This document shows positions 1 to 64,000 of a stretch of DNA of 64,000 bases, in pieces. Every line of letters begins with the position of its first letter. The stretch's first letter is position 1. This stretch comes from Aquimarina latercula DSM 2041 (GTDB lineage Bacteria > Bacteroidota > Bacteroidia > Flavobacteriales > Flavobacteriaceae): positions 1-64,000 of the forward strand of contig NZ_AUMK01000010.1 in NCBI RefSeq assembly GCF_000430645.1. The letters are read 5' to 3'. The position numbers and the translations under genes were made by a program. Below the pieces are notes generated by a model. The model ran no database searches, was not told where the DNA came from, and was given only the letters and a program-made list of their open reading frames with translations.

Positions 1-357
1 TACAATTCTTATTTTAAATTCTTGTTCTGCAACCTCAATCATTTTTCTGTAAGTTTCGGCCAATAATCGAGCTTCTTGTAGTTCCCTCTTTAATTGAGAT
101 ACAGATTCGTTTTTGTTGTCTGAAGTTTTATTTGATTGATTTGCCATTACTGGTAAAGATACTATACTTGGGTTTGTATAATCATATCCTTTGTCTTTTA
201 ACCAGCTTGTTAATGTTCCGTGACCCAGATTATATTTATCTTCAATTGTTTTTCGCTTTAAAGTTCCTGTTAAAAATTCGTTGCAAACGAAATCTTTAAA
301 CTCTTCACTATACCTATTTTGCCATTTTGTTGTTGATGTTTTTGAATATCTTTCCAT
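1..357 (-). CDS. IS3-family transposase OrfA, 3' part beyond the window
   Basis: On the minus strand an ATG at 357 opens a frame with no stop for 119 codons to the window edge. Residues about 14-55 look like the helix-turn-helix of IS3 OrfA/IS911 InsN proteins (RYSEEFKDFVCNEF, then LGHGTLTSWLKDKG). Residues about 84-115 are a leucine-zipper-like coiled coil (VSQLKRELQEARLLAETYRK). In this family OrfA binds the IS ends and OrfB (DDE catalytic subunit) is made by -1 frameshifting. OrfB should lie to the left of the window. Apart from the cut by the window edge I see no damage, so the element may be intact. Confidence 0.8.
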   Translation of the reverse strand, partial: MERYSKTSTTKWQNRYSEEFKDFVCNEFLTGTLKRKTIEDKYNLGHGTLTSWLKDKGYDYTNPSIVSLPVMANQSNKTSDNKNESVSQLKRELQEARLLAETYRKMIEVAEQEFKIRIV

Positions 358-393
358 ATTTTCACACTTTTTGTGTAAACCTATTTCAGGACA
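1..393 (-). mobile_element. IS3-family insertion sequence, partial (left window edge)
   Basis: The stretch contains the 5' part of a transposase OrfA and, just upstream of its start, a candidate terminal inverted repeat. Read on the minus strand, the end near 393 begins TGTCCTGAAATAGGTTTACA, with the TG tip usual for IS3-family elements. The other end and OrfB lie outside the window, so neither the target duplication nor the matching inverted repeat can be checked. The true tip could be at 398, because TGTC occurs again there. Confidence 0.7.
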
Positions 394-399
394 AGACAA

Positions 400-423
400 T
401 GGCAGCGTATAAGTAAGCGATAA
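400..423 (+). repeat. 24-bp direct repeat, copy 1
   Basis: TGGCAGCGTATAAGTAAGCG followed by ATAA. It matches the copy at 576-599 at 23 of 24 positions (A/G at one site). It lies a few bases outside the IS3 end. Orientation is arbitrary. Confidence 0.8.
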
Positions 424-447
424 GAATAAGGAAATATAGTAACAAAA

Positions 448-478
448 GCCACAATCTATTTTTGTAATAGGTTGTGGC
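448..478. other. Hairpin, possible minus-strand terminator
   Basis: Arms GCCACAATCTATT (448-460) and AATAGGTTGTGGC (466-478) pair over 13 bases with one mismatch that is a G-U pair in one strand. Read on the minus strand it is followed by TTTTGTTAC, a short T-rich tail, so it could end the transcript of the small minus-strand ORF at 702-860. The evidence is the fold only. Confidence 0.45.
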
Positions 479-575
479 TGTCTATTTTTGCGGAGTATGC
501 TTTTTTGGTTTTAGTACTCCCTCGTCGCTTCAACACCCCCGCTCACGCTAGTTTGTAACTAGTGGCGGTAAAGAT

Positions 576-599
576 TGGCAGCGTATGAGTAAGCGATAA
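576..599 (+). repeat. 24-bp direct repeat, copy 2
   Basis: TGGCAGCGTATGAGTAAGCG followed by ATAA, one base different from the copy at 400-423, offset 176 bp. Its last two bases form the start of the left arm of the hairpin at 598-639. The block between the copies is non-coding and includes the small palindrome CTAGTTTGTAACTAG. Confidence 0.8.
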
Positions 600-639
600 C
601 ACAACAGCTATAAGCTTGATGATTTATAGCTGTTGTGTT
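598..639. other. Perfect 16-bp hairpin, role unknown
   Basis: AACACAACAGCTATAA (598-613) is the exact reverse complement of TTATAGCTGTTGTGTT (624-639), with a 10-base loop. Neither strand has a clear T-run after it, so it is not a textbook intrinsic terminator. It abuts the second 24-bp repeat. Confidence 0.6.
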
Positions 640-701
640 CCATATCGTAAAGCAACTTTTTATTTCGAACTAATAACAGTAGAAAGAAAGAATAAATAAA
701 T

Positions 702-860
702 CTAACCACCTATAGCCGATCTGCGATCGATCATACCATCTTCGATATTTTTTCTCCATTTGGCTAGATCATCAGTAGCAGTTCCTCCTTTTATTTTTCG
801 TGTAGCGCCAATTTCCATTTGATACTTCTTATATACAGTAATACTATTTATTTTTCCCAT
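702..860 (-). CDS. Small hypothetical protein, 52 aa
   Basis: ATG at 860, stop at 702. The product is hydrophilic and basic, starting MGKINSITVYKKYQMEIGAT and ending with DGMIDRRSAIGG. It has no signal peptide, membrane segment or cysteine. I do not recognise the family. Nothing else codes between the IS3 end and the gene at 1089. An AT-rich stretch with no Shine-Dalgarno precedes the start, which is normal for Bacteroidota. It could be a true small protein or a chance frame; the sensible amino-acid composition and uninterrupted frame favour a real gene only weakly. Confidence 0.45.
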   Translation of the reverse strand: MGKINSITVYKKYQMEIGATRKIKGGTATDDLAKWRKNIEDGMIDRRSAIGG

Positions 861-1088
861 AATTATTATTTATATATTGAATTCTTCTAAATTTACTAAA
901 AATAATTAGCCCAATCAGCTTTATACATCATCTAATCAGTAAGCTATTCCTAGTTATATCTTTACATTCATTAAAACAATTGCTTTCCATCAATAAGTAT
1001 CGCCTGTTTAAAAAAAAACCAAAAGTATACAGTAACATTCCATCTCATTATGACACTTATATCTATAACAAAAAACGAAAATATAAAA

Positions 1089-1703
1089 ATGAAATATACG
1101 ACTCACCTACTCTTACTACTATTTGCTTTTTCTACGGTACAGTTGCAAGCACAAAAAACTAAAGCAATTCTTACTTTTAAGGACGGAACAGTTTTAGAGG
1201 GATTAGGAAAAATAAAAAGTTTTGGCAAAGTAAAATTCAGAAAAGCTAGAAAAGAAAAGGCTATAAAATACAGTTTTGAAGAACTAGAAAAAGTAAAAAT
1301 CTATGAAGGTGGTGAAATAAATACATATGTATATCGACCAGTAAAAGAAAGTGAATTCTCAAAAGTTTTACAACTTATAGAAAAGGGGAAAGTTACGCTC
1401 TACAGAATACATAGCGAAGGGTACGTTGCAAATGCAAATATGGGTACAGGTGGTTTTGGCGGTGCGGGTGTAGGTTTTGGCGCGGGTAATTATTATTCTA
1501 TTAATAACTATTATGTACAAAGAGGTAATGAAGAAGAAGTTACCCATTTAGGATCTAATCAACTATTCAGTAAGAACTTTAAAAAAGCGGCATCTGCCTA
1601 TTTTGAAGATTGTGCTTCGTTAGTAGAAAAAATACAAAATAAAGAGTTTAAAAAAAGACATATCAGAGAAGTGGTTGAGTATTATAATAATGATTGTAAT
1701 TGA
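1089..1703 (+). CDS. Hypothetical exported protein with Gly-rich segment
   Basis: I chose the ATG at 1089 over one 39 bases upstream because it gives a clean signal peptide (MKYTTHLLLLLFAFSTVQLQA, cut before QKTK). The 204-residue precursor has a charged N-terminal half (an FKDGTVLEG-type beta motif seen in several Bacteroidota periplasmic proteins), then a glycine-rich loop around residues 115-135 (MGTGGFGGAGVGFGAG), then a helical Lys-rich C-terminus with two cysteines. The likely location is periplasm or outer-membrane associated. No function is assigned. It stands alone, with the minisatellite directly downstream. Confidence 0.7.
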   Translation: MKYTTHLLLLLFAFSTVQLQAQKTKAILTFKDGTVLEGLGKIKSFGKVKFRKARKEKAIKYSFEELEKVKIYEGGEINTYVYRPVKESEFSKVLQLIEKGKVTLYRIHSEGYVANANMGTGGFGGAGVGFGAGNYYSINNYYVQRGNEEEVTHLGSNQLFSKNFKKAASAYFEDCASLVEKIQNKEFKKRHIREVVEYYNNDCN

Positions 1704-1774
1704 AACGAAGCTAAAGGTTAGAAAAAGGCATACTTCGGGCCTAGAGTACCCGACAACGAAAACCCGACCTCAGT

Positions 1775-1888
1775 CATCAAACATCAAACACCCGACATCA
1801 AACACCCGACATCAAACATCCGACATCCGACACCTGACATCAAACATCCGACATCAAACACCCGACATCAAACATCCGACACCTGACT
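1775..1888 (+). repeat. 14-bp minisatellite, about 7-8 units
   Basis: Tandem units of the form CCCGACATCAAACA occur in register from 1791 to 1888 with one to a few substitutions each (first base C/T; one unit has ATCCGACA). A degraded unit precedes them from 1777. Because 14 is not a multiple of three, a reading frame runs through the array in shifted registers without a stop. I regard that frame as spurious. The array sits between two unrelated plus-strand genes. Confidence 0.85.
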
Positions 1889-2027
1889 CTTGACACCCAA
1901 CCAAAAAAAATACCAAAATCGTGGTAACAAATCTCTTCTAACCGACACTATACTATAAGAAACCATAAGTAGGTGCATAACAGTCATAATAATCAGCAGC
2001 TCATTAGTTTAATTTGCTGGCTTCTAT

Positions 2028-2035
2028 TATCTTTG
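2028..2035 (+). promoter_or_regulatory. Candidate -7 promoter element TATCTTTG
   Basis: An exact match to the Bacteroidota -7 consensus TAnnTTTG, 35 bases before the ATG at 2071. I see no TTG at the ideal distance for the -33 element; the nearest TTTG, at 2013-2016, is too close. Confidence 0.4.
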
Positions 2036-2070
2036 GCGGCTCATTTTGTGGTAGATACAAAACATAATTT

Positions 2071-2805
2071 ATGCAGTTTAAAAAATATTTTTTAGTAGTA
2101 TGTAGCTTTACATGTTTCCTTGGCTGTCGTAGTATATCGGTCAACAAATCAGCAATGCATACAGCAACTACAACACCAGTAGCTTTAGGGGTTATTGGTA
2201 TACACGAAAATCATATGCTCAATACCGATTTTCAGGTAACTACCATACCAACCTATAAAAAAGGAATTCGTATGGGGATTACTCCTACCACTTTTGATAA
2301 AACTACATTTAAAGCATATATAAATTCATCACCTAATAATCCGCAACAAATTACCTATATAGATTCTCTAGATACCAAACCACAATTTCTAAAAATAGAA
2401 TTGATTGATTGGGTATCGATTATTTCGGAACTAGAACAAGGATACAATCAGCAAACCATTGAATACCTAAAACGACAACAAGATGCAGAAATGATATCTT
2501 CTGTTTCGATGTCGGTATCTCCACAAATCATTAAAGAAATTCAATCCGCAGAGGCTGTATTTTTAGTAAATAAAAATTACAAGCAATATGAATTATCATT
2601 AGTAACAGACGGAAAAAACTATAAAACCATAGATTTTTCAGATACCACCATATTCGGCTATCGATTGTCTTATTTCTGTTGGGGAGAAAATGATAAAAGA
2701 AGAGTTTCTCTTTTTGACATCGTCGATGAAAATGACAGTTGCCCAAAAAACACTTATAAAAATGCTGAAAAAGCAAAAGAAAAAATAAATTATTTAAAAT
2801 TATAA
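2071..2805 (+). CDS. Hypothetical lipoprotein, 244 aa
   Basis: The N-terminus (MQFKKYFLVVCSFTCFLGCR) is an SPII signal with the lipobox FLGC, so the mature protein should be lipid-anchored at about Cys19. The rest is mixed alpha/beta with no motif I recognise: a region around residues 95-130 rich in charged helix (ELEQGYNQQTIEYLKRQQDA), and a C-terminal part with a DENDSCPKNTYKNAEKAKEK segment. It lies alone between the minisatellite and the secretion-like operon, with 74 bases before the next start. No function is proposed. Confidence 0.75.
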   Translation: MQFKKYFLVVCSFTCFLGCRSISVNKSAMHTATTTPVALGVIGIHENHMLNTDFQVTTIPTYKKGIRMGITPTTFDKTTFKAYINSSPNNPQQITYIDSLDTKPQFLKIELIDWVSIISELEQGYNQQTIEYLKRQQDAEMISSVSMSVSPQIIKEIQSAEAVFLVNKNYKQYELSLVTDGKNYKTIDFSDTTIFGYRLSYFCWGENDKRRVSLFDIVDENDSCPKNTYKNAEKAKEKINYLKL

Positions 2806-2879
2806 AAGCAACTACAGAATACTAGTTGGAGTTGCATTTTCTTATCACGACTTAAGAAAATAAGCAAGAAATGATTCCT

Positions 2880-3809
2880 ATGAAAAAACAATTCTTATAT
2901 ATAACCATCTTCCTACTTACCTTATTTAGTTGCGAAGAAATTCTGTTTGAAGAAGATATTACAGATGACCTAGTCTCTATCATTGCTCCTTCTGATGGAT
3001 CGCAAGTAGAAAACACGTCCGTTTCTTTTAGTTGGAATGCTGTCGATCAAGCTACATCCTATAGACTTCAGATAGCACGGCCCACCTTCGAAAATGCCTC
3101 ACAAATTGTAGAAGACACTACCGTTACACTTACGAACTTTAGTACGACATTAGTAAAAAATGATTATCAATGGAGGGTACGTGCTCAGAACTCTGGATCA
3201 GAAACTATATATACTACAGCTAGTTTTAGTATTATCGAAAGTGAGGATTTTTCTGCTAGAGAAGTACTGTTATCATCCCCAGAAGACAATGCGATTGTTA
3301 ATAATACAGCTGTTACATTACAATGGCAATCTGTTACTGACGCTACTGCTTATAGAATTCAATTATTAGACGAAAGTGATCAAGTTATTGATGAAAATAC
3401 CAGCACAAATAATTCTATCCAACTCACATTTCCTGAAGGCGTAACTACTTGGCAAGTTCGTGCGGAGAATGATACGCAAAATACCTTGTATTTTAGTAGG
3501 ACTCTTACTGTAGATAGTATGAATCCGCTAAAACCAATTGCCACTACACCTGCAAATCAAGCAATACTAACAGATGCCATGGTTTCTTTTTCTTGGACTA
3601 GAGAAGCTGTAGAAGGAAGTACCGAATTTGACAGTATATATGTTTATCATAATGATCAATTAACAGATCTAGTTACAAAAGACCGTGTAACTTCTCCTGC
3701 AGATATTACTTTAGATACTGGAGAAACTTATTATTGGTTTATAAAAGCTTTTGATGAAGCTGGTAATCAAAGTGAAGCTAGCGACACCTTTAGTTTTACC
3801 ATAAATTAA
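2880..3809 (+). CDS. Lipoprotein with three FN3/Ig-like repeats
   Basis: The second ATG (2880) is preferred over 2871 because it starts a standard lipoprotein signal with the Cys at residue 18 (LLTLFSC). The mature part has three repeats of about 90 residues, each with a SFSWNAV/LQWQSV/SFSWTRE strand followed by TSYRLQI/TAYRIQL and closing with a YQWRVRA/TTWQVRA/YYWFIKA strand. This pattern is typical of fibronectin-III-like folds. It begins the tightly packed operon that continues to 7447, with the next start 4 bases downstream. By position it may be an outer-membrane accessory of the pilus/secretion-like system; that is inference. Confidence 0.75.
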   Translation: MKKQFLYITIFLLTLFSCEEILFEEDITDDLVSIIAPSDGSQVENTSVSFSWNAVDQATSYRLQIARPTFENASQIVEDTTVTLTNFSTTLVKNDYQWRVRAQNSGSETIYTTASFSIIESEDFSAREVLLSSPEDNAIVNNTAVTLQWQSVTDATAYRIQLLDESDQVIDENTSTNNSIQLTFPEGVTTWQVRAENDTQNTLYFSRTLTVDSMNPLKPIATTPANQAILTDAMVSFSWTREAVEGSTEFDSIYVYHNDQLTDLVTKDRVTSPADITLDTGETYYWFIKAFDEAGNQSEASDTFSFTIN

Positions 3810-3813
3810 TACG

Positions 3814-4284
3814 ATGTTAAAAGGAAAAAAAGGATTATATATATTATTACCATTAGTAGTCTTTATCTGGGGTGCTATTATTTTTCAGGTGGTAGATGCC
3901 TTTTCTGATGAAGATCCTGTAATGTCTACTATTACTAATGTTTCTTTTGCTACAATAAAAACTAAGGAACGAGAAAAATTCTCTATTAGTGATGTGGATA
4001 GAGATCCGTTTTTAGGAACTATATATCGTCCTAAAAAAACGACTCCTAAAAGCATCAAACCAAAAAGTAAAAAACAAGAAACGATTTGGCCTTCGATTCG
4101 TTATAAAGGCTTGGTTTCTGCTCAAAATAATTCTTCTGCAATATTTTTAGTAGAAATTAACGGAACTGATCAATTAATGAAAATCAAAGATTCTTTTTCC
4201 GAGGTGCAACTTGTAAAAGGTTCTTCTAGCGCAATAAAGCTAAAATATAAAGGCAGCACTAAGCAATTTCAGATTTTGAATTGA
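3814..4284 (+). CDS. GspC/PilP-like inner-membrane protein
   Basis: The 156-residue product has one N-terminal membrane segment (residues about 8-26, LYILLPLVVFIWGAIIFQVV). A linker with VDRDPFLGTIYRPKK follows, then a small beta domain (IRYKGLVSAQNNSSAIFLVE, ending IKLKYKGSTKQFQIL). The RDPF motif plus a small C-terminal beta domain is typical of GspC and PilP, which link the inner-membrane platform to the secretin. The stop overlaps the next start (TTGA, 4281-4284), suggesting coupled translation. Sequence likeness is modest and the assignment rests largely on architecture and neighbours. Confidence 0.6.
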   Translation: MLKGKKGLYILLPLVVFIWGAIIFQVVDAFSDEDPVMSTITNVSFATIKTKEREKFSISDVDRDPFLGTIYRPKKTTPKSIKPKSKKQETIWPSIRYKGLVSAQNNSSAIFLVEINGTDQLMKIKDSFSEVQLVKGSSSAIKLKYKGSTKQFQILN

Positions 4285-5552
4285 AGATAGTATATAAAAT
4301 AAAAGCACAAGCCATGCAGTTTGCATTGCTAATCTCAGTTATTATTGCGATACTACTCAGCACTTTCTTATTACTTACTCATGTTCAGTCGTTTTTTAGA
4401 ATTAAATCTAAAGAAATAATAGAGGCTTCTGATATAGCAAATAATCAAATATTCGGATCCTTACTAGCTACTACAGCATCAAAAGATACTACTAATAGTT
4501 CGATAGACACAAAAACCATAAAACTAGCTACCAATTATCATGGTGCCTGGACAAAAACATTTTCTGAAGTTGCTGTAAAGGAAAGTAAGATCCGTAAAAT
4601 CGCTTTTACTGGAGCTGCTTTAGCTCTAAAAACACCAAATTTATATCTTGCTAATAAAAATGCTCCTTTGGTGGTTGTAGGTAATACAAGACTAGAAGGC
4701 AACAGCTATCTTCCGGAGCAAGGCATTAAAGCTGGTAATATATCAGGTAATTATTATCAAGGTAGCAGTCTATACTATGGTAGTGTTATAGAAAGTAAGG
4801 CAACAATTCCTGAATTAGATAATCAATGGATTTCCTATATAGAATCTATTATTAAAGGAGGTTATATTGATGAAGCACTTACAATTCCTATTGCTAAAGA
4901 GGTAAAAAACTCATTTTATGATACCGCAAAAATTATTTATACAAATGAATCAATAGTTCTTGGGAACGAAAAAATATCTGGGAACGTTGTTATACAATCA
5001 TCATCAAAAATTACAATTACTTCTGCTTCTCAATTAACCGATGTGGTGGTTATTGCACCAATAATAATTGTTGAAGATTATGTAAAGGGTAGATTTCAGC
5101 TTATTGCTAGCAAAAAAATTGAAATTGGAAAAAGTTGTCATCTATTTTACCCTTCGTCTGCTACACTTTTAGATAAAAAAAATATCTCTAAATCAAATAC
5201 AGGAAATACATCACAAAACAGAAATCCAGATTTTAGCATAGATAAAAATACTGTTATCCAAGGTTCTGTAGTGTATTTAAAAAACAAGTCAGCTACTAAA
5301 AACCGTATAAAAACGAACTTAAACATAGCAATTGGAACAGAGATCATTGGAGAAATATATTGCCAAGGGAATATTGAATTTATGGGAACTATAAAAGGTT
5401 CATTATATACACAACAATTCATTGCTAATCAATCAGGGTCCGTATATATGAATCATTTGTATAATGGTAAAATCCTTGTGAACCCTATTCCTAAATATGC
5501 TGGATTACCTTTTAAGAATGTAAAAAAAAATATAGCGACATGGTTATATTAA
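4281..5552 (+). CDS. PilX-like membrane-anchored protein with beta-helix-like body
   Basis: The frame starts with TTG at 4281, overlapping the previous stop. An ATG at 4314 would cut off the basic N-terminus (KIVYKIKAQA), so I keep TTG. Residues about 12-33 are one hydrophobic helix (MQFALLISVIIAILLSTFLL) similar in layout to PilX/GspK N-termini. The remaining 390 residues contain short repeated strands (GNVVIQSSSKITITSAS, VVVIAPIIIVEDYVKG, GEIYCQGNIEFMGTIKGS) that look like bactofilin/polymer-forming or right-handed beta-helix turns. In this operon it may act as a minor pilin-like or scaffold component. The exact family is not recognised. Confidence 0.6.
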   Translation: MKIVYKIKAQAMQFALLISVIIAILLSTFLLLTHVQSFFRIKSKEIIEASDIANNQIFGSLLATTASKDTTNSSIDTKTIKLATNYHGAWTKTFSEVAVKESKIRKIAFTGAALALKTPNLYLANKNAPLVVVGNTRLEGNSYLPEQGIKAGNISGNYYQGSSLYYGSVIESKATIPELDNQWISYIESIIKGGYIDEALTIPIAKEVKNSFYDTAKIIYTNESIVLGNEKISGNVVIQSSSKITITSASQLTDVVVIAPIIIVEDYVKGRFQLIASKKIEIGKSCHLFYPSSATLLDKKNISKSNTGNTSQNRNPDFSIDKNTVIQGSVVYLKNKSATKNRIKTNLNIAIGTEIIGEIYCQGNIEFMGTIKGSLYTQQFIANQSGSVYMNHLYNGKILVNPIPKYAGLPFKNVKKNIATWLY

Positions 5553-5857
5553 AAAAAATACGTGCTGCTACATTAATCGAAACGCTAACAGCTTCGGTAC
5601 TGATCATAATCGTATTTATGATCGCCAGCTTAAGTTTTAATAACATTTTTACAAATCATATCAAAAGAGATCAAGGTGCAATAGAAAACAGAGTAAAAGA
5701 ACTAGAATATCTTGTAATTCATGCTAAGCTGAAGACACCATATGCTGAAGATTTTGATTCTTGGGAAATTGAAATCATTACTAAAAACGACCGCAATATC
5801 ATTATGTATAATAATGGTAATATCAGTCATGAAAAACAACTAAGTATACATGAATAA
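5540..5857 (+). CDS. Type II secretion/type IV pilus-like pseudopilin
   Basis: The 105-residue product has a class III (prepilin) signal: a short basic leader (MVILKKIRA), then ATLIETLTASVLIIIVFMIA with Glu at +5 of the predicted mature chain. This is the mark of proteins cut by a prepilin peptidase. The globular part is short. It overlaps the upstream gene by 13 bases and the downstream gene by 8, so it is part of one translational unit. By size it would be a minor pseudopilin (GspI/GspJ class). Confidence 0.7.
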   Translation: MVILKKIRAATLIETLTASVLIIIVFMIASLSFNNIFTNHIKRDQGAIENRVKELEYLVIHAKLKTPYAEDFDSWEIEIITKNDRNIIMYNNGNISHEKQLSIHE

Positions 5858-6314
5858 TGTTTCTCATAGAATAAAAGCGTTTACGCTGACCGAGATGATG
5901 GTGGTAATAGTAATTTCTGCTATAGTTGTTGGTTTAGCATTTACAATTCTTGGTATTGTCCAAAAAAACATGAGAGGTATCGAGGCTAATTATAATCACC
6001 AATCTCAAATACAATCTTTAGAGGTTGCTTTGACGATAGATTTTAATAGATATCCAAAACTACAGTGGAACCCAAAAGACAATACTTTACTGTGCTCTTC
6101 TCCGAATGAAGAAAAAATCTATAATTTCAATTCTGATAGTATCTCTACTAGTATTAATTCATTTATATTAAAAACCAAAGCTATAAAATATTATTTCGAA
6201 GGTAAAGAAGTAACCTCCGGAACTATTGATGCTATCAAACTCACCTTTGATAACACTACCGATTTACATCGTATTTTTGTTTATAAACATAATGATCCGA
6301 CAATCTATTTCTGA
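5850..6314 (+). CDS. Pseudopilin (GspH/GspJ-like)
   Basis: The 154-residue product begins MNNVSHRIKAFTLTEMMVVI. The KA/FTLTE junction with Glu at +5 and the following hydrophobic helix (VVIVISAIVVGLAFTIL) are a textbook prepilin N-terminus. The C-terminal domain is a small beta-rich fold (KLTFDNTTDLHRIFVYKHN). It overlaps the previous pseudopilin by 8 bases and ends 2 bases before gspF. Processing needs a prepilin peptidase, which is not in the window. Confidence 0.8.
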   Translation: MNNVSHRIKAFTLTEMMVVIVISAIVVGLAFTILGIVQKNMRGIEANYNHQSQIQSLEVALTIDFNRYPKLQWNPKDNTLLCSSPNEEKIYNFNSDSISTSINSFILKTKAIKYYFEGKEVTSGTIDAIKLTFDNTTDLHRIFVYKHNDPTIYF

Positions 6315-6316
6315 AT

Positions 6317-7447
6317 ATGGGAATCAAAATTGAAAATACTAAAAAAACTAAGCAAGAGAATACTTCTTTTGATATTTCAGAAATCCTAACAAAAGAAATC
6401 ACCTTGTTCGGAAATGCTTTTAATAGCAAAAAAAAGGAACAGTGGTATGCGGAACTTAGTGTTTTATTAAAATCTGGAATTGATTTAAAAAGCGGTTTAG
6501 AACTTTTATCTGAAACACAGAAAAAAGAAAAAGATCAAAAGTTAATGAACAGCATGTTATTAAAATTAATCGATGGTAATGCTTTTTCTGAAATTCTAAA
6601 AGCAGATAAAAATTTTACTGATTACGAGTATTATGCAGTTAGAATTGGTGAACAAACGGGTCAATTAGCCCAGATCACACTAGAACTCAGTGAATTTTAT
6701 AAAAGAAAAAATGATCTAAAGAGAGAAATCGTTTCTGCACTTACATATCCTATTATAGTATTACTCACTGCTCTAATTGTTATCTTTTTTATGCTACGGT
6801 ACGTAGTGCCCATGTTTGTGGATATATTTAAGCAAAATAAAGTAGATCTTCCAGATATTACGGAAGCTATTATTAGCTTTTCTAATTTCACAGGAGAACA
6901 TGGCTTTCTTATTTTAGGATGCATCATTTTAACAATAATAGGTGTTTCTTTAGTGTCCAAAAAGAAATGGTACCGAAAATTTTTAGGGAAGCTACAACTT
7001 AAGATTCCTATACTTGGTAATTACTTTAGAAGAATTTACATGGCGCAGTTTACGCAGGCACTTTCTTTATTAACGTATGCTAAAGTTCCTATGGTAGATA
7101 GTATCGACTTGGTAAAAAATATGATTAATTTTTATCCACTTCAACAAGGTCTACAAAAAACTAACGAAGCCGTTATTGCTGGAGATAAATTAAGTACTTC
7201 ATTTGCAAAAAGCTCTATTTTTGATAAAAAATTAATAGCAATGATTCGAGTAGCAGAAGAGACCAATCAAACAGAATTTATATTCCAAAAGCTTAATGAG
7301 CAATACAATCAACAGGTAAAACATCAATCACAAGTTATATCCAATGTGCTTAACCCTTTACTTACAATTCTTGTTGGTATTATTGTTGGAGTTATACTTA
7401 TAGCAATGTATTTACCAATGTTTAGATTAAGTAGTGTTATTGGGTAA
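6317..7447 (+). CDS. gspF: Type II secretion/type IV pilus inner-membrane platform protein GspF/PilC
   Basis: The 376-residue product has two GspF domains (residues about 45-165 and 245-368). Each begins with the platform-protein pattern: FYAELSVLLKSG-like in the first (WYAELSVLLKSGIDLKSGLELL), and FTQALSLLTYAKVPMVDSIDL in the second. Long hydrophobic helices follow at about 140-165, 195-215 and 345-368. GspF/PilC sits in the inner membrane under the pseudopilus and couples to the GspE/PilB ATPase. The length is usual for the family. It is the last gene of the 2880-7447 operon. Confidence 0.85.
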   Translation: MGIKIENTKKTKQENTSFDISEILTKEITLFGNAFNSKKKEQWYAELSVLLKSGIDLKSGLELLSETQKKEKDQKLMNSMLLKLIDGNAFSEILKADKNFTDYEYYAVRIGEQTGQLAQITLELSEFYKRKNDLKREIVSALTYPIIVLLTALIVIFFMLRYVVPMFVDIFKQNKVDLPDITEAIISFSNFTGEHGFLILGCIILTIIGVSLVSKKKWYRKFLGKLQLKIPILGNYFRRIYMAQFTQALSLLTYAKVPMVDSIDLVKNMINFYPLQQGLQKTNEAVIAGDKLSTSFAKSSIFDKKLIAMIRVAEETNQTEFIFQKLNEQYNQQVKHQSQVISNVLNPLLTILVGIIVGVILIAMYLPMFRLSSVIG

Positions 7448-7462
7448 ATAACATATCATAAA

Positions 7463-7915
7463 TCATCCAGTCATTACCGAAGTTCTGATAGAATACTCAT
7501 CAATACTAGAGAGATTACTAAGTGAATGAATCTGACTAGAGGTATTACTTATAATATCTTCATAATAAGCCAATGTTCTTGCATCAAAACCAGGTGTATC
7601 CTCTGCCGTAATTTTAAAGATATCCATCTGATAAATAAAATTATTTAGGATATGATGACTAGAAGACAACATAGCTTTGTAAATCTTTAATTTTGCATTT
7701 TCTAATTTAATTTTCTTAACACGCCTACGCATATCAAAAATTAAAAAGATTGAAAATATGATGAGTGGTAGAATAAATTCGCCAAAATTAAATTTCTCAA
7801 TACTCGCTAAAAAAGCTAATACCAGTTCGAAAAGATCAAGTTCTAAAAAAATCGATGAAAAATACAGGAATGCGGATATTGCAAATCCGATAATAGTGAG
7901 TTTGTAGTTGTTCAT
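7463..7915 (-). CDS. Membrane protein with histidine-kinase-like helix, no ATPase domain
   Basis: The 150-residue product has two membrane segments (residues about 7-25 and 45-62), a basic stretch (DMRRRVKKIKLENAKLKIYK), then a helical segment with SSSHHILNNFIYQMDIF. That segment resembles the H-box of HisKA dimerisation domains (H-x-LNN-). The end of the protein (SLSNLSSIDEYSIRT) follows where a kinase would continue into the ATP-binding domain, which is absent here. It converges on gspF with 15 bases between the stops. It may be a kinase-derived membrane regulator or an unrelated four-helix protein. Confidence 0.6.
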   Translation of the reverse strand: MNNYKLTIIGFAISAFLYFSSIFLELDLFELVLAFLASIEKFNFGEFILPLIIFSIFLIFDMRRRVKKIKLENAKLKIYKAMLSSSHHILNNFIYQMDIFKITAEDTPGFDARTLAYYEDIISNTSSQIHSLSNLSSIDEYSIRTSVMTG

Positions 7916-8590
7916 TATAGGGGGTAATGAGTTTTAATATTCGCGTGATTTGATATGTTTTCTTTATACATTATGACCAATTTCTAATTATTATGTGAAA
8001 TAAATCATATTAGGGTCCAATCGTTAAGCCTGCTAAATGTACATAAAAATTTAATACAAAAACAGTTTAGCAATAATTTATTAACAATGCACGCATAGTT
8101 ATTCACAATTTATAAAGAACCAAAGAATATAAAAAGATTAGAAAACAATAACTTTACTAACATTATTAAACTTTAGCTATGCACTAAAATCTAATTGCGA
8201 AGTTTTTAAATACAATAAAGCATTTGGAGCATAGTTGGAAGATAGAATAGATTCTAATATATATATATATAAAGCCACCTCTTATGAAGTAGCTTTTATG
8301 TTTTTAAATGTACAAAATCTGACTACGGTACACATACCCCTATGAAACCGTAGCCATTGATTTCTCAGTAATTGTTTGTTTAATTAAGTGCCTACCTTAT
8401 TTAATAAACCAAACTTTCACTATACATAAGTGTCATTAGAAGGAAATATGTTACCCCACTTTCTTGTATTTTTTTATTTTTTTTGAAAGAAAACTTAACT
8501 AGAATCGAAAAACAAATACTATAACTAAGACTAATCTTTTGTTTATTTGACACTTAGAAATATATACTATTAGAATATTTAAATAAAAAA
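7916..8590. other. 675-bp intergenic region
   Basis: No plausible gene on either strand. It holds an (AT) microsatellite at 8257-8270 followed by an imperfect hairpin (arms 8271-8281 and 8286-8296). On the minus strand this hairpin pairs over 11 bases with two G-U pairs, on the plus strand less well, with T-rich sequence after it (TTTTATGTTTTT). It may be a terminator remnant. The upstream part should contain the promoter of the minus-strand gene at 7463-7915, but I see no exact TAnnTTTG there. Confidence 0.5.
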
Positions 8591-9493
8591 TTATGCAACT
8601 TCCGTTCCCGTAGAAGCCTCCCATACTCTAAACCACTCTTCATCTGTAATTTCGATGGATAAAGAATTTACTGCAGATTGAATACGAGTAATTTTTGTAG
8701 AACCCATTATCGGTAATATTCCAGAAGGATGTTTTAGTAACCAAGCGGTTAATATTTGATCAGCAGGAACTTCATATTTTTGGATTAAAGGATTTATTAC
8801 TTCGTTAATTCTAACAACTTTTTCATTTGGTTGCTTTGAAAAAAACTTTCCTCCAGCAAGAGTAGAATAAGCCATAGGTTTGATAGCACGTTTTATGCAC
8901 TGATCTAAAGAACCATCAATAAATGGTGTTAATCGTAATGGTGAAATTTCTATTTGATTGGTTTGTAGAGGAAAAACATCATTCAACATATCAAATTGAG
9001 AAGGAGTAAAATTAGAAACTCCGAAATGCAACACTTTACCACTAGATTTTAAGGTTTCAAAAGCTTCTGCAATCTCCAAAGGATTCATTAACGGACTAGG
9101 TCTATGAATTAATAGCATATCGATAAAATCTGTTTGTAAATTCACTAGTGATTGCTCTACAGATTCTATAATATACTTTTTGGTAGTTTTATAAGATTTA
9201 ATTTGATTATCCGGTCGATTAGGAGTTATTAATCGAATGCCACACTTGGTAACCAATTGCATTTGTTCTCTTAATGAACTCTTACCTTTTATAGCATTAC
9301 CAAACAATGATTCTGTTGTATAATGTCCATAAATATCAGCATGATCAAACGTCGTTACTCCAATCTCTAAACAGTCTTCAATTAATTTCTGTGACTCATC
9401 AGTTGTTAGATTTGCACCCCATTCGCCCCAATTCATACATCCAGCAACTATTCTAGAAAACAAAGGTCCCTTTTCTGATATTTTGATGTTCAT
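8591..9493 (-). CDS. Aldo/keto reductase, YdhF-like
   Basis: The 300-residue product follows E. coli YdhF (about 298 aa) almost end to end: GVTTFDHADIYGHYTTES, VTKCGIR, LLIHRPSPLMNP, SGKVLHFGVSNFTPSQF, ILPIMGST. The AKR tetrad is complete (Asp50, Tyr55, Lys83, His130). Such enzymes reduce aldehydes or ketones with NADPH in the cytosol; the physiological substrate is unknown. It lies 24 bases after the GH3 gene on the same strand and is likely the last gene of that operon. Confidence 0.9.
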   Translation of the reverse strand: MNIKISEKGPLFSRIVAGCMNWGEWGANLTTDESQKLIEDCLEIGVTTFDHADIYGHYTTESLFGNAIKGKSSLREQMQLVTKCGIRLITPNRPDNQIKSYKTTKKYIIESVEQSLVNLQTDFIDMLLIHRPSPLMNPLEIAEAFETLKSSGKVLHFGVSNFTPSQFDMLNDVFPLQTNQIEISPLRLTPFIDGSLDQCIKRAIKPMAYSTLAGGKFFSKQPNEKVVRINEVINPLIQKYEVPADQILTAWLLKHPSGILPIMGSTKITRIQSAVNSLSIEITDEEWFRVWEASTGTEVA

Positions 9494-9517
9494 TTAATTT
9501 AAATTTTTAAACCAATA

Positions 9518-12500
9518 TTAATAATTTATTGCTTCATATATTAATCTCTGAATCTCTGATCGAATATCATTAGAAATCAATTTTCGATTCGCAGAATCGG
9601 GAAACGTCCGATTACTTAAGAAAACATAAATAATCTCTTCATCAGGATCTGCCCAAGTAAATGTTCCCGTAAAACCACTATGCCCATAGCTGTTCATAGA
9701 TATACAACCACAGGTAGGTCCAACATCTCCAAGTTGAGGTTTATCAAAACCTACTCCTCTTCTAACCCTCTTATTGCAATATGTACACGTATTAAATTCA
9801 TCAATTGTTTGACTACTTATAAATTGTTTACCTCCATAATATCCTCCATTAAGATACATCTGCATCATCTTAGCAACATCATTTGCATTAGCAAATAAAC
9901 CTGCATGCCCGCCAATACCTCCAAACATAGCTGCACCTTGATCATGAACATATCCATGAATTATCTCTTTTCTATAAGCCTGGTCATTTTCTGTAGGTAC
10001 AATACGTTTCTTATCAAATTTATTTAAAGGCAAATACCCCATATTGCTCGCTCCCATGGCTTTGTAAATATGCTGCTGGGTCAATGCATCTAAATCATTC
10101 CCATAATGCCCTTCGATAAAAGATTTCATCAAATAATAAGGTAAATCACTGTATTTATAACTAAGTCTACTTCTTAATTCACTATCCTTAATTCGTAACA
10201 TCAACGAATCTTTCATATCACTTCGCAGATATAAATTGCCCGTTACCCTAATATTGAAATCATCAGTACGTTTAGTTCTATAATATTTTTTATCTGGCCT
10301 AGATGTTACAGTATCTAAAGTCTTTAAATAAAATGGAATCCAAGCTCTTAATCGAGCATAATGAGAGAGCATAGATCTAATTGTAATATCTTTCTTGTTA
10401 GATTCCTTAAATGATGGTAACATCTCTCCTACTCGAGTATCTAATGATAAAATCCCTTTATCTTTTAGCTCCATAGTTAAAGGCAAAGTTGAAAGAATTT
10501 TTGTCAACGATGCTAGATCATAAATATCAGAACCTTTTACTTTCCTTGATTTAGCATAGGTGTGATATCCATAATTCTTATTGTAGACTACTTTCCCTTT
10601 TCTTGCTACAATTAATTGTAGGCCAGGAGTCATATTTTCTCTTATTGCTATATTAACAATAGAATCAATCCTTTCTAGTTTATGAGAATTCATACCAACT
10701 GTTTCTGGTATTCCATAAGCTAATCGTTTTAAAGATCTTGTTTCTTGACCTGTTCCTAAAGGAAAATCAACTCCTAGGCTTACCGGAAGTTTTCCTTTTG
10801 CCTCAATAGCACCAAATAATAATTGAGCAGCTTTTTGCTGCGCAACAGGACTGTTTTGATAAGCCATTAAGATTCCCTCGAAATTGGTAGTCGTTTGAAG
10901 ATCCAGCATAGCATAAGGTCTAGAAAAAACACTTAAAACTGTATTATTAAGTCTAGCTATCTCATATAACCAAACTAATTCTTTATCCTTAAACTTATAA
11001 TCTTTCCAAGGATTGTCATTTGATTTATGCAATCCTACGATTACATAATTATAGTTCCTTAATTGATCTAATATTTCAGGAAGTTGGTTTCCTTTTACCC
11101 AATCCACCTTCGTATATTTATTTAGTTCTTCTAAAAACACTTCTCCAGAATCATCTCCCAATGACACATAAGCTACTTTTTTAAGATCTAAGTTTTTAAC
11201 AGGTAGAATTGCTCTATCATTTTTAACTAACGTAAGTGAATTTTCTACTAGTTTATGATGTAACACTTCATTAGCAGTACTATTAAGCTCTTCAAAAAGA
11301 TATTCTGTCTTTACAGGTTCATATTTATGAAGACCTGCTTTATATTTAGCGAATAATATTTTTTTAACCGAATGTGCTAAACGTTGTTCTGTGATCTCAC
11401 CGGAGTAATAAGCAGAAACAATTTTCTGGGATGCTAAGGGAACATCTTCTGAAATTAAAAGAATATCATTACCCGCTTTTAATGCTGCAAGATCAATGTC
11501 TCCAGGAGCTTTAAAATCTGATGCACCTTTCATGTTTAAAGCATCAGTAATAACCAACCCTTCAAAACCTAAACTATCTTGTAATATATTCGTGACAACA
11601 TTTTTTGATATTGAAGAAGGGTATCCGGATCTCGGTTCTAAACTAGGGATATTAAGATGAGCCACCATAACACTAGATAATCCATCAGCTATTAACCTAC
11701 GATAAGGATATAACTCTATACTATCAATTCTCTTTTGATCAAAATTAATGGTAGGCAAGGTTTTATGAGAATCACTATCTGTATCACCATGTCCTGGAAA
11801 ATGTTTCGCACTTGCTAAAACACCTTCTTTCTGCATTCCTTTCATAAAAGCTAATGCCTTTTCCGTAACATTATCTTTATCTTCTCCAAAAGAACGATTT
11901 CCTATAATTGGATTTTTGGGATTGGTATTCATATCCACAACTGGAGCGAAATTAATATGTACACCTAGTCGTTTACAATGTTTTGCTATTTGTCGTCCCG
12001 TTTCTTCTATTAGGTCATTATTCTGAATAGCTCCTAGCGTCATATTCCAAGGAAATGCTTTCGTAGAATCTAATCGCATAGCTAATCCCCATTCTGCATC
12101 CATACCGATTAATAACGGTATTTTAGAAATTTCTTGATATTCGTTATTAAGCTTTGCCTGACGTTGCGGTCCTCCCTTAGAAAAAATAATTCCTCCTATA
12201 TGATATTCTTCTATAAGTTTTTTTATTTTATCCGTTTCTTTCTTTGGTTTAGAAGAGAAAACATCTACCATAAATAACTGTCCGACTTTTTCTTTTAAAG
12301 TCATTTTGTTATAAATACTATCTACCCATAACCTTTGAACATCATACTCATCTTTAACAATCAGTGGACGTAATGGTACTTTATTTTCGGCTAACTGCCC
12401 TACAAGAGAATCAACCTGAATTCCAACAATAGAATCTTTAATATTTAAAGTACCAGACTCTTGAGAAAGACCTGATAGCGTAAAAACAAAAATTATATAA

Positions 12501-12529
12501 GAAAAGTATTTAGAAAAAATATATCGCAC
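9518..12529 (-). CDS. GH3 beta-N-acetylhexosaminidase (NagZ-like) fused to beta-lactamase-family serine hydrolase
   Basis: The 1003-residue exported protein has a signal peptide at about 1-22. It then has a GH3 catalytic domain (about 65-400) with the NagZ loop His-Asp dyad in KHFPGHGDTDSDSH (about 240-255) and the nucleophile Asp in LVITDALNM (about 328). A GH3 C-terminal domain follows (about 425-590), then a class C beta-lactamase/PBP4*-like domain (about 625-995) with SLTK (about 673), YSD in place of YxN (about 793) and HSG in place of KTG (about 948). The first half should remove GlcNAc from muropeptides. The second half may be an esterase or peptidase. This fusion is common in Bacteroidota. 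It is followed by the aldo/keto reductase. Confidence 0.9.
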   Translation of the reverse strand: MRYIFSKYFSYIIFVFTLSGLSQESGTLNIKDSIVGIQVDSLVGQLAENKVPLRPLIVKDEYDVQRLWVDSIYNKMTLKEKVGQLFMVDVFSSKPKKETDKIKKLIEEYHIGGIIFSKGGPQRQAKLNNEYQEISKIPLLIGMDAEWGLAMRLDSTKAFPWNMTLGAIQNNDLIEETGRQIAKHCKRLGVHINFAPVVDMNTNPKNPIIGNRSFGEDKDNVTEKALAFMKGMQKEGVLASAKHFPGHGDTDSDSHKTLPTINFDQKRIDSIELYPYRRLIADGLSSVMVAHLNIPSLEPRSGYPSSISKNVVTNILQDSLGFEGLVITDALNMKGASDFKAPGDIDLAALKAGNDILLISEDVPLASQKIVSAYYSGEITEQRLAHSVKKILFAKYKAGLHKYEPVKTEYLFEELNSTANEVLHHKLVENSLTLVKNDRAILPVKNLDLKKVAYVSLGDDSGEVFLEELNKYTKVDWVKGNQLPEILDQLRNYNYVIVGLHKSNDNPWKDYKFKDKELVWLYEIARLNNTVLSVFSRPYAMLDLQTTTNFEGILMAYQNSPVAQQKAAQLLFGAIEAKGKLPVSLGVDFPLGTGQETRSLKRLAYGIPETVGMNSHKLERIDSIVNIAIRENMTPGLQLIVARKGKVVYNKNYGYHTYAKSRKVKGSDIYDLASLTKILSTLPLTMELKDKGILSLDTRVGEMLPSFKESNKKDITIRSMLSHYARLRAWIPFYLKTLDTVTSRPDKKYYRTKRTDDFNIRVTGNLYLRSDMKDSLMLRIKDSELRSRLSYKYSDLPYYLMKSFIEGHYGNDLDALTQQHIYKAMGASNMGYLPLNKFDKKRIVPTENDQAYRKEIIHGYVHDQGAAMFGGIGGHAGLFANANDVAKMMQMYLNGGYYGGKQFISSQTIDEFNTCTYCNKRVRRGVGFDKPQLGDVGPTCGCISMNSYGHSGFTGTFTWADPDEEIIYVFLSNRTFPDSANRKLISNDIRSEIQRLIYEAINY

Positions 12530-12534
12530 AAAAA

Positions 12535-13020
12535 CTAATTTAAAAAACGGTTATGCCAACTATCCTTAGCAGGAACTTCCCAATCAGTTTTATACTCAGC
12601 AATATTAGTAACCAAATTATTAAACACTATCGTGTTTGGAGAAACAGATCTATTCTTGGCCATTTTTCTAAAATCCGTAAGTGTTTTATACGCAACAAAT
12701 TCCCCTTGTTTATAGGAAACATTCATTTTATCCATTAAATCAACCTTATAATCTGTTTCTAACTGCTGTATAAAATGGACAGAAGCATCTATAGAACAGC
12801 CAGTTGCTTGATTCATATCTTGATCTAATGCAATTGTTATAAATCTTTTATACTTTATATCATACCCTGCCTTTAGATCCGATCCATGTGCAGTCCATTG
12901 TGTTATAAAAGTTTCTAATTTATTTTTTATCTCATCTAACTCCTCTAAAGTAAATGATCTATTGGCTTGATAGATCCAAATTCTTGACGTATCCGGGAGT
13001 TCTTTAAAATCTACTAACAT
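12535..13020 (-). CDS. Conserved Bacteroidota protein, often labelled ABC transporter ATPase
   Basis: The 161-residue cytosolic product begins MLVDFKELPDTSRIWIYQAN and contains CSIDASVHFIQQLE and FRKMAKN motifs. Homologues of this length in Flavobacteriia carry the misleading name ABC transporter ATPase, yet no Walker A, Walker B or signature motif is present here. It ends 5 bases before the GH3 gene start and should be co-transcribed with it. Function is unknown. Confidence 0.75.
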   Translation of the reverse strand: MLVDFKELPDTSRIWIYQANRSFTLEELDEIKNKLETFITQWTAHGSDLKAGYDIKYKRFITIALDQDMNQATGCSIDASVHFIQQLETDYKVDLMDKMNVSYKQGEFVAYKTLTDFRKMAKNRSVSPNTIVFNNLVTNIAEYKTDWEVPAKDSWHNRFLN

Positions 13021-13076
13021 CCTCTTTCTTTTTATTTTCTAAAATAACAAAAAGTATTCCTAATTGTTGCAACAAA

Positions 13077-13110
13077 AAAGAGTTAATATGAACAAACATA
13101 TCAACTCTTT
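13077..13110 (-). terminator. Intrinsic terminator after the Fe-S/MCE operon
   Basis: Arms 13077-13090 and 13097-13110 form a 14-bp stem (one G-U pair when read as minus-strand RNA) with a 6-base loop. On the minus strand it is followed by a run of T. It lies 32 bases after the stop of the CCG protein gene at 13142 and separates that operon from the 13020-8591 operon. Confidence 0.75.
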
Positions 13111-13141
13111 TATTAGTCTGCTTAATCTTTAAAATCTTTTT

Positions 13142-13933
13142 TTACAAATCTTGAGCATTTGCAATCAGTTCTGCTACATCCATCACATCAATACTATCTT
13201 CTTTTTCCTTATTTTTCACGCCATCAGTCATCATTGTATTACAAAATGGACAACCCGCAGCAATAATATCTGGTTTTGTTTCTAAAGCATCTTCCGTTCG
13301 CTCAATATTTACATCTTTATTACCTGGTTCTGGTTCCTTAAACATCTGTGCTCCACCAGCTCCACAACATAACCCATTACGTTTACTACGTTTCATTTCT
13401 GTAAGTTCTACTTCTAATTTTCTAAGAAGATCTCTTGGGGCTTCATATACATTATTAGCTCTACCTAGATAACAAGGATCGTGAAAAGTAATTCTCTTAC
13501 CTTTAAACTTACCACCTTCTACTGTTAATCTTCCTTCATCTAAAAGTGATTTAAGGAATTGTGTATGATGCATTACTTCATAATTCCCTCCCAAAGCAGG
13601 ATATTCATTTTTTAATGTATTGAAACAATGAGGACAGGCGGTAACAACTTTTTTAATCTCGTATGCATTCATTACCTCAATATTGGTAACTGCTTGCATC
13701 TGAAACAAAAATTCATTCCCAGATCTTTTAGCTGGATCTCCTGTACAACTTTCTTCGGTTCCCAATACAGCAAAGTCTACTTTAGAACTATGAAGAAGCT
13801 TCACAAAGGCTTTTGTGATTTTCTTAGCTCTATCATCAAAACTTCCAGCACATCCTACCCAAAATAATATTTCTGGCATCTTACCTTCAGCCATATACTC
13901 TGCCATTGTAGGCACCTTTATTGCTTCACTCAT
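13142..13933 (-). CDS. CCG-domain Fe-S protein (HdrB/GlpC/LutA-like)
   Basis: The 263-residue product has two cysteine-rich CCG modules: VTACPHCFNTL with GLCCGAGGAQMF, and GCPFCNTMM near the end. An N-terminal WVGCAGSFDDR is also present. In HdrB/GlpC/LutA proteins these cysteines hold unusual Fe-S clusters that pass electrons between a dehydrogenase and a membrane carrier. Its partner is the membrane Fe-S protein at 14505-15827, two genes upstream. Together they form a conserved split heterodisulfide-reductase-like pair in Flavobacteriia. The electron donor and acceptor are unknown. Confidence 0.85.
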   Translation of the reverse strand: MSEAIKVPTMAEYMAEGKMPEILFWVGCAGSFDDRAKKITKAFVKLLHSSKVDFAVLGTEESCTGDPAKRSGNEFLFQMQAVTNIEVMNAYEIKKVVTACPHCFNTLKNEYPALGGNYEVMHHTQFLKSLLDEGRLTVEGGKFKGKRITFHDPCYLGRANNVYEAPRDLLRKLEVELTEMKRSKRNGLCCGAGGAQMFKEPEPGNKDVNIERTEDALETKPDIIAAGCPFCNTMMTDGVKNKEKEDSIDVMDVAELIANAQDL

Positions 13934-13992
13934 ATGTTTATACTATTTATATCCTTGGTTTTTGTTAGAAAAAATCTCGAACAAAAACTTAT

Positions 13993-14439
13993 TTAATCGT
14001 GTTTACCGTCATCAAAAACTTCGATAGTTACAACTCTCTCTACTAATTCTGTAAATTTACCAGTATAACGAGTTGCTTTTACTAAGTGATTATCTATCCA
14101 ATGATAATTTCCTCCTCTTGGTTTTCCCATTAAAAGACTATGATAATTGAATCCATGGGTTTTTAACCAAGTTTCAGTAACTTCTCTATGTTCCTCTGTT
14201 CTTGATGTAAAGAAGCATATAATATGTCCTTCATCGTACCATTTATTTAATGTAACTAAAGCATCTGGAAATGGTTCACATGTAACCATTCTTTCTGGCT
14301 CTTCATTAGGAACATCTTCTGTAATCGTACCATCAATATCAATAAGGTAATTCTTAATACCTTCTGGTAATACTGGACTAATGTGTTCCCCTTCTTCTAC
14401 CTTATCATGCAATAATTTCTCTACTTCTTCCTTCTTCAT
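13993..14439 (-). CDS. HAD-like phosphatase family protein
   Basis: The 148-residue product carries the HAD motif I as LIDIDGTITED (residues about 32-42) and a motif II-like FFTSRTEEHREVTETWL. A LMGKPRGGNYHWIDN segment stands in for motifs III/IV. The C-cap is missing, as in small phosphatases. Flavobacterial homologues are sometimes named phosphoheptose isomerase, which the sequence does not support. It lies between the two Fe-S genes of the operon, 59 bases before the next start. The substrate is unknown. Confidence 0.75.
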   Translation of the reverse strand: MKKEEVEKLLHDKVEEGEHISPVLPEGIKNYLIDIDGTITEDVPNEEPERMVTCEPFPDALVTLNKWYDEGHIICFFTSRTEEHREVTETWLKTHGFNYHSLLMGKPRGGNYHWIDNHLVKATRYTGKFTELVERVVTIEVFDDGKHD

Positions 14440-14504
14440 AATTTCTAAATTCTCTTAATTTTTAAAAGTTTATGGTTAATAGTTATGGTTAATATTATCA
14501 AATT

Positions 14505-15827
14505 TTATTCTTTATTCCAGTTTAGTCTGTCCATCTGGTTAAATGGCCAAGGAGCTCCGTTATTCTCTATGTTAGACATCATATTATTTAGATCTGTTGG
14601 TGCAGCACTTTGCTCCATTACTAAATATCTTCTCATATCTAAAATAATAGACAACGGACTTATACTAACTGGACAAGCTTCTACACAGGCATTACAACTT
14701 GTACAAGCCCATAATTCTTCTTGTGTTATATAATCATTTAACAATTGCTTTCCATCATCTACGAAACTACCATTCTTATCTATATTATCTCCCACTTCCT
14801 GAAGACGATCTCTGGTATCCATCATTATCTTTCGAGGGGATAACTTCTTGCCTGTCTGGTTTGCAGGACATTCACTGGTACAACGCCCACATTCTGTACA
14901 AGTATAAGAATTAAGCAATTGCACCCAATTTAAATCAGTAACGTCAGAAGCCCCAAACTTTTCTGGTTCTCCTTCGGTTTCGTCTTCTGCTGGTGCAGCA
15001 AATGGATCAGCATTAGGATCCATCATCAACATTACTTCCTTAGTAACAGATTCTAGGTTATCCATCTGTCCTTTAGGCCTTAAATCTCCGTAATAAGTGT
15101 TTGGAAAAGCTAATAGGATATGTAAATGTTTTGAAAAATATAAGTAATTCAAGAATATTAAAATCCCAATAATGTGCATCCACCAAGCGCTACGCTCAAG
15201 AATAATTAGTGTTCCTTCCGACATCCCATTAAACAAAGGAGTTATAAACTGACTAACAGGATAAGATCCCGCTTTTATATAGTGTTCAGCTCCTAAATTT
15301 TGTAATTGTAAATCGGCAGCATTCATAGTAAGGAATAGTGTCATCAACACAACCTCAAAATAAAGAATAATATTACCATCATTTTTAGGCCAACCTTTTA
15401 AGGTTTTAAAACGTCTAATATTAACAATATTTCTTCTTATCCAGAAGATAAACACACTTACCAAAACTAAAAGTGCAAGAATCTCAAAAGAACCAATTAA
15501 GAAATCATATAACCCTCCTAAGAATGCAAAAATTCTATGCGTTCCGAAAATACCATCAATAATAATCTCTAGCACTTCGATATTAATAATAACAAAACCT
15601 ATATATACGACCACGTGTAATATCCCTGCAATAGGTCTTCTTACCATTTTTGATTGCCCAAAAGCAATCATCATCATATTATTAAAACGTTCTTTTTTGT
15701 TATCCGTTCGATCTACATCTTTACCCAATCGAATATTTCGAATGACTTTACGAATGTTTTTTGTGAAATATCCAATTCCTGCTATTAAAGCAATTATAAA
15801 TATGATATTAGGAATATATTGCATCAT
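14505..15827 (-). CDS. Membrane-bound 4Fe-4S oxidoreductase (HdrE/DsrK-type fusion)
   Basis: The 440-residue product has five to six membrane helices in its first 265 residues: about 4-22, 67-85, 105-128, 155-175 and 215-232. A soluble domain with two ferredoxin motifs follows: CTECGRCTSECPANQ and CTSCNACVEACPVSI (residues about 311-390). The membrane half resembles NarI/HdrE-type subunits that deal with quinol. Coupled with the CCG protein encoded downstream, it would pass electrons between the quinone pool and a cytosolic partner. It ends 65 bases before the HAD gene and starts 9 bases after the MCE gene stop. Confidence 0.85.
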   Translation of the reverse strand: MMQYIPNIIFIIALIAGIGYFTKNIRKVIRNIRLGKDVDRTDNKKERFNNMMMIAFGQSKMVRRPIAGILHVVVYIGFVIINIEVLEIIIDGIFGTHRIFAFLGGLYDFLIGSFEILALLVLVSVFIFWIRRNIVNIRRFKTLKGWPKNDGNIILYFEVVLMTLFLTMNAADLQLQNLGAEHYIKAGSYPVSQFITPLFNGMSEGTLIILERSAWWMHIIGILIFLNYLYFSKHLHILLAFPNTYYGDLRPKGQMDNLESVTKEVMLMMDPNADPFAAPAEDETEGEPEKFGASDVTDLNWVQLLNSYTCTECGRCTSECPANQTGKKLSPRKIMMDTRDRLQEVGDNIDKNGSFVDDGKQLLNDYITQEELWACTSCNACVEACPVSISPLSIILDMRRYLVMEQSAAPTDLNNMMSNIENNGAPWPFNQMDRLNWNKE

Positions 15828-15836
15828 TTGAAGTAG

Positions 15837-16787
15837 TTAGTTTATTGAATCTGTAGGCTTTATGTATGGCTTGTTCTTTTTTCCAAAAACCGAAATATTT
15901 ACATATCTCGTAGGATTTAATCTAAGATCCTGAAGTAGTAATTCTAATTCTTTACTAGCATCCTCTAGATTATTATAAAGCTTATCATCTTTTAATAATT
16001 TACCTGCCGTTCCTTTTCCTACTTCTAAATCTTTAGAGATTTTCTCAAAATTAGCCAAAACCCCATCTAGGTCTTTTACTAGTTTACCTATATTAACCTT
16101 TGATAATGAATCCAAAAACTGATTAAGATTCGTAGACATTTCATCAAGGTTAGAAAGCGTAGTATTTAATTTTTTTTCATTACCCGATAAAATATTATTT
16201 AAAGACCCTGATGCACCTTTAAAGTTTCGAACAGTAACACTAAGATCTGCAAAAATGGAATTTAAATTATTTTTGTTATCAACTGACAAAATTCCATTTA
16301 CAGAAGTCAATAAAGTATCAGCATCTTTAATAGCAGATTCTAATTTTAACTGCAGCGGAGTTAATTGTTCATTTACTAATTCTAATAAACCAGCTTTAAC
16401 TCTCCCCGGCAATGTATCTTTGTCCTTTGCTTCTAAACCAGCTTCATATATTGGATTAATTGCCAATGACTTTCCTCCAATTAAATCTCCACCATATACC
16501 ATGGCTTCGCTGTTTTTAGAAAAAGTAAAATCACTACTAACATTAAATTCCACTACAAGATTTCCTTTAGAGTCAGCAAACTTGATCGAAACTACCTTTC
16601 CTACTACCAAACCATTTATAGTAACTGGTGATGAAGGTATCAAACCTTCTACGTTATCATACACAGCATAAAAAGTTCGGTCACTTTCTAAAAGATTTTT
16701 ACCTTTTAGAAAACTATATCCAAAAATTAAAAGTGCTATAGCAGACAGTGCTAAAATTCCTGTTTTAACTTCGCGAGTAAATTTCAA
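15837..16787 (-). CDS. MCE/MlaD-family lipid-transport protein
   Basis: The 316-residue product has one N-terminal membrane anchor (residues about 9-26) and an MCE domain (about 36-115) with VEGLIPSSPVTINGLVVGKV and GGDLIGGKSLAI. A long helical C-terminus (about 140-290) follows that would form a needle or tunnel. MCE proteins bind phospholipids in the periplasm and move them between the membranes. No MlaE permease or MlaF ATPase is adjacent. The gene lies between the amidase and the Fe-S membrane protein on the minus strand. Confidence 0.88.
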   Translation of the reverse strand: MKFTREVKTGILALSAIALLIFGYSFLKGKNLLESDRTFYAVYDNVEGLIPSSPVTINGLVVGKVVSIKFADSKGNLVVEFNVSSDFTFSKNSEAMVYGGDLIGGKSLAINPIYEAGLEAKDKDTLPGRVKAGLLELVNEQLTPLQLKLESAIKDADTLLTSVNGILSVDNKNNLNSIFADLSVTVRNFKGASGSLNNILSGNEKKLNTTLSNLDEMSTNLNQFLDSLSKVNIGKLVKDLDGVLANFEKISKDLEVGKGTAGKLLKDDKLYNNLEDASKELELLLQDLRLNPTRYVNISVFGKKNKPYIKPTDSIN

Positions 16788-16873
16788 AATAGCATATGTT
16801 TAGGACACAAATTTAGAATAAAAAATATACTTCCAAAGATTATTAACGAACGATTTATTAGTATTTATTTAGA

Positions 16874-18016
16874 TTAGTTCGATGTAGCATCAGTTTTTAA
16901 AGCCTCTGTAAGAGGAATTAATTCATTATCCTTAAATGCTACAACGAAACATGAAGCATATCCTTTATCAACAGCTACACCTCTCAACTCCTTGATTAAA
17001 TTATAATTAGAAGTACTTCCAAAATAATACTTATACAATCCTTCAAACTGAATCTTTGATAATTGATCTAATCCATTAAAGTTTTTCGGCTCAAGTTCTA
17101 TGTCATTAGATCCTGCTGCTATTTGTACCTTGAACGTTATTCCATCATACATTTTTTGTCCTACAACCTTTGTTATAGAATCGCTATCTACCACTTCCGG
17201 AACTTCTGGTTCAGGAGCATCAGGAACATAATATATCGCATCTAGACTCTCTTTATAATCTATAATAGAAGAAATAATAGATTTTGCCATCTCATCCTGA
17301 CCCTTTCTAGAATTGAGGTATTTACCTTCTTTATTATTGGTAAGAAATCCTAGTTCTATTAACACACTAGGCATATAGGTTTGATGTAAAACAACAAAAC
17401 CGGCTTGTTTTACTCCTCTACTTTTTCGTTTTAAGCTTTTATTAAATCCATTCTGAACGAAACTAGCCAAAGTAAGACTTTGATCTAGATATTCTTCTTG
17501 CATTAAAGTTAATCCTATTATTGATTCTGGAGAATTTGGATCAAACCCATCATAGTTCGCTTCATAATTATCTTCTAATAAAATAACTGAGTTTTCATTT
17601 TTAGCAACATTAAAATTCTCATTATTCGCATGTAATCCCAACACAAAAGTCTCAGTTCCATATGCTTGTGAACGGTGAGAATTACAGTGTACGGACACAA
17701 ATAAATCCGCTTTAGCTTTATTTGCTATTTTCCCTCTTTCATGTAATTCTATAAACTTATCCGTACTTCTGGTATAAACCACTTTAAAACGATCATCTTT
17801 CTCTAAGGCCGTACCAACTGCTAAAACTACTTTAAGAGCAATATCTTTTTCCTTGTAACCATTTCCCCTATTTCCAGGATCATGCCCGCCATGCCCGGCA
17901 TCTAAAACCACCACAAACTTCTCTTTATTACTCTCACTCACAACAGATAATGTAAATGCTGATAGGATAAAAACCGATGCAATTAAAAGTGAACTGTATA
18001 TTATTTTCTTTTTCAT
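16874..18016 (-). CDS. N-acetylmuramoyl-L-alanine amidase (Amidase_3)
   Basis: The 380-residue exported enzyme has a signal/anchor (about 5-27), then a zinc amidase domain (about 33-255). The domain shows VVLDAGHGGHDPG (His42 ligand), a Glu in GYKEKDIAL, VSVHCNSH (second His) and the catalytic Glu in VLIELGFLTN. A Pro/Glu-rich linker (DAPEPEVPEVVDS) leads to a C-terminal domain of about 80 residues (FKVQIAAGSNDIELEP) that looks SPOR-like and may bind denuded glycan at the septum. It cleaves the stem peptide from MurNAc in cell-wall turnover and division. It is divergent from lptD across a 199-bp gap. Confidence 0.9.
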   Translation of the reverse strand: MKKKIIYSSLLIASVFILSAFTLSVVSESNKEKFVVVLDAGHGGHDPGNRGNGYKEKDIALKVVLAVGTALEKDDRFKVVYTRSTDKFIELHERGKIANKAKADLFVSVHCNSHRSQAYGTETFVLGLHANNENFNVAKNENSVILLEDNYEANYDGFDPNSPESIIGLTLMQEEYLDQSLTLASFVQNGFNKSLKRKSRGVKQAGFVVLHQTYMPSVLIELGFLTNNKEGKYLNSRKGQDEMAKSIISSIIDYKESLDAIYYVPDAPEPEVPEVVDSDSITKVVGQKMYDGITFKVQIAAGSNDIELEPKNFNGLDQLSKIQFEGLYKYYFGSTSNYNLIKELRGVAVDKGYASCFVVAFKDNELIPLTEALKTDATSN

Positions 18017-18210
18017 AATTATGCAAAATTATCACTTAGCTTGAAACATTACCAAATTGTTTCCGTATTTAGTATAATAATTCTAAAATCATATGGTTAT
18101 GACCTTAGAAATTAGAATACAGGTTTCATTTAAAAATAACGTTAGAGCAAAGTATTTGATATAAATATTTATTTTTTTACCAATTACAATCTCTACATAA
18201 AAAATATATG

Positions 18211-18218
18211 TAATTTTG
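18211..18218 (+). promoter_or_regulatory. Candidate -7 promoter element overlapping the annotated lptD start
   Basis: TAATTTTG is an exact TAnnTTTG match. Its last three bases are the TTG at which the longest lptD frame begins (18216). If it is the real promoter, transcription would start several bases downstream and the working start codon must be later, for example the TTG at 18267. Confidence 0.45.
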
Positions 18219-20996
18219 GCACTTCAAAAACTAAGCCATAGTTTTACAAAAATAGGATATAAACCATTGCAAACAACGGTACGTAACATACTTTATTCAC
18301 TAAGTTTTTCACTATTTTGTATTTGTTATACAACTGCACAAGAGTTCGATAAAACGACCAAAAAACCTATTCCAGCGCAAAAGGATTCTATTTCTTTACC
18401 AAAAAAAGGTTCCGAATCTAAAACTGAGTTACTGGAAAACGAAAAAGATCAAGACACAACAAAGAAGGATACCACAGTTGCTCCGCCACAATTATTAACT
18501 GATAAGGTCAAATATAAGTCTAAAGACTATATGAGACTAAGCCGTAGAGAAAATAAAATGTATCTCTATAATGAAGCTGAAATTATATATGGCGAAATGC
18601 AAATAAACGCAGGACTTATCATAGTAGACAATGCTAAAAATGAAGTGTATGCCTACGGTATTAAAGATTCTGTGGGAGATTATACTCAAACACCTGTTTT
18701 TAAACAAGCTCAAAATGTAGTGGAGCCAGATTCTATTAGATTTAATTTTGATACAGAAAAAGCTTTAATATATAATTCCCGAACGAAACAAGGGGAAATG
18801 AATGTTAAAGGAGAAGTCTCTAAAAGGGTAAATGACTCTGTAATCTATATGAGTAATGTAAAATTTACAACTGCAGAAGATGTAGATAACGCTGATTACT
18901 ATTTTTACGCTCGTAGAATAAAACTAGTACCTAAGAAAAAAATTGTCACTGGTTTGGTAAATATGTTTATCGCAGATGTACCAACTCCTCTTGGATTACC
19001 ATTTGGTTATTTCCCTTTGCAAGATAAAAGAACTTCTGGTTTTATTATCCCTAGTTATGGAGAAGAAAATAACAGAGGATACTTTTTACAAAATGGTGGT
19101 TATTACTTTGCAGTAAGTGATTATGCCGATTTAACAATTACAGGGGATTACTATACCAATGGTAGTTATACCCTTCTTACTGAATCCGCATATGCCGTAA
19201 GATATCGATATAGAGGAAATCTCCGTTTTAGATTCGAAAATAATTTAACTAGTGAAAGAGGATTCCCTGATTTTGCTCAGAGAACTACTTACAACATACA
19301 ATGGACTCATTCTCAGGATGCAAAAGCAAATCCTAATTCAAGATTTTCTGCTTCTGTGAATTTTGGTAGTAGTGATTTTTTCCAGCAGTCAACAAATCAA
19401 CTTAATACTGGTAACTTCTTAAATAATCAACTTAGTTCTTCAATTTCTTATTCGAAAACTTTTCAAGGAGATCCACAAGTAAACCTAAATGTAGCTGCCA
19501 ATCACAACTCCAATACCAATACGCAAGAAGTGAATTTATCGCTTCCTAATGTAAATGCTAGTGTTTCTAGAATATTTCCTTTTGCTCCAAAAGTAGGTGT
19601 TAAGAAAGGAATCATACAAAATATTAATACGCAGTACAACTTTAGAGGAGAAAACAGAATTACTACTACCGATGATGATCTTTTTACAGGAGATATGTTC
19701 AACGATGCAAGAATCGGTATGCAGCATTCCATACCTATTAGCACGAACTTTAAAATCTTTAAATACTTAAGTGCCACTATGGGTACAAGTTTTCAGGAAA
19801 ATTGGGTATTTGAAACTATTGATCAGAGTTATGACCCAGATGCTAACGACGGTGCGGGAGAAGTTGTTAGAGATACCATTGCTGGTTTTGATGCTTATAG
19901 AACTTATAATTTTTCAACAAGTTTAGGAACTACTATATATGGAACTTTTAACTTTAAGAAAGATAAGAAAATCCAGGCAATACGTCATACGATGAGACCA
20001 TCGATTAGTTATAGTATCAATCCGGCTTTTGATCAATTCTATGATGAATATACAATAACCGATGACCCGAATACATTAGATATTGATGAAACAGAAGTAG
20101 TTGAATACTCTAGATTCGAAGGTGGGTTCTTCGGTGCCCCAAGTAATACTTTTTCTAGTAGCATTGGCTTTTCTTTAAGCAATAACCTTGAAGCTAAGGT
20201 AAAGAGTAAGGATACCACTGATTTAGAACCCCGAAAGGTGGTTTTATTAAATAACTTAAATTTTAGAACCGCATATAATATTGCTGGTGATTCTCTGCAA
20301 TTGAGCCCACTATCTATTACCGGAAATATTCCTATAATAGAGAACAAACTAGACATTAACTTTAGTGCAGAGTTAGATCCTTATGCATTAGATAACAACA
20401 ATCGCAAAATAGATGTTTGGAACATTGATAACGGAGGTAGTCTATTTAGATTAACTAGAGCCAGTGCTAATTTTGGGTATTCCTTTTCTAGTAAAGATTT
20501 TGAAAAAGGCCAGTCTAATGAAGATCCTTTATCCAATCAAACTTTACAAAATGGTGGACGACCCGATAATTTATTTGGTGGTGGAACAGATTTTAGAGAT
20601 GACCAGTCAAATCGTCCAACTAATGACAATAAAGAAAAAAGGGATATCAAGAACTATAATTACAAAATCCCTTGGTCCTTACGCCTATCATATACCGTCA
20701 ATTACAGTAATAACGCTAGGCAAAACGAAATTTCATCACACTCAATTATGTTCTCTGGAGATGTAGAACTAGCTCCTAAATGGTCCGTTGGAGTATCCTC
20801 TGGGTATGATCTTAAAAACCCTGGATTCACATATACCAATTTAAGGTTCCAAAGAGACTTAGACAGTTGGAATTTGAGTTTTAATTGGATTCCTTTTAGT
20901 GAAAGAACATCATGGAACTTCTTTATAGGTATCAAATCCTCTGTTCTTAGTGATATTAAGTATGATAAAAGACGTGAACCGGACAGACAATTATAA
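18216..20996 (+). CDS. lptD: LPS-assembly outer-membrane protein LptD
   Basis: The 926-residue product has an N-terminal export signal (LYSLSFSLFCICYTTAQ), then an OstA/LptD N-terminal domain (about 85-240, VKYKSKDYMRLSRRENKMYL with repeated strands). A long beta-barrel follows (about 250-926) with GYFPLQDKRTSGFIIPSYGE, the LptD-C signature region. LptD with LptE inserts LPS into the outer leaflet. No ATG lies near the start: the frame begins with TTG at 18216, but a TTG at 18267 (residue 18) also gives a good signal peptide and avoids the promoter overlap. The gene starts next to the divergent amidase and precedes ridA. Confidence 0.88.
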   Translation: MALQKLSHSFTKIGYKPLQTTVRNILYSLSFSLFCICYTTAQEFDKTTKKPIPAQKDSISLPKKGSESKTELLENEKDQDTTKKDTTVAPPQLLTDKVKYKSKDYMRLSRRENKMYLYNEAEIIYGEMQINAGLIIVDNAKNEVYAYGIKDSVGDYTQTPVFKQAQNVVEPDSIRFNFDTEKALIYNSRTKQGEMNVKGEVSKRVNDSVIYMSNVKFTTAEDVDNADYYFYARRIKLVPKKKIVTGLVNMFIADVPTPLGLPFGYFPLQDKRTSGFIIPSYGEENNRGYFLQNGGYYFAVSDYADLTITGDYYTNGSYTLLTESAYAVRYRYRGNLRFRFENNLTSERGFPDFAQRTTYNIQWTHSQDAKANPNSRFSASVNFGSSDFFQQSTNQLNTGNFLNNQLSSSISYSKTFQGDPQVNLNVAANHNSNTNTQEVNLSLPNVNASVSRIFPFAPKVGVKKGIIQNINTQYNFRGENRITTTDDDLFTGDMFNDARIGMQHSIPISTNFKIFKYLSATMGTSFQENWVFETIDQSYDPDANDGAGEVVRDTIAGFDAYRTYNFSTSLGTTIYGTFNFKKDKKIQAIRHTMRPSISYSINPAFDQFYDEYTITDDPNTLDIDETEVVEYSRFEGGFFGAPSNTFSSSIGFSLSNNLEAKVKSKDTTDLEPRKVVLLNNLNFRTAYNIAGDSLQLSPLSITGNIPIIENKLDINFSAELDPYALDNNNRKIDVWNIDNGGSLFRLTRASANFGYSFSSKDFEKGQSNEDPLSNQTLQNGGRPDNLFGGGTDFRDDQSNRPTNDNKEKRDIKNYNYKIPWSLRLSYTVNYSNNARQNEISSHSIMFSGDVELAPKWSVGVSSGYDLKNPGFTYTNLRFQRDLDSWNLSFNWIPFSERTSWNFFIGIKSSVLSDIKYDKRREPDRQL

Positions 20997-21072
20997 GTTA
21001 GTATCTTAAATATGTATACTTAAGTTATACTAGGTTTATAAAATCAAAACAAACAATAACACAACACACATT

Positions 21073-21453
21073 ATGAAAAAAATAATAACTACTACTAATG
21101 CTCCTGCTCCGATAGGCCCTTACAGCCAAGCTATTCTTAATGGTAATACACTTTACACTTCCGGTCAAATAGCTATCAATCCTGAAACTGGAGAACTGGT
21201 TATGGATGATATTAAAACTGAGGCAAAAATGGTAATGAAAAACCTTAAAGGAATTCTAGATGAAGTAGGTATGACATTTGAACACGTTATAAAAACTACT
21301 ATTTTCTTAAGTGATATGAATAATTTTTCTCAGGTAAACGAAGTTTATGGAAGCTATTTTAATGAAGATACTGCTCCAGCCAGAGAAACTGTAGCTGTTG
21401 CTGCGTTACCAAAATTTGTAAATGTAGAAATTTCGGTAATTGCGGTGAAATAA
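21073..21453 (+). CDS. ridA: RidA/YjgF family enamine/imine deaminase
   Basis: The 126-residue product has the full family pattern: NAPAPIGPYSQAI at the N-terminus, YTSGQIAINPETGEL, KTTIFLSDMNNFSQVNEVY, and PARETVAVAALPKFVNVEI, with the Arg that holds the substrate carboxylate. RidA hydrolyses reactive 2-aminoacrylate formed by PLP enzymes. It forms a trimer in the cytosol. It lies 76 bases after lptD and ends at a good terminator. Confidence 0.95.
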   Translation: MKKIITTTNAPAPIGPYSQAILNGNTLYTSGQIAINPETGELVMDDIKTEAKMVMKNLKGILDEVGMTFEHVIKTTIFLSDMNNFSQVNEVYGSYFNEDTAPARETVAVAALPKFVNVEISVIAVK

Positions 21454-21480
21454 TATCCATTTCAAAAAATATATTAAAAG

Positions 21481-21508
21481 CTCAAGCAAAATTTGTTTGA
21501 GTTTTTTT
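21481..21508 (+). terminator. Intrinsic terminator after ridA
   Basis: Arms CTCAAGCAAA and TTTGTTTGAG (21481-21490 and 21492-21501, one G-U pair) are followed by seven T from 21502. It ends the ridA transcript 28 bases after its stop. Confidence 0.8.
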
Positions 21509-21518
21509 ATTTTTAAAT

Positions 21519-22079
21519 ATGACCGATTTCGAAATTACCTCTAATGATGAATTATCTAATCTTATTATAAGAAAAGGTATTAGCTCTTGGGTTCAACTAA
21601 TCCAATTTATCAAAGATCTCCCCTATGGTCGAAATGCCAATAGAATAGACTCTAAATTGGTTATCTTAGAACAAAAGGGTACTTGTAGTTCTAAACACGC
21701 ATTATTGAAACGAGTAGCTAATTTAAATGGAAGAAATGATATAGATCTTATTATTGGCATTTATAGAATGAATAGTATAAATACTCCCAATATTGGAAAC
21801 ATCCTTTTAGAAAATAACTTAAACTACATTCCAGAAGCTCACACCTATTTACGGTACAAAAATCAAACTATAGATGCGACATCTAGTATATCGGATTTTT
21901 ACAAAATCGAAAATGACGTAATAGTTGAAAAAAACATAAAACCTCTTCAAGTAGGAGATTTTAAAATCCATTATCACCAAGAGTATATCAAATCTTGGAT
22001 TATTGAAGAAGAATTAAATTTTTCATTTGATAAAATCTGGGGAATTAGAGAGCAATGTATCCGAAATTTATCCCAATAA
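21519..22079 (+). CDS. Transglutaminase-like/papain-fold protein of unknown function
   Basis: The 186-residue cytosolic product has Cys56 in EQKGTCSSKHALL at the start of a helix, His108 in PEAHTYLRYKN and Asp119 in QTIDATSS. This order and spacing match the Cys-His-Asp triad of the transglutaminase/arylamine N-acetyltransferase fold: Cys at a helix start, His on one strand, Asp on the next after about 10 residues. No signal peptide is present. The gene starts 10 bases after the ridA terminator and converges on mgsA with two bases between the stops. I do not know a named family member; function is inferred only at the fold level. Confidence 0.65.
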   Translation: MTDFEITSNDELSNLIIRKGISSWVQLIQFIKDLPYGRNANRIDSKLVILEQKGTCSSKHALLKRVANLNGRNDIDLIIGIYRMNSINTPNIGNILLENNLNYIPEAHTYLRYKNQTIDATSSISDFYKIENDVIVEKNIKPLQVGDFKIHYHQEYIKSWIIEEELNFSFDKIWGIREQCIRNLSQ

Positions 22080-22080
22080 T

Positions 22081-22446
22081 TTATAGCCCCTTTAGTAATA
22101 ACTGTGCAGTAGCAGGATTTGTAGCCAACGGAACGTCATACACATCGCATAACCTCATCAACATAAAAATATCAGGCTCATGAGGATGTTTTGCCAAAGG
22201 GTCTCTAAAGAAAATAACCATATCCACTCTTTTTTCTGCAACACCAGCGGCAATTTGTGCATCACCTCCAAGAGGACCGGATAATAATGCTTCTACATCA
22301 AAACCTGCGCGCTTTGCTTTCTCTCCAGTGGTACCCGTAGATATAAGCGATACATTTTTAGATTGTAAGATTTCTTGATGTTCATTCAGAAATTGAACCA
22401 TTTCTGCTTTTTTACCATCGTGTGCTATAATTGCTATTGTAATCAT
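22081..22446 (-). CDS. mgsA: Methylglyoxal synthase
   Basis: The 121-residue product has IAIIAHDGKKAEMV, the phosphate-binding STGTTGEKAK and the catalytic SGPLGGDAQIAA segment with its Asp. It also has FFRDPLAKHPHEPD and TNPATAQLLL. It turns dihydroxyacetone phosphate into methylglyoxal plus phosphate. The length is shorter than the 152-residue E. coli enzyme but close to Bacillus MgsA. It begins 5 bases after the pfkA stop, so a glycolysis bypass gene is coupled to 6-phosphofructokinase. Confidence 0.95.
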   Translation of the reverse strand: MITIAIIAHDGKKAEMVQFLNEHQEILQSKNVSLISTGTTGEKAKRAGFDVEALLSGPLGGDAQIAAGVAEKRVDMVIFFRDPLAKHPHEPDIFMLMRLCDVYDVPLATNPATAQLLLKGL

Positions 22447-22451
22447 TGTAA

Positions 22452-23438
22452 TTATACTGAAAGGATATCCGAAATACGAAGGAGTTCTTTATTAATACTA
22501 TGATCTTCTTTTAATCCTTCATCAAAATTAGTTGCCACTATCTTATTATTAAGCACCCCAACCATTACGTTTTGTTCTCCATCCAACAACAACTCCACTG
22601 CTTTAACACAAAGTCTACTAGCTAAAGTTCTATCGAAACAAGAGGGAGAACCTCCTCGCTGCATATGCCCCAAAACCGTAACCCTTACATCGTAATCTGG
22701 CATGTTTTCCGTTACATAATCTGCAAGTTCATACACATTTTTTCCGATCTTATCACCTTCACAAACTACTACAATACTTGAAGATTTTCCGGATCTTTTA
22801 CTTCTTTTTAATGATTCTAGCATTCTATCCAACCCTAAATTTTCTTCAGGGATTAGGATTTCTTCTGCTCCAGCTCCTACTCCACTATTTAACGCTATAA
22901 AACCTGCATCCCGTCCCATTACTTCAATAAAAAATAATCGATCATGCGAACTTGCTGTATCTCTAATTTTATCGATCGCATCAACTACAGTATTTAATGC
23001 CGTATCATATCCTATTGTAAAGTTAGTTCCTGCAATATCATTATCAATAGTTCCTGGAACTCCGATAACAGGTATATCGTGTTCTTCGCTAAAAATCTTT
23101 CCTCCTTTAAAAGTTCCATCTCCTCCTATCAATATCATTGCATCCACACCCGCTTTTTTAAGATTATCAGCTGCTTTTTTTCTTCCTTCGGGTGTTTTAA
23201 ATTCTGCGGAGCGAGCAGATTTAAGAATGGTTCCTCCCGTACTGATAATATTACGAACACTTCGAGCATTCATCTCACAATAATCATTTTCTATCATTCC
23301 TTGATAGCCTCTATAAAAACCAATACATTTTACATTATAATAGGAGCAAGCACGAGCTACTGCTCTAATAGCAGCATTCATTCCAGGAGAATCTCCTCCT
23401 GATGTCATTACCCCAATAGTTTTAATTTGTTTAGCCAT
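22452..23438 (-). CDS. pfkA: ATP-dependent 6-phosphofructokinase
   Basis: The 328-residue product carries the PfkA motifs MTSGGDSPGMNAAIRA, LIGGDGTFKG, VPGTIDNDIAGT (catalytic Asp pair), EVMGRDAGFIAL and LGHMQRGGSPS. GGDGT at the second motif indicates use of ATP rather than pyrophosphate. It phosphorylates fructose 6-phosphate in glycolysis. It lies between tamB (25 bases upstream) and mgsA on the minus strand. Confidence 0.96.
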   Translation of the reverse strand: MAKQIKTIGVMTSGGDSPGMNAAIRAVARACSYYNVKCIGFYRGYQGMIENDYCEMNARSVRNIISTGGTILKSARSAEFKTPEGRKKAADNLKKAGVDAMILIGGDGTFKGGKIFSEEHDIPVIGVPGTIDNDIAGTNFTIGYDTALNTVVDAIDKIRDTASSHDRLFFIEVMGRDAGFIALNSGVGAGAEEILIPEENLGLDRMLESLKRSKRSGKSSSIVVVCEGDKIGKNVYELADYVTENMPDYDVRVTVLGHMQRGGSPSCFDRTLASRLCVKAVELLLDGEQNVMVGVLNNKIVATNFDEGLKEDHSINKELLRISDILSV

Positions 23439-23462
23439 TTATTGTGTATAAATTAGATCCGA

Positions 23463-26400
23463 TTACTTGTTCTTATCTGTAAAATTAATAAATTCTGGTT
23501 TCTCTATATCAATAGTATCTTTTGTTTTTTGAGACAAAGAATCCTTTACTTTTTTAGACTTAAACACCTTATCCCATAGTTCTCCAAAATTATTAAAATC
23601 TACTGAATAAGAAAGTCCCAATCCTTGTTTATAACCTTGGGATTCTCCTATGTACTGAATTTCATTTTGTCGATTGAATATCTTTCCTTTTAAAGTTCCA
23701 TCTTCATTAAAAAGGTATTCTACTTCTACATCACCCGTTACTACTGATTCACTTACACCACCAATTGGAACCCCTACTCTTCCATTGATTAATATTCTAT
23801 TATTAATCTGAGTAGAAACTGTAACTCCGAATTGATCAGCAGCCTCTTGATCGACATTTCTATTTCCTTGAACATAATTTACACCCACTGTAAATTTATC
23901 ATCATCTCCAGAAAAGATACCATTTACCAGTCCAGCTGCACGTTCTACCAAATTCCCTGTAATAAAGGTTGGATCTAAGTTTCCACTATAAAATTGTCCT
24001 TGTGTTACTAAGGACAGTGCTTGTAATTCTTTTGTCGCTTGATCTTCTAATTGATATTCTAACTCACTTTTTGCAACGGAACTTAAATTAGGCAATTCTA
24101 TATTAAAATTAAGATCAGGTTGTATTAATTCTCCATTAAGATCTACTACTACCTCTACTGGTATTTTACGATTAATGGTTGCATTCTCTAATAGCACCGC
24201 TGGATTTGCTTCCGTTTTATATACTGCACTAAGATTAAGTTTAGCTCGTGTTGGGCTACCATCCCAGTTTATACTACCTCCAGATCTTACAGTAAAATCT
24301 TTACCAACTAAAGCTCCATATCTAAAATTATAACTTCCTTCATAAGCCACAAAATCCCCCCACATATTAAACTTTCCATTTGTATTAATTTCTATAAGTA
24401 AGGTTCCGGCTCCTCTCCCCTTTAAAGAACTTCCTGTTTTTTTATCGACAACAACTTCTACTAATGCATTATTATTAACATCAAGATCAAAATTAAGTTC
24501 TAAACCTTTTATCTCTTCTAATATAATTTCTTTCCCGGCTAAACGTGCTTGTTTTTCTTCTGGGCTCAAGAAATGAATATATGAGTTATCCCCGATCGAT
24601 TCGGATTCATTTAAGGGTATTTTAAATATCGTTCCCTCTTCTGTAGTTGCATTCACATTAATGACCAAACCATCCGTAGGACCTTCAATGGTTGCGTCTC
24701 CACTGATAAAACCAGTTCCGTAATACAAAGATTCTTCATCCTCTTCGGTATCCAAAACCAACAATCGCTCACTTGCATTTAACGTAAGACCCAAATCCCA
24801 TTTAGAAAAACGTTGATGACCAATATACCCTCCTAAGACACCTTTGGTTTTATATTTAGTATCTGTAATAGAGACATCATCAAAATTAAAACGTTGCTTA
24901 CTGAGTACAATTCTAGAATCATCATCAAAATCAAGATCAACATTTAAATACGGTACTTTTAAACCTGCTTCGTTAAGCCTTAGTAAACCATCAATCGATG
25001 GATTCACATAATCCCCAGTAACCTTAGCACTACCACTTACGAAACCTCTAAGATCAGATATTACAATTCCTCCTAATTGACTAAACCCAGACATATTGAA
25101 TCGCTCTAAATCTACATCTATATTCATATCCGGATCCTTACCAGAAACATCAATTGATCCTATTGCAGAAAGTATTTTTACATTTTCTTCATTTACCAAC
25201 CTCGTATTTACAGTAAACTCGGTCAACGATTCGTTTCCAGAAGCATTCATTCGGAGTTCCCCTAATTTTGAATCATTTACTGCTAACTTATCAATTATTA
25301 CAGTAGAACTTGGAAAATACACTCCTTTGTCTTGAAACACCTTAAGATCGCCATCTACTACTCCTGATAGCTTTAAATTTTCTATATAAGGCGTAATTTT
25401 ATTAAGATCTACATCTTTAAAAGTAGCTTTAATATCCTTATTATCCTTACCGGTAACAGTTCCAGAAACATTTATCTCCTCCCCTTCGTGACTTAACCGA
25501 ATAGCTCTAATGTCTATATTCTGAAAATTATTATCAAAAATTATTTTATTACTACTTTTACTCTTATTTCGATTAGCATACCAAGTATATCCCTTAAAGG
25601 TAAAATCAGATTTCTTAAATCCTAAAACCGAATTATTATCTTCATTTATAGTATGATAAAATTCTAAGTTATAATCATCTACATTATTTTCACCTCCTTT
25701 AAATTCTGAGCGCATAAACAATGTATCATTAAGTGTTACATTAATCAAACTAAACTTAGATACATCATAATACTTCGTATCTATACTATCGATAGCTACA
25801 TAAGTGTTAAATAATGGGTTTTTATTATCTACCTGAATATCCACTTCTTTCATTAAATTATCAAACGCCTTAATAGATGGTGACTTAAATGTTAATTTAA
25901 ATTCGGAATCATTACTTTCTACTTTTCCTTTTATCGAGGTATTTGGAGCAAATTCAATTTCCGGAAAAAAGACATCTACAATTTTATTATAAATTTTAAA
26001 ATTGAATTCCATAAATTCATTGTCCGTAATCTCTGTAGGTTCAAAATTAGCATATAGACTTCCTATAGAATTTCTAAATAAGTCATATACATTTTCAAAT
26101 CTAAATATCCCTTTTACATTACCTTCTATAATATCAGGACTATTTACGGTAATTGTTCGTACATTCTTATCATCAAAACTTGAAGTAATATCAAAATCAT
26201 CAAAGTAATAACTAGCATTTTGATTTTTATATAATGTCTTCTCAAATGAAATGGTACCAAAAGCATCGTTAATACCCGTTCCTTTCATTTTCATTTTTAC
26301 ATCTCCGTTGAAAACAGAAATACTATCTCTGGTAAAAAAGTTCAAGCGATGTAAATCTATATGATCCACATTGGCAGTAAAATCATAATTATTAATTTCC

Positions 26401-27890
26401 TTAGATATATCCGCTACACCATTAAAACTAAACTTCATATTTGGATCGTCGGAAACTAATTTTCCGTCGAAAACAGGATCTTTTAGGTTCCCAAATACAT
26501 TCAAATCGGTATATGTATACCCGTTAAATTCGAATTTCCTGATATCTCCTTCTAATTTAGTATCAAGATTATCTAATGTAAAACCTCTTCCGTCTACATG
26601 TATATCAAATGCTGCATTTCCAAGATTTTTCTTACTTAATAATTGACCTACATTAAAATTATTAGAAATTACATTTCCATTATAAGTGGCGTTTTTTACA
26701 TTATCTAGATCACCTAATAAAACAAAAACATTAATTTTTCCTAACTGAGAAAAGAAGTCCATATCGACATCAACATCTTTAATCGTTACTATTGTTTGAC
26801 CCACACCTTTTACACTTCCTAATTGATAAAGTTGCTTTGGTAATGATTCTCCCAAGATGTTAGGCAATAAATTGACCAAGTCATAATAGTTCGTAGTCAA
26901 ATTCTTTAGATCACCATCTAATCTAAACTTAGAAACATTTGTTACCGCATTTCTAATTCTAATATCTCCTTGAATGATCGACCGATCTAATCCTGAAATA
27001 TCTGAATCTAGTATTTCGAAATCGTTTAGCGTACCCTTTAGTTTGGTGTTTTTTAAAATCAAATCTTCGTCATTACCAAACTCCTTATAAAAAGGTATTA
27101 AATCATTCGTAGAAACAGTAGCCTTATCAAAATTAGCAGTAATATTAACGCTGTTTTCAAAATCAACCAATCCACCACGTTCATATGAGAATACTATCTC
27201 TCCCTCTACTTTAGAATCAATAGTTTCCAATAATAACTCTCGAAAACGCATTTCTGTAGGAGTAATGGAAAAACCCGTTTTTAAATTAGAAACATTTAAT
27301 CCTCTATGATCTTTAAATGACAACAAATCTGTGGTTATATAAAAATCTTCTCCGTCAACTTTCAAACTTTCTGCATCTAATAAAATATCCCTTATCACAA
27401 CTATTCTTGGAGAACTAAGATTTTCATCAATGTAACTATATTTACTATTCTCCATAGTCACATTTCCTGTAGTGAGTAAAAACTTAGTATTAGATGTGGA
27501 AGTCTTACCTGTATTAAATTTTCTAATAAAAGTCATAAGGTTGTCGCTACGCTCACCTTTATACATTTTCATTCTAAAGGTTAAATCATCAATAGAAACA
27601 CTTCCTAATTCCGGTTGTCCTTTGGAAATCTCTCTTATATTCAGAATTGAAGTGGCGATATTTTTAGCATATATTAATGTATCCTTATGATGATCTTTTA
27701 CAAAAACTTCTTTTAAATTTACATCTCCTGAATAAGTCAAACCTACTCTACCCACATTGATATCTACATCATACTCATCATTAAGATAATTAGTGATTTT
27801 TTTACCTAAAAAAGTTTGAACTGCAGGAATGGAAAATAGTATCACTAATAGCACAAATAGCGAAATAAGGATAAGGAATATCCTTTTCAA
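23463..27890 (-). CDS. tamB: TamB-family inter-membrane lipid-transport protein
   Basis: The 1475-residue product has one N-terminal membrane anchor (residues about 4-22) followed by AsmA-like LGxxLxxxLN sequence (FLGKKITNYLNDEYDVDINV). More than 1000 residues of repeating beta-strands then form the expected groove. The C-terminal DUF490/TamB domain (about 1080-1440) has WGDFVAYEGSYNFRYGALVGKDFTV-like sequence, shown here as GKFNMWGDFVAYEGSYNF. TamB-type proteins bridge the periplasm and move phospholipids to the outer membrane. It is the first gene of a tamB-pfkA-mgsA run and is divergent from tsaD. Confidence 0.92.
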   Translation of the reverse strand: MKRIFLILISLFVLLVILFSIPAVQTFLGKKITNYLNDEYDVDINVGRVGLTYSGDVNLKEVFVKDHHKDTLIYAKNIATSILNIREISKGQPELGSVSIDDLTFRMKMYKGERSDNLMTFIRKFNTGKTSTSNTKFLLTTGNVTMENSKYSYIDENLSSPRIVVIRDILLDAESLKVDGEDFYITTDLLSFKDHRGLNVSNLKTGFSITPTEMRFRELLLETIDSKVEGEIVFSYERGGLVDFENSVNITANFDKATVSTNDLIPFYKEFGNDEDLILKNTKLKGTLNDFEILDSDISGLDRSIIQGDIRIRNAVTNVSKFRLDGDLKNLTTNYYDLVNLLPNILGESLPKQLYQLGSVKGVGQTIVTIKDVDVDMDFFSQLGKINVFVLLGDLDNVKNATYNGNVISNNFNVGQLLSKKNLGNAAFDIHVDGRGFTLDNLDTKLEGDIRKFEFNGYTYTDLNVFGNLKDPVFDGKLVSDDPNMKFSFNGVADISKEINNYDFTANVDHIDLHRLNFFTRDSISVFNGDVKMKMKGTGINDAFGTISFEKTLYKNQNASYYFDDFDITSSFDDKNVRTITVNSPDIIEGNVKGIFRFENVYDLFRNSIGSLYANFEPTEITDNEFMEFNFKIYNKIVDVFFPEIEFAPNTSIKGKVESNDSEFKLTFKSPSIKAFDNLMKEVDIQVDNKNPLFNTYVAIDSIDTKYYDVSKFSLINVTLNDTLFMRSEFKGGENNVDDYNLEFYHTINEDNNSVLGFKKSDFTFKGYTWYANRNKSKSSNKIIFDNNFQNIDIRAIRLSHEGEEINVSGTVTGKDNKDIKATFKDVDLNKITPYIENLKLSGVVDGDLKVFQDKGVYFPSSTVIIDKLAVNDSKLGELRMNASGNESLTEFTVNTRLVNEENVKILSAIGSIDVSGKDPDMNIDVDLERFNMSGFSQLGGIVISDLRGFVSGSAKVTGDYVNPSIDGLLRLNEAGLKVPYLNVDLDFDDDSRIVLSKQRFNFDDVSITDTKYKTKGVLGGYIGHQRFSKWDLGLTLNASERLLVLDTEEDEESLYYGTGFISGDATIEGPTDGLVINVNATTEEGTIFKIPLNESESIGDNSYIHFLSPEEKQARLAGKEIILEEIKGLELNFDLDVNNNALVEVVVDKKTGSSLKGRGAGTLLIEINTNGKFNMWGDFVAYEGSYNFRYGALVGKDFTVRSGGSINWDGSPTRAKLNLSAVYKTEANPAVLLENATINRKIPVEVVVDLNGELIQPDLNFNIELPNLSSVAKSELEYQLEDQATKELQALSLVTQGQFYSGNLDPTFITGNLVERAAGLVNGIFSGDDDKFTVGVNYVQGNRNVDQEAADQFGVTVSTQINNRILINGRVGVPIGGVSESVVTGDVEVEYLFNEDGTLKGKIFNRQNEIQYIGESQGYKQGLGLSYSVDFNNFGELWDKVFKSKKVKDSLSQKTKDTIDIEKPEFINFTDKNK

Positions 27891-27925
27891 TATTTTCCCG
27901 AATTTTTTGATACGTTTTATTGTTT

Positions 27926-27933
27926 TAACTTTG
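27926..27933 (+). promoter_or_regulatory. Candidate tsaD promoter
   Basis: TAACTTTG matches the Bacteroidota -7 consensus TAnnTTTG. A TTG at 27907-27909 lies 16 bases upstream as a possible -33 element. It is 39 bases before the tsaD ATG at 27972, within the 81-bp gap to the divergent tamB. Confidence 0.5.
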
Positions 27934-27971
27934 CTGACAATATTAACAATTTCTATGCCCTTTTCCTCATA

Positions 27972-28994
27972 ATGAGCTCACAAAATGTATACATCCTAGG
28001 TATTGAGTCTTCTTGCGATGACACCTCTGCTTCTATATTATGCAACGGTCGCGTGCTATCAAATGTTGTAGCATCACAAAAAATTCACGAACAATATGGT
28101 GGTGTTGTCCCAGAATTAGCTTCTAGGGCGCACCAGCAAAATATTGTTCCTGTTGTTGATCAAGCCATAAAACAGGCGAACATTAATAAATCCGATCTTA
28201 GTGCAATTGCTTTTACCAGAGGTCCTGGTCTAATGGGATCATTATTGGTAGGCACTTCTTTTGCTAAGTCATTAGCACTTTCGCTAGAAATTCCACTTAT
28301 TGATGTTAATCATATGCAAGCTCATATACTAGCACATTTTATTGATGAAGAGGATTTTGATAAACCAGAGTTTCCATTTCTTGCTTTAACTATTAGTGGA
28401 GGGCACACACAGATTGTAAAAGTTACTGATCATTTTGATATGAAAATTATTGGTGAAACAATCGATGATGCAGTTGGAGAAGCTTTTGATAAAAGTGCAA
28501 AAATATTAGGACTTCCTTATCCAGGAGGCCCTTTAATTGATAAAAAAGCGCAGTCTGGAAATCCAAAAGCGTTTCCTTTTACAAAACCTAGAGTCGATGG
28601 TTTAAACTTTAGTTTTAGCGGTCTCAAAACTGCTGTATTATACTTTGTTCAAAAAAAAGTTAAAGAGAACCCTGATTTCATAAAAGAGAATCTTGAAGAT
28701 GTTTGTGCTTCAATTCAATATACAATTATTAATATTCTTATTGACAAATTAAAGAAAGCTTCTAAGGAAACAGGAATAAAGGCCATTGCCATTGGTGGAG
28801 GAGTTTCTGCGAACTCTGGAATACGAAAAGCATTAAAAGAAGGGGAACATAAATACGGATGGAAAACTTTTGTCCCAAAATTTGAATACACTACAGATAA
28901 TGCAGCCATGATCGGTATTGTTGGTTATCTAAAATATTTAAAAAAGGATTTTACTGATATGAGTATTGTTGCTAAAGCCCGAATTAAGTTTTAA
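27972..28994 (+). CDS. tsaD: tRNA N6-adenosine threonylcarbamoyltransferase TsaD
   Basis: The 340-residue product has LGIESSCDDTSASIL at the N-terminus, GGVVPELASRAH, the metal-binding HMQAH (about 114-118), SGGHTQIVKV and DNAAMIGIVG near the end. With TsaB and TsaE it transfers threonylcarbamoyl to A37 of ANN-decoding tRNAs. The length is as expected. It is divergent from tamB and is followed by rsmE after 10 bases. Confidence 0.97.
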   Translation: MSSQNVYILGIESSCDDTSASILCNGRVLSNVVASQKIHEQYGGVVPELASRAHQQNIVPVVDQAIKQANINKSDLSAIAFTRGPGLMGSLLVGTSFAKSLALSLEIPLIDVNHMQAHILAHFIDEEDFDKPEFPFLALTISGGHTQIVKVTDHFDMKIIGETIDDAVGEAFDKSAKILGLPYPGGPLIDKKAQSGNPKAFPFTKPRVDGLNFSFSGLKTAVLYFVQKKVKENPDFIKENLEDVCASIQYTIINILIDKLKKASKETGIKAIAIGGGVSANSGIRKALKEGEHKYGWKTFVPKFEYTTDNAAMIGIVGYLKYLKKDFTDMSIVAKARIKF

Positions 28995-29004
28995 TTTTTC
29001 ACTT

Positions 29005-29709
29005 ATGCAGTTATTCTATAATAAGGATATTACAGAAACCACTCAAGAATTTCAATTTTCAAGAGAAGAAAGCAAACACATCACTAAAGTTTTACGAAAA
29101 AAAGAAGGTGATTTAGTACAAATCACCAATGGGTTAGGTCTATTATGTAAAGGGGTTATTACATTTTCAAGCCCTAATAAATGTATTATTCAATTAGAAG
29201 AAAGACATCATCAACCGTCTAAGGATTATAGATTACATCTTGCAGTTGCTCCTACTAAAATGAATGATCGCTATGAATGGTTTTTAGAAAAAGCTACAGA
29301 AATTGGCGTTGATGAAATTACTCCAATTATTTGTGATCACAGTGAACGAAAAATAATCAAACCAGAACGATTTGAACGTATATTACAAAGTGCTATGAAA
29401 CAATCACTTCAATTGTATTTGCCTATATTAAACAAAGCTATTTCTTTTAAGGAATTTTTAAAAAAAGATACTTCGGACCAGTTACTTATTGCACATTGTG
29501 AAGAAACTAAGAAACAATCTTTAAAGGATATTCTTAAATTACATAGTGCCACTACATTATTAATAGGTCCCGAAGGAGATTTTTCTACCAAAGAAATTGA
29601 GAGCGCTTTAAAAAAAGGAGTTATCCCTGTTACTTTAGGAGAAACAAGATTAAGAACAGAAACCGCTGCTATTGTTGCAACGCATAGTGTCGCTTTTTTA
29701 AATTCGTAG
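29005..29709 (+). CDS. rsmE: 16S rRNA (uracil1498-N3)-methyltransferase RsmE
   Basis: I chose the ATG at 29005 (MQLFYNKDITETTQEFQFSR). The longer frame from 28966 would overlap tsaD and lacks family sequence. The 234-residue product has HITKVLRKKEGD, the PUA-like N-terminus, LAVAPTKMNDRYEWFLEKAT, and the SPOUT knot LLIGPEGDFSTKEIE with LGETRLRTETAAIVA. It methylates U1498 of 16S rRNA. It is transcribed with tsaD. Confidence 0.95.
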   Translation: MQLFYNKDITETTQEFQFSREESKHITKVLRKKEGDLVQITNGLGLLCKGVITFSSPNKCIIQLEERHHQPSKDYRLHLAVAPTKMNDRYEWFLEKATEIGVDEITPIICDHSERKIIKPERFERILQSAMKQSLQLYLPILNKAISFKEFLKKDTSDQLLIAHCEETKKQSLKDILKLHSATTLLIGPEGDFSTKEIESALKKGVIPVTLGETRLRTETAAIVATHSVAFLNS

Positions 29710-29751
29710 TTTAAATAATTAATATCTTTACAAAATCTAATAACCAAGATT

Positions 29752-30894
29752 ATGATTGTAAAAATTAGAATATCCATCTGTGTTATTGTTTTTTTTGCAA
29801 GTTGTTCATCGAATGACAATTCCAGTACAAGTTCTGATTCTCCGGATCCCTCACTCAATACAATTAGTAGTTTAGAATATATCGATGAAATAATAATTAC
29901 TAATGACCCTATTGATCATGTTCCTACAGGAGGCTTTTCTGGTATTGATTATAAAAACGATACTTGGTACATAATAAGTGACGGATCAAACCCTATCAGA
30001 TATTACATAGCCCACATTGCCTTTAACCAAGAAGGTTTCTCAAATGCCTCCATCGGTTCGCTAATAGAAATTAAGGATGAAATAGGAACTTCCATTCCAG
30101 AAAATGAAATAAACCCTGAGGCTATTAGATTCGATATTGACACAGGTAATATCATTTATACCAGTGAAGGTTCTATTAGCAACAACGTTGATCCAGCCCT
30201 ATTAGAGATAGAACCTAATGGCACTCAATTACGCAGTTTCGTACTACCAGAAAATTTAAATGCCAATACAACAAATGATCAATCCGGACCAAGACATAAT
30301 GGTACATTAGAATCATTGTGTATTAGTTTTGATTCCAATGCATATTGGATTGGCATGGAACTTCCATTAATTGAGGATGGACCAGAACCAACAACTACAG
30401 AAACAGAATCTCCAGTTCGTATTACTCGAATTAATAAAACAAATGGCACACCAGAAAGACAGTTTGTATATGAGCTGGATGCTGTTGATCGCGAACCTGC
30501 TTTAGGAACAACATTTAGCATTAACGGACTGGTTGAAATTTTAGAATATGATGAAAATCAATTTCTTTTTCTAGAAAGATCTTTTTCTTCAGGATATTTG
30601 GATGGAGGTAACACTATAAAAATTTATAATGTTGATGCTACCAATGCAAGCAATACACTAAACACTAGCTCTATTTCATCAGAAACAGTAATCAAAGCTG
30701 CTAAAACACTTTTGTTTGAATTTAACAGTATCCGTAGTGAATTGACTAATAATACTGTGGATAATATTGAAGGAATAACTTTTGGCCCTCTATTTTCTGA
30801 TGGAAGTAAATCTCTGATTGTTATTTCTGATAACAATTTCAATGCCTTTTTACCGCAACTAAATCAGGTAATCCTTTTTAAAATAATTCCTTAA
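29752..30894 (+). CDS. Lipoprotein with esterase-like/phytase-like beta-propeller domain
   Basis: The 380-residue product has an SPII signal with the lipobox FFASC (Cys about 18). It then has a Ser/Asp-rich linker and a domain with GGFSGIDYKNDTWYIISD, INPEAIRFD, NGTLESLCISFDSNAYWIG and DNIEGITFGPLF. These motifs fit the esterase-like activity of phytase family (beta-propeller), in which Glu residues after N-x-E(G/S) hold metal. The location is the cell surface or periplasm. It lies 42 bases after rsmE. The substrate is unknown. Confidence 0.8.
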   Translation: MIVKIRISICVIVFFASCSSNDNSSTSSDSPDPSLNTISSLEYIDEIIITNDPIDHVPTGGFSGIDYKNDTWYIISDGSNPIRYYIAHIAFNQEGFSNASIGSLIEIKDEIGTSIPENEINPEAIRFDIDTGNIIYTSEGSISNNVDPALLEIEPNGTQLRSFVLPENLNANTTNDQSGPRHNGTLESLCISFDSNAYWIGMELPLIEDGPEPTTTETESPVRITRINKTNGTPERQFVYELDAVDREPALGTTFSINGLVEILEYDENQFLFLERSFSSGYLDGGNTIKIYNVDATNASNTLNTSSISSETVIKAAKTLLFEFNSIRSELTNNTVDNIEGITFGPLFSDGSKSLIVISDNNFNAFLPQLNQVILFKIIP

Positions 30895-31051
30895 TAACAT
30901 AAACTTAAAATATTTTTACTTTTAACTATCAGTATTCAATAGTAGTGTTAAGTTATAATTAAGAATGCATAGTTTGTTCCAAACGATGGTTTTACGATAC
31001 TCATTTCTTTGTATATTGCTAAACTATTTTCACTCAATTATAATTACTATT

Positions 31052-33163
31052 ATGAAAAAACTTTATTTTTTATTTTTTACTATTTCATTATCAATAAGCT
31101 CTTTTGCGCAATCTACAGGGGATATAGCATTTGTCGCTTATAATGCAGATGGAGATGACGATTTTGCAATTGTTGCGTTGGCCGATATAGCTGCAAACAC
31201 TACTATTTATTTTTCAGATGATGAACTTGATGGAATGGCAGCGTTTGTTGATTCTAATGAAGGAAACATCCAATGGGACACTCCTAACTCTGTAATAGCT
31301 GCTGGTACTATTGTTGTTTTTACTGACACTGATAGTGATGGGAATGCTTCTTATGGAGCTTCTTTAGGAACTCTTACTCAAGTAGGAAGTGGAACCATAA
31401 ATCTCGCAGGTGGTGGAGATTCTTTATTAGCGTACCTTGGTACTGACGAAAACACTCCTACTACATTTTTAGCAGGTATTCAGTATGCAAATAGTGTTGG
31501 GGATTTAACAGGTTCTGGATTAACTGATGGATCTACATTCATTACAATTGCTACTTCAGGAAGCCCTGATGGAGGTCAATATAGTGGATCTAGAAATTCT
31601 GAAACTTCATTTGCCAACTACATTCCTTTAATAGCTAACCCAGCGAATTGGACAACCGAATCATCGGATGGGGAATTGATATTACCAATAAACACTAATA
31701 ACTTTGTCGAATCAGCTACAGGTACTTCAACAATTTCTATAAGCGGAGCTATATCAGGTCTTGATTATTTTGAAAACAATGGTCCTTCTTCTGAAGATAC
31801 ATTTACAGTTTCAGGAACTAATCTAACTTCTGACATTACCGTAACAGCTCCGATGAACTTTGAAATTTCTACAACTACAGGTACAGGATTTGGATCTTCT
31901 GCTACATTAACGCCCACAACAGGAACTGTTTCTACAACTACAATTTATGTTCGTTTAGCTGCTAACTTGGTATCTAACTCTTATATGGGAGACGCTACAG
32001 CTTCTTCAGCAGGTGCTACTGACCAAACAGTAATGTTAAGCGGTACAGTATCACCCGACGATCCTCAATTTACTATATCAGGTTTTATCGGAGACTTTTC
32101 GTATTTTGAAGGTGAGGGTCCTTCTACAGAAGATAGCTTTAATGTAGAAGGTTTATTTCTTACTGGAAATATAACAATAACCGCTCCTGCCAATTTTGAA
32201 GTATCTCTTACTACAGGAACAGGCTTTGGTTCTTCTGTTAGTATTACTCCTACTATGGGAACTATTAACAATACGGAAGTTTTTGTAAGATTGATAACAG
32301 GTTTAGCCCCTAATTCATTTACTGGAGATATTACCGTATCTACTACTGGCACTACAGACCAAACTATTTCTTTAACTGGAATTGTATATCAAACACCGGT
32401 TTGCGCAAATGTTGGCGATATCATCATTACTGAAATTATGCAAAACCCTGTTTCTGATGGGGATGATCCTAATGGAGAATATTTTGAATTATACAATACT
32501 ACTTCAAGTCCAATAGATATTGCTAGTTGGACTATCAAAGATGATGATGGCGTTAATGATTTTCATGTAATAGCAAATTCGTTAGTCATACCGGCAAATG
32601 GATATATAGTTATTGGAGACCCTAACGGTAGCATTGTATTAGATTATGCTTATGAAGCACGTGATGTATTTTTAGGAAATAGTACGGATGGTATTATTAT
32701 AGAATGTGGTTCTACAGTTATTGATCAGGTAATCTGGGATAATGGAGCTACCTTCCCTGATCCTACTGGAGCTAGTATGGAATTATCAATCAATGACCTA
32801 AATAGCGTTGCTAATGATGATGGAGCTAACTGGGCAGAGGCGGTTACAGCTTTTGGTAGTGGTGACCTCGGTACACCAGGTGATGCTAATGATAATGCTA
32901 GTACTTTATCTGTTGATGATTTTGATGAAAAATTAGAAAACTTTAATATGTTTCCTAATCCAACAAATACAGGTTTTGTTAATATCACAACTACATCAAA
33001 TTCAGCTACTACTGTTAGCGTATTTGATATGTTAGGTAAGCAAGTTATTTCTGAAACTTTAAATAACAATCTTCTTAACGTATCTAATCTCAATGCTGGC
33101 ATTTATCTAATTAGATTGGATCAAACCAGTGGTTCTGTTACGAAAAAGCTTGTGATAGAATAG
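31052..33163 (+). CDS. T9SS cargo with lamin-tail domain and C-terminal sorting domain
   Basis: I chose the ATG at 31052 because it gives a signal peptide (MKKLYFLFFTISLSISSFAQ); the frame opens at 30965 with unlike sequence. The 703-residue product has an N-terminal domain resembling those of secreted nuclease-like proteins (TGDIAFVAYNADGDDDFAIV). Two tandem repeats follow (SISGAISGLDYFENNGPSSE and TISGFIGDFSYFEGEGPSTE), each with EISTTTGTGFGSS-type strands. A lamin-tail domain comes next (about 475-600, DIIITEIMQNP to YFELYNTTSSPIDI). The type A T9SS sorting domain (about 628-703) has FNMFPNPTNTGFVNI and LNAGIYLIRL. It is secreted or surface bound; function is unknown. Confidence 0.85.
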   Translation: MKKLYFLFFTISLSISSFAQSTGDIAFVAYNADGDDDFAIVALADIAANTTIYFSDDELDGMAAFVDSNEGNIQWDTPNSVIAAGTIVVFTDTDSDGNASYGASLGTLTQVGSGTINLAGGGDSLLAYLGTDENTPTTFLAGIQYANSVGDLTGSGLTDGSTFITIATSGSPDGGQYSGSRNSETSFANYIPLIANPANWTTESSDGELILPINTNNFVESATGTSTISISGAISGLDYFENNGPSSEDTFTVSGTNLTSDITVTAPMNFEISTTTGTGFGSSATLTPTTGTVSTTTIYVRLAANLVSNSYMGDATASSAGATDQTVMLSGTVSPDDPQFTISGFIGDFSYFEGEGPSTEDSFNVEGLFLTGNITITAPANFEVSLTTGTGFGSSVSITPTMGTINNTEVFVRLITGLAPNSFTGDITVSTTGTTDQTISLTGIVYQTPVCANVGDIIITEIMQNPVSDGDDPNGEYFELYNTTSSPIDIASWTIKDDDGVNDFHVIANSLVIPANGYIVIGDPNGSIVLDYAYEARDVFLGNSTDGIIIECGSTVIDQVIWDNGATFPDPTGASMELSINDLNSVANDDGANWAEAVTAFGSGDLGTPGDANDNASTLSVDDFDEKLENFNMFPNPTNTGFVNITTTSNSATTVSVFDMLGKQVISETLNNNLLNVSNLNAGIYLIRLDQTSGSVTKKLVIE

Positions 33164-33185
33164 TATAATACATATAACTGATATA

Positions 33186-33225
33186 ATATAAAGGGCATTA
33201 TCTATCCGGATAATGCCCTTTATAT
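33186..33225. terminator. Bidirectional terminator hairpin
   Basis: Arms 33186-33202 and 33209-33225 are exact reverse complements (17 bp) around a 6-base loop, with AT-rich tails both sides. It sits between the convergent T9SS cargo gene (ends 33163) and the GNAT-like gene (ends 33253). Confidence 0.8.
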
Positions 33226-33252
33226 TTTTAAATTTTATTAATAAAACCAATA

Positions 33253-34074
33253 CTAATCATAATATATCCAAATATTTTCCTCTCTATATTCTCCATAGTT
33301 CTCTTCTAGATCTACCGCTACCAAATTTAGAGCTCCATCTATTTTATAACTACCTGATTCAGTAATTTTTTTACCTAATAATTCTTCCCAGAAACTTATA
33401 TTACCTCTAACATTCATAGAGTTTTCACAAACCTTAATAAGAGTTGCTCCACTTTCTAAATGAGTTCTTATCCAAGGATCATAGACTTTATTGTTCTTCT
33501 TTAAGTCGATATAATCTTTCATCAATAATTGTGGATGATTATGCTTTAAAATTGGTCGTATCGGAATTATGAGTTTATCTAACCCAAGACTCTTTCTAAT
33601 TTCTTTTCCTTTAGATATTAATAACTTACTATATCCTTGACCTTGGTATTTTTTTGTTACAATAATCTGCAGACCTCCTAAAATATTGGGTAGTACATTA
33701 TCCTCAAAATCTGAAATCCCTTTTCTAAGAAGCCAATCCCATCCTTCCTGAGGTAAATCTTCCAACATTTGGTCCCAAAATATGGGGATTGCATTCATAA
33801 AACCCAAAAGATCATTATTAGAATCAACCATGAAAACCTGAGTGTGAGGAAAATAATTTTCCAGCCTACTCCAATACTCTTCTGTAACCCTAGATCTTAA
33901 AATAATTTCTGGAAAGGCTTCGGTGATAGCAGATTTATACTGTTTTATAAGAGAGCTATCTAAATCAGAATACTTAAGGTATGTTATCAAATTAATTCTA
34001 TTGTTATTGAAAATTCTTAATACATTGTATTTGGATTCGCTGACTTTTTTGGAATTTGCTGTATTGAGTCCCAA
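33253..34074 (-). CDS. GNAT-like N-acetyltransferase
   Basis: The frame gives 273 residues. The region around residues 140-175 (QIIVTKKYQGQGYSKLLISK) contains the acetyl-CoA loop Q-x-x-G-x-G/Y of the GNAT fold. LGFMNAIPIFW lies before it and a HPQLLMKDYIDLK segment follows. The start is uncertain: the ATG at 34074 overlaps the upstream gene by 58 bases and its first 28 codons are out of frame with that gene's C-terminus. A TTG at 33990 (ahead of ITYLKYSDLD) would avoid the overlap and keep all family sequence. The acceptor substrate is unknown. Confidence 0.75.
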   Translation of the reverse strand: MGLNTANSKKVSESKYNVLRIFNNNRINLITYLKYSDLDSSLIKQYKSAITEAFPEIILRSRVTEEYWSRLENYFPHTQVFMVDSNNDLLGFMNAIPIFWDQMLEDLPQEGWDWLLRKGISDFEDNVLPNILGGLQIIVTKKYQGQGYSKLLISKGKEIRKSLGLDKLIIPIRPILKHNHPQLLMKDYIDLKKNNKVYDPWIRTHLESGATLIKVCENSMNVRGNISFWEELLGKKITESGSYKIDGALNLVAVDLEENYGEYREENIWIYYD

Positions 34075-34394
34075 TGTTCACATATTTTTCCATTTTTGTC
34101 AAAACGAAAAAAGTCCATCGTTACATATTCATCATTTCCCGGCCAAGTTTGGTGTGTATGAAGCGATACTAGATCTCCTTCAGCAATACATCTTACAAAC
34201 TCTATGGATTTATTCGGATATTCTTGTTGCATTCTTTCAAAATAAGATATAAACCCTTCTGTTCCATCTGCCACATCAGGATTATGCTGAATATATTCAT
34301 TACCAAGATATTTCTCCACGGCTTCTTTAGGTTTACCTTCATAAGCCATTTTATAAAAAGCAATAGCATTTTTTTTATTTTCCTCTAGATTCAT
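34017..34394 (-). CDS. SnoaL-like/NTF2-fold protein
   Basis: The 125-residue product has the SnoaL pattern: AIAFYKMAYEGKPKEAVEKY, then GNEYIQHNPDVADG (the YIQHNP signature), EGDLVSLHTHQTW, and FFRFDKNGKICEHWDSIQQIP at the end. Proteins of this group bind or turn over small ligands in a cone-shaped pocket. No catalytic role can be assigned. It lies 49 bases after the DUF885 gene on the same strand and before the GNAT-like gene. Confidence 0.85.
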   Translation of the reverse strand: MNLEENKKNAIAFYKMAYEGKPKEAVEKYLGNEYIQHNPDVADGTEGFISYFERMQQEYPNKSIEFVRCIAEGDLVSLHTHQTWPGNDEYVTMDFFRFDKNGKICEHWDSIQQIPKKSANPNTMY

Positions 34395-34443
34395 ACTCTA
34401 TAATTATACTTGTCTTTTTAAACAAAATCAATTACGATTTCTT

Positions 34444-36285
34444 TTATTTAGCATCCTTTATATAGCTATCTATTATCTCTTCTAAAACATCTAAAGGAAC
34501 TGCTCCATTTTTTAAAACTGCATTATGAAAATCTCTTAAATCAAATTTGTCTCCTAATTGTTGTTTAGCTTTTTCTCTTAGCTCAAGAATTTTAAGCATT
34601 CCTATTTTATATGCACAAGCTTGTCCTGGCCAAACAATGTAACGTTCTATTTCTGTTGTTACCTCTGTAGTAGTCATTCCTGTGTTTTGTACCATGTAAT
34701 CAATAGCTTGTTCTCTAGTCCATTTTTTATGATGAATACCAGTATCTACTACCAAACGAACGGCTCTAAACATTTCTGCTTGTAATCTACCTAAATTTCC
34801 AAAAGGATCATTTTCATAAAAACCTAACTCCCAAGCTAATTGTTCTGAGTATAATGCCCAACCTTCAATATATGATGTAAAAAGACCAATAGTCCTAAAA
34901 ATTGGAACTCCTTCTAACTCTGATTGAATAGCGATCTGAAAATGATGTCCAGGCACCCCTTCATGATAGGCTAACGTTTTCATTCCGAACTTAACAGATT
35001 CATGGACATTTCTAAGGTTTGCATAAAAAACACCTCCACGTGAGCCATCCATAGCTGGTCTTGTATAATAAGCTCCTGCTGATCCTTCTTCCTTAAATTC
35101 TGGAACTCTCTTAACCTCTAAACCTGCTTTTGGTCTCACATCAAAAGCATCATCTAAACCTGCACTGATCTCAGATAATATGCGATCATACTCATCTATT
35201 ACCATTTTTCTTCCTTCATCATTATTTGGAAAAAGAAAACGCTCTTCCTTATTTAATTCTTGAATAATCGCTCCTAATGTTTTTGTAGAATCTACATATC
35301 CTTCTGCAGAAAGAATTTGATGCATTTCATCTTTTATTCTAGCGACCTCTGACAATCCAATTTTATGTACCTCTTCTGGATCTAAATCTGTGGTGGTTCT
35401 TTGCTTTAACTGATATCTATAAAAAGCTTCTCCATTTGGTAGTTTCCAAACCCCATCATCTGTAGTTGCTTTATTTTTTAATTGTTTAAAATATTCTATT
35501 AATTTTTTATATGCTCCAAAAACACTAGTTTGTACTTTATCTTCAACTTGTTTCTTTAAATCATCTTTTTCTTCATCAGATAAATCTTCTAACTCATCTA
35601 TTTTAGTTTGAAAATTAGTGTAAAGAATATTTGATTTTACTGCAGAGTCTTCATTCGAATTTGCTCCTACAAAACCATTCATTTCATCGATAACACGATC
35701 CATTACGAATTTAGGAGGTATAATTCCCTTATCTTCCCTTATTTTGAGATTTTCAATTAACTGATCAAACTTAGTTTCAAATTTAGTTAAACGAGTAATG
35801 TAAGCTTCTGCATCGCTCTTATCCCTAAGTTTATGAGAGTTTTCCATTAGACTTGGCAAAGAACTTTGTATTCCTCCCATTTGATTTACTGGATAGTCAT
35901 GATAGAAAAACTGTTCCCCTTCCATTAAACTTTCCAAATAAAAACCTAATATCTTGGTATTTAGTTTGTTTGCGTCGGATTGATTCTCAAAATTATAACT
36001 CTGTAAAGTTTCATAATCTTCTTTCATTTTATTAAAAGATTCCCACTGTTTTTTATCAGAGATATCGTCTAACTCATCTTTTGACCAGTCATAGATTACA
36101 GGAATTCCCATCGAAGTTGTTAATTCAGGGCTTTCTAAAGCTAATTCTACAAATACTTTGTCATAAAAATGATTAATGTTAAATGGTTTAAACCAGATAA
36201 GATTAACTAACCAGAGTACCCCTAAAACTAAAATGATTAATAAGGTTCTAGAAGTCCAAAATTTCCAAGTGCGTTTCTTTGCCAT
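34444..36285 (-). CDS. DUF885 family metallopeptidase-like protein
   Basis: The 613-residue product has an N-terminal membrane anchor (residues about 10-28) and a large helical domain containing HEGVPGHHFQIAIQ, an HExxH-like zinc site with His-Glu and two further His. The neighbouring MDGSRGGVFYAN and SYIEGWALYSEQLAWELGF motifs support this. All are typical of DUF885 proteins, distant relatives of M2/M3-type peptidases. It probably acts in the periplasm. Peptidase activity is inferred from the fold. It is monocistronic or leads the 36285-33253 run. Confidence 0.88.
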   Translation of the reverse strand: MAKKRTWKFWTSRTLLIILVLGVLWLVNLIWFKPFNINHFYDKVFVELALESPELTTSMGIPVIYDWSKDELDDISDKKQWESFNKMKEDYETLQSYNFENQSDANKLNTKILGFYLESLMEGEQFFYHDYPVNQMGGIQSSLPSLMENSHKLRDKSDAEAYITRLTKFETKFDQLIENLKIREDKGIIPPKFVMDRVIDEMNGFVGANSNEDSAVKSNILYTNFQTKIDELEDLSDEEKDDLKKQVEDKVQTSVFGAYKKLIEYFKQLKNKATTDDGVWKLPNGEAFYRYQLKQRTTTDLDPEEVHKIGLSEVARIKDEMHQILSAEGYVDSTKTLGAIIQELNKEERFLFPNNDEGRKMVIDEYDRILSEISAGLDDAFDVRPKAGLEVKRVPEFKEEGSAGAYYTRPAMDGSRGGVFYANLRNVHESVKFGMKTLAYHEGVPGHHFQIAIQSELEGVPIFRTIGLFTSYIEGWALYSEQLAWELGFYENDPFGNLGRLQAEMFRAVRLVVDTGIHHKKWTREQAIDYMVQNTGMTTTEVTTEIERYIVWPGQACAYKIGMLKILELREKAKQQLGDKFDLRDFHNAVLKNGAVPLDVLEEIIDSYIKDAK

Positions 36286-36443
36286 GATGAGTGATTTATG
36301 TGAATTTGATTGATTGATATTCTATTATTGATGCTAAGGTAGTAAATGTTAGAGTAAGAAATTACCTGTTAATACAAACATTCAATATTTACTATACATC
36401 CTTTTCCGCGAGTGATTGGTAATGGTAATTAATTTATAAAATT

Positions 36444-37673
36444 TTACTTGATTTTACTAAGTAAAATTCTTGCTTCGATATTTTCTTTATCTAAGATTAA
36501 CGCCTTTTCTAAAAACTCAATTGCTCTATCCTCTTCTTTCTCATAGAAATAACTTCTTCCTAACAAAAAGTTTAAATATGAGGATTCTATTTTTTTATCC
36601 AACAGTTCCTGAGCCAAGGTAATAACTTCTAGTTCTCTCCCTAAACTACTAAGCATCTGTATCGCATTCTCCCAATCATTTATATTAAATGAATCTGGTT
36701 TAATAATTGATTTCATTTCTGGTTTATTACGTAGAAAATAAAATACAGGAATATTTACTGACCATTTTGGATTTTCTGACAGCCCCTTTTTGATCCATTT
36801 GATCGTTTTGTCTTCATCGCCTAAAATAAAATTAGTTTTTGCTATTCGAGTATAAATACCATCCCATCCGTCAAGCATTGATTCTGCTTCTAATAATTTT
36901 TGTTTAGCTCTTTTTATATTTCCTTCTCTATGTGCATATAATGCCTGATTAAGCCTAATTCGTCCATAATGATACTTCATTAATATTTGTAATTCTTTAA
37001 TAGGTTTTTTAGAATTATCTACTCGCAAATCAATTTGGTTATACCACGCATTATCAACTCCCTTTACAACAATTGCAGCAGATTGTTTTCCAGAAATTTG
37101 TCCGCCAGCATTTTGTCCAACAATTAAGCTTTGTAAAAGTCGTTCTGCCAATGTTCCTTCGGTATTTTTAAATGCTTTAGACATTTGCGAAAGTACTTCT
37201 CTATCTAATTGATTACCTATAACTACAAAATTCTCACCTAACACCTCTGATGCTTCTCCATTCCAATACTTTAAGGATTCTCCTGTAAAAGCATAGACAT
37301 TTCCTTCTACATCCATACCAGATACTTGTCTATAGTGCGACCCTTTATCGTTTTCTTTAACCTCTAGAATGGCTTGTTTTATTGATTTACCAGCTTTTAA
37401 GTTTTTAAAACCTTCTATGGCGTACAGAGGTTCAGTTTCGGCAATAACTGAAAAAGCTCCAATCGCTGGGTCAATATAAACCGTAGAGTTTCCAACATAT
37501 ATATTATTGGTTGCAACAGCAATTCCATATTCTTTAGCTTTCTTGTCATAAGCTAGAATAGAAAAAGTAGCATTGATATTCTTATCAGTTAATAGACTTG
37601 GTAAATTTTGACTGTATCCGGATATAGCTAATAACACTATAAAAGCTAACAATGAGGCATCTCGTGTTTTCAT
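36444..37673 (-). CDS. Exported DUF1028 protein with TPR repeats
   Basis: The 409-residue product has a signal peptide (residues about 1-21, ending SGYSQ). It then has a DUF1028 domain (about 30-235) with NATFSILAYDKKAKEYGIAV, GAFSVIAETEP and QNAGGQISGKQSAAIVV. A tail of TPR-like helices follows (about 245-409) with ALYAHREGNIKRAKQKLLEA and YEKEEDRAIEFLEKALILD. DUF1028 belongs to the Ntn-hydrolase-like group and its activity is not established. It lies 158 bases after the divergent-oriented promoter region of DUF885, same strand, with the 37778-38497 gene upstream. Confidence 0.85.
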   Translation of the reverse strand: MKTRDASLLAFIVLLAISGYSQNLPSLLTDKNINATFSILAYDKKAKEYGIAVATNNIYVGNSTVYIDPAIGAFSVIAETEPLYAIEGFKNLKAGKSIKQAILEVKENDKGSHYRQVSGMDVEGNVYAFTGESLKYWNGEASEVLGENFVVIGNQLDREVLSQMSKAFKNTEGTLAERLLQSLIVGQNAGGQISGKQSAAIVVKGVDNAWYNQIDLRVDNSKKPIKELQILMKYHYGRIRLNQALYAHREGNIKRAKQKLLEAESMLDGWDGIYTRIAKTNFILGDEDKTIKWIKKGLSENPKWSVNIPVFYFLRNKPEMKSIIKPDSFNINDWENAIQMLSSLGRELEVITLAQELLDKKIESSYLNFLLGRSYFYEKEEDRAIEFLEKALILDKENIEARILLSKIK

Positions 37674-37725
37674 TTGGCTGTTTTAAAACAGACGTTTACG
37701 AAACAACTTTGTTACAGTATACAGT

Positions 37726-37756
37726 AAAAGCTATAACATTCATTGTTATAGCTTTT
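37726..37756 (-). terminator. Hairpin terminator after the DUF1223 gene
   Basis: Arms AAAAGCTATAACA (37726-37738) and TGTTATAGCTTTT (37744-37756) pair perfectly over 13 bp. On the minus strand the stem closes with TTTT and lies 21 bases after the stop at 37778. It separates that gene from the DUF1028 gene. Confidence 0.7.
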
Positions 37757-37777
37757 AAATATTATGCTCGTAAATTA

Positions 37778-38497
37778 TTAAATATTTATCCTAGCTGCAC
37801 CAGTAGTCGCCAATTTATTATCCTGAGTATATGCTATAACCGATAACTCATCTTTATCTGCTATCCAATCCGGAATCGACAATGTAACAGATCCAGAGAT
37901 ATCCTGTTTCACCAAACGACTAGCAACTATATTTGTGTTTTTTAAACTTCTATTTCGATTCTCTCCTCTACCAATCTCAGTGGTTCTCTCGGATACAACC
38001 AATGCAAATGTTACCTGATCAAATGAATCACCTTGGACTCCATAATCAATTTTTAGCGTATTAGTATCTCGTTCTACATTAGTAAACTTAATTACATTAG
38101 TTGTTTTTGATTTAGAATAATTACGTATTGCAGCCAACGCCTTGGAGCTATTAGATCCAGTGAAATGTTCACTACCATTAACAACTAATTGAGGAGTATA
38201 TATAGATCTACTATTAAACTGTTGTGCATAATCCCTTTGATAATCACTAAACGCTTCTGTACTAAAAGGATCTTTCCATCCTAATCGATTCCAATAATCC
38301 ACATGATAAGAAAGAACAAATACATTATCATTCTCGTATTTTTCATTAATCATATCTAATAATTCATCTGCAGGAGGACAGCTGCTGCATCCTTGAGAAG
38401 TAAACAGTTCCATAACCACAATTGAGTTGTTATCACTCTGTGCCTGAACCACTGTAGTAATTATGAGCGTTAATAGTATCAAAAGGTTTCTCTTCAT
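37778..38497 (-). CDS. DUF1223 thioredoxin-fold exported protein
   Basis: The 239-residue product has a signal peptide (about 1-19) and the DUF1223 start VVMELFTSQGCSSCPPADEL with a CSSC redox-like motif (about residues 37-40). The rest carries SYHVDYWNRLGWKDPFS and YTPQLVVNGSEHFTGS, also family signatures. Members are periplasmic thioredoxin-like proteins whose role is unclear; thiol redox or metal handling is inferred. It is divergent from the DUF4159 gene with only 40 bases between starts. Confidence 0.88.
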   Translation of the reverse strand: MKRNLLILLTLIITTVVQAQSDNNSIVVMELFTSQGCSSCPPADELLDMINEKYENDNVFVLSYHVDYWNRLGWKDPFSTEAFSDYQRDYAQQFNSRSIYTPQLVVNGSEHFTGSNSSKALAAIRNYSKSKTTNVIKFTNVERDTNTLKIDYGVQGDSFDQVTFALVVSERTTEIGRGENRNRSLKNTNIVASRLVKQDISGSVTLSIPDWIADKDELSVIAYTQDNKLATTGAARINI

Positions 38498-38537
38498 CTT
38501 GTTTATTTTAGTACTTTTAGATTCTATTATTTAGACG

Positions 38538-39188
38538 ATGATGACCAAAAAACTTACAAGTTTTCTTTTTCTAGTGGCATTCTCTGGAGTTGTTTTAGCA
38601 CAGGATATTGCTGTATTACAATACAATGGAGGTGGTGACTGGTACAGTAACCCTACCGCATTACCGAATTTGATTAATTTTTGTAATCAGAATATTCAAA
38701 CCGCAATGAGTGCCAAACCTAAAACGGTAAAACCAGAAAGTGTTGATATTTATCAATATCCATATATCCATATGACTGGTCATGGAAATGTTTTCTTTAC
38801 AGAACAAGATGCGGAAAATATAAGAAACTATTTATTGAGTGGTGGCTTTTTACATATTGATGATAATTATGGAATGGAGCCTTACATAAGGAAAGAACTT
38901 ATTAAAGTTTTTCCGGATCAAGAATTAGCAGAATTACCTGTATCACATCCGATATTTTCTGCTAAATATAAATTTCCACAAGGACTTCCTAAAATACACG
39001 AACACGATGGAGAAAGGCCTCAAGCATTGGGAATTACCTATGAAGGTAGACTTGTATTATTATTTACCTTTGAAAGTGATCTTGGAGATGGTTGGGAAAA
39101 TCCAGAAATTCACAATGACTCCGAAGAAGTTCGCCAGAAAGCACTAAAAATGGGTGCTAATATTATCAAATATGCTTTTGAAAATTAA
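38538..39188 (+). CDS. DUF4159 exported protein
   Basis: The 216-residue product has a signal peptide (about 1-21) and the DUF4159 layout: VLQYNGGGDWYSNPTALPNL, YIHMTGHGNVFFTEQDAENI, SGGFLHIDDNYGMEPYIRKE and THGE/LLFTFESDLGDGWENPE. The fold resembles a class I glutamine amidotransferase/Rossmann-type domain. No catalytic role is known. It leads a short plus-strand run with the TrmH-family gene 4 bases downstream. Confidence 0.9.
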   Translation: MMTKKLTSFLFLVAFSGVVLAQDIAVLQYNGGGDWYSNPTALPNLINFCNQNIQTAMSAKPKTVKPESVDIYQYPYIHMTGHGNVFFTEQDAENIRNYLLSGGFLHIDDNYGMEPYIRKELIKVFPDQELAELPVSHPIFSAKYKFPQGLPKIHEHDGERPQALGITYEGRLVLLFTFESDLGDGWENPEIHNDSEEVRQKALKMGANIIKYAFEN

Positions 39189-39192
39189 TTAA

Positions 39193-39714
39193 ATGCCAAC
39201 GCAACTAACTCACGAAACCACAGTTTTTGTCAAAAAACAATTCCCAATTACTTTGATCTGCGATAGCGTAAATTCTCCTGCTAATATCGGCAGTATTTTT
39301 AGAATTGCAGATAGTTTTGGTGTGGAACAAATTTACTTCTGTGGCCAAAACATAACTATTGTTAGTAAAAGAATGGAACGAACTGCAAGATCAACGCACA
39401 AAACAATTCCTTACCAACATCACGAGCATATTCTACCGCTCATAGACAACTTAAAATTAGAAGGATACAAAGTTGTTGGTTTAGAAATTACAGAAAACAG
39501 TGTGCCGGTTTCGACAAAATTATTTTCTGTGAATGATAAAATTGCACTTGTTATTGGCGAAGAGAAATCAGGAATTTCTAAAGATGTACTAACAAAATTG
39601 ATGAAAAGTATACATATCAATATGTATGGTACTAACAGCAGTATGAACGTTGCTACAGCTACCGGTATTGCACTGTATGAAATTACAAAACAATTGATGA
39701 TTGATGATCAATAG
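39193..39714 (+). CDS. TrmH-family (SpoU) RNA 2'-O-methyltransferase
   Basis: The 173-residue product has the SPOUT motifs CDSVNSPANIGSIFRIADSF, ERTARSTHK, VIGEEKSGISKDVL and MYGTNSSMNVATATGIALYE. The last is the knot that holds S-adenosylmethionine. The N-terminal substrate-binding extension of RlmB is missing, so it is more like TrmL/TrmH in length. The target base is not evident. It is translationally close to the DUF4159 gene. Confidence 0.92.
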   Translation: MPTQLTHETTVFVKKQFPITLICDSVNSPANIGSIFRIADSFGVEQIYFCGQNITIVSKRMERTARSTHKTIPYQHHEHILPLIDNLKLEGYKVVGLEITENSVPVSTKLFSVNDKIALVIGEEKSGISKDVLTKLMKSIHINMYGTNSSMNVATATGIALYEITKQLMIDDQ

Positions 39715-39768
39715 TTATAAATGATCATATGTTTATCAATTAACTAAAGTTTGTTTAAAAATATAATT

Positions 39769-40857
39769 ATGAATTCAAAAACAATCGCATATGGGATTTT
39801 AAGAGCCCTAGGAATCGTTGTCGGAGTAGTCATTTTACTTTGGTTTTTATATAAAATACAATCTATTCTTCTCTATGTTACTTTTGCTGCGGTAATTTCT
39901 TTAATGGGAAGACCGCTTGTGTTATTCCTAAAAAGACGATTAAAATTCAATAACTCACTTGCCGTAATATTTACACTTTTTATCACCATTGGTCTCTTTC
40001 TTAGTTTATTTCTCTTGTTTGTGCCTATCATTACAGAACAAGGACAATTGATCGGAGAAATTGATATAAACGAAGTTGGAGATGACCTAGATCGTTTAAA
40101 CCAAGAGATCAGCGATTATTTTAACGTAGAAAAACTGAACTTTATAGAATTAATTAAGCAAACTGATTTAATGGAGTTCTTTGACTTAAAAGCGATTCCT
40201 GATGCTATCAATACCTTTTTAAGTGGTTTCGGAGCCTTATTAATCGGGTTGTTTTCTGTCTTATTTATTTCTTTTTTTCTATTAAAAGACAGTAAGTTAT
40301 TGGAAAAAAGTTTGATGGTTTTTGCCAAAAAAGAAGATGAAACTAGGTTTATGCGTGCGTTTAATAAAATCAAAGATTTATTATCTAGATACTTCGTTGG
40401 CTTGCTACTACAAATATTTATACTATTCGTTTTATATACTATTTTATTATTGATTTTTGGGGTTCACAATGCCATTGCCGTTGCTTTAATTGCGGCTATT
40501 TTTAACTTAATACCTTACGTAGGCCCATTATTTGGTGGAGCTTTGGTATTAATCTTGGCCGCGACAAGTAATTTGGGGTACGATTTTCAATCTGTTATTC
40601 TTCCTAAATTAACCTATATTTTAATAGGATATATTATAATACAGCTAATTGATAATTTCTTAAATCAGCCTTTGATTTTCGGGAACAGTGTAAAATCACA
40701 TCCTTTAGAGATTTTCCTTGCTATACTTATTTTTGGTGCATTATTTGGAATTGGAGGTTTAATTGTAGCTGTGCCTTTTTATACAGCTATTAAGGTAATT
40801 GCAAAAGAATTTTTATCTGAGTATAAAATTGTTAAGCAATTAACTAAAGAATTGTAA
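39769..40857 (+). CDS. AI-2E family transporter
   Basis: I chose the ATG at 39769 over an upstream TTG. The 362-residue product has about eight membrane helices: an N-terminal pair, a hydrophilic helical stretch (about 90-145, LDRLNQEISDYFNVEKLNF), then further helices with the family segments FNLIPYVGPLFGG and GNSVKSHPLEIFLAILIFGALFGIGGLIVAVP. Family members include the E. coli AI-2 exporter TqsA and Na+/H+ antiporters; the substrate here is unknown. Confidence 0.9.
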   Translation: MNSKTIAYGILRALGIVVGVVILLWFLYKIQSILLYVTFAAVISLMGRPLVLFLKRRLKFNNSLAVIFTLFITIGLFLSLFLLFVPIITEQGQLIGEIDINEVGDDLDRLNQEISDYFNVEKLNFIELIKQTDLMEFFDLKAIPDAINTFLSGFGALLIGLFSVLFISFFLLKDSKLLEKSLMVFAKKEDETRFMRAFNKIKDLLSRYFVGLLLQIFILFVLYTILLLIFGVHNAIAVALIAAIFNLIPYVGPLFGGALVLILAATSNLGYDFQSVILPKLTYILIGYIIIQLIDNFLNQPLIFGNSVKSHPLEIFLAILIFGALFGIGGLIVAVPFYTAIKVIAKEFLSEYKIVKQLTKEL

Positions 40858-40860
40858 CGA

Positions 40861-42042
40861 TTGAATAACAACGTATTACATAAGGAAGTACAGGATTTTA
40901 TCTATAAAAAATCCAACGAACCAATAGATCTGACTAAGTTTATATTATCCGGTAGTCCTTATGATACTATAAGCGTACAAGAATTAGCCCAGCAGATTAA
41001 TGGTAGACAAAAGGCAAAAGGCAAGTTACCACTATGGTATAAAACAAAGGATATCTATTATCCTCCTACCCTTAATTTAGAACAAACTTCATCCGAAGCT
41101 ACGGCACTTTATAAAAGCAATTTAGTTACCGGCAATAGCTTAATAGATCTTACTGGAGGTTTTGGAATCGATGACTATTATTTCTCTAAAAAGGTAAAGC
41201 AAGTTATTCATTGCGAATTAAATACAGATTTAAGCGAAATAGCAGCTCATAACTTTAGAGCTCTGAATGCTCACAATATAGAAACTCACTCTGGTGATGG
41301 GTTAGAAATTTTAAAAAAACTAGAGTTTGTAGATTGGATTTACATTGATCCATCTAGAAGACATGATAGCAAAGGAAAAGTATTTTTCTTAGAAGATTGT
41401 TTACCAGATGTTCCATTTAATTTAAACCTATTATTTTCTAAAAGTGATCGCATACTAATCAAAACATCTCCTCTACTCGATATTCATTCTGGATTAAAAT
41501 CATTACAATTTGTAAAGGAAATTCATGTTATTGCGGTACACAATGAAGTAAAAGAGTTGCTTTGGGTATTAGAGAAAAACATCGAAACTGACACCCAAAT
41601 TAAAACTATCCAAATCAATAAGAATGAAAATCAGGTATTCGAATTTTCATTAAAAGAAGGAAATAATACTATACCCAAATTTTCTGTTCCAAAAAAATAC
41701 GTGTATGAGCCTAATGCTGCCATTATGAAATCAGGAGGGTTTTATCATATTTCAAAAAGTTTTGACCTAGAAAAACTCCATCAACATTCGCATTTATATA
41801 CTTCTGATAATCTTATTAATTTTCCTGGAAGGAGTTTTGAAATACTTTCTGTGTTCCCCTATCAAAAAAAAATACTGAAGAAGGAAAAAATTACAAAAGC
41901 TAATATTACTACACGTAACTTTCCAGAAACTGTTTCCGAAATTCGTAAAAAATTTAAAATTAAAGATGGTGGAGACATCTATCTATTTTTTACAACGAAT
42001 TGTAATGAAGAAAAAATAGTTTTAAAATGTAAAAAAACCTAA
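40861..42042 (+). CDS. Class I SAM-dependent methyltransferase with THUMP-like C-terminus
   Basis: The 393-residue product starts with TTG at 40861, 3 bases after the AI-2E gene. Residues about 90-200 are a Rossmann methyltransferase: SLIDLTGGFGIDDYYFS (SAM motif I), CELNTDLSEIAAHNF, and IYIDPSRRHD (motif IV). The C-terminal part (about 270-390, PNAAIMKSGGFYHISKSFD and TRNFPETVSEIRKKFKIKDG) matches the THUMP-like domain found in this Flavobacteriia family. The target is probably RNA; that is inferred. The stop codon lies inside the terminator stem. Confidence 0.88.
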   Translation: MNNNVLHKEVQDFIYKKSNEPIDLTKFILSGSPYDTISVQELAQQINGRQKAKGKLPLWYKTKDIYYPPTLNLEQTSSEATALYKSNLVTGNSLIDLTGGFGIDDYYFSKKVKQVIHCELNTDLSEIAAHNFRALNAHNIETHSGDGLEILKKLEFVDWIYIDPSRRHDSKGKVFFLEDCLPDVPFNLNLLFSKSDRILIKTSPLLDIHSGLKSLQFVKEIHVIAVHNEVKELLWVLEKNIETDTQIKTIQINKNENQVFEFSLKEGNNTIPKFSVPKKYVYEPNAAIMKSGGFYHISKSFDLEKLHQHSHLYTSDNLINFPGRSFEILSVFPYQKKILKKEKITKANITTRNFPETVSEIRKKFKIKDGGDIYLFFTTNCNEEKIVLKCKKT

Positions 42043-42085
42043 GTCAGCATTTAAAACTAACTTAAATGCTGACTTAGGGTTTTTT
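42038..42085. terminator. Bidirectional terminator; stem contains the upstream stop codon
   Basis: Arms 42038-42054 and 42062-42078 are exact reverse complements (17 bp). T-runs flank it both ways: GTTTTTT after 42078 on plus, and seven T on minus. It serves the methyltransferase gene (its TAA at 42040-42042 lies in the left arm) and the convergent gene at 42115. Confidence 0.9.
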
Positions 42086-42114
42086 AATCTATATTACAAA
42101 CATATAGGCTAATC

Positions 42115-42588
42115 CTATTTAGAATCAGATAATTTTTCTATCATAAAGAAATTTTCATCTGATGTTTTTTTAATCTTGTAACTCTTATTTTCTAAAGAAT
42201 ACTTTAATTCTTCTCCTCTTACCATAATTACGAATCCATCATCTAATGGCATTATCTTAAAATCTTTATCTGCCTCTTTTAAATATGATATCTGAATTCT
42301 ATTATCAAATGAATTGTCGTATTGATCATCTATGTTAATAACCTTTGTAATTCTTTCTTGAGCGTCTACACGTTCTTGATTTAACTTATATTGATCTTCT
42401 TTAGCTAATTTAATTGGATCTAACTCTTTATTCCATATAGTTACCTCATAAGGAATCGTCATATCACCTTTTTCATACTCGTATGTCTTTACGGTAGTTT
42501 CTTTGGTAATCTCCATATTGTGTTCTTGCGCAGTTGTGATTGCAAAGGTGAATAATAATAAAAATGGTATTTTATTTAAAATTTTCAT
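42115..42588 (-). CDS. Hypothetical exported protein, 157 aa
   Basis: The product has a signal peptide (MKILNKIPFLLLFTFAITTA, cut before QEHNM). It has a middle part with VKTYEYEKGDMTIPYEVTIW and a C-terminal part with FKIMPLDDGFVIMVRGEELK. There is no cysteine or recognised motif. It should be a small periplasmic protein. It is upstream on the minus strand of a terminator and downstream of the YtxH gene, with which it may share a transcript. Confidence 0.75.
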   Translation of the reverse strand: MKILNKIPFLLLFTFAITTAQEHNMEITKETTVKTYEYEKGDMTIPYEVTIWNKELDPIKLAKEDQYKLNQERVDAQERITKVINIDDQYDNSFDNRIQISYLKEADKDFKIMPLDDGFVIMVRGEELKYSLENKSYKIKKTSDENFFMIEKLSDSK

Positions 42589-42665
42589 GTTTCTGTTTTT
42601 GAAATTATTAATTACTAACTCTTTTCTTTCTTTTTATTTAGATATAAACGACATTAAATAAGCCG

Positions 42666-42995
42666 TTAGTTAGCATTAATCTTTTCATTTCTTTTTCTCA
42701 ATGTTTCTAATTTCTTTTCGAGCGTTAGAATTACGTCGTCTGCTTTTAAACTCATATCACCTACTAACTCGTCGATTTCTTTTGAAAATTCAGTTTTTTG
42801 CGAATTAAATTTTGATGTTATTTCTTCAGAAATTTTATTAGCACGTTCCGTTAAATCATCTTTAGTATCTTTTACTTTTACTTTTATTCTCTTTCTTGTA
42901 TTTTTACCTGTATCGGGTGCAAATAAAAGTGCGGTCACTGCTCCTAGTGCTACTCCTGTTGCTAATCCGATAATGGTGTTGTTGTTACTTGACAT
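42666..42995 (-). CDS. YtxH domain protein
   Basis: The 109-residue product begins with a Gly/Ala-rich membrane helix (NTIIGLATGVALGAVTALLF), then APDTGKNTRKRIKVKVKDTK and a long amphipathic helix (about 45-105) with no cysteine. This is the YtxH (PF12732) layout, linked in other bacteria to general stress response. It lies 77 bases upstream of the small exported-protein gene on the same strand. Confidence 0.88.
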   Translation of the reverse strand: MSSNNNTIIGLATGVALGAVTALLFAPDTGKNTRKRIKVKVKDTKDDLTERANKISEEITSKFNSQKTEFSKEIDELVGDMSLKADDVILTLEKKLETLRKRNEKINAN

Positions 42996-43437
42996 AAATA
43001 AGTTTTAAACGTTAAAATTAGTTTTAAACGAATTTGAAAAATTTATACTAAATCATATATCACTATAATAAATAGCTCATATCAAAGTATTTTAAAATGT
43101 TGTCTGAAAAAAGTTAATCTGTAATAGAACTTACTAAGAAAGTGACTAACGTATTCTGTTAGTAACTGGAATATATTGCTACACGCAAAATATTCAATAA
43201 CTTTTTAAGATTTCAAATTCTAAAGAATAAAAGTTCACTACTTTCTATCCTTGTATGCTGATTAATTAATCAACACTTTTAATATATGCCCTGTAGCGAT
43301 TTTGTCAAGTGCTTTAACGGGTTTTAACCTTTAACAGGTCTTATTAACAAAAAAATATGTTAAAATAAAATTTAAATGTTATTTAATTTGGCAATATTTT
43401 CGATTGTTTTTATAAAATTGATATCAAAAAAACATTT
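42996..43437. other. 442-bp AT-rich intergenic region
   Basis: No plausible gene on either strand. It contains a short duplication of TTTTAAACG (near 43005 and 43022) and otherwise AT-rich DNA. It must hold the promoter of the YtxH gene and the 3' end of the response-regulator transcript. I see no strong hairpin or exact -7 motif. Confidence 0.5.
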
Positions 43438-44106
43438 TTAGATTTGTTGATTTCTCACAAATATTTGATTCTCTATTGCATGAATTACCAAACCAGCAAT
43501 ATTCTTAGATCCTGTTTTTACTAATAAATTATTACGATGTCCTTCTACCGTTCGTGGGCTAATAAACAACTGTTCTGCAATTTCTGTAGTTGTTTTCTGC
43601 TCACATATCAACTTTAGAACTTCCCTTTCTCTGCTGGTCAAATACTCACTATCTCTGGTTTTCTTTTTTGATTTTAAAGAAGCTTCTTCTAAAATGCTCA
43701 TTACATTATCATCATAATAGAATCCTTTAATAGCCACTTGATTTATAGTATTTATAACTTCTGTAGGTGTTGCATTTTTGGCAAGGTAAGCAACAGCTCC
43801 CTGTTGTATCATGTTAATGATAAATGGCTTGCTATAATAACTTGTTAGCGCGATGATCTTAATTTCCGGGAATTTCTTTTTAACAATTTTAGTTGTTTCT
43901 ACTCCATTAAGATCGGGCATTTTTAAATCCATCAAAATGACCTCTGGTAATTCTTTGGAAAGATTTAATTGTTTTACTAAATCATTACCATTTTCTGCTT
44001 GTATGCAAATTTCTATATTATTCTCTTTATCCAGAATAAAAGTAATCCCTTGTCTAAATAATGTTTCGTCATCAGCAATAGCCAATTTTATAATGTCTTT
44101 CTTCAT
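43438..44106 (-). CDS. NarL/FixJ-family response regulator
   Basis: The 222-residue product has a receiver domain (about 5-125) with the acidic pair Asp12-Asp13, phospho-acceptor Asp60 in VILMDLKMPDLNG and a TSYYSKPF segment. A LuxR-type helix-turn-helix follows (about 150-215) with LTSREREVLKLICEQKTTTE and FISPRTVEGHRNNLLVKTG. Phosphorylation should be by the kinase encoded just upstream, whose stop overlaps this start by 4 bases. The target genes are unknown; the two small paralogues of this cassette are candidates. Confidence 0.93.
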   Translation of the reverse strand: MKKDIIKLAIADDETLFRQGITFILDKENNIEICIQAENGNDLVKQLNLSKELPEVILMDLKMPDLNGVETTKIVKKKFPEIKIIALTSYYSKPFIINMIQQGAVAYLAKNATPTEVINTINQVAIKGFYYDDNVMSILEEASLKSKKKTRDSEYLTSREREVLKLICEQKTTTEIAEQLFISPRTVEGHRNNLLVKTGSKNIAGLVIHAIENQIFVRNQQI

Positions 44107-44909
44107 TTCTTAGGTTTTTTAGTGCTAATAGTAAACATTGCTCCATTACCGATTTCACTCTGGTAAGAAAGTATCCCATTGAGTATTTCTACTCTACTTT
44201 CTATATTCTTAAGTCCAATTCCCTTGTTTATATTTATGGATTGTATATCAAATCCTTTCCCATCATCAGAGTATTCTATAATTAGTTCTTTATCGTCTTC
44301 ATTAATATTTAAAACTACATTAGCCGCCTCACCGTGTCGAACTGAATTATTTAATAACTCCTGAATAATCCTGAAAATATGCAATTCATTGTTTTTAGAA
44401 AAAAAATCATGGTATACAACAGTGTAATTTACTTTTAATTTTTTGCTGCTGATAAATTCATCACAAAGTTCTTCTATAGCAGCTTGCAATCCAAAATTTT
44501 CTAAGATTGGAGGTAATAAATTATGCGCCAATCTTCTTGAACTTTCTAAAGTTTTTGTAGTAACTGATAATATATGTTGTAATGTTTGCTCCTGTTCTTC
44601 TTTATTTAATTTACCATCTATTAAGACATTGGTACTAAGGCTAACCACATTTAGTTTGGCACTAATAGCGTCATGCAAGTCCTGTGCAATGCGCTTACGT
44701 TCTTCTTCTTGGGTTTCTATAGTACCGTGGATTAAATCTCTTTGATAAGAGATTGCCATATTGGCTTTTTCTAGCTCTGCAGCAACGATTTTTTTACGAG
44801 AAAAGAAAAAGAAAAGCACTAATGACACCGCCATTAATAATAATACCATAATCGCTATCAAAATAACCACTATAATCTGTGAATCTTCTTGTAGTAATTC
44901 TTTCTCCAT
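44103..44909 (-). CDS. NarX-type sensor histidine kinase with one membrane helix
   Basis: The 268-residue product has one membrane helix (about 11-36), a coiled linker, then a HisKA_3 domain with the phospho-acceptor His79 in RKRIAQDLHDAISAKL. An HATPase_c domain follows (about 170-265) with LNNSVRHGEA (N box), DDGKGFD (G1) and GIGLKNIESRVEIL (G2). The periplasmic part is negligible, so sensing likely depends on the membrane region or on the polytopic protein encoded by the preceding gene, which overlaps it by 40 bases. Confidence 0.92.
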   Translation of the reverse strand: MEKELLQEDSQIIVVILIAIMVLLLMAVSLVLFFFFSRKKIVAAELEKANMAISYQRDLIHGTIETQEEERKRIAQDLHDAISAKLNVVSLSTNVLIDGKLNKEEQEQTLQHILSVTTKTLESSRRLAHNLLPPILENFGLQAAIEELCDEFISSKKLKVNYTVVYHDFFSKNNELHIFRIIQELLNNSVRHGEAANVVLNINEDDKELIIEYSDDGKGFDIQSININKGIGLKNIESRVEILNGILSYQSEIGNGAMFTISTKKPKK

Positions 44910-45511
44910 TCAATAAAGATTAGGATTTGAAATAAAAAGTATAATATACGATTTGTATTAATCAATAAATAGTTCATTGACTCAGAAATATCCAAATTAA
45001 AAATCAAATTACCCGATGCAAATATTAAAGTACTGGAAATCAAATACAAAAACAATCCTACATTTATAATTAAAAATAGGTTTTGTCCCTGTAAACATCT
45101 ATATAAATAGATTATGGAATATATAATTAACACACCCTGAGTTATGGAAATACCAATCGCATTATACCTAAAAAAAAGACTCGGATCCTCTATATATTGA
45201 TAAGTTAAAAAACCAAGAAACGGTATTATTAAATAAGTTATCCACTTATTTTTTAAAAGTTCTTTATAAAAAATAGAAAGAAAAATAAATTGTACAACTA
45301 AATAAAAATGTGATAGAAATAAATTGGGTTTATGCAAAAATTTACCAACATAAAGTGTTATTAGTTGAATAACACAAGTTAAAAACAAATAAATAGTAAA
45401 TATTTTAAAGGCTTTATTGTTTTCAATAAAGCCTTTAAAATAAAAATATGCGTTCAATATCAATAGAAATATTGTCGCTACGCTAAAATATAAAAAATAA
45501 TTAGTATTCAA
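44870..45511 (-). CDS. Polytopic membrane protein, possible sensor partner of the kinase
   Basis: The 213-residue product has about seven hydrophobic helices (first MNTNYFLYFSVATIFLLILN, last NRILYFLFQILIFIEW) with short charged loops and no motif I recognise. The topology resembles 7TM sensory modules found in Bacteroidota next to kinases. It overlaps the kinase start by 40 bases and lies 9 bases after the first small paralogue gene, so it is very likely co-expressed with both. A sensor role is inferred from context only. Confidence 0.65.
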   Translation of the reverse strand: MNTNYFLYFSVATIFLLILNAYFYFKGFIENNKAFKIFTIYLFLTCVIQLITLYVGKFLHKPNLFLSHFYLVVQFIFLSIFYKELLKNKWITYLIIPFLGFLTYQYIEDPSLFFRYNAIGISITQGVLIIYSIIYLYRCLQGQNLFLIINVGLFLYLISSTLIFASGNLIFNLDISESMNYLLINTNRILYFLFQILIFIEWRKNYYKKIHRL

Positions 45512-45520
45512 TTTATAACA

Positions 45521-45943
45521 TTAATTCAAAGGACTATTAGAATCGCATTCAGGAGGACAAGGATTTGTGAAATCATACACTCCACTCGTCGAGGGATCTG
45601 ATGCCGATGATTTTAACGTAGTCGGAGTAATACCATCAATAGTACCATCAATAATATCTCTGTTAACTCCATCTACATTTTCTGTTCCTACAAAAATTAT
45701 TTTTTCTGTATTACTATCATCAATCGCTAAATATCCTCTTATTTTAGAATTCAGATTATTAGCATTCGCTTGAGCTTGAGTAGCCGTAGCATCATCTAAT
45801 ACACCAATTTCATTTAATACTTCTACAAAATCTACAGCAGGTATCAAAAAAGCATTTACAGTATTAGGATGTTGAGATCTCCAATTTGCTGTCCATTGCG
45901 CACCAGTATCTTTAGGGATTGTGTTTTCGTTATTTGAATTCAT
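45521..45943 (-). CDS. Small paralogue A with conserved C-terminal CPPECD tail, 140 aa
   Basis: The product has no signal peptide. It starts with an acidic stretch, then WTANWRSQHPN, NAFLIPAVDFVEVLNEIGVL, a strand pair with RGYLAIDDSNTEKIIFVG, and ends YDFTNPCPPECDSNSPLN. It is paralogous to the gene at 45974-46435: the middle blocks align and 18 of the last 20 residues are identical. The two cysteines of the tail are the only ones. Related small proteins with a Cys-containing tail occur in Bacteroidota as far as I recall, with no function given. It directly precedes the membrane protein gene. Confidence 0.75.
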   Translation of the reverse strand: MNSNNENTIPKDTGAQWTANWRSQHPNTVNAFLIPAVDFVEVLNEIGVLDDATATQAQANANNLNSKIRGYLAIDDSNTEKIIFVGTENVDGVNRDIIDGTIDGITPTTLKSSASDPSTSGVYDFTNPCPPECDSNSPLN

Positions 45944-45973
45944 TTTTTATTTAATTTAAATTAGTAATAACAA

Positions 45974-46435
45974 TTAGTTAAGTGGGCTATTAACATCACA
46001 TTCTGGAGGGCAAGGATTCGTGAAATCATATATTCCACTGCTAATAATAGGATCTCCAAAAAAGTTTAATTTCACTTTATCCCCATCAATTTCTTCATTA
46101 ATGATATCTTGATATACTCTTGTTTTTCGATTGTACTTAGTTCCCACTACTAATAACTTTTCTTCAGGAGTTTCATCTGGACTATCATTACCAATTGCCA
46201 TATATGCTCTTACTTTCTTACCGTTAAGACAAGCCTTTTGCTGCGCTTTTTTTGCTACTTTATCACTTAGCAATCCCATTTCGTTTAGAACCTCTATCAA
46301 ATCGACTGCAGGCATTAAAAAAGCATTACACGGGTTTACTTGTGGATTTTTAGGATCTTGGTATTTTTCTCTCCAAGCGGTTGTCCATTCTTTTGCAGTT
46401 TCAAGTGTTACTGTGTTTTGTAAATCAGGATTCAT
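45974..46435 (-). CDS. Small paralogue B with conserved C-terminal CPPECD tail, 153 aa
   Basis: The product lacks a signal peptide and follows the plan of paralogue A: EWTTAWREKYQDPKNP, NAFLMPAVDLIEVLNEMGLL, VRAYMAIGNDS, LLVVGTKYN, DIINEEIDGD, then YDFTNPCPPECDVNSPLN. It has a Lys-rich insertion around residues 65-75 and two extra cysteines. The DNA of the tail differs at many third positions from the other copy, so the shared peptide is kept by selection and is not a recent duplication. It is the first gene of the five-gene cassette, 30 bases before paralogue A. Confidence 0.75.
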   Translation of the reverse strand: MNPDLQNTVTLETAKEWTTAWREKYQDPKNPQVNPCNAFLMPAVDLIEVLNEMGLLSDKVAKKAQQKACLNGKKVRAYMAIGNDSPDETPEEKLLVVGTKYNRKTRVYQDIINEEIDGDKVKLNFFGDPIISSGIYDFTNPCPPECDVNSPLN

Positions 46436-46679
46436 TTTTGTTTTCCTTTTAAATTAGTAATATGATTAAAATAAGCTTACAAAATATGGAGTATGGGTAT
46501 GTAAATAAACATCTAACAAAAATCTTTTAGCAGATAATTCTAATAAAATAGATTTAAATTAAATGTCCCTAAATTTATAATAAATACAACTTAAATCGTG
46601 TAGTAAATATGAAAAAATTATTTACTTCATATAACAAAACCCTTCTTTTAACTGAAAATCAAATAAATAACAATAACTT

Positions 46680-48002
46680 TCAGGAACTATGGGTAGTTTC
46701 TCTAGAATCTATAAAAGAAATTGGTTTACGACTCATCTCTGGGAATTTTTTAGCTTTTAATGCTTCTTTAGAGTTCAATACCAGATCTGGTACTACTCTA
46801 AGGTTTGCTCGTAAATGTTCTTTTAACTCTTTTTGTCGTAAAGCACTTAGAGAATCTGAAATATGAATCAATAATTTATCGGTTCCTAAGTCGCCAATAA
46901 CTACTTCAATTATATACATTCCCAATCCTTCAAAACTTGTGAGTACCTCGATCACACTTTGCGGATATAAAGTAGTCCCTTTATACTTAATCATATGCTT
47001 CTTTCTACCCAAAACTGGACTTAAACGCATGGTTGTTCTACCACATTTACAAGGCTCATGATGTGCTTGTACCATATCACCAGTAGTATATCGTAATAAA
47101 GGCATCGCTTCAATACCTAAGGTAGTAATCGCTAACTCTCCTACTTCACCTTCTTCTACTGCATTACCATCTTCATCTAAAATCTCTGCGATAATCAATT
47201 CTGGGCGATGATGTCCTCCTCTATGTTCTGCACATTCTGTAAATGCAGTACTCATTTCTGTAGATGCATAAGTAGAATATAGATCTATATCCCACTTCTC
47301 CTTAATCTTACTGCCTAAAGTATTTAAATTAAAATCCTGATCTCTTAAAGGTTCTCCGATACAAATCGCAGCTTTAACCGAAGAATTTTGATAATCAATC
47401 CCGTGGGCTTCCGCATAGGAAATTAACTTTAGTAAAAAAGAAGGTACTACCACTAAATAGGTAGACTGAAAACGCTCTATAGAATCCCATTGTAATTCTG
47501 GAATTCCTGATCCCACACGAACCATTGCTGCTCCTAACTTTCTGGTTCCCAAAAAGTATGCAAGACCCGCCATAAATCTTCTGTCCAAAGTAGTAGTCAA
47601 CTGCACCACATCTGTTTTGGTTACTCCTGCTGTTTCGAAAGAAGTTGCTTCATTATACGCTAATCTTTGTAGATCTTTCTCCGTTAGTGCAAACGTAACC
47701 GGCTTCCCTAAGGTTCCAGAAGTAGTCACATAATCTACAATTTCTGATTTAGGAACACATAAAAAATCATCGTTATATGCCTGTAAATCGTCCTTGGTAG
47801 TAATAGGAAGTTTTTTAAGATCATCAACGGTTTGGATATCTTCTTTAGAAATACCCAGATTAGCAAACAATCTTTTATAATACGGAGAATATTGAATAAC
47901 AAAATCGATTAACTCTAGAAGTTTTTCATTCTGAAGATTCGATATTTCCGCTGGTGTAGATTGTTCTATATGTTGAGTCATTAACTTATATTTTTCGTTC
48001 AC
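46680..48002 (-). CDS. Phenylacetate-CoA ligase-like (PaaK-type) adenylating enzyme
   Basis: The 440-residue product has the PaaK-type adenylation motif YVTTSGTLGKPVTFALT, then STYASTEMSTAFTEC, LRYTTGDMVQAHHEPCKCGR and the C-terminal GRKKHMIKYKGTTLYPQS. The Cys-x-Cys cluster in the third motif is typical of PaaK. Such enzymes activate aryl or fatty acids as CoA or ACP thioesters. It overlaps the end of the C45 gene by 17 bases, so it belongs to the pigment operon and is its last gene. An aryl starter or fatty acid is a plausible substrate; that is inferred. Confidence 0.85.
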   Translation of the reverse strand: MNEKYKLMTQHIEQSTPAEISNLQNEKLLELIDFVIQYSPYYKRLFANLGISKEDIQTVDDLKKLPITTKDDLQAYNDDFLCVPKSEIVDYVTTSGTLGKPVTFALTEKDLQRLAYNEATSFETAGVTKTDVVQLTTTLDRRFMAGLAYFLGTRKLGAAMVRVGSGIPELQWDSIERFQSTYLVVVPSFLLKLISYAEAHGIDYQNSSVKAAICIGEPLRDQDFNLNTLGSKIKEKWDIDLYSTYASTEMSTAFTECAEHRGGHHRPELIIAEILDEDGNAVEEGEVGELAITTLGIEAMPLLRYTTGDMVQAHHEPCKCGRTTMRLSPVLGRKKHMIKYKGTTLYPQSVIEVLTSFEGLGMYIIEVVIGDLGTDKLLIHISDSLSALRQKELKEHLRANLRVVPDLVLNSKEALKAKKFPEMSRKPISFIDSRETTHSS

Positions 48003-49653
48003 ACTTCCTAATGTATTTCTCTATATTCTTTACATCAGGAACTGTAGTTACCTCTCTTTTCTGTGCTTGTTTAAAAGCTATCAAAGCTTTCTTATATTCT
48101 TTTTGCACATAATAATATTCTCCTAGTATATAATACGTCGCCCAATAATTAGAGTTTAAACTTTGAAATTTTAAAAGTTCGTCCTCTGAAATCTTTTCTT
48201 CATTATTAATAGCGCTTTCAATTTTTCTACTTAATATTCTAAAAGCTTCATAATTGGCATATGTTTTAGTATAAATAAACTGATCTTCGGGAACATTTAA
48301 AGATTCTGTAGCAATCACTATTTCTTCTTTTTGTTGTTTCATTCTTCCAAAAACATCATCAAGATCATAGGCTACAAATTCTCCCATCTGATATGGATTA
48401 GTAGAAACCCATACTTTACGTTCTTCAGGTTGAAAAACAATACCGTGGTGTGCTAGCATCTGGTTCAATGCTTTTTCATTACCGTATCCTATCAATTTGT
48501 CATCGAGACCATCTCTATTTCTCAATATTGCTACTGCTTTTTCTGGAGTTAACTTATCATTTTCGAATAGTAACTCTGTCATTCGCTGATATCTATAAAA
48601 AGAATGGCTCTCTTCTATAGCTTTTTGATTGCGTTTATCTTGTGTATAAGAATCACTCTGAAAATGATTAGAACAAATCAATTGGTTTGTATTTGGTACC
48701 TTATACACTCCAAAATTATCAGGAGAAACTTCTATCAGTGCGGCCCTTTTATCCTTAGCACTACCAATCATAATAGATTCTGAAACAAACACTTCTCTTT
48801 TCTTTGCTATTTCGATAGCTTCATCGATAGTAGACGCATATTGTAAAATCTCTCTTGTTAGAATCGATATTGGGGTCTTTGCTATCAATGGAATTTTAGA
48901 TTTACCTGCATTAATAGTAACCGTTAGTCCTTCTTCATTCATTCCTGATAGTGCTCCCATCATTCCGGCCCATCCATAAGTCATAAATTTATAACCCTCA
49001 GAAGGGTTCATAAAAGTCACTAATTTTTCTTTAGAAAAGTCATCTCCCGCATAGAAATCAAAATTACGTCCTATTAACAATTTTCCATCAACTGTTTTGT
49101 CATCCCAAGCGGCAAAAGACGTACAACCGACTAACATCAAATCTTGTAATGCGTGCCCAATATCATGTGCTCCGTGCGCATATAACATTCTTACATAAGG
49201 TTCCGCAAAATCATTATAATCATTCGATGCATATCTGGAAACTCCATAAATTTCTGTTTTGTACTCTTCTGGAACATTTAAATGTAACTTTCGATTATAC
49301 CAAGCTACAATTTTACTCAAGAATTTAAGGTAACTTTCTGAAGGAATCAATTCCGTTATTTTTCCAATAAAAGCATCTTCTTGAATTTTAATCAATTCTC
49401 GACTCAAACTTCCAGCTGCCACTCCTCGTTCGAGTGGCTTACCTTCTAAATACATTTCCCATAATCCTTGTTTATTCTTTCTAAGCAGATTATTGTTTAA
49501 TGTAAAAAAAGTTTCACTGTGTTTTATCCGAGTAGTATCTACATTTTCTATTCCAGAAATATCTGGTTTTGCAGCCAATGATTTCTTAACACCACAGGAA
49601 GAAAACAAGATGACAATAGATATAAAGAAAATATGATAACAAATATTTTTCAT
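47986..49653 (-). CDS. C45/NAAA-like autoproteolytic acyltransferase/hydrolase lipoprotein
   Basis: The 555-residue product begins with a lipoprotein signal (ILFSSCG, Cys about 20). The Ntn-hydrolase centre is GCTSFAAWDDKTVDGKLLIG followed by RNFDF, with the nucleophile at about residue 177. In this family (C45, acid ceramidase and penicillin acyltransferase relatives) the chain is cut before that Cys. Residues about 480-555 are TPR-like (YYILGEYYYVQKEYKKALIA). It should act in the periplasm on an amide or ester bond. It lies within the pigment operon, overlapping the ligase gene. Confidence 0.85.
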   Translation of the reverse strand: MKNICYHIFFISIVILFSSCGVKKSLAAKPDISGIENVDTTRIKHSETFFTLNNNLLRKNKQGLWEMYLEGKPLERGVAAGSLSRELIKIQEDAFIGKITELIPSESYLKFLSKIVAWYNRKLHLNVPEEYKTEIYGVSRYASNDYNDFAEPYVRMLYAHGAHDIGHALQDLMLVGCTSFAAWDDKTVDGKLLIGRNFDFYAGDDFSKEKLVTFMNPSEGYKFMTYGWAGMMGALSGMNEEGLTVTINAGKSKIPLIAKTPISILTREILQYASTIDEAIEIAKKREVFVSESIMIGSAKDKRAALIEVSPDNFGVYKVPNTNQLICSNHFQSDSYTQDKRNQKAIEESHSFYRYQRMTELLFENDKLTPEKAVAILRNRDGLDDKLIGYGNEKALNQMLAHHGIVFQPEERKVWVSTNPYQMGEFVAYDLDDVFGRMKQQKEEIVIATESLNVPEDQFIYTKTYANYEAFRILSRKIESAINNEEKISEDELLKFQSLNSNYWATYYILGEYYYVQKEYKKALIAFKQAQKREVTTVPDVKNIEKYIRKCERKI

Positions 49654-51194
49654 TATGACTCGGATAGTTCTTTTTCTGCCAAAGTATCTTTTATTCTTTG
49701 TAATAAATGTTCTTTACCCACTAATTCTCCACAAGTAACTACTGCGCTTATCGTTACTCCTAGTACTCCGTGCATATTTAATCCTTGACCAGTAAATAAC
49801 AAATTAGGAATCCTAGTTCTTGGTGATAAAAATGATTTCATTGGATTATCTGCATCCTTTACAAAACCATACATAGAACCCTCATAACAGCCTATATAAT
49901 CTCTATAAGAAAGTGGTGTAGAAGTATGAACAGATTTAATACAAGATCTAATATTTGGATATTTTTTTTCTATTTCTTTTAAATAAGCTTCAATTTTACG
50001 TTGCTTAAATGCTTCATAATCTTCTCCTCTATCATTCTTTTCTGCAACTGTATTAAAGGTATGACTCCAAGGTTCCATTTCATCGAATCGCATATAAGCA
50101 ATTGAAGTCAAATTTTCTGCATAACCTGGGTTTTTGAGATCTTCATTGGTCGTAAACATATATGCTTCTGGCCAATTCTCTTCGGCATAATCCTGAGTGG
50201 TCCATACTTGATCAAATGTTTTAGTATGGTAGTAGTTTTTATTGATATAAGGAAATGTTCCTTTTTCGAAAACTATATATAAACTGAAAGAAGAAATTAT
50301 ACTTTCTGTATTCTGAATTCTCTTATAATATAATTTTCTAAATCTTTCTTTACCAACAATCTGTAATGTAAGTTTTGGATCTACATTAGAGACAAAATTA
50401 TCTGCATAAAAAGTATCTCCTTTGGTAGTGGATACAGAAACTAATTGATCTTCTTCGAAATTAAATTTATTTACTTCTTGGTATTTGTAAATTTTACCTC
50501 CAAGTGCTCTAAATCTTTTTACTAATAACTTAGCAATCTGACTTCCTCCCTGAATACATCTCCAAGCACTTTCCATATATGAATTAACGGATAATGCATG
50601 AACATAAAATGGTGTTTTTTCTGGGTTTCCTGCATATAGCAAATTAGAACCAGCGAGTACAGCTCTTAATTTAGGATCTTTAATAATACTATTTATATAA
50701 TCCTTGGCCTTTAGTGTTAATAGGTCCTCTCCATAATATCGATCTCCTTCATTTAAATTATACAATGGAAATCTATAACAAGTATCTTTTACCTTATCTA
50801 CATACTCTTGAATCCCTTTTTCTTCTTCTGGAAAAAACTTTACTAGCTGTTTTACAAAATTATCATATCCCTGTGCATGTGGGTATTCAAATTCGTCATC
50901 ATCAAAAGTAATGACGTCATACGCATCGATATCCATTCTTTTAAGTTTTAGATCATCCATAATATCTAAATACTTAAAATACTGATATAGATTCTGGCCT
51001 TTATCTAAACCGCCTATATAATGAATTCCTGTATCGAAAATACTTTTATCTCTAACAAAAGTCTGTAAGTTTCCTCCGAATTGATTGTTCTTTTCTAATA
51101 CACATACTTTCTTACCTTCTTTAGCAAGAATGTTTGCAGAAACCAATCCACCTAATCCACTCCCAATGATAATGACATCAAATTTTTCTTGCAT
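49653..51194 (-). CDS. Phytoene-desaturase/retinol-saturase-like FAD oxidoreductase
   Basis: The 513-residue product has a dinucleotide fold at the start (VIIIGSGLGGLVSANILAKE, then CVLEKNNQFGGNLQTF) and a C-terminal FAD closing segment (LFTGQGLNMHGVLGVTISAV). These are the marks of the CrtI/CrtO/retinol saturase group. It may desaturate or saturate double bonds in the polyene or act on a lipid substrate. Carotenoid genes such as crtB are absent from the window, so it is more likely a pigment-cluster tailoring enzyme than a carotenoid one. It overlaps the C45 gene by 1 base and ends the MMPL gene by 3 bases. Confidence 0.85.
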   Translation of the reverse strand: MQEKFDVIIIGSGLGGLVSANILAKEGKKVCVLEKNNQFGGNLQTFVRDKSIFDTGIHYIGGLDKGQNLYQYFKYLDIMDDLKLKRMDIDAYDVITFDDDEFEYPHAQGYDNFVKQLVKFFPEEEKGIQEYVDKVKDTCYRFPLYNLNEGDRYYGEDLLTLKAKDYINSIIKDPKLRAVLAGSNLLYAGNPEKTPFYVHALSVNSYMESAWRCIQGGSQIAKLLVKRFRALGGKIYKYQEVNKFNFEEDQLVSVSTTKGDTFYADNFVSNVDPKLTLQIVGKERFRKLYYKRIQNTESIISSFSLYIVFEKGTFPYINKNYYHTKTFDQVWTTQDYAEENWPEAYMFTTNEDLKNPGYAENLTSIAYMRFDEMEPWSHTFNTVAEKNDRGEDYEAFKQRKIEAYLKEIEKKYPNIRSCIKSVHTSTPLSYRDYIGCYEGSMYGFVKDADNPMKSFLSPRTRIPNLLFTGQGLNMHGVLGVTISAVVTCGELVGKEHLLQRIKDTLAEKELSES

Positions 51195-51197
51195 GTG

Positions 51198-54100
51198 CTA
51201 TATTCTATTCAAAACTGTTAATCCAAACTCTTGAACAACTACCTTAAATGTAGTTTTCAATGATTCGAAAAACAAATTATCTTCAGAGGTAACAATAATT
51301 CTTGTAATATCCTCTGACACTAAATTCTTTAAATGTTGTGGTTGTAATGGTGTAGTTGTATGTAACAAAAGTACATCAAATTTTGTCGATGTCAAATCTT
51401 CATCAGCCACAAATTCTATTTTATTCCTAACCGTTGTATAACAGTTTTTTGCCACACTCAATTTCTGAGGTTTAGTTAAAATTCCTTCTAATTTAGCATA
51501 CGGCCTTTTAAAAGCTAGGTGTAAAAGAAATTGACCATAATCATCACTATAACAAATCACACGATCTTTTTGCTCTATAAAACTCGCTGTTTTATAATAT
51601 TGTTCCTTATTTGCTAAGTAATCAATTTTTACTTCTCCAAAACAACTCTTGTATCTATAGTTATTTAATAATGCTTTTTTATAATAGTCGATTCCTTCCA
51701 GATCATTTTGTAAAGTGGCATATTGCTCTTTAAAATACGAACTTATTTTTTTAGTTCTGTCTGTATACCCATCTCCAAACTCTTTATTATCTAATTGAAT
51801 TCTTGGTAATATTTTTAATTGAATAGCTCCATCGTGAATAATAAAATCACCCTTAGGAGAAACCTGTGAATTGCCATGAATAACAACTGGTAGTATATCT
51901 AAATTTAGCTCTTGAGCTAGATAGAAGGATCCTTTATGAAATCTACTCATTTTAGCGGTTTCTGTTCTGCTTCCTTCGGGAAATGCAATTAAAGAATATC
52001 CTTGTTTGACTTTTTCTCTTAAGTGTTCAACCCCTCCTTCTATACCAGAAGAAACTGGGTAAAATCCAGCTAATTTTGCAGCCCTACCAAAAACTGGATT
52101 ATCATAAACCCAATCTTTCACTAAATAGATCAACTTAGGGTATAACATCCCAATAGAAATGATATCTAAGAAAGATGAATGGTTTGCTATAATAATACAT
52201 TGCTTACTAAAATCTTCGTTTTCCGGGTTATATATACGTTTTTTTACAAAAGGATTAGAATATAATACAGATCCCATTAACTTAGAAACCACTTTATGAA
52301 AAACAGCCATTTTCTTTTTCTTGCTCACCGGAAACCACGGAATAATAAGGCTACTCACTACAGAAACTATAAATCCGCCAATAATAAAATACCCAAAACT
52401 AAATATTGACCATAATGTTTGACGAATTCTAAGCGGAGTTAATCCTTTTCTTGCTCGATTAGTAATAAACGCTCTAAATAACATTGGCTGGATAGTAAAT
52501 GAAACCAACACTGCCGATAGAATACCAATTAAGGATACCGTAGATATAGAACGTAAAGCAGGATGTTTTGCAAAGATCAAAACCCCAACTCCTAAAATAG
52601 TAGTAATTACGGATAACAAAATAGAGGTTTTATAGGTCGAAAGTTCCTTAACCCCATACGTATATTCCTTTATAAGTCCGTTCGTTATAAAAATGCTGTA
52701 ATCTACACCCAATCCAAAAATAAATGTAGAAATGATTACATTAAAAATATTAAAATCAATTCCTAGCATTTTCATTACTCCCAATGTGATTACCCATGTA
52801 ATAGCAATAGGTAATGCAGTAACCAAAGTAAGCATTGGGTCTTTATAAAACAACAACAGTAATAGGACTACAGCTATTAAGGAATACCCAATCAATGAAT
52901 TAAAATCATTCTTTAGATTCCCTAACAAATTCTCATTCAACTGTTTCCTATCAATAACTACGGTGTTGGGAATCTTATTAAGTGAGGCATTAATCTCATC
53001 AGCTTTTTGATGATCAACTTTAATTGCCGAAACAACAGTAGAAAAATCCTTTTCACTAGTTACAAATTCATCGAGGTACAGTTCTTTAATATTTTGATAT
53101 TCGTTAAAACCAATTGGGTTAATTTCTTTATTTAATGCTGTATAAAATTGAGTGAATGTCTCTGGTTTAAAACCAAGAACCTTCCCTTTTTCTATTAATA
53201 AATTGGTTAAAGAATCTTTACGTTTTTTTGTCCAAAATTCATTCCAAAGAGCTATTTTCTCTATTTGAGCTTCCTTAGATAACACAATTCCTCCAACGGA
53301 GCTAAAGTTTATTAATTCATTATTTGATTTCTTTTGATCAAGAGTTTCAAATAATTTATTATTTGCGTTTAAAGCTTCATTTAATGAAGAACCATAAGAA
53401 ACTAGATAAATTGATTTTGCTTTGTTATTGTTTATTCTATCCAGGTCTTCCTCTGCAGCCACCAACTCTTCCGGTTGATAATTCATGGTGCTCAAATCTG
53501 TATTAAAACCAACTTTATGAAAAAGAAATAATCCGACAATAAACACAATACTTATAATGGAAATTAAAACTTTATTTTTATGAAAATCTATTTGAGATAT
53601 TTTATCTATAAAAGTTTTTCTATTTGTCTTTTTACTTTCTGAAAAACGATATACCTGTGGTATAAAAATTAATGCAAAAACAGATGCCCCAACTACACTT
53701 ATTGCTGCAAAAATCCCAAGATCATTTAACGCTTCGGATTTTACAAAAATTAAACATAAAAATGCAACTGCTGTAGTAAGACTGCTCATTATTACGGGCA
53801 TAGAAACATCTTTATACAATTCTTTCACATTATTATTATTCCTAAAATGTGTAAGAATATGCAAGGAATAATCCAGTGTAATTCCCAACAAAACAGAACC
53901 TATACCTAAGGATATGGCGGAAATTTTTCCTTTGATCAAGTATAATAAAGCAATAGCTACAGTAGCACCAAATATAGTAGGTGCAAAAATAATAAGTGGT
54001 ACTGCTAACTTACGATAAAAGAAAATTAGTATCAACAACAATATCGTCATAGCAATACTAACTGTGAGTTGTATGTCGCCTTTTATCTGTTTAGCATTAG

Positions 54101-54875
54101 CTACTGCATACAACGTAGCTCCAAATAAAGTAGCATTGGTTGTTTCGGAATGCTTCTCATTAAGGTTGTTAGTGATTTTTTTTAACTTCTCTACAAAAAT
54201 AGTATTCTCTCCTGTCTCATTTGTTGCTAAAGCAGGAGTAAGAAATAACAACAAATTTTTCCTGTCTTTAGTAATTAAAAAACCATTGTATAGATCATAA
54301 TTATCTCCTAACTGAAGTTGTGCAAGCTTTTGGAGTCCTATAGGTGTTAACGATAAAGGATCTTTCACAATATACTTCCTAGTAACAACACCTGCTGGAG
54401 AAATCACAGATTTATAATTACTCTCTATAACCCTAGCAATAGAATCTGGGTTAACCTTTTTATCTAAATTGTCATAATCATCTTTAGTAAGAAAAAAGGG
54501 AAGGTGATCGTATACAAAATCGTATAATTCCATCACATTATCATCCCCTACTTTGCCTTGTATTTTTTTTACATATTTAGAAAGATGCGTGTTTATAGAA
54601 TCAATAAAGGTAGTAGCGTATTCTGTAAGATCATCAGGATTATCCCCTTTGTTAGCAATATTGACTACAATTTTATCGGAGAACGAGACCGTTTTTAAAA
54701 CTTTTTGTGTAACCTCTGATTTATCACTGTTAGGAATTAATCTAGTAATATCTTCCTCAAAACCTATACGGCTTGCCAGAAAGGCAAATATTGTAATACA
54801 GCCTATAATTATTGGCCAAGCAACTAATCTATTCTGTTTTATATATTGATATAATGAGAGAAATAATTTATGCAT
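51198..54875 (-). CDS. RND/MMPL exporter fused to PlsC-type acyltransferase
   Basis: The 1225-residue product starts with two RND/MMPL halves (residues about 1-430 and 440-850). Each has an N-terminal helix, a periplasmic domain and a helix bundle with GxxxDY(S/T) motifs (GITLDYSLHILTHF and GLGVDYSIFITNGL). A PlsC domain follows at about 890-1080 with NHSSFLDI (H-x4-D, about 900) and FPEGSRT (about 963). A 145-residue tail (about 1080-1225) looks like a degenerate methyltransferase. MMPL exporters in aryl-polyene and flexirubin clusters move the lipid-linked pigment out of the inner membrane. The PlsC part would acylate it. Confidence 0.9.
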   Translation of the reverse strand: MHKLFLSLYQYIKQNRLVAWPIIIGCITIFAFLASRIGFEEDITRLIPNSDKSEVTQKVLKTVSFSDKIVVNIANKGDNPDDLTEYATTFIDSINTHLSKYVKKIQGKVGDDNVMELYDFVYDHLPFFLTKDDYDNLDKKVNPDSIARVIESNYKSVISPAGVVTRKYIVKDPLSLTPIGLQKLAQLQLGDNYDLYNGFLITKDRKNLLLFLTPALATNETGENTIFVEKLKKITNNLNEKHSETTNATLFGATLYAVANAKQIKGDIQLTVSIAMTILLLILIFFYRKLAVPLIIFAPTIFGATVAIALLYLIKGKISAISLGIGSVLLGITLDYSLHILTHFRNNNNVKELYKDVSMPVIMSSLTTAVAFLCLIFVKSEALNDLGIFAAISVVGASVFALIFIPQVYRFSESKKTNRKTFIDKISQIDFHKNKVLISIISIVFIVGLFLFHKVGFNTDLSTMNYQPEELVAAEEDLDRINNNKAKSIYLVSYGSSLNEALNANNKLFETLDQKKSNNELINFSSVGGIVLSKEAQIEKIALWNEFWTKKRKDSLTNLLIEKGKVLGFKPETFTQFYTALNKEINPIGFNEYQNIKELYLDEFVTSEKDFSTVVSAIKVDHQKADEINASLNKIPNTVVIDRKQLNENLLGNLKNDFNSLIGYSLIAVVLLLLLFYKDPMLTLVTALPIAITWVITLGVMKMLGIDFNIFNVIISTFIFGLGVDYSIFITNGLIKEYTYGVKELSTYKTSILLSVITTILGVGVLIFAKHPALRSISTVSLIGILSAVLVSFTIQPMLFRAFITNRARKGLTPLRIRQTLWSIFSFGYFIIGGFIVSVVSSLIIPWFPVSKKKKMAVFHKVVSKLMGSVLYSNPFVKKRIYNPENEDFSKQCIIIANHSSFLDIISIGMLYPKLIYLVKDWVYDNPVFGRAAKLAGFYPVSSGIEGGVEHLREKVKQGYSLIAFPEGSRTETAKMSRFHKGSFYLAQELNLDILPVVIHGNSQVSPKGDFIIHDGAIQLKILPRIQLDNKEFGDGYTDRTKKISSYFKEQYATLQNDLEGIDYYKKALLNNYRYKSCFGEVKIDYLANKEQYYKTASFIEQKDRVICYSDDYGQFLLHLAFKRPYAKLEGILTKPQKLSVAKNCYTTVRNKIEFVADEDLTSTKFDVLLLHTTTPLQPQHLKNLVSEDITRIIVTSEDNLFFESLKTTFKVVVQEFGLTVLNRI

Positions 54876-56076
54876 CTATTGCATTGCTTTTAGATTTCCG
54901 AGAGCTAAAATACAAATACGCAATGACTCCTGAAATTGATGAAACTAATGTTGCCAAAATAAAACTTCCTAAGACATATTGACCTAAACTTTTAAAAACA
55001 TCGGTTCCTGATTTTATATCTTCAATATTTAAAGTTGCATCCATTTCTTTACCCATTGCAACTGCCCCTATCTGATAACTACCATAGATAATAAAAGGAA
55101 TCAATGGAGGAATACTAATATTAGAAAACAAAAAGGCAATAGTTCTATTTAATTTAAGAGCGATAGCAAGCGATATGACTAAAATCGTTTGAAAACCCCA
55201 TAAAGGTGCTATCCCAATAAAAAGACCCAAAGCTATTGCACTTGCTTTTTTTATTGGCGGATCATTACTCCTTAATACATTTTCTCTCCAATATTGTTTA
55301 AATCCTTTTTTTTTTACTCTATTAATAAGTCGTTTTGGTAAATAAAAAAATAAGGTCAAAGTAACCAACCATGTATTAAGAACACTAATACGTGTAAAAT
55401 CTTTAAATGGTCTAAAGTGAGATACTCTTTCGGTTTCATCGTATAACACCTGCACTGGTATATTACGAACTTCTACATTTCTCCAAGCCAACTTAACGAT
55501 TACTTCTATCTCTAATTCGAATTTTGTAGTGAAAAGTTTAAGCTTAGCAATCTCTTTAATTGGATACAATCGATATCCAGACTGTGTATCTTTCAGTTTA
55601 ATACCCGTCTCTATATAATACCAAAAATTAGAAAATTTATTCCCAAAACTGCTTTTCCCTGGCACTGAAGGATCATCCATATTTCTTGATCCTATTAACA
55701 GCAAAGAACTGTTTTTATCCTGTTTCTCTAATTGATCTAAAAACAGTGGTAAATCGCTAGGAAAATGTTGTCCATCACTATCTATAGTAATCATATAATC
55801 ATACCCCGATTTACTCGCTTGCTTAAACCCTTCTCTAAGCGCCATCCCCTTTCCTTTATTTTCTGGAAAAGTTATAATAGTAAATTGATTCTGGTAATTT
55901 TCTAAAATACGAGAAGTATTATCTGTAGCACCATCATTAATTATAATGATACGATCCGTGTATTTCATTACTCCTTGGATAACTCTATCCAAAGTATTCT
56001 GATTGTTATATGTGGGTATGAAAACACAACAATTTAGTGTCTCGAAACGAGTATCATATAAAGTAGTTTCAGTCAC
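54868..56076 (-). CDS. GT2 glycosyltransferase fused to DUF2062 membrane domain
   Basis: The 402-residue product has a GT-A domain (about 10-215) with CCVFIPTYNNQNTLDRVI, INDGATDN, KGKGMALREGFKQASKSGYD and TIDSDGQH (DxD-like). A DUF2062 domain follows (about 255-390) with ASAIALGLFIGIAPLWGFQT and SNISIPPLIPFIIYGSY, plus membrane helices. DPM1-like sequence suggests transfer from a nucleotide sugar to a lipid carrier. It overlaps the MMPL gene by 8 bases. In the pigment cluster it may glycosylate the lipid or the polyene; that is inferred. Confidence 0.85.
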   Translation of the reverse strand: MTETTLYDTRFETLNCCVFIPTYNNQNTLDRVIQGVMKYTDRIIIINDGATDNTSRILENYQNQFTIITFPENKGKGMALREGFKQASKSGYDYMITIDSDGQHFPSDLPLFLDQLEKQDKNSSLLLIGSRNMDDPSVPGKSSFGNKFSNFWYYIETGIKLKDTQSGYRLYPIKEIAKLKLFTTKFELEIEVIVKLAWRNVEVRNIPVQVLYDETERVSHFRPFKDFTRISVLNTWLVTLTLFFYLPKRLINRVKKKGFKQYWRENVLRSNDPPIKKASAIALGLFIGIAPLWGFQTILVISLAIALKLNRTIAFLFSNISIPPLIPFIIYGSYQIGAVAMGKEMDATLNIEDIKSGTDVFKSLGQYVLGSFILATLVSSISGVIAYLYFSSRKSKSNAIDA

Positions 56077-56159
56077 AGTGCTATTTTTTCAGTTGCAAAA
56101 ATAGTATAATTATATTTTGAATTATTACTGTACTGAAAATAATAAAAGAACTATAATGA

Positions 56160-56630
56160 TTATTTGTTAAAAGCTTTAGAAGTAGACATAAAGCCCTTGA
56201 TGAATTTTTTTAATTTAGGAGATGATATTTTTTCCACATTATTAGTCAAAAAATCCTTGTCTTCATCTATATCTTTATAATATCTAGTGATCTTGGGAGC
56301 ACTGGTTTGCACGCTCAATCTTATCATTCTGAGCTCAATATTATTGGGTTCGGCCTCAATAGCAGTTTCGATTAACTTTTTACCTTTTCTAAAAAAGGAA
56401 ATTTTATCCAGTTTTCTGTCTGCATAAGATGCTTTTAAAGTTAAAGCACATCCGTGATACGCGGATAAAACAGGTTTATTTTCGAAATTTATTTTCTGTG
56501 TAGTTTCAAAAAACTTATCTGTATTCTCTTTTGTATCTTTAGCATGTCTATATAAATTTCTTACTTCTGTAATATCCACCGTACTGGTATTTACAAAAAA
56601 CAGACTCATAAACAATACTAAAAATTTCAT
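56160..56630 (-). CDS. Hypothetical exported helical protein, 156 aa
   Basis: The product starts with a signal peptide (MKFLVLFMSLFFVNTSTVDI). The remainder is helical and TPR-like: NKPVLSAYHGCALTLKASYA, FRKGKKLIETAIEAEPNNIE and SAPKITRYYKDIDEDKDF. This repeats the pattern of small TPR-like proteins seen in Bacteroidota pigment clusters. It lies between the dehydratase (10 bases upstream) and the glycosyltransferase gene (83 bases downstream). Periplasmic; function unknown. Confidence 0.75.
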   Translation of the reverse strand: MKFLVLFMSLFFVNTSTVDITEVRNLYRHAKDTKENTDKFFETTQKINFENKPVLSAYHGCALTLKASYADRKLDKISFFRKGKKLIETAIEAEPNNIELRMIRLSVQTSAPKITRYYKDIDEDKDFLTNNVEKISSPKLKKFIKGFMSTSKAFNK

Positions 56631-56640
56631 ACTCTATATA

Positions 56641-57006
56641 TTATAATTTAACAAAAGTCAACACCACTTTTAGCGCTGTGGTATCATCATATTTTACGGT
56701 ACTCTTTACCTTAATCTCTTCTTCAGAATCCTTAAAATCATTCACTATTACTAAATCAGGAGTTTTTTCTGGATTAATCACTGCCATAAACTTCACATTA
56801 GAAGTCTTTTTCATAAACAAGCGACAATCCAGTCTATTTTCTGTTAACTCCTTAATGATTTGCAAAGTACAAACTCCTGGCGTAATTGGATTGCCCGGAA
56901 AATGACCTTTAAAGATCTTATTTTTTGGATTTAAAGTAATGGTCGTAGTTTGTATACCATCCCTTACAGAATCTTCGTTAATTTTATATAAATCAGCTAT
57001 TAGCAT
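56641..57006 (-). CDS. FabZ/ApeI-like hot-dog dehydratase
   Basis: The 121-residue product is a single hot-dog domain with IFKGHFPGNPITPGVCTLQI, the FabA/FabZ signature with its His, and an alpha-helix with KELTENRL. The C-terminal strand pair is VKSTVKYDDTTALKVVLTF. It should remove water from 3-hydroxyacyl-ACP intermediates to give the polyene double bonds. It is 1 base after the LolB-like lipoprotein stop in the same operon. It is shorter than FabZ (about 145-150 aa), as is usual for ApeI-type cluster members. Confidence 0.85.
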   Translation of the reverse strand: MLIADLYKINEDSVRDGIQTTTITLNPKNKIFKGHFPGNPITPGVCTLQIIKELTENRLDCRLFMKKTSNVKFMAVINPEKTPDLVIVNDFKDSEEEIKVKSTVKYDDTTALKVVLTFVKL

Positions 57007-57007
57007 G

Positions 57008-57631
57008 TTATTTTTTTAAGAAATTTAATTCAATATTCAATCTAATATTTTTATGATCAATAGATATATTATTAGCTAAATGATCCTCTGCGATATCATT
57101 AAACAGTACGATCACTTTTTCTTTTCTCTTTGTGGTATTAACTATCTTATCTAATTTCTGATCCGATAGATTGTAAAAATAATAATTACTGTACTTCCCT
57201 TTCTCATTTTTCAGAACATTATATGTATCATTATGATATCTTTGGACAGCCATACCTTTTTCTTTTACCAATAATGTAAAATCTTTTATTAAGGTATTTA
57301 AGATAATTTTTCTATCAAGTTGTTCTATAATTGAATGAATTTTATAGGATTCACTATCTATTTCAATATCAAAAAATGTACTCCCAAATTGTGATGTAAA
57401 TACAATACGATGCTTTTGGGGAGCAATCTTTTTTAAAATAAGAATACCACTAAATTCATTTCCATAAACTGATATATCTGATTTATAAACATAATCAATT
57501 GTTTCGCTCGAAAAATATGGATTAACGACTTGATCTCCTGATTTTACCTCTGATTCTGTAAAATTTTCTACAGTTGCAACCTTGCAGCTAAAAACAGATA
57601 TACATAATATACTAATGAGCAAATATCGCAT
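57008..57631 (-). CDS. LolB-like/DUF3261 outer-membrane lipoprotein
   Basis: The 207-residue product starts with an SPII signal (ISILCISVFSC, Cys about 16). The mature part is a chain of beta-strands (VYKSDISVYGNEFSGILILK, HRIVFTSQFGSTFFDIEID) that fits a LolA/LolB-type half barrel. It directly follows lolA with a 20-base overlap, so a carrier/receptor pair for the lipidic product is likely. I give the family as probable, not certain. Confidence 0.7.
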   Translation of the reverse strand: MRYLLISILCISVFSCKVATVENFTESEVKSGDQVVNPYFSSETIDYVYKSDISVYGNEFSGILILKKIAPQKHRIVFTSQFGSTFFDIEIDSESYKIHSIIEQLDRKIILNTLIKDFTLLVKEKGMAVQRYHNDTYNVLKNEKGKYSNYYFYNLSDQKLDKIVNTTKRKEKVIVLFNDIAEDHLANNISIDHKNIRLNIELNFLKK

Positions 57632-58241
57632 CTGGTATAGGTTTATTTACAGATGTGTTCTCGAAATTGATAAGAGTATAATCTCCTGAAGGTTCTATTA
57701 GTTTAACACTAGAAACTAAATACTTATTTGATTCAAAATTTAAAACAATCTCCTTAAACATATTTTTTAAAGTTTGATCAATTGGAGATAATTTTGCGAT
57801 AAAAAGTTCTTTGTTTTTAAAAAAACGTATGGAAAATTGAGTGTCATCTAGCATATCGCCACTAACACTCTTTGCTATCAAGTCATTTAATTTTTTAAAA
57901 ACTTTATTAGACGCCAAATTAATATCGCTTTTCTTTCCTGCATCATTGATAAACAACTTTTTATCTTTAAAAATTACACTATATTCATACGGACTTGTAT
58001 ATGACCATTTAATAATATTTGGTGATTTAAAATACAGATCACCACTACTTTCTATATCGTTAGAAAGAAAATCTATATGTTTTAATTGTGTGAATGTGTT
58101 AACAATGGTTTTTGATTGCTTAGCACTTTTACTTACAGAGTTTTTAAAAGATGTAATCTCTGATGTCGAAAGCTCTACCTCTTGAGCTTGCAGGTAAGAA
58201 CCACTTAGCAAAATAAAACCAAATAATAAAAATCTAAGCAT
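57612..58241 (-). CDS. Outer-membrane lipoprotein carrier LolA, cluster copy
   Basis: I chose the ATG at 58241 (MLRFLLFGFILLSGSYLQAQ); the longer frame to 58265 would add eight residues before the signal. The 209-residue product has the LolA pattern: KTIVNTFTQLKHIDFLSNDI, SSGDLYFKSPNIIKWSYTSPYEYSV, and DKKLFINDAGKKSDI. LolA is a periplasmic carrier of lipid-modified cargo. Pigment clusters carry a private copy (ApeL type) for moving the polyene lipid. It overlaps the deacetylase stop by 8 bases. Confidence 0.85.
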   Translation of the reverse strand: MLRFLLFGFILLSGSYLQAQEVELSTSEITSFKNSVSKSAKQSKTIVNTFTQLKHIDFLSNDIESSGDLYFKSPNIIKWSYTSPYEYSVIFKDKKLFINDAGKKSDINLASNKVFKKLNDLIAKSVSGDMLDDTQFSIRFFKNKELFIAKLSPIDQTLKNMFKEIVLNFESNKYLVSSVKLIEPSGDYTLINFENTSVNKPIPDAIFAH

Positions 58242-59007
58242 ATGCCTGTATTGAAAATAATTCATCTATCGTAACGGTTGTATAATTATTACTCTGCAAA
58301 AATAGCAACAATTGTTCCAATACTGTTAAAGTGATCAATTTTGTATCATGTAGAAGTATAACATCACCATTTTTAAGGTTTTTGGTTATTCTTTTTAATA
58401 TGACTTTTTCAGAAGGAATTGTTGTATCAAAAGACCTCTTATTCCAACCAATAACAGCATGTCCAGTCTTTTTAACAGCTCTAGCTATATTGGGGTTTGT
58501 TATTCCATAAGGAGGCCTAAAAAGTAATGGTTTTTTTTTAGAAATCTTTTCTATCGCAGTATCCGCCTCTACTATTTCACCAATAAATTTATCCGTACTA
58601 TATACATCAATAAACTTCCCGTGGGTAAAAGTATGGTTGCCTACAATATGTCCTTCATTAATAATTTTTTTAACAATATCGGGGTGTTTTTCTACTTGCT
58701 GTCCAATACAAAAAAAAGTTCCTTTGATATTGTACTTGCCTAGTATTTCTAAGATTTTAATTGTATTAATATCTGGGCCATCATCAAAGGTAATAGCAAT
58801 CTTTTTTCCTTTTGTAGTTGGATTATTGTTTAAACTTTTAAGAAAATATCCTGCCTTTATATTAAGTACTCCGTAAGTGGTTATTACTACCCAAAGCAAT
58901 ATTAAGACAACAAAGGACCAAATCGGTAACTTATTGAAACTGATCGCCGTTATTATTAAAATACCAACGACTATAGATATAATATTAACTAAATTTCTTA
59001 TTAGCAT
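58234..59007 (-). CDS. Polysaccharide deacetylase (NodB-type, CE4)
   Basis: The 257-residue product has two N-terminal hydrophobic helices (about 8-25 and 28-48). A NodB domain follows with KIAITFDDGPDINT (catalytic Asp and metal Asp), GNHTFTHGKF (H-x3-H metal site), LFRPPYGITN and DVILLHDTK. It should remove an N- or O-acetyl group at the outer face of the inner membrane. It overlaps the CLF-like gene by 7 bases. Its substrate in a pigment cluster is unknown; it may act on the glycolipid carrier. Confidence 0.9.
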   Translation of the reverse strand: MLIRNLVNIISIVVGILIITAISFNKLPIWSFVVLILLWVVITTYGVLNIKAGYFLKSLNNNPTTKGKKIAITFDDGPDINTIKILEILGKYNIKGTFFCIGQQVEKHPDIVKKIINEGHIVGNHTFTHGKFIDVYSTDKFIGEIVEADTAIEKISKKKPLLFRPPYGITNPNIARAVKKTGHAVIGWNKRSFDTTIPSEKVILKRITKNLKNGDVILLHDTKLITLTVLEQLLLFLQSNNYTTVTIDELFSIQAYA

Positions 59008-60065
59008 CGTTGTAACAACGCAATACTATGATTTTTCCCAAGATATTGATTATAAAGAAGTACAGTATCATATTTATTAGCAACAACTTCATTTACCTTT
59101 AAAACATTTGGCACTTGATTGTTTTCAAATATTTTACAACCAAGCCAAAATCCAAAACTAGAAGCTACTGGATAATCTCCTATTAAGTGTTTATAACACA
59201 ACTGCTCTTTATCAGAAAAAATCGAAGTTTGCAAATTTTCGTAATAATGATCAAAATTAATATCCCCATTATTTCCTAATACCACAGCATCGATATCTTC
59301 GATACTTATATCATGTCGAGAAATGAATGATATTATTGATTTTTTAATATCATCTGGAGAACCTTTACTAAGGGTTTCTACATCAATAATTTTTGCAAGA
59401 CTTTTTTCAGTTTTATCAGAACCCAAAACCATAAATGTAGATCCTTCACTATTTACTGTTCCAGTCGTTTTAGAATTTAACAAGTTAATTACATCAATAT
59501 TATCGTCTTTAATCTGACCATCCAATTTATGTAATAATGTTGAATTTTTAGCTACTTCATCAATACCTCCAACAAGAATTTGTTTTTCCGGCTTTTCTGA
59601 CAACATCAATTGCGCATCCATAACAGAGATCTCAAAAGAAGCAGAACCTTGTACATAGGTAACATTATATGCTTTGCAACCTAACCCTAAAGCTACTTGT
59701 CCTCCCACTGTATTATGTGTAGACTGTATAAATAATGTTGGAGTTAAAAACTGCTCATCATTATTTAAGACATTTTCTAAAAACTTTTCAGAATCTTGTT
59801 TACATCCCATTCCTGTACCTGTAATAATAGCATCAGGCATTTCTATTCCAGAATTGTGTAACGCCATAGAAGCGGCTGTAACTCCCATCTTTACCGACTT
59901 AGACATACGTCTCATTGCCGCTGGCTTAATATATTCTTTATAATTAGGATCATGAGATCTAAATATAGACTCTTTATGAGAGATTATATCCTCTAAAAAT
60001 GTTTCTGGATCTGTTGTTGGCTGTGCCGAAATACTGGCTATTCCATTAATATAGCAATCGCTCAT
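59001..60065 (-). CDS. Ketosynthase-like chain-length factor (catalytic Cys lost)
   Basis: I chose the ATG at 60065 (MSDCYINGIASISAQPTTDP), which overlaps the upstream stop by 1 base (TAATG); the open frame continues to 60092. The 354-residue product has a KS fold with SVKMGVTAASMALHNSG, TGTGMGCKQDSEKFLENVL and THNTVGGQVALGLGCKAYN. The KS active-site Cys position reads VQGSASFEISV with no Cys. The C-terminal His motifs are also altered (IGDYPVASSFGFWLG). It therefore looks like the CLF (ApeC-type) partner of the KS encoded at 60065-61261. Confidence 0.85.
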   Translation of the reverse strand: MSDCYINGIASISAQPTTDPETFLEDIISHKESIFRSHDPNYKEYIKPAAMRRMSKSVKMGVTAASMALHNSGIEMPDAIITGTGMGCKQDSEKFLENVLNNDEQFLTPTLFIQSTHNTVGGQVALGLGCKAYNVTYVQGSASFEISVMDAQLMLSEKPEKQILVGGIDEVAKNSTLLHKLDGQIKDDNIDVINLLNSKTTGTVNSEGSTFMVLGSDKTEKSLAKIIDVETLSKGSPDDIKKSIISFISRHDISIEDIDAVVLGNNGDINFDHYYENLQTSIFSDKEQLCYKHLIGDYPVASSFGFWLGCKIFENNQVPNVLKVNEVVANKYDTVLLYNQYLGKNHSIALLQRC

Positions 60066-61261
60066 TATTTTGTAAATATTAAAGTGGAACAATTACCTCC
60101 AAAACCAAAAGAATTTGATAATATGGTTTTCATTTCTTTGGATGCTAATTCTGTTTGTGGAACCAATGAAAACTCTTTCATTTTATTTTTAAAATTCAAA
60201 TTCGGGAAAATTAAGTTTTCACGAAGAGATAGAAGTGAATACACAGCTTCTACAGATCCTGCTGCTGCTAATGTATGTCCTGTAAATGCCTTTGTAGAAC
60301 TAAATACAGGGGGTTTTTCTTCTCCAAATATTCTGGTCATAGCTACTCCTTCTGATAAATCATTATTAGGAGTTGCCGTACCATGAGCATTTACATAATC
60401 AATTTCATTTGCAGTTATATCCGCTACTTTTAGCGCCTCATTCATTGCTAAAAAAGCTCCTTCTCCATCAGAAGAAGATGCAGTTTGGTGATAAGCATCA
60501 TTTGCATTAGCCCATCCCGCTACACGTCCTAAAACCTTCTTATTTTCTTTTTCTACAATCGAATCACTCTCTAGCACCAAAAATGCTGCAGCTTCTCCTA
60601 GATTTAATCCTTTTCTGTTATCATCAAAAGGTGTACATTCTGAATCCGACAAGATCATTAAAGTACCAAAACCATTGATTGTGAACTTAGATAACGCATC
60701 AGTTCCTCCCACAATCATTCGATCTATTTTGCCCGCTTGAATCATTCTTGCTCCGAGCATAATTGCATTTGCCGCAGAGGAACAAGCAGTACTTATAGTA
60801 GAAACATATCCATTGATTCCTAAATGATTAGAAATAGATTGGGTAGTAAAACCTGCATGTTGCGCCTGTATAAATCTTCGATTATCTTCAATTTCTGTAT
60901 AGCCAAGGTAGTGCTTTTCTGTGGTATCCATACCACCTACACTGGTTCCTGAAACAAAACCAGTTCTATATTCGTTAACATCAGAAATCTGTGCATCTCG
61001 CAACGCTTCTTTTGCCGCAATAGCACCTATCATAGCAGTTCTAGAAAAACTATGTAACGGTTTTAACCCTAATTGTTTCTCTAGATCTTCATTGGTTTGT
61101 TTAATTTCACCAACCATGATTTGATCCTTATGACGAGTTTTCAACATCTCAATTCTGGAAATTCCAGGAGATACTGATTTCAAAGCATTCAAATTTTCTT
61201 CTACCGTATTTCCGATAGAAGAAATAATCCCCATACCAGTTATGGCAATGCCTTTATTCAT
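60065..61261 (-). CDS. 3-oxoacyl-ACP synthase (FabF-like KS, catalytic)
   Basis: The 398-residue product has all three catalytic motifs: the Cys in STISTACSSAANAIMLG (about residue 160), the His in NAHGTATPNNDLSEGVAM, and SSTKAFTGHTLAAAGSVEA. It begins GIAITGMGIISSIGNT, as FabF does. It extends acyl chains on ACP and pairs with the CLF-like protein encoded next. It lies 1 base after the ACP gene stop. Confidence 0.93.
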   Translation of the reverse strand: MNKGIAITGMGIISSIGNTVEENLNALKSVSPGISRIEMLKTRHKDQIMVGEIKQTNEDLEKQLGLKPLHSFSRTAMIGAIAAKEALRDAQISDVNEYRTGFVSGTSVGGMDTTEKHYLGYTEIEDNRRFIQAQHAGFTTQSISNHLGINGYVSTISTACSSAANAIMLGARMIQAGKIDRMIVGGTDALSKFTINGFGTLMILSDSECTPFDDNRKGLNLGEAAAFLVLESDSIVEKENKKVLGRVAGWANANDAYHQTASSSDGEGAFLAMNEALKVADITANEIDYVNAHGTATPNNDLSEGVAMTRIFGEEKPPVFSSTKAFTGHTLAAAGSVEAVYSLLSLRENLIFPNLNFKNKMKEFSLVPQTELASKEMKTILSNSFGFGGNCSTLIFTK

Positions 61262-61262
61262 A

Positions 61263-61520
61263 TTATTTTGTACGGTGTTTTGAAATGTAATCAGCCATTA
61301 CACTAATCGATTCAAATATAGCTTTACCTTCTTTTGGATCTTTTAGCTTAATTCCATAGTCTTTTTCTAATAATACAATTAGCTCAAGAGCATCAATAGA
61401 ATCTAATCCTAAACCATCACCAAAAAGAGGATCATCATCTCCTATTTCGCTTACTTCTACATCTTCAAGACTTAATTGCTCTATTAATTTTTCTTTTAGC
61501 TCTTCTCTTAATTCAGCCAT
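61263..61520 (-). CDS. Acyl carrier protein
   Basis: The 85-residue product is a four-helix acidic protein with the phosphopantetheine site LGLDSIDALELIVLLEKDYG (Ser41). It begins MAELREELKEKLIEQLSLED and has a longer N-terminus than AcpP. It holds the growing chain of the pigment cluster. It lies 2 bases after the degenerate KS gene stop and 1 base before the KS gene. Confidence 0.95.
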   Translation of the reverse strand: MAELREELKEKLIEQLSLEDVEVSEIGDDDPLFGDGLGLDSIDALELIVLLEKDYGIKLKDPKEGKAIFESISVMADYISKHRTK

Positions 61521-61522
61521 AA

Positions 61523-62137
61523 CTATTGCTTATATAATTTATTTAATTCTTCTTTTGTTAGCTCTTTTTTACCTTTTTTTGAAAGAAAAGCCAAAAATAC
61601 GTCATATTTATCATTATCCAAATCTACCCAACCACAAATAACGTCACTTGCCTTTCCTGTATTCATTAAAATTTTAGAATATGAAGTTATAAAATCAGCA
61701 TCAAAACTATCTGTTACAAAAAAAGCATTTTCACTTTTCATTTTATGCTTAATACTGATTTCTCCCATAATAATATTGGGCAATGTATATACAAAAATAG
61801 CAGGAGAAGGATAAAAATCTTCTCTATTTTGAATACTTAATTGATGTTTCCTATCCGTATCAAGACTAGAAGCCCTATTTGATAAAACTAAAGCGGTATC
61901 CTGATCTACTTCTTCTTTCTCATTTAATAAAACCTCTGAAGCTAAAAAACCAAGCTTACATAATTCGTCCATTTTGTGAAACTTCGGATATTTTAACTCT
62001 AGAAATTTATAAACCCCTTTTGCAAAATCCTTTAAACTTGTAGATTCTAAATCGGTATATAACTCGCGCCCATTTTTGAATACTTTTTTATCTCTAATCA
62101 AACAAAAATCTGATATGTAATACTTTTCTTCTATCAC
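61523..62137 (-). CDS. Degenerate ketosynthase-like half protein, 204 aa
   Basis: The product resembles the N-terminal half of a KS/thiolase fold. LCKLGFLASEVLLNEKEEV matches the helix before the active site, ALVLSNRASSLDTDRKHQLS resembles the GTSVGGMDT loop, and YPSPAIFVYTLPNIIMGEIS resembles the helix before the Cys. The Cys region is replaced (SENAFFVTDSFDADF) and the C-terminal His motifs are missing. It is half the size of a KS. Flavobacterial pigment clusters carry this gene type as an annotated 3-oxoacyl-ACP synthase. It may be a scaffold or partner subunit for the KS encoded just upstream (4-base overlap). Confidence 0.75.
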   Translation of the reverse strand: MIEEKYYISDFCLIRDKKVFKNGRELYTDLESTSLKDFAKGVYKFLELKYPKFHKMDELCKLGFLASEVLLNEKEEVDQDTALVLSNRASSLDTDRKHQLSIQNREDFYPSPAIFVYTLPNIIMGEISIKHKMKSENAFFVTDSFDADFITSYSKILMNTGKASDVICGWVDLDNDKYDVFLAFLSKKGKKELTKEELNKLYKQ

Positions 62138-63273
62138 AGCACTTCCTTTTCAATAATCAATGCAACATTACAACCACCAAAACCAGAAGCTGTTTTCAAA
62201 ACTTTATTCAGTTCTCTCTTTTCATTTTTAGCAAGCACGTTTATCGGTTGAGAAACACCTAACTCTTCATAACCTAAAGAAGCGAATAATTCATTATTAA
62301 TCAAACAATGTTTAGCTATAATACTCTCTATCAAAGCAGAAGCACCTAATGTATGTCCATAGTACCCCTTTAAGCTATTTAATGGTACCTTTTGCAACCC
62401 AGCTCTATTAAATGCAATAGCTTCCATTTCATCATTATATGGAGTCGCTGTACCATGTGCGGTAATATGATCTATTTGACCACTGTCTAAATTAGCTTCT
62501 TTTAAAGCTTTACTAATGCTTATAAATAATCCTTCGCCAGTTCTTGAAGGTCCAGAAATATGATTAGCGTCATTAGCAGAAGCCTCTCCGGTAATACTAA
62601 TTACGGTATCCGTATTGTTTTCTTTGTTAGCACTAAGCCAGGCGCAGGCTGCAGCTTCTCCCAAACTAATACCCGTTCTATTTTTACAAAATGGTTTACA
62701 CGGTGCAGAACTTACCGCTTGAAAAGAAAAGAAACCAGAAAGTGTAAACTCCGAGAGTAAATCACCTCCTATTACAACTACATCTTCAAAAAGTCCTGAT
62801 TGAATCATTCTCTTACCAACAGCCAAAGCTAATCCTCCAGAAATACAAGCATTGGATAAAACTTTAGGCGTATGATCCAACTTAAAATACTCCTGAATCG
62901 TTCTCGAAATGCTACTTAAATATGCCTTTTCATCTTTATCTCTTCGCAGATTATTAATATTTCCTTTAGTTGTAGAAATTACAATTCCACTTTTAGTAAT
63001 ATTTAATCCAGGATTCTCTTTTAGCAGTTTAGAAACAGATAATAACATCATTTTTTCCAACTTTGTATAGCTAGAGTTTCCTGATATTACACTCCAAGCT
63101 TTAGAAAGCTTTTCATTATCAACTACGGCGCCATAAAATGCGTCAGACCATATCAAATCATCCTCAACTTTCTGAATTCCAGTATGATTATTACGGAGAT
63201 TCACTATATTTTCTTCTGTAGAAAAACCAAGTGGCGAAACTATATTATCAGCAACTATGTAGACTTTTTTCAT
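62134..63273 (-). CDS. 3-oxoacyl-ACP synthase (FabF-like KS)
   Basis: The 379-residue product has a Cys in LSNACISGGLALAVGKRMI (about residue 142), His in THAHGTATPYNDEMEA and the GYYGHTLGASALIESI motif. It starts KVYIVADNIVSPLGFST. It is the second intact KS of the cluster and may serve chain initiation or an early extension step. It overlaps the half-KS gene by 4 bases and the thioesterase gene by 4. Confidence 0.9.
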   Translation of the reverse strand: MKKVYIVADNIVSPLGFSTEENIVNLRNNHTGIQKVEDDLIWSDAFYGAVVDNEKLSKAWSVISGNSSYTKLEKMMLLSVSKLLKENPGLNITKSGIVISTTKGNINNLRRDKDEKAYLSSISRTIQEYFKLDHTPKVLSNACISGGLALAVGKRMIQSGLFEDVVVIGGDLLSEFTLSGFFSFQAVSSAPCKPFCKNRTGISLGEAAACAWLSANKENNTDTVISITGEASANDANHISGPSRTGEGLFISISKALKEANLDSGQIDHITAHGTATPYNDEMEAIAFNRAGLQKVPLNSLKGYYGHTLGASALIESIIAKHCLINNELFASLGYEELGVSQPINVLAKNEKRELNKVLKTASGFGGCNVALIIEKEVL

Positions 63274-63716
63274 AACAAACCTACTTTACGTTTCCAATCA
63301 AGAAAAAATTCCGGAATACTTAAAGACATATTTCCATCCAGATCTAAAAATACTTGCGTAGTTTCTCCAACACAAACCAAATCTTTATTCTGGTTATACA
63401 CATTGTACCTAAAAATCATTTTTGCAGCTGGGCTATCTACATATATAGTCTCTACAGTAGCAATATCCCCATACTTTAATGGTAACTTATGATCGCAATT
63501 GGAATTAACAATCGGAGTAACATAATTATTATCCTTTACGTGTAAATACGAAATACCATGAGTTCTACCGAAAGCTTCTCTACCTTCTTCAAAATAGGTA
63601 ATATAAATACCATGCCAAACAATGCTAAGAGGATCACAGTCATTAAACCTGACTCTTACCTCGTGAACATATTTAATATCGGTTACAACTTCTTTAGACC
63701 GCTTTTTTCTTTTCAT
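63270..63716 (-). CDS. 4HBT-family thioesterase (ApeK/FcbC-type)
   Basis: The 148-residue product has the hot-dog motif VRVRFNDCDPLSIVWHGIYI with catalytic Asp28 and the adjacent His, and FGRTHGISYLHVKDNN after it. Such thioesterases release acyl groups from ACP or CoA. The basic N-terminus (MKRKKRSKEV) overlaps the end of the ABC-2 permease gene by 23 bases. In aryl-polyene clusters this is the ApeK-type enzyme. Confidence 0.9.
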   Translation of the reverse strand: MKRKKRSKEVVTDIKYVHEVRVRFNDCDPLSIVWHGIYITYFEEGREAFGRTHGISYLHVKDNNYVTPIVNSNCDHKLPLKYGDIATVETIYVDSPAAKMIFRYNVYNQNKDLVCVGETTQVFLDLDGNMSLSIPEFFLDWKRKVGLL

Positions 63717-64000
63717 AATATAGTATAGCGATTACGATAGTACTAATAAAAAACCCAATAAGCAAACCTATTTCGGGAAGAATATCTATCAGACTACCTT
63801 TTCTTAAAAAACAATCATAAAAAGCTTCTAATCCCCAATTCATCGGAGATATTTTGGCTATAATCTGCATCGTATCTGGCATTGCAAACACAGGAACCCA
63901 TACTCCACCAATCGCTGCAAGTAATACAACCAAAACAGCACCAAATGGTGCTGCCTGTTCGTGTGAGTTAAATACCGTACCCAACAACACTCCTAATCCT
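63694..64000 (-). CDS. ABC-2 type transporter permease, C-terminal part (right window edge)
   Basis: The frame is open to the window edge; the last stop is at 63694. About 100 C-terminal residues are visible: GLGVLLGTVFNSHEQA at the edge, then a helix (VLVVLLAAIGGVWVPVFAM), PMNWGLEAFYDCFLRKGSLI and a final helix (LIGFFISTIVIAILYYEKKK). This matches the last two helices of ABC-2 permeases, and GGxxxP is the usual pattern there. The ATPase and the rest should be to the right. It overlaps the thioesterase gene by 23 bases. Confidence 0.85.
   Translation of the reverse strand, partial: GLGVLLGTVFNSHEQAAPFGAVLVVLLAAIGGVWVPVFAMPDTMQIIAKISPMNWGLEAFYDCFLRKGSLIDILPEIGLLIGFFISTIVIAILYYEKKKAV

Follow-up and report, generated by a model that had tools for sequence, protein, structure and literature searches.

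Why should two small proteins that agree almost completely at their C-termini lie beside a seven-helix membrane protein, a histidine kinase and a response regulator? The question is raised by the P2–P1–T–K–R gene set of Aquimarina latercula DSM 2041, which lies in the first 64,000 nucleotides of contig NZ_AUMK01000010.1 (the whole stretch analysed, hereafter the window). P1 and P2 belong to a family of small proteins denoted S, and all five open reading frames (ORFs) are on the minus strand:

P2, 45974..46435, minus strand: first S-family small protein, 153 aa, without signal peptide, C-terminal tail YDFTNPCPPECDVNSPLN
P2 tail, 45977..46030, minus strand: 18 codons
P1, 45521..45943, minus strand: second S-family small protein, 140 aa, C-terminal tail YDFTNPCPPECDSNSPLN
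P1 tail, 45524..45577, minus strand: 18 codons, the part of S with the best T covariation in related genomes
T, 44870..45511, minus strand: seven-helix membrane protein, 213 aa, proposed receptor
K, 44103..44909, minus strand: HisKA_3 histidine kinase
R, 43438..44106, minus strand: receiver and LuxR/GerE-type response regulator

P1 and T are separated by 9 bases, T and K overlap by 40 bases and K and R by 4 bases; the tightly packed genes are probably a single operon. A preliminary description of the locus had given the positions of P1 and P2, the 9-base gap and the fact that the three further genes overlap one another, and the ORFs were found as it placed them. K matches HisKA_3 (3.9e-10) and HATPase_c (3.3e-11) and R matches Response_reg (2.1e-21) and GerE (1.1e-15) in Pfam; the pair is a two-component system of the HisKA_3/NarL type. 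The N-terminal part of K is short and conserved; a single hydrophobic helix can be read there from the sequence, and no match to a distinct sensor domain was obtained. P1, P2 and T gave no significant match in Pfam or NCBIfam and none in PADLOC, and belong to no family named in these collections. No dedicated exporter or protease was found in the locus, either among the neighbouring ORFs or in a profile scan of eight ORFs (43438-51194).

We think it fairly probable that the five genes form a ligand–receptor two-component system. In it the S proteins would supply the ligand with their C-terminal tail, and T, a chain separate from the kinase, would be the cognate receptor that sets specificity, presumably by binding the tail directly. 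Occupancy of T would be passed to K, itself almost without a sensor domain, and K would phosphorylate the LuxR-type R; we infer both this phosphotransfer and which way the response runs. ‘Types’ would be matched sets of a few tail residues and a T sequence, diverging together between species and strains.

The tails themselves agree in 18 of the 20 C-terminal residues. Nine of the 18 tail codons are identical in P1 and P2, eight differ synonymously and one non-synonymously, bearing out the earlier observation of twin tails whose DNA differs at many third positions. The eight synonymous differences indicate that the likeness is held at the protein level and does not stem from recent DNA copying; they make gene conversion an unlikely cause, except perhaps over a stretch as short as one or two codons. 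The two tails have also changed in parallel between species: position 5 is Asn in both copies of the window, Asp in both of L003 and Glu in both of L004, and position 10 is Glu in both window copies and Ser elsewhere, the Ser codon being TCT in P1 and AGT or AGC in P2. The preliminary description took the tail to be under selection. The tail core is more conserved over long distances only (3.00 against 2.24 bits per column). Among close relatives the tail is no slower than the body: pN/pS is 0.19 for the tail against 0.12 for the body core in the window genus (6 overlapping pairs) and 0.17 against 0.19 in genus g51 (16 pairs), which rules out a tail slowed by selection at short range. An equal rate of tail and body, which that description had named as telling against its proposal, is thus what short distances show; we attribute it to the few tail positions that differ between ‘types’ in an otherwise fixed core. 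The structure model of P1 has a mean pLDDT of 84, the best Foldseek match of the S fold reaches only E 0.55 and the best structural Z is 3.2, and no P1 homologues were found in plasmid and phage collections at E 0.01.

The locus pattern is wider than first supposed, the order S–T–K–R recurring over the Bacteroidota. In a phylum survey 80 of 87 clusters were fetched as regions of about 10 kb; the seven left out all carried S and T hits. Among the 55 fetched regions with S, a polytopic gene adjoins in 54, K is present in 50, R in 50 and both in 48, so a tail family usually found without kinase genes, the other case that had been envisaged at the outset, is not what these regions show. In two genera every one of the 114 loci has S upstream of T. 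Three observations count against the ligand–receptor reading: seven of the 55 S regions are without K or R within the stretch read, 3 of 12 genomes checked have an extra T distant from the S-linked one, and the seven-helix loci L148 and L152 have neither S nor K.

If tail and T are matched, they should vary together. In the window genus (partial Mantel test, 22 loci, L007 omitted as a near-copy of the window) the tail, with body and K controlled for, correlated with T (r 0.42, p 0.0005); the body, with tail and K controlled for, did not (r 0.015, p 0.44). An all-pairs test in g51, using full tails with gaps, gave the opposite picture: over 80 loci (91 less 7 for length, 1 with no recognised tail and 3 near-duplicates), tail and T gave r -0.09 given body and K, and body and T r 0.40 given tail and K. 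A test within groups was then applied to 107 loci of the two genera (7 of 114 dropped), with the first 10 tail residues and with labels permuted inside groups of related kinases. Groups with at least three related kinases took in 57, 72 and 85 loci when the cut-off was 0.2, 0.25 and 0.3, and in these the tail correlated with T given body and K at r 0.47, 0.43 and 0.49 (p 0.001 each, exploratory values, as this design and the 10-residue tails were picked after the negative all-pairs g51 test). At cut-off 0.15 the correlation is r 0.25 (p 0.063, 33 loci). The body also correlates with T within groups at cut-off 0.3 (p 0.007), and the body hairpin AIDDSNTEKIIFVGT of S covaries with T at 0.43-0.47. 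Candidate ligand and receptor hence covary beyond neighbouring parts in the window-genus and within-group tests, and not in the all-pairs g51 test.

Individual loci illustrate both sides. The sisters L010 and L011 are 95% identical in the body, 90% in K and 46% in T, with tails YDVTNPCPPF and YDFTTPCPPD; L226 and L189 are 98% identical in K, 98% in the body and 67% in T, with tails YDGT and YDGS. L207 carries two T genes, the nearer one 81% identical to T of L208, which has the same tail; L207 falls in no kinase group. A six-locus T type of g51 has the tail YDGARPSPP[YF] in every locus, and of the 13 g51 T types with at least two loci, six have a single 10-residue tail, none of these six comprising more than two loci. 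On the contrary side, 7 of 60 ten-residue g51 tails go with two or more T types, and YDGTRPSPPY goes with five. This last tail is present in both L224 and L240, although their T proteins are 58% identical, and one T type is paired with five different tails.

The correlation could also reflect no functional link at all, adjacent sequences simply having been replaced together by recombination. The end of the S tail does lie close to T (over 48 loci the gap runs from -98 to 65 bases), and T has been exchanged between sisters. Four overlapping 10-column windows of S directly before the tail, however, show a correlation with T of about zero (-0.13 to 0.10), which argues against mere DNA linkage. 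The P2 tail, beyond the conserved body of P1, shifts together with the P1 tail by different codons, and the S–T pairing is kept phylum-wide; we consider linkage alone highly improbable. The preliminary description had allowed for the small proteins being ligand, cargo or effector: synteny, tail–T covariation (with its one negative test) and the parallel changes speak indirectly for a ligand, and nothing was found in favour of cargo or effector.

T was modelled with seven predicted helices (mean pLDDT 91), and its K+R counts by the positive-inside rule give an N-out/C-in topology. The best 50 of 1000 chains preselected by Foldseek were all GPCRs, GPCR-like domains or a designed GPCR-like fold, with Z 12.3-13.9, near what helical bundles can reach by chance; the best superposition on a GPCR helix bundle has Z 13.9 and rmsd 4.0 over 202 residues. 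The Foldseek search itself gave a best E of 0.2, and its matches included a zinc transporter as well as rhodopsins. The predicted helix arrangement of T, with its N-terminus outside, may resemble that of GPCRs. T could instead process or export the tail, with K or another protein as the receptor, much as AgrB and AgrC are separate proteins in agr; T is indeed polytopic, adjoins S and varies with tail type. K should then follow the tail type, but the correlation of tail and K given T and body in the window genus is 0.15 (p 0.13), and little of K lies beyond the membrane. The 22 best-conserved columns of T contain no Cys/His/Ser/Asp set beyond one Ser, and the absence of a conserved catalytic set makes a protease role unlikely by appearance. 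We regard a processing role for T as very unlikely.

On which side of the membrane would tail and T meet? We favour the periplasm, given the N-out topology of T and the export signals on several relatives of S; the absence of such a signal from most S proteins counts against this. No signal peptide is visible by eye in P1 or P2, and their open frames of 141 and 159 codons leave no upstream space for one, so that the absence noted at the outset holds also from the frame lengths. S might alternatively be an intracellular adaptor or inhibitor, T sensing an outside signal while the S tail docks on its cytoplasmic face and gates coupling to K, in the way the tail of a G protein engages a GPCR. Tail–T covariation would be expected equally in this case; P1 and P2 have no export signal, a simple rule based on hydropathy finds none in 51 of 58 S hits, and some of the T segments covarying with the tail are at inner loops (25-36 at 0.36, 133-144 at 0.33). 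The strongest such segment, however, is the outer N-terminus (1-12, 0.50), and the S relatives L016, L031 and L056 have a lipoprotein or membrane-anchor N-terminus and retain the tail (7 of 58 S hits bear a signal). An adaptor role seems to us unlikely, if worth serious thought.

Lipoprotein paralogues bear on what a ligand–receptor system might be used for. None of 23 lipoprotein tails is identical to that of the resident S and 14 of 23 equal the S tail of another genome; up to five foreign tail types occur in one genome, and one genome has kept a lipoprotein with no receptor locus found beside it. That lipoproteins avoid their own tail is not provable, 0.45 exact matches being expected under independence (19 g51 lipoproteins); similarity to the tail of the own S is 7.00 against 6.46 for random owners, with 4.5% of shuffles as high. 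That the tail might be a mobile tag attached to otherwise unrelated proteins was rejected, since each of the 22 lipoproteins in alignment A4 contains two stretches matching the S profile. In the window’s own genome a search for an A4-type lipoprotein found none; the best-scoring hits were the tails of P1 and P2, besides chance matches. PMC5080379 gives C-X-K-(D/E)2 after the lipobox cysteine as a signal for surface lipoprotein export. By a loose pattern 18 of 22 lipoproteins have K or Q and then D/E near the cysteine; the strict motif as described there is mostly incomplete, commonly CQKEN. We tentatively raise the possibility, itself rather doubtful, of an unnamed Bacteroidota-wide self/non-self signalling, in which the own tail would be read by a GPCR-like receptor and exported lipoproteins would show the tails of other strains to address, jam or mislead neighbours.

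The S–T–K–R system makes cell–cell recognition in Bacteroidota directly testable. It offers a candidate receptor with a GPCR-like model, adjoining a histidine kinase, and a defined candidate ligand; sister strains supply natural type variants, and look-alikes with signal peptides carry foreign tails. Bacteroidota dominate in the sea, in soil and in the gut, and to our knowledge they have no established peptide signalling system of such a type; among the titles and abstract openings that searches of open PMC articles listed, none describes one.

Among known systems, UhpC–UhpB–UhpA combines a separate polytopic sensor with a HisKA_3 kinase and a LuxR-type regulator, as T, a separate polytopic sensor candidate, K and R would here. 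UhpC is a transporter homologue that senses sugar phosphate, whereas T is predicted with seven helices and matched no transporter model of Pfam or NCBIfam; K scores 101 bits against the UhpB model, below its cut-off of 408. The 7TMR-DISM receptors (PF07695) are bacterial seven-helix receptors linked to kinases, like the candidate here, which is however not fused to an output domain; T did not match the PF07695 model at E up to 1, and its profile gave a probability of 0.5% against one over-cut-off 7TMR-DISM member of the same genome. The structure model of T superposes on the helix bundles of GPCRs; unlike them T would be coupled to a histidine kinase, and no sequence relation was found. The Firmicutes have peptide-pheromone two-component systems such as agr, ComQXPA and ComCDE. 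As in those systems (PMC8895600), a small ligand-candidate gene adjoins candidate receptor, kinase and regulator, and ligand and receptor vary together as types. Unlike in them, the proposed ligand forms the C-terminal end of a folded, conserved protein that mostly lacks a leader, the polytopic receptor is not part of the kinase and no exporter or protease gene was seen in the locus; the export signal of a pheromone precursor is absent from P1 and P2 and present in 7 of 58 S hits elsewhere by the simple rule. RRNPP systems are propeptide/receptor pairs (PMC10075063), and their receptors are intracellular. The two are alike in that a communication protein adjoins its cognate receptor, and unlike in that a seven-helix membrane protein and a two-component pair take part here.

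The genes for P2 and P1 (small proteins of the S family sharing a C-terminal tail), T (a seven-helix membrane protein), K (a HisKA_3 histidine kinase) and R (a NarL-type response regulator) lie in this order on the minus strand of the window, and the space between them is too small for a further gene. P1 and P2 are 47–48% identical over their full length, with 18 of the last 20 residues the same. P1, P2 and T gave no meaningful match to any family in Pfam, NCBIfam or PADLOC; domain models identify K and R as an ordinary HisKA_3/NarL-type pair. Flexirubin-type genes are located upstream of the cassette (46680–51194), beginning with:

46680–48002, flexirubin gene FlxY, acyl-CoA ligase, the next gene upstream of the cassette, scoring over the model cut-off

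The same stretch also encodes a C45 acyltransferase-like protein and a CrtI-like oxidoreductase, both under cut-off. Different genes flank the S-T-K-R locus in g51, the second genus compared, thus the cassette does not look like a component of flexirubin synthesis. Another S-T-K-R locus lies elsewhere in the window's own genome (G000:C1:513416–516326; L133 3671–6581); its S has 265 residues and the C-terminus SSPCPPTCPEA.

The gene order is strongly maintained. S sits immediately upstream of T in 48 of the 49 entries of a first locus survey (two loci are counted twice; the sole exception is a contig end) and precedes T in every one of the 114 loci from the two genera. A draw across the phylum found 87 clusters, of which 80 were fetched as regions. 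S is present in 55 of these and adjoins a polytopic ORF in 54, the remaining region stopping at a contig end; eight of the 54 ORFs do not match the T profile but have at least four hydrophobic stretches. The preliminary description had tied the tail family to kinase genes, and this association recurs: the 55 S-bearing regions contain K in 50, R in 50 and both in 48, so a family usually found without kinase genes is not what was observed. K and R also occur in 17 of 24 regions detected via T alone, and 15 of the 24 have an upstream ORF with a Pro/Cys-rich C-terminal tail by a loose pattern; one fetched region matched neither profile. Tandem arrangements are observed as well (S-T-S-T-K in L179, S-T-S-T-K-R in L181, S-T-T-T-K-R in L176). 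At L207 (G663:C49) two consecutive T genes enclose a short S-like match, an arrangement suggestive of duplication or capture of an S-T pair. Further seven-helix T relatives are found at L148 and L152, with neither S nor kinase adjoining, and as distant matches in genomes G624, G730 and G704.

A search with P1 at E 0.01 matched 23 of the 140 genomes in a draw of relatives; two of these matches are weak (6e-4, 4e-3) and probably due to chance. The plasmid and phage collections searched gave no match to P1. In the phylum draw a profile of 43 S proteins matched 47 of 395 genomes (22 of 171 genera) and a profile of 42 T proteins at least 52 genomes (at least 27 genera), the latter being lower bounds since mostly seven candidates were scored per genome. 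Within g51, S is present in 105 of 219 genomes.

The tail forms the extreme C-terminus of S, with the core [YF]D...PCPxxC in most S and [YF]D...PSPP[YF] in part of g51. At long range this core is among the best-conserved S columns (3.00 vs 2.24 bits). The earlier proposal that the tail changes more slowly than the body did not hold in close relatives, where the two rates are about equal. The few variable tail positions tend to change together with T. Across 22 loci of the window genus, tail and T distances correlate with body and kinase removed (r 0.42, p 0.0005); body and T do not in the same analysis (r 0.015, p 0.44). In g51 the tail did not pass an all-pairs test on full tails (tail r −0.09, body 0.40). 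A second analysis, exploratory and picked after that failure, used the first ten tail residues from both genera and permuted labels only inside groups of related kinases. At cut-offs of 0.2, 0.25 and 0.3, where 57, 72 and 85 of the 107 loci fall into groups, r was 0.47, 0.43 and 0.49 (p 0.001 each); at 0.15, with 33 loci, it was 0.25 (p 0.063). The body values from 0.15 to 0.3 were 0.19, 0.21, 0.15 and 0.20 (p 0.25, 0.088, 0.069 and 0.007). When S was scanned against T given K, the tail window ranked highest (0.50) and a body hairpin second (0.47, 0.43), the four final body windows preceding the tail being near zero. The T segments that best track the tail are the outer N-terminus (0.50), helix 2 (0.41, 0.37), 73–84 (0.37) and 25–36 (0.36). 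Pairing is not one to one: seven of 60 ten-residue g51 tails are found beside two or more T types, the most promiscuous beside five, and conversely one T type occurs with five tails.

Paired S copies change in parallel. P1 and P2 are both present in the window, in L003 (an Aquimarina amphilecti contig) and in locus L004, and have N/N, D/D and E/E respectively at tail position 5 and E/E, S/S and S/S at position 10. The position-10 serine codon is TCT in P1 and AGT or AGC in P2; glutamate is GAA in both window copies. Most simply, the identical residues arose via separate substitutions in each copy. In genomes G006 and G038 a membrane-anchored copy agrees with the ordinary S (L/L, S/S). The two S copies of a genome appear to have one partner in common.

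T is predicted to have seven helices (mean pLDDT 91). Its Lys+Arg counts per segment from N- to C-terminus (0.12, 2.55, 0.86, 3.00, 0.93, 1.83, 0.50, 4.05) give a predicted N-out, C-in topology. Compared with 1000 solved chains preselected by Foldseek, the best 50 of 1000 were GPCRs, GPCR-like domains or a designed GPCR-like fold; the best match (Z 13.9, rmsd 4.0 over 202 residues) is borderline for helical bundles, and Foldseek alone gave a best E of 0.2. The model therefore suggests a GPCR-like helix arrangement only, with no claim of kinship. The S model (mean pLDDT 84; 65–76 beyond residue 100, tail included) yielded no convincing structural match.

In the most likely reading the S tail is the ligand and T its receptor, with K and R forming the output. 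T has the predicted orientation of a receptor facing outward, and export signals are present on some S relatives, yet by a simple hydropathy rule such a signal is absent from 51 of 58 S matches. The main rival is that S serves as an inner adaptor.

S also has exported-type look-alikes. Some genomes (at least 14 of 219 in g51, at least 13 of 66 in the window genus) encode lipoproteins, about 245 residues long, that have a signal peptide and a tail, inside or adjoining the locus; two stretches match the S profile in each (22/22). Over ten residues none of 23 lipoprotein tails (two from partial proteins) is identical to the resident S and 14 are identical to S of another genome, a comparison of one resident with many foreign S and so no proof that the own tail is avoided. 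This shows tails drawn from a common pool that hardly track the resident S; in contrast, P2 and the anchored copies match the resident tail at 10, 9, 9, 10 and 10 of 10 positions. A second locus type of the window genus shows this difference too: the lipoprotein tail is not that of S in any of the four genomes where both are readable (G014, G044, G050, G004). Five lipoproteins of genome G624, no two with the same tail, adjoin a single S-T pair in tandem (L232, G624:C1:3480146–3487496); this genome has one S-linked and one distant T. G601 (L291, G601:C19) has a tailed lipoprotein beside the dnaB-like gene which elsewhere in g51 borders the locus. S, T, K and R are all absent from the 3.7 kb fetched around it and G601 is not among the g51 genomes with an S match; it is possibly a sender-only genome. 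The window's own genome lacks a lipoprotein paralogue; a very near relative of the window (G026; L313/L030) has one, but its reading frame stops before the tail. Lipoprotein N-termini resemble the surface-export signal of PMC5080379, mostly without a complete match, so surface exposure would be a guess.

In a search of mostly open-access papers, no title or abstract opening among the matches listed describes an S/T system. The two-component output part is of an ordinary kind. By sequence T is not a 7TMR-DISM receptor. To our knowledge, neither the S and T families nor the logic of tail types nor lipoproteins bearing foreign tails have been described before.
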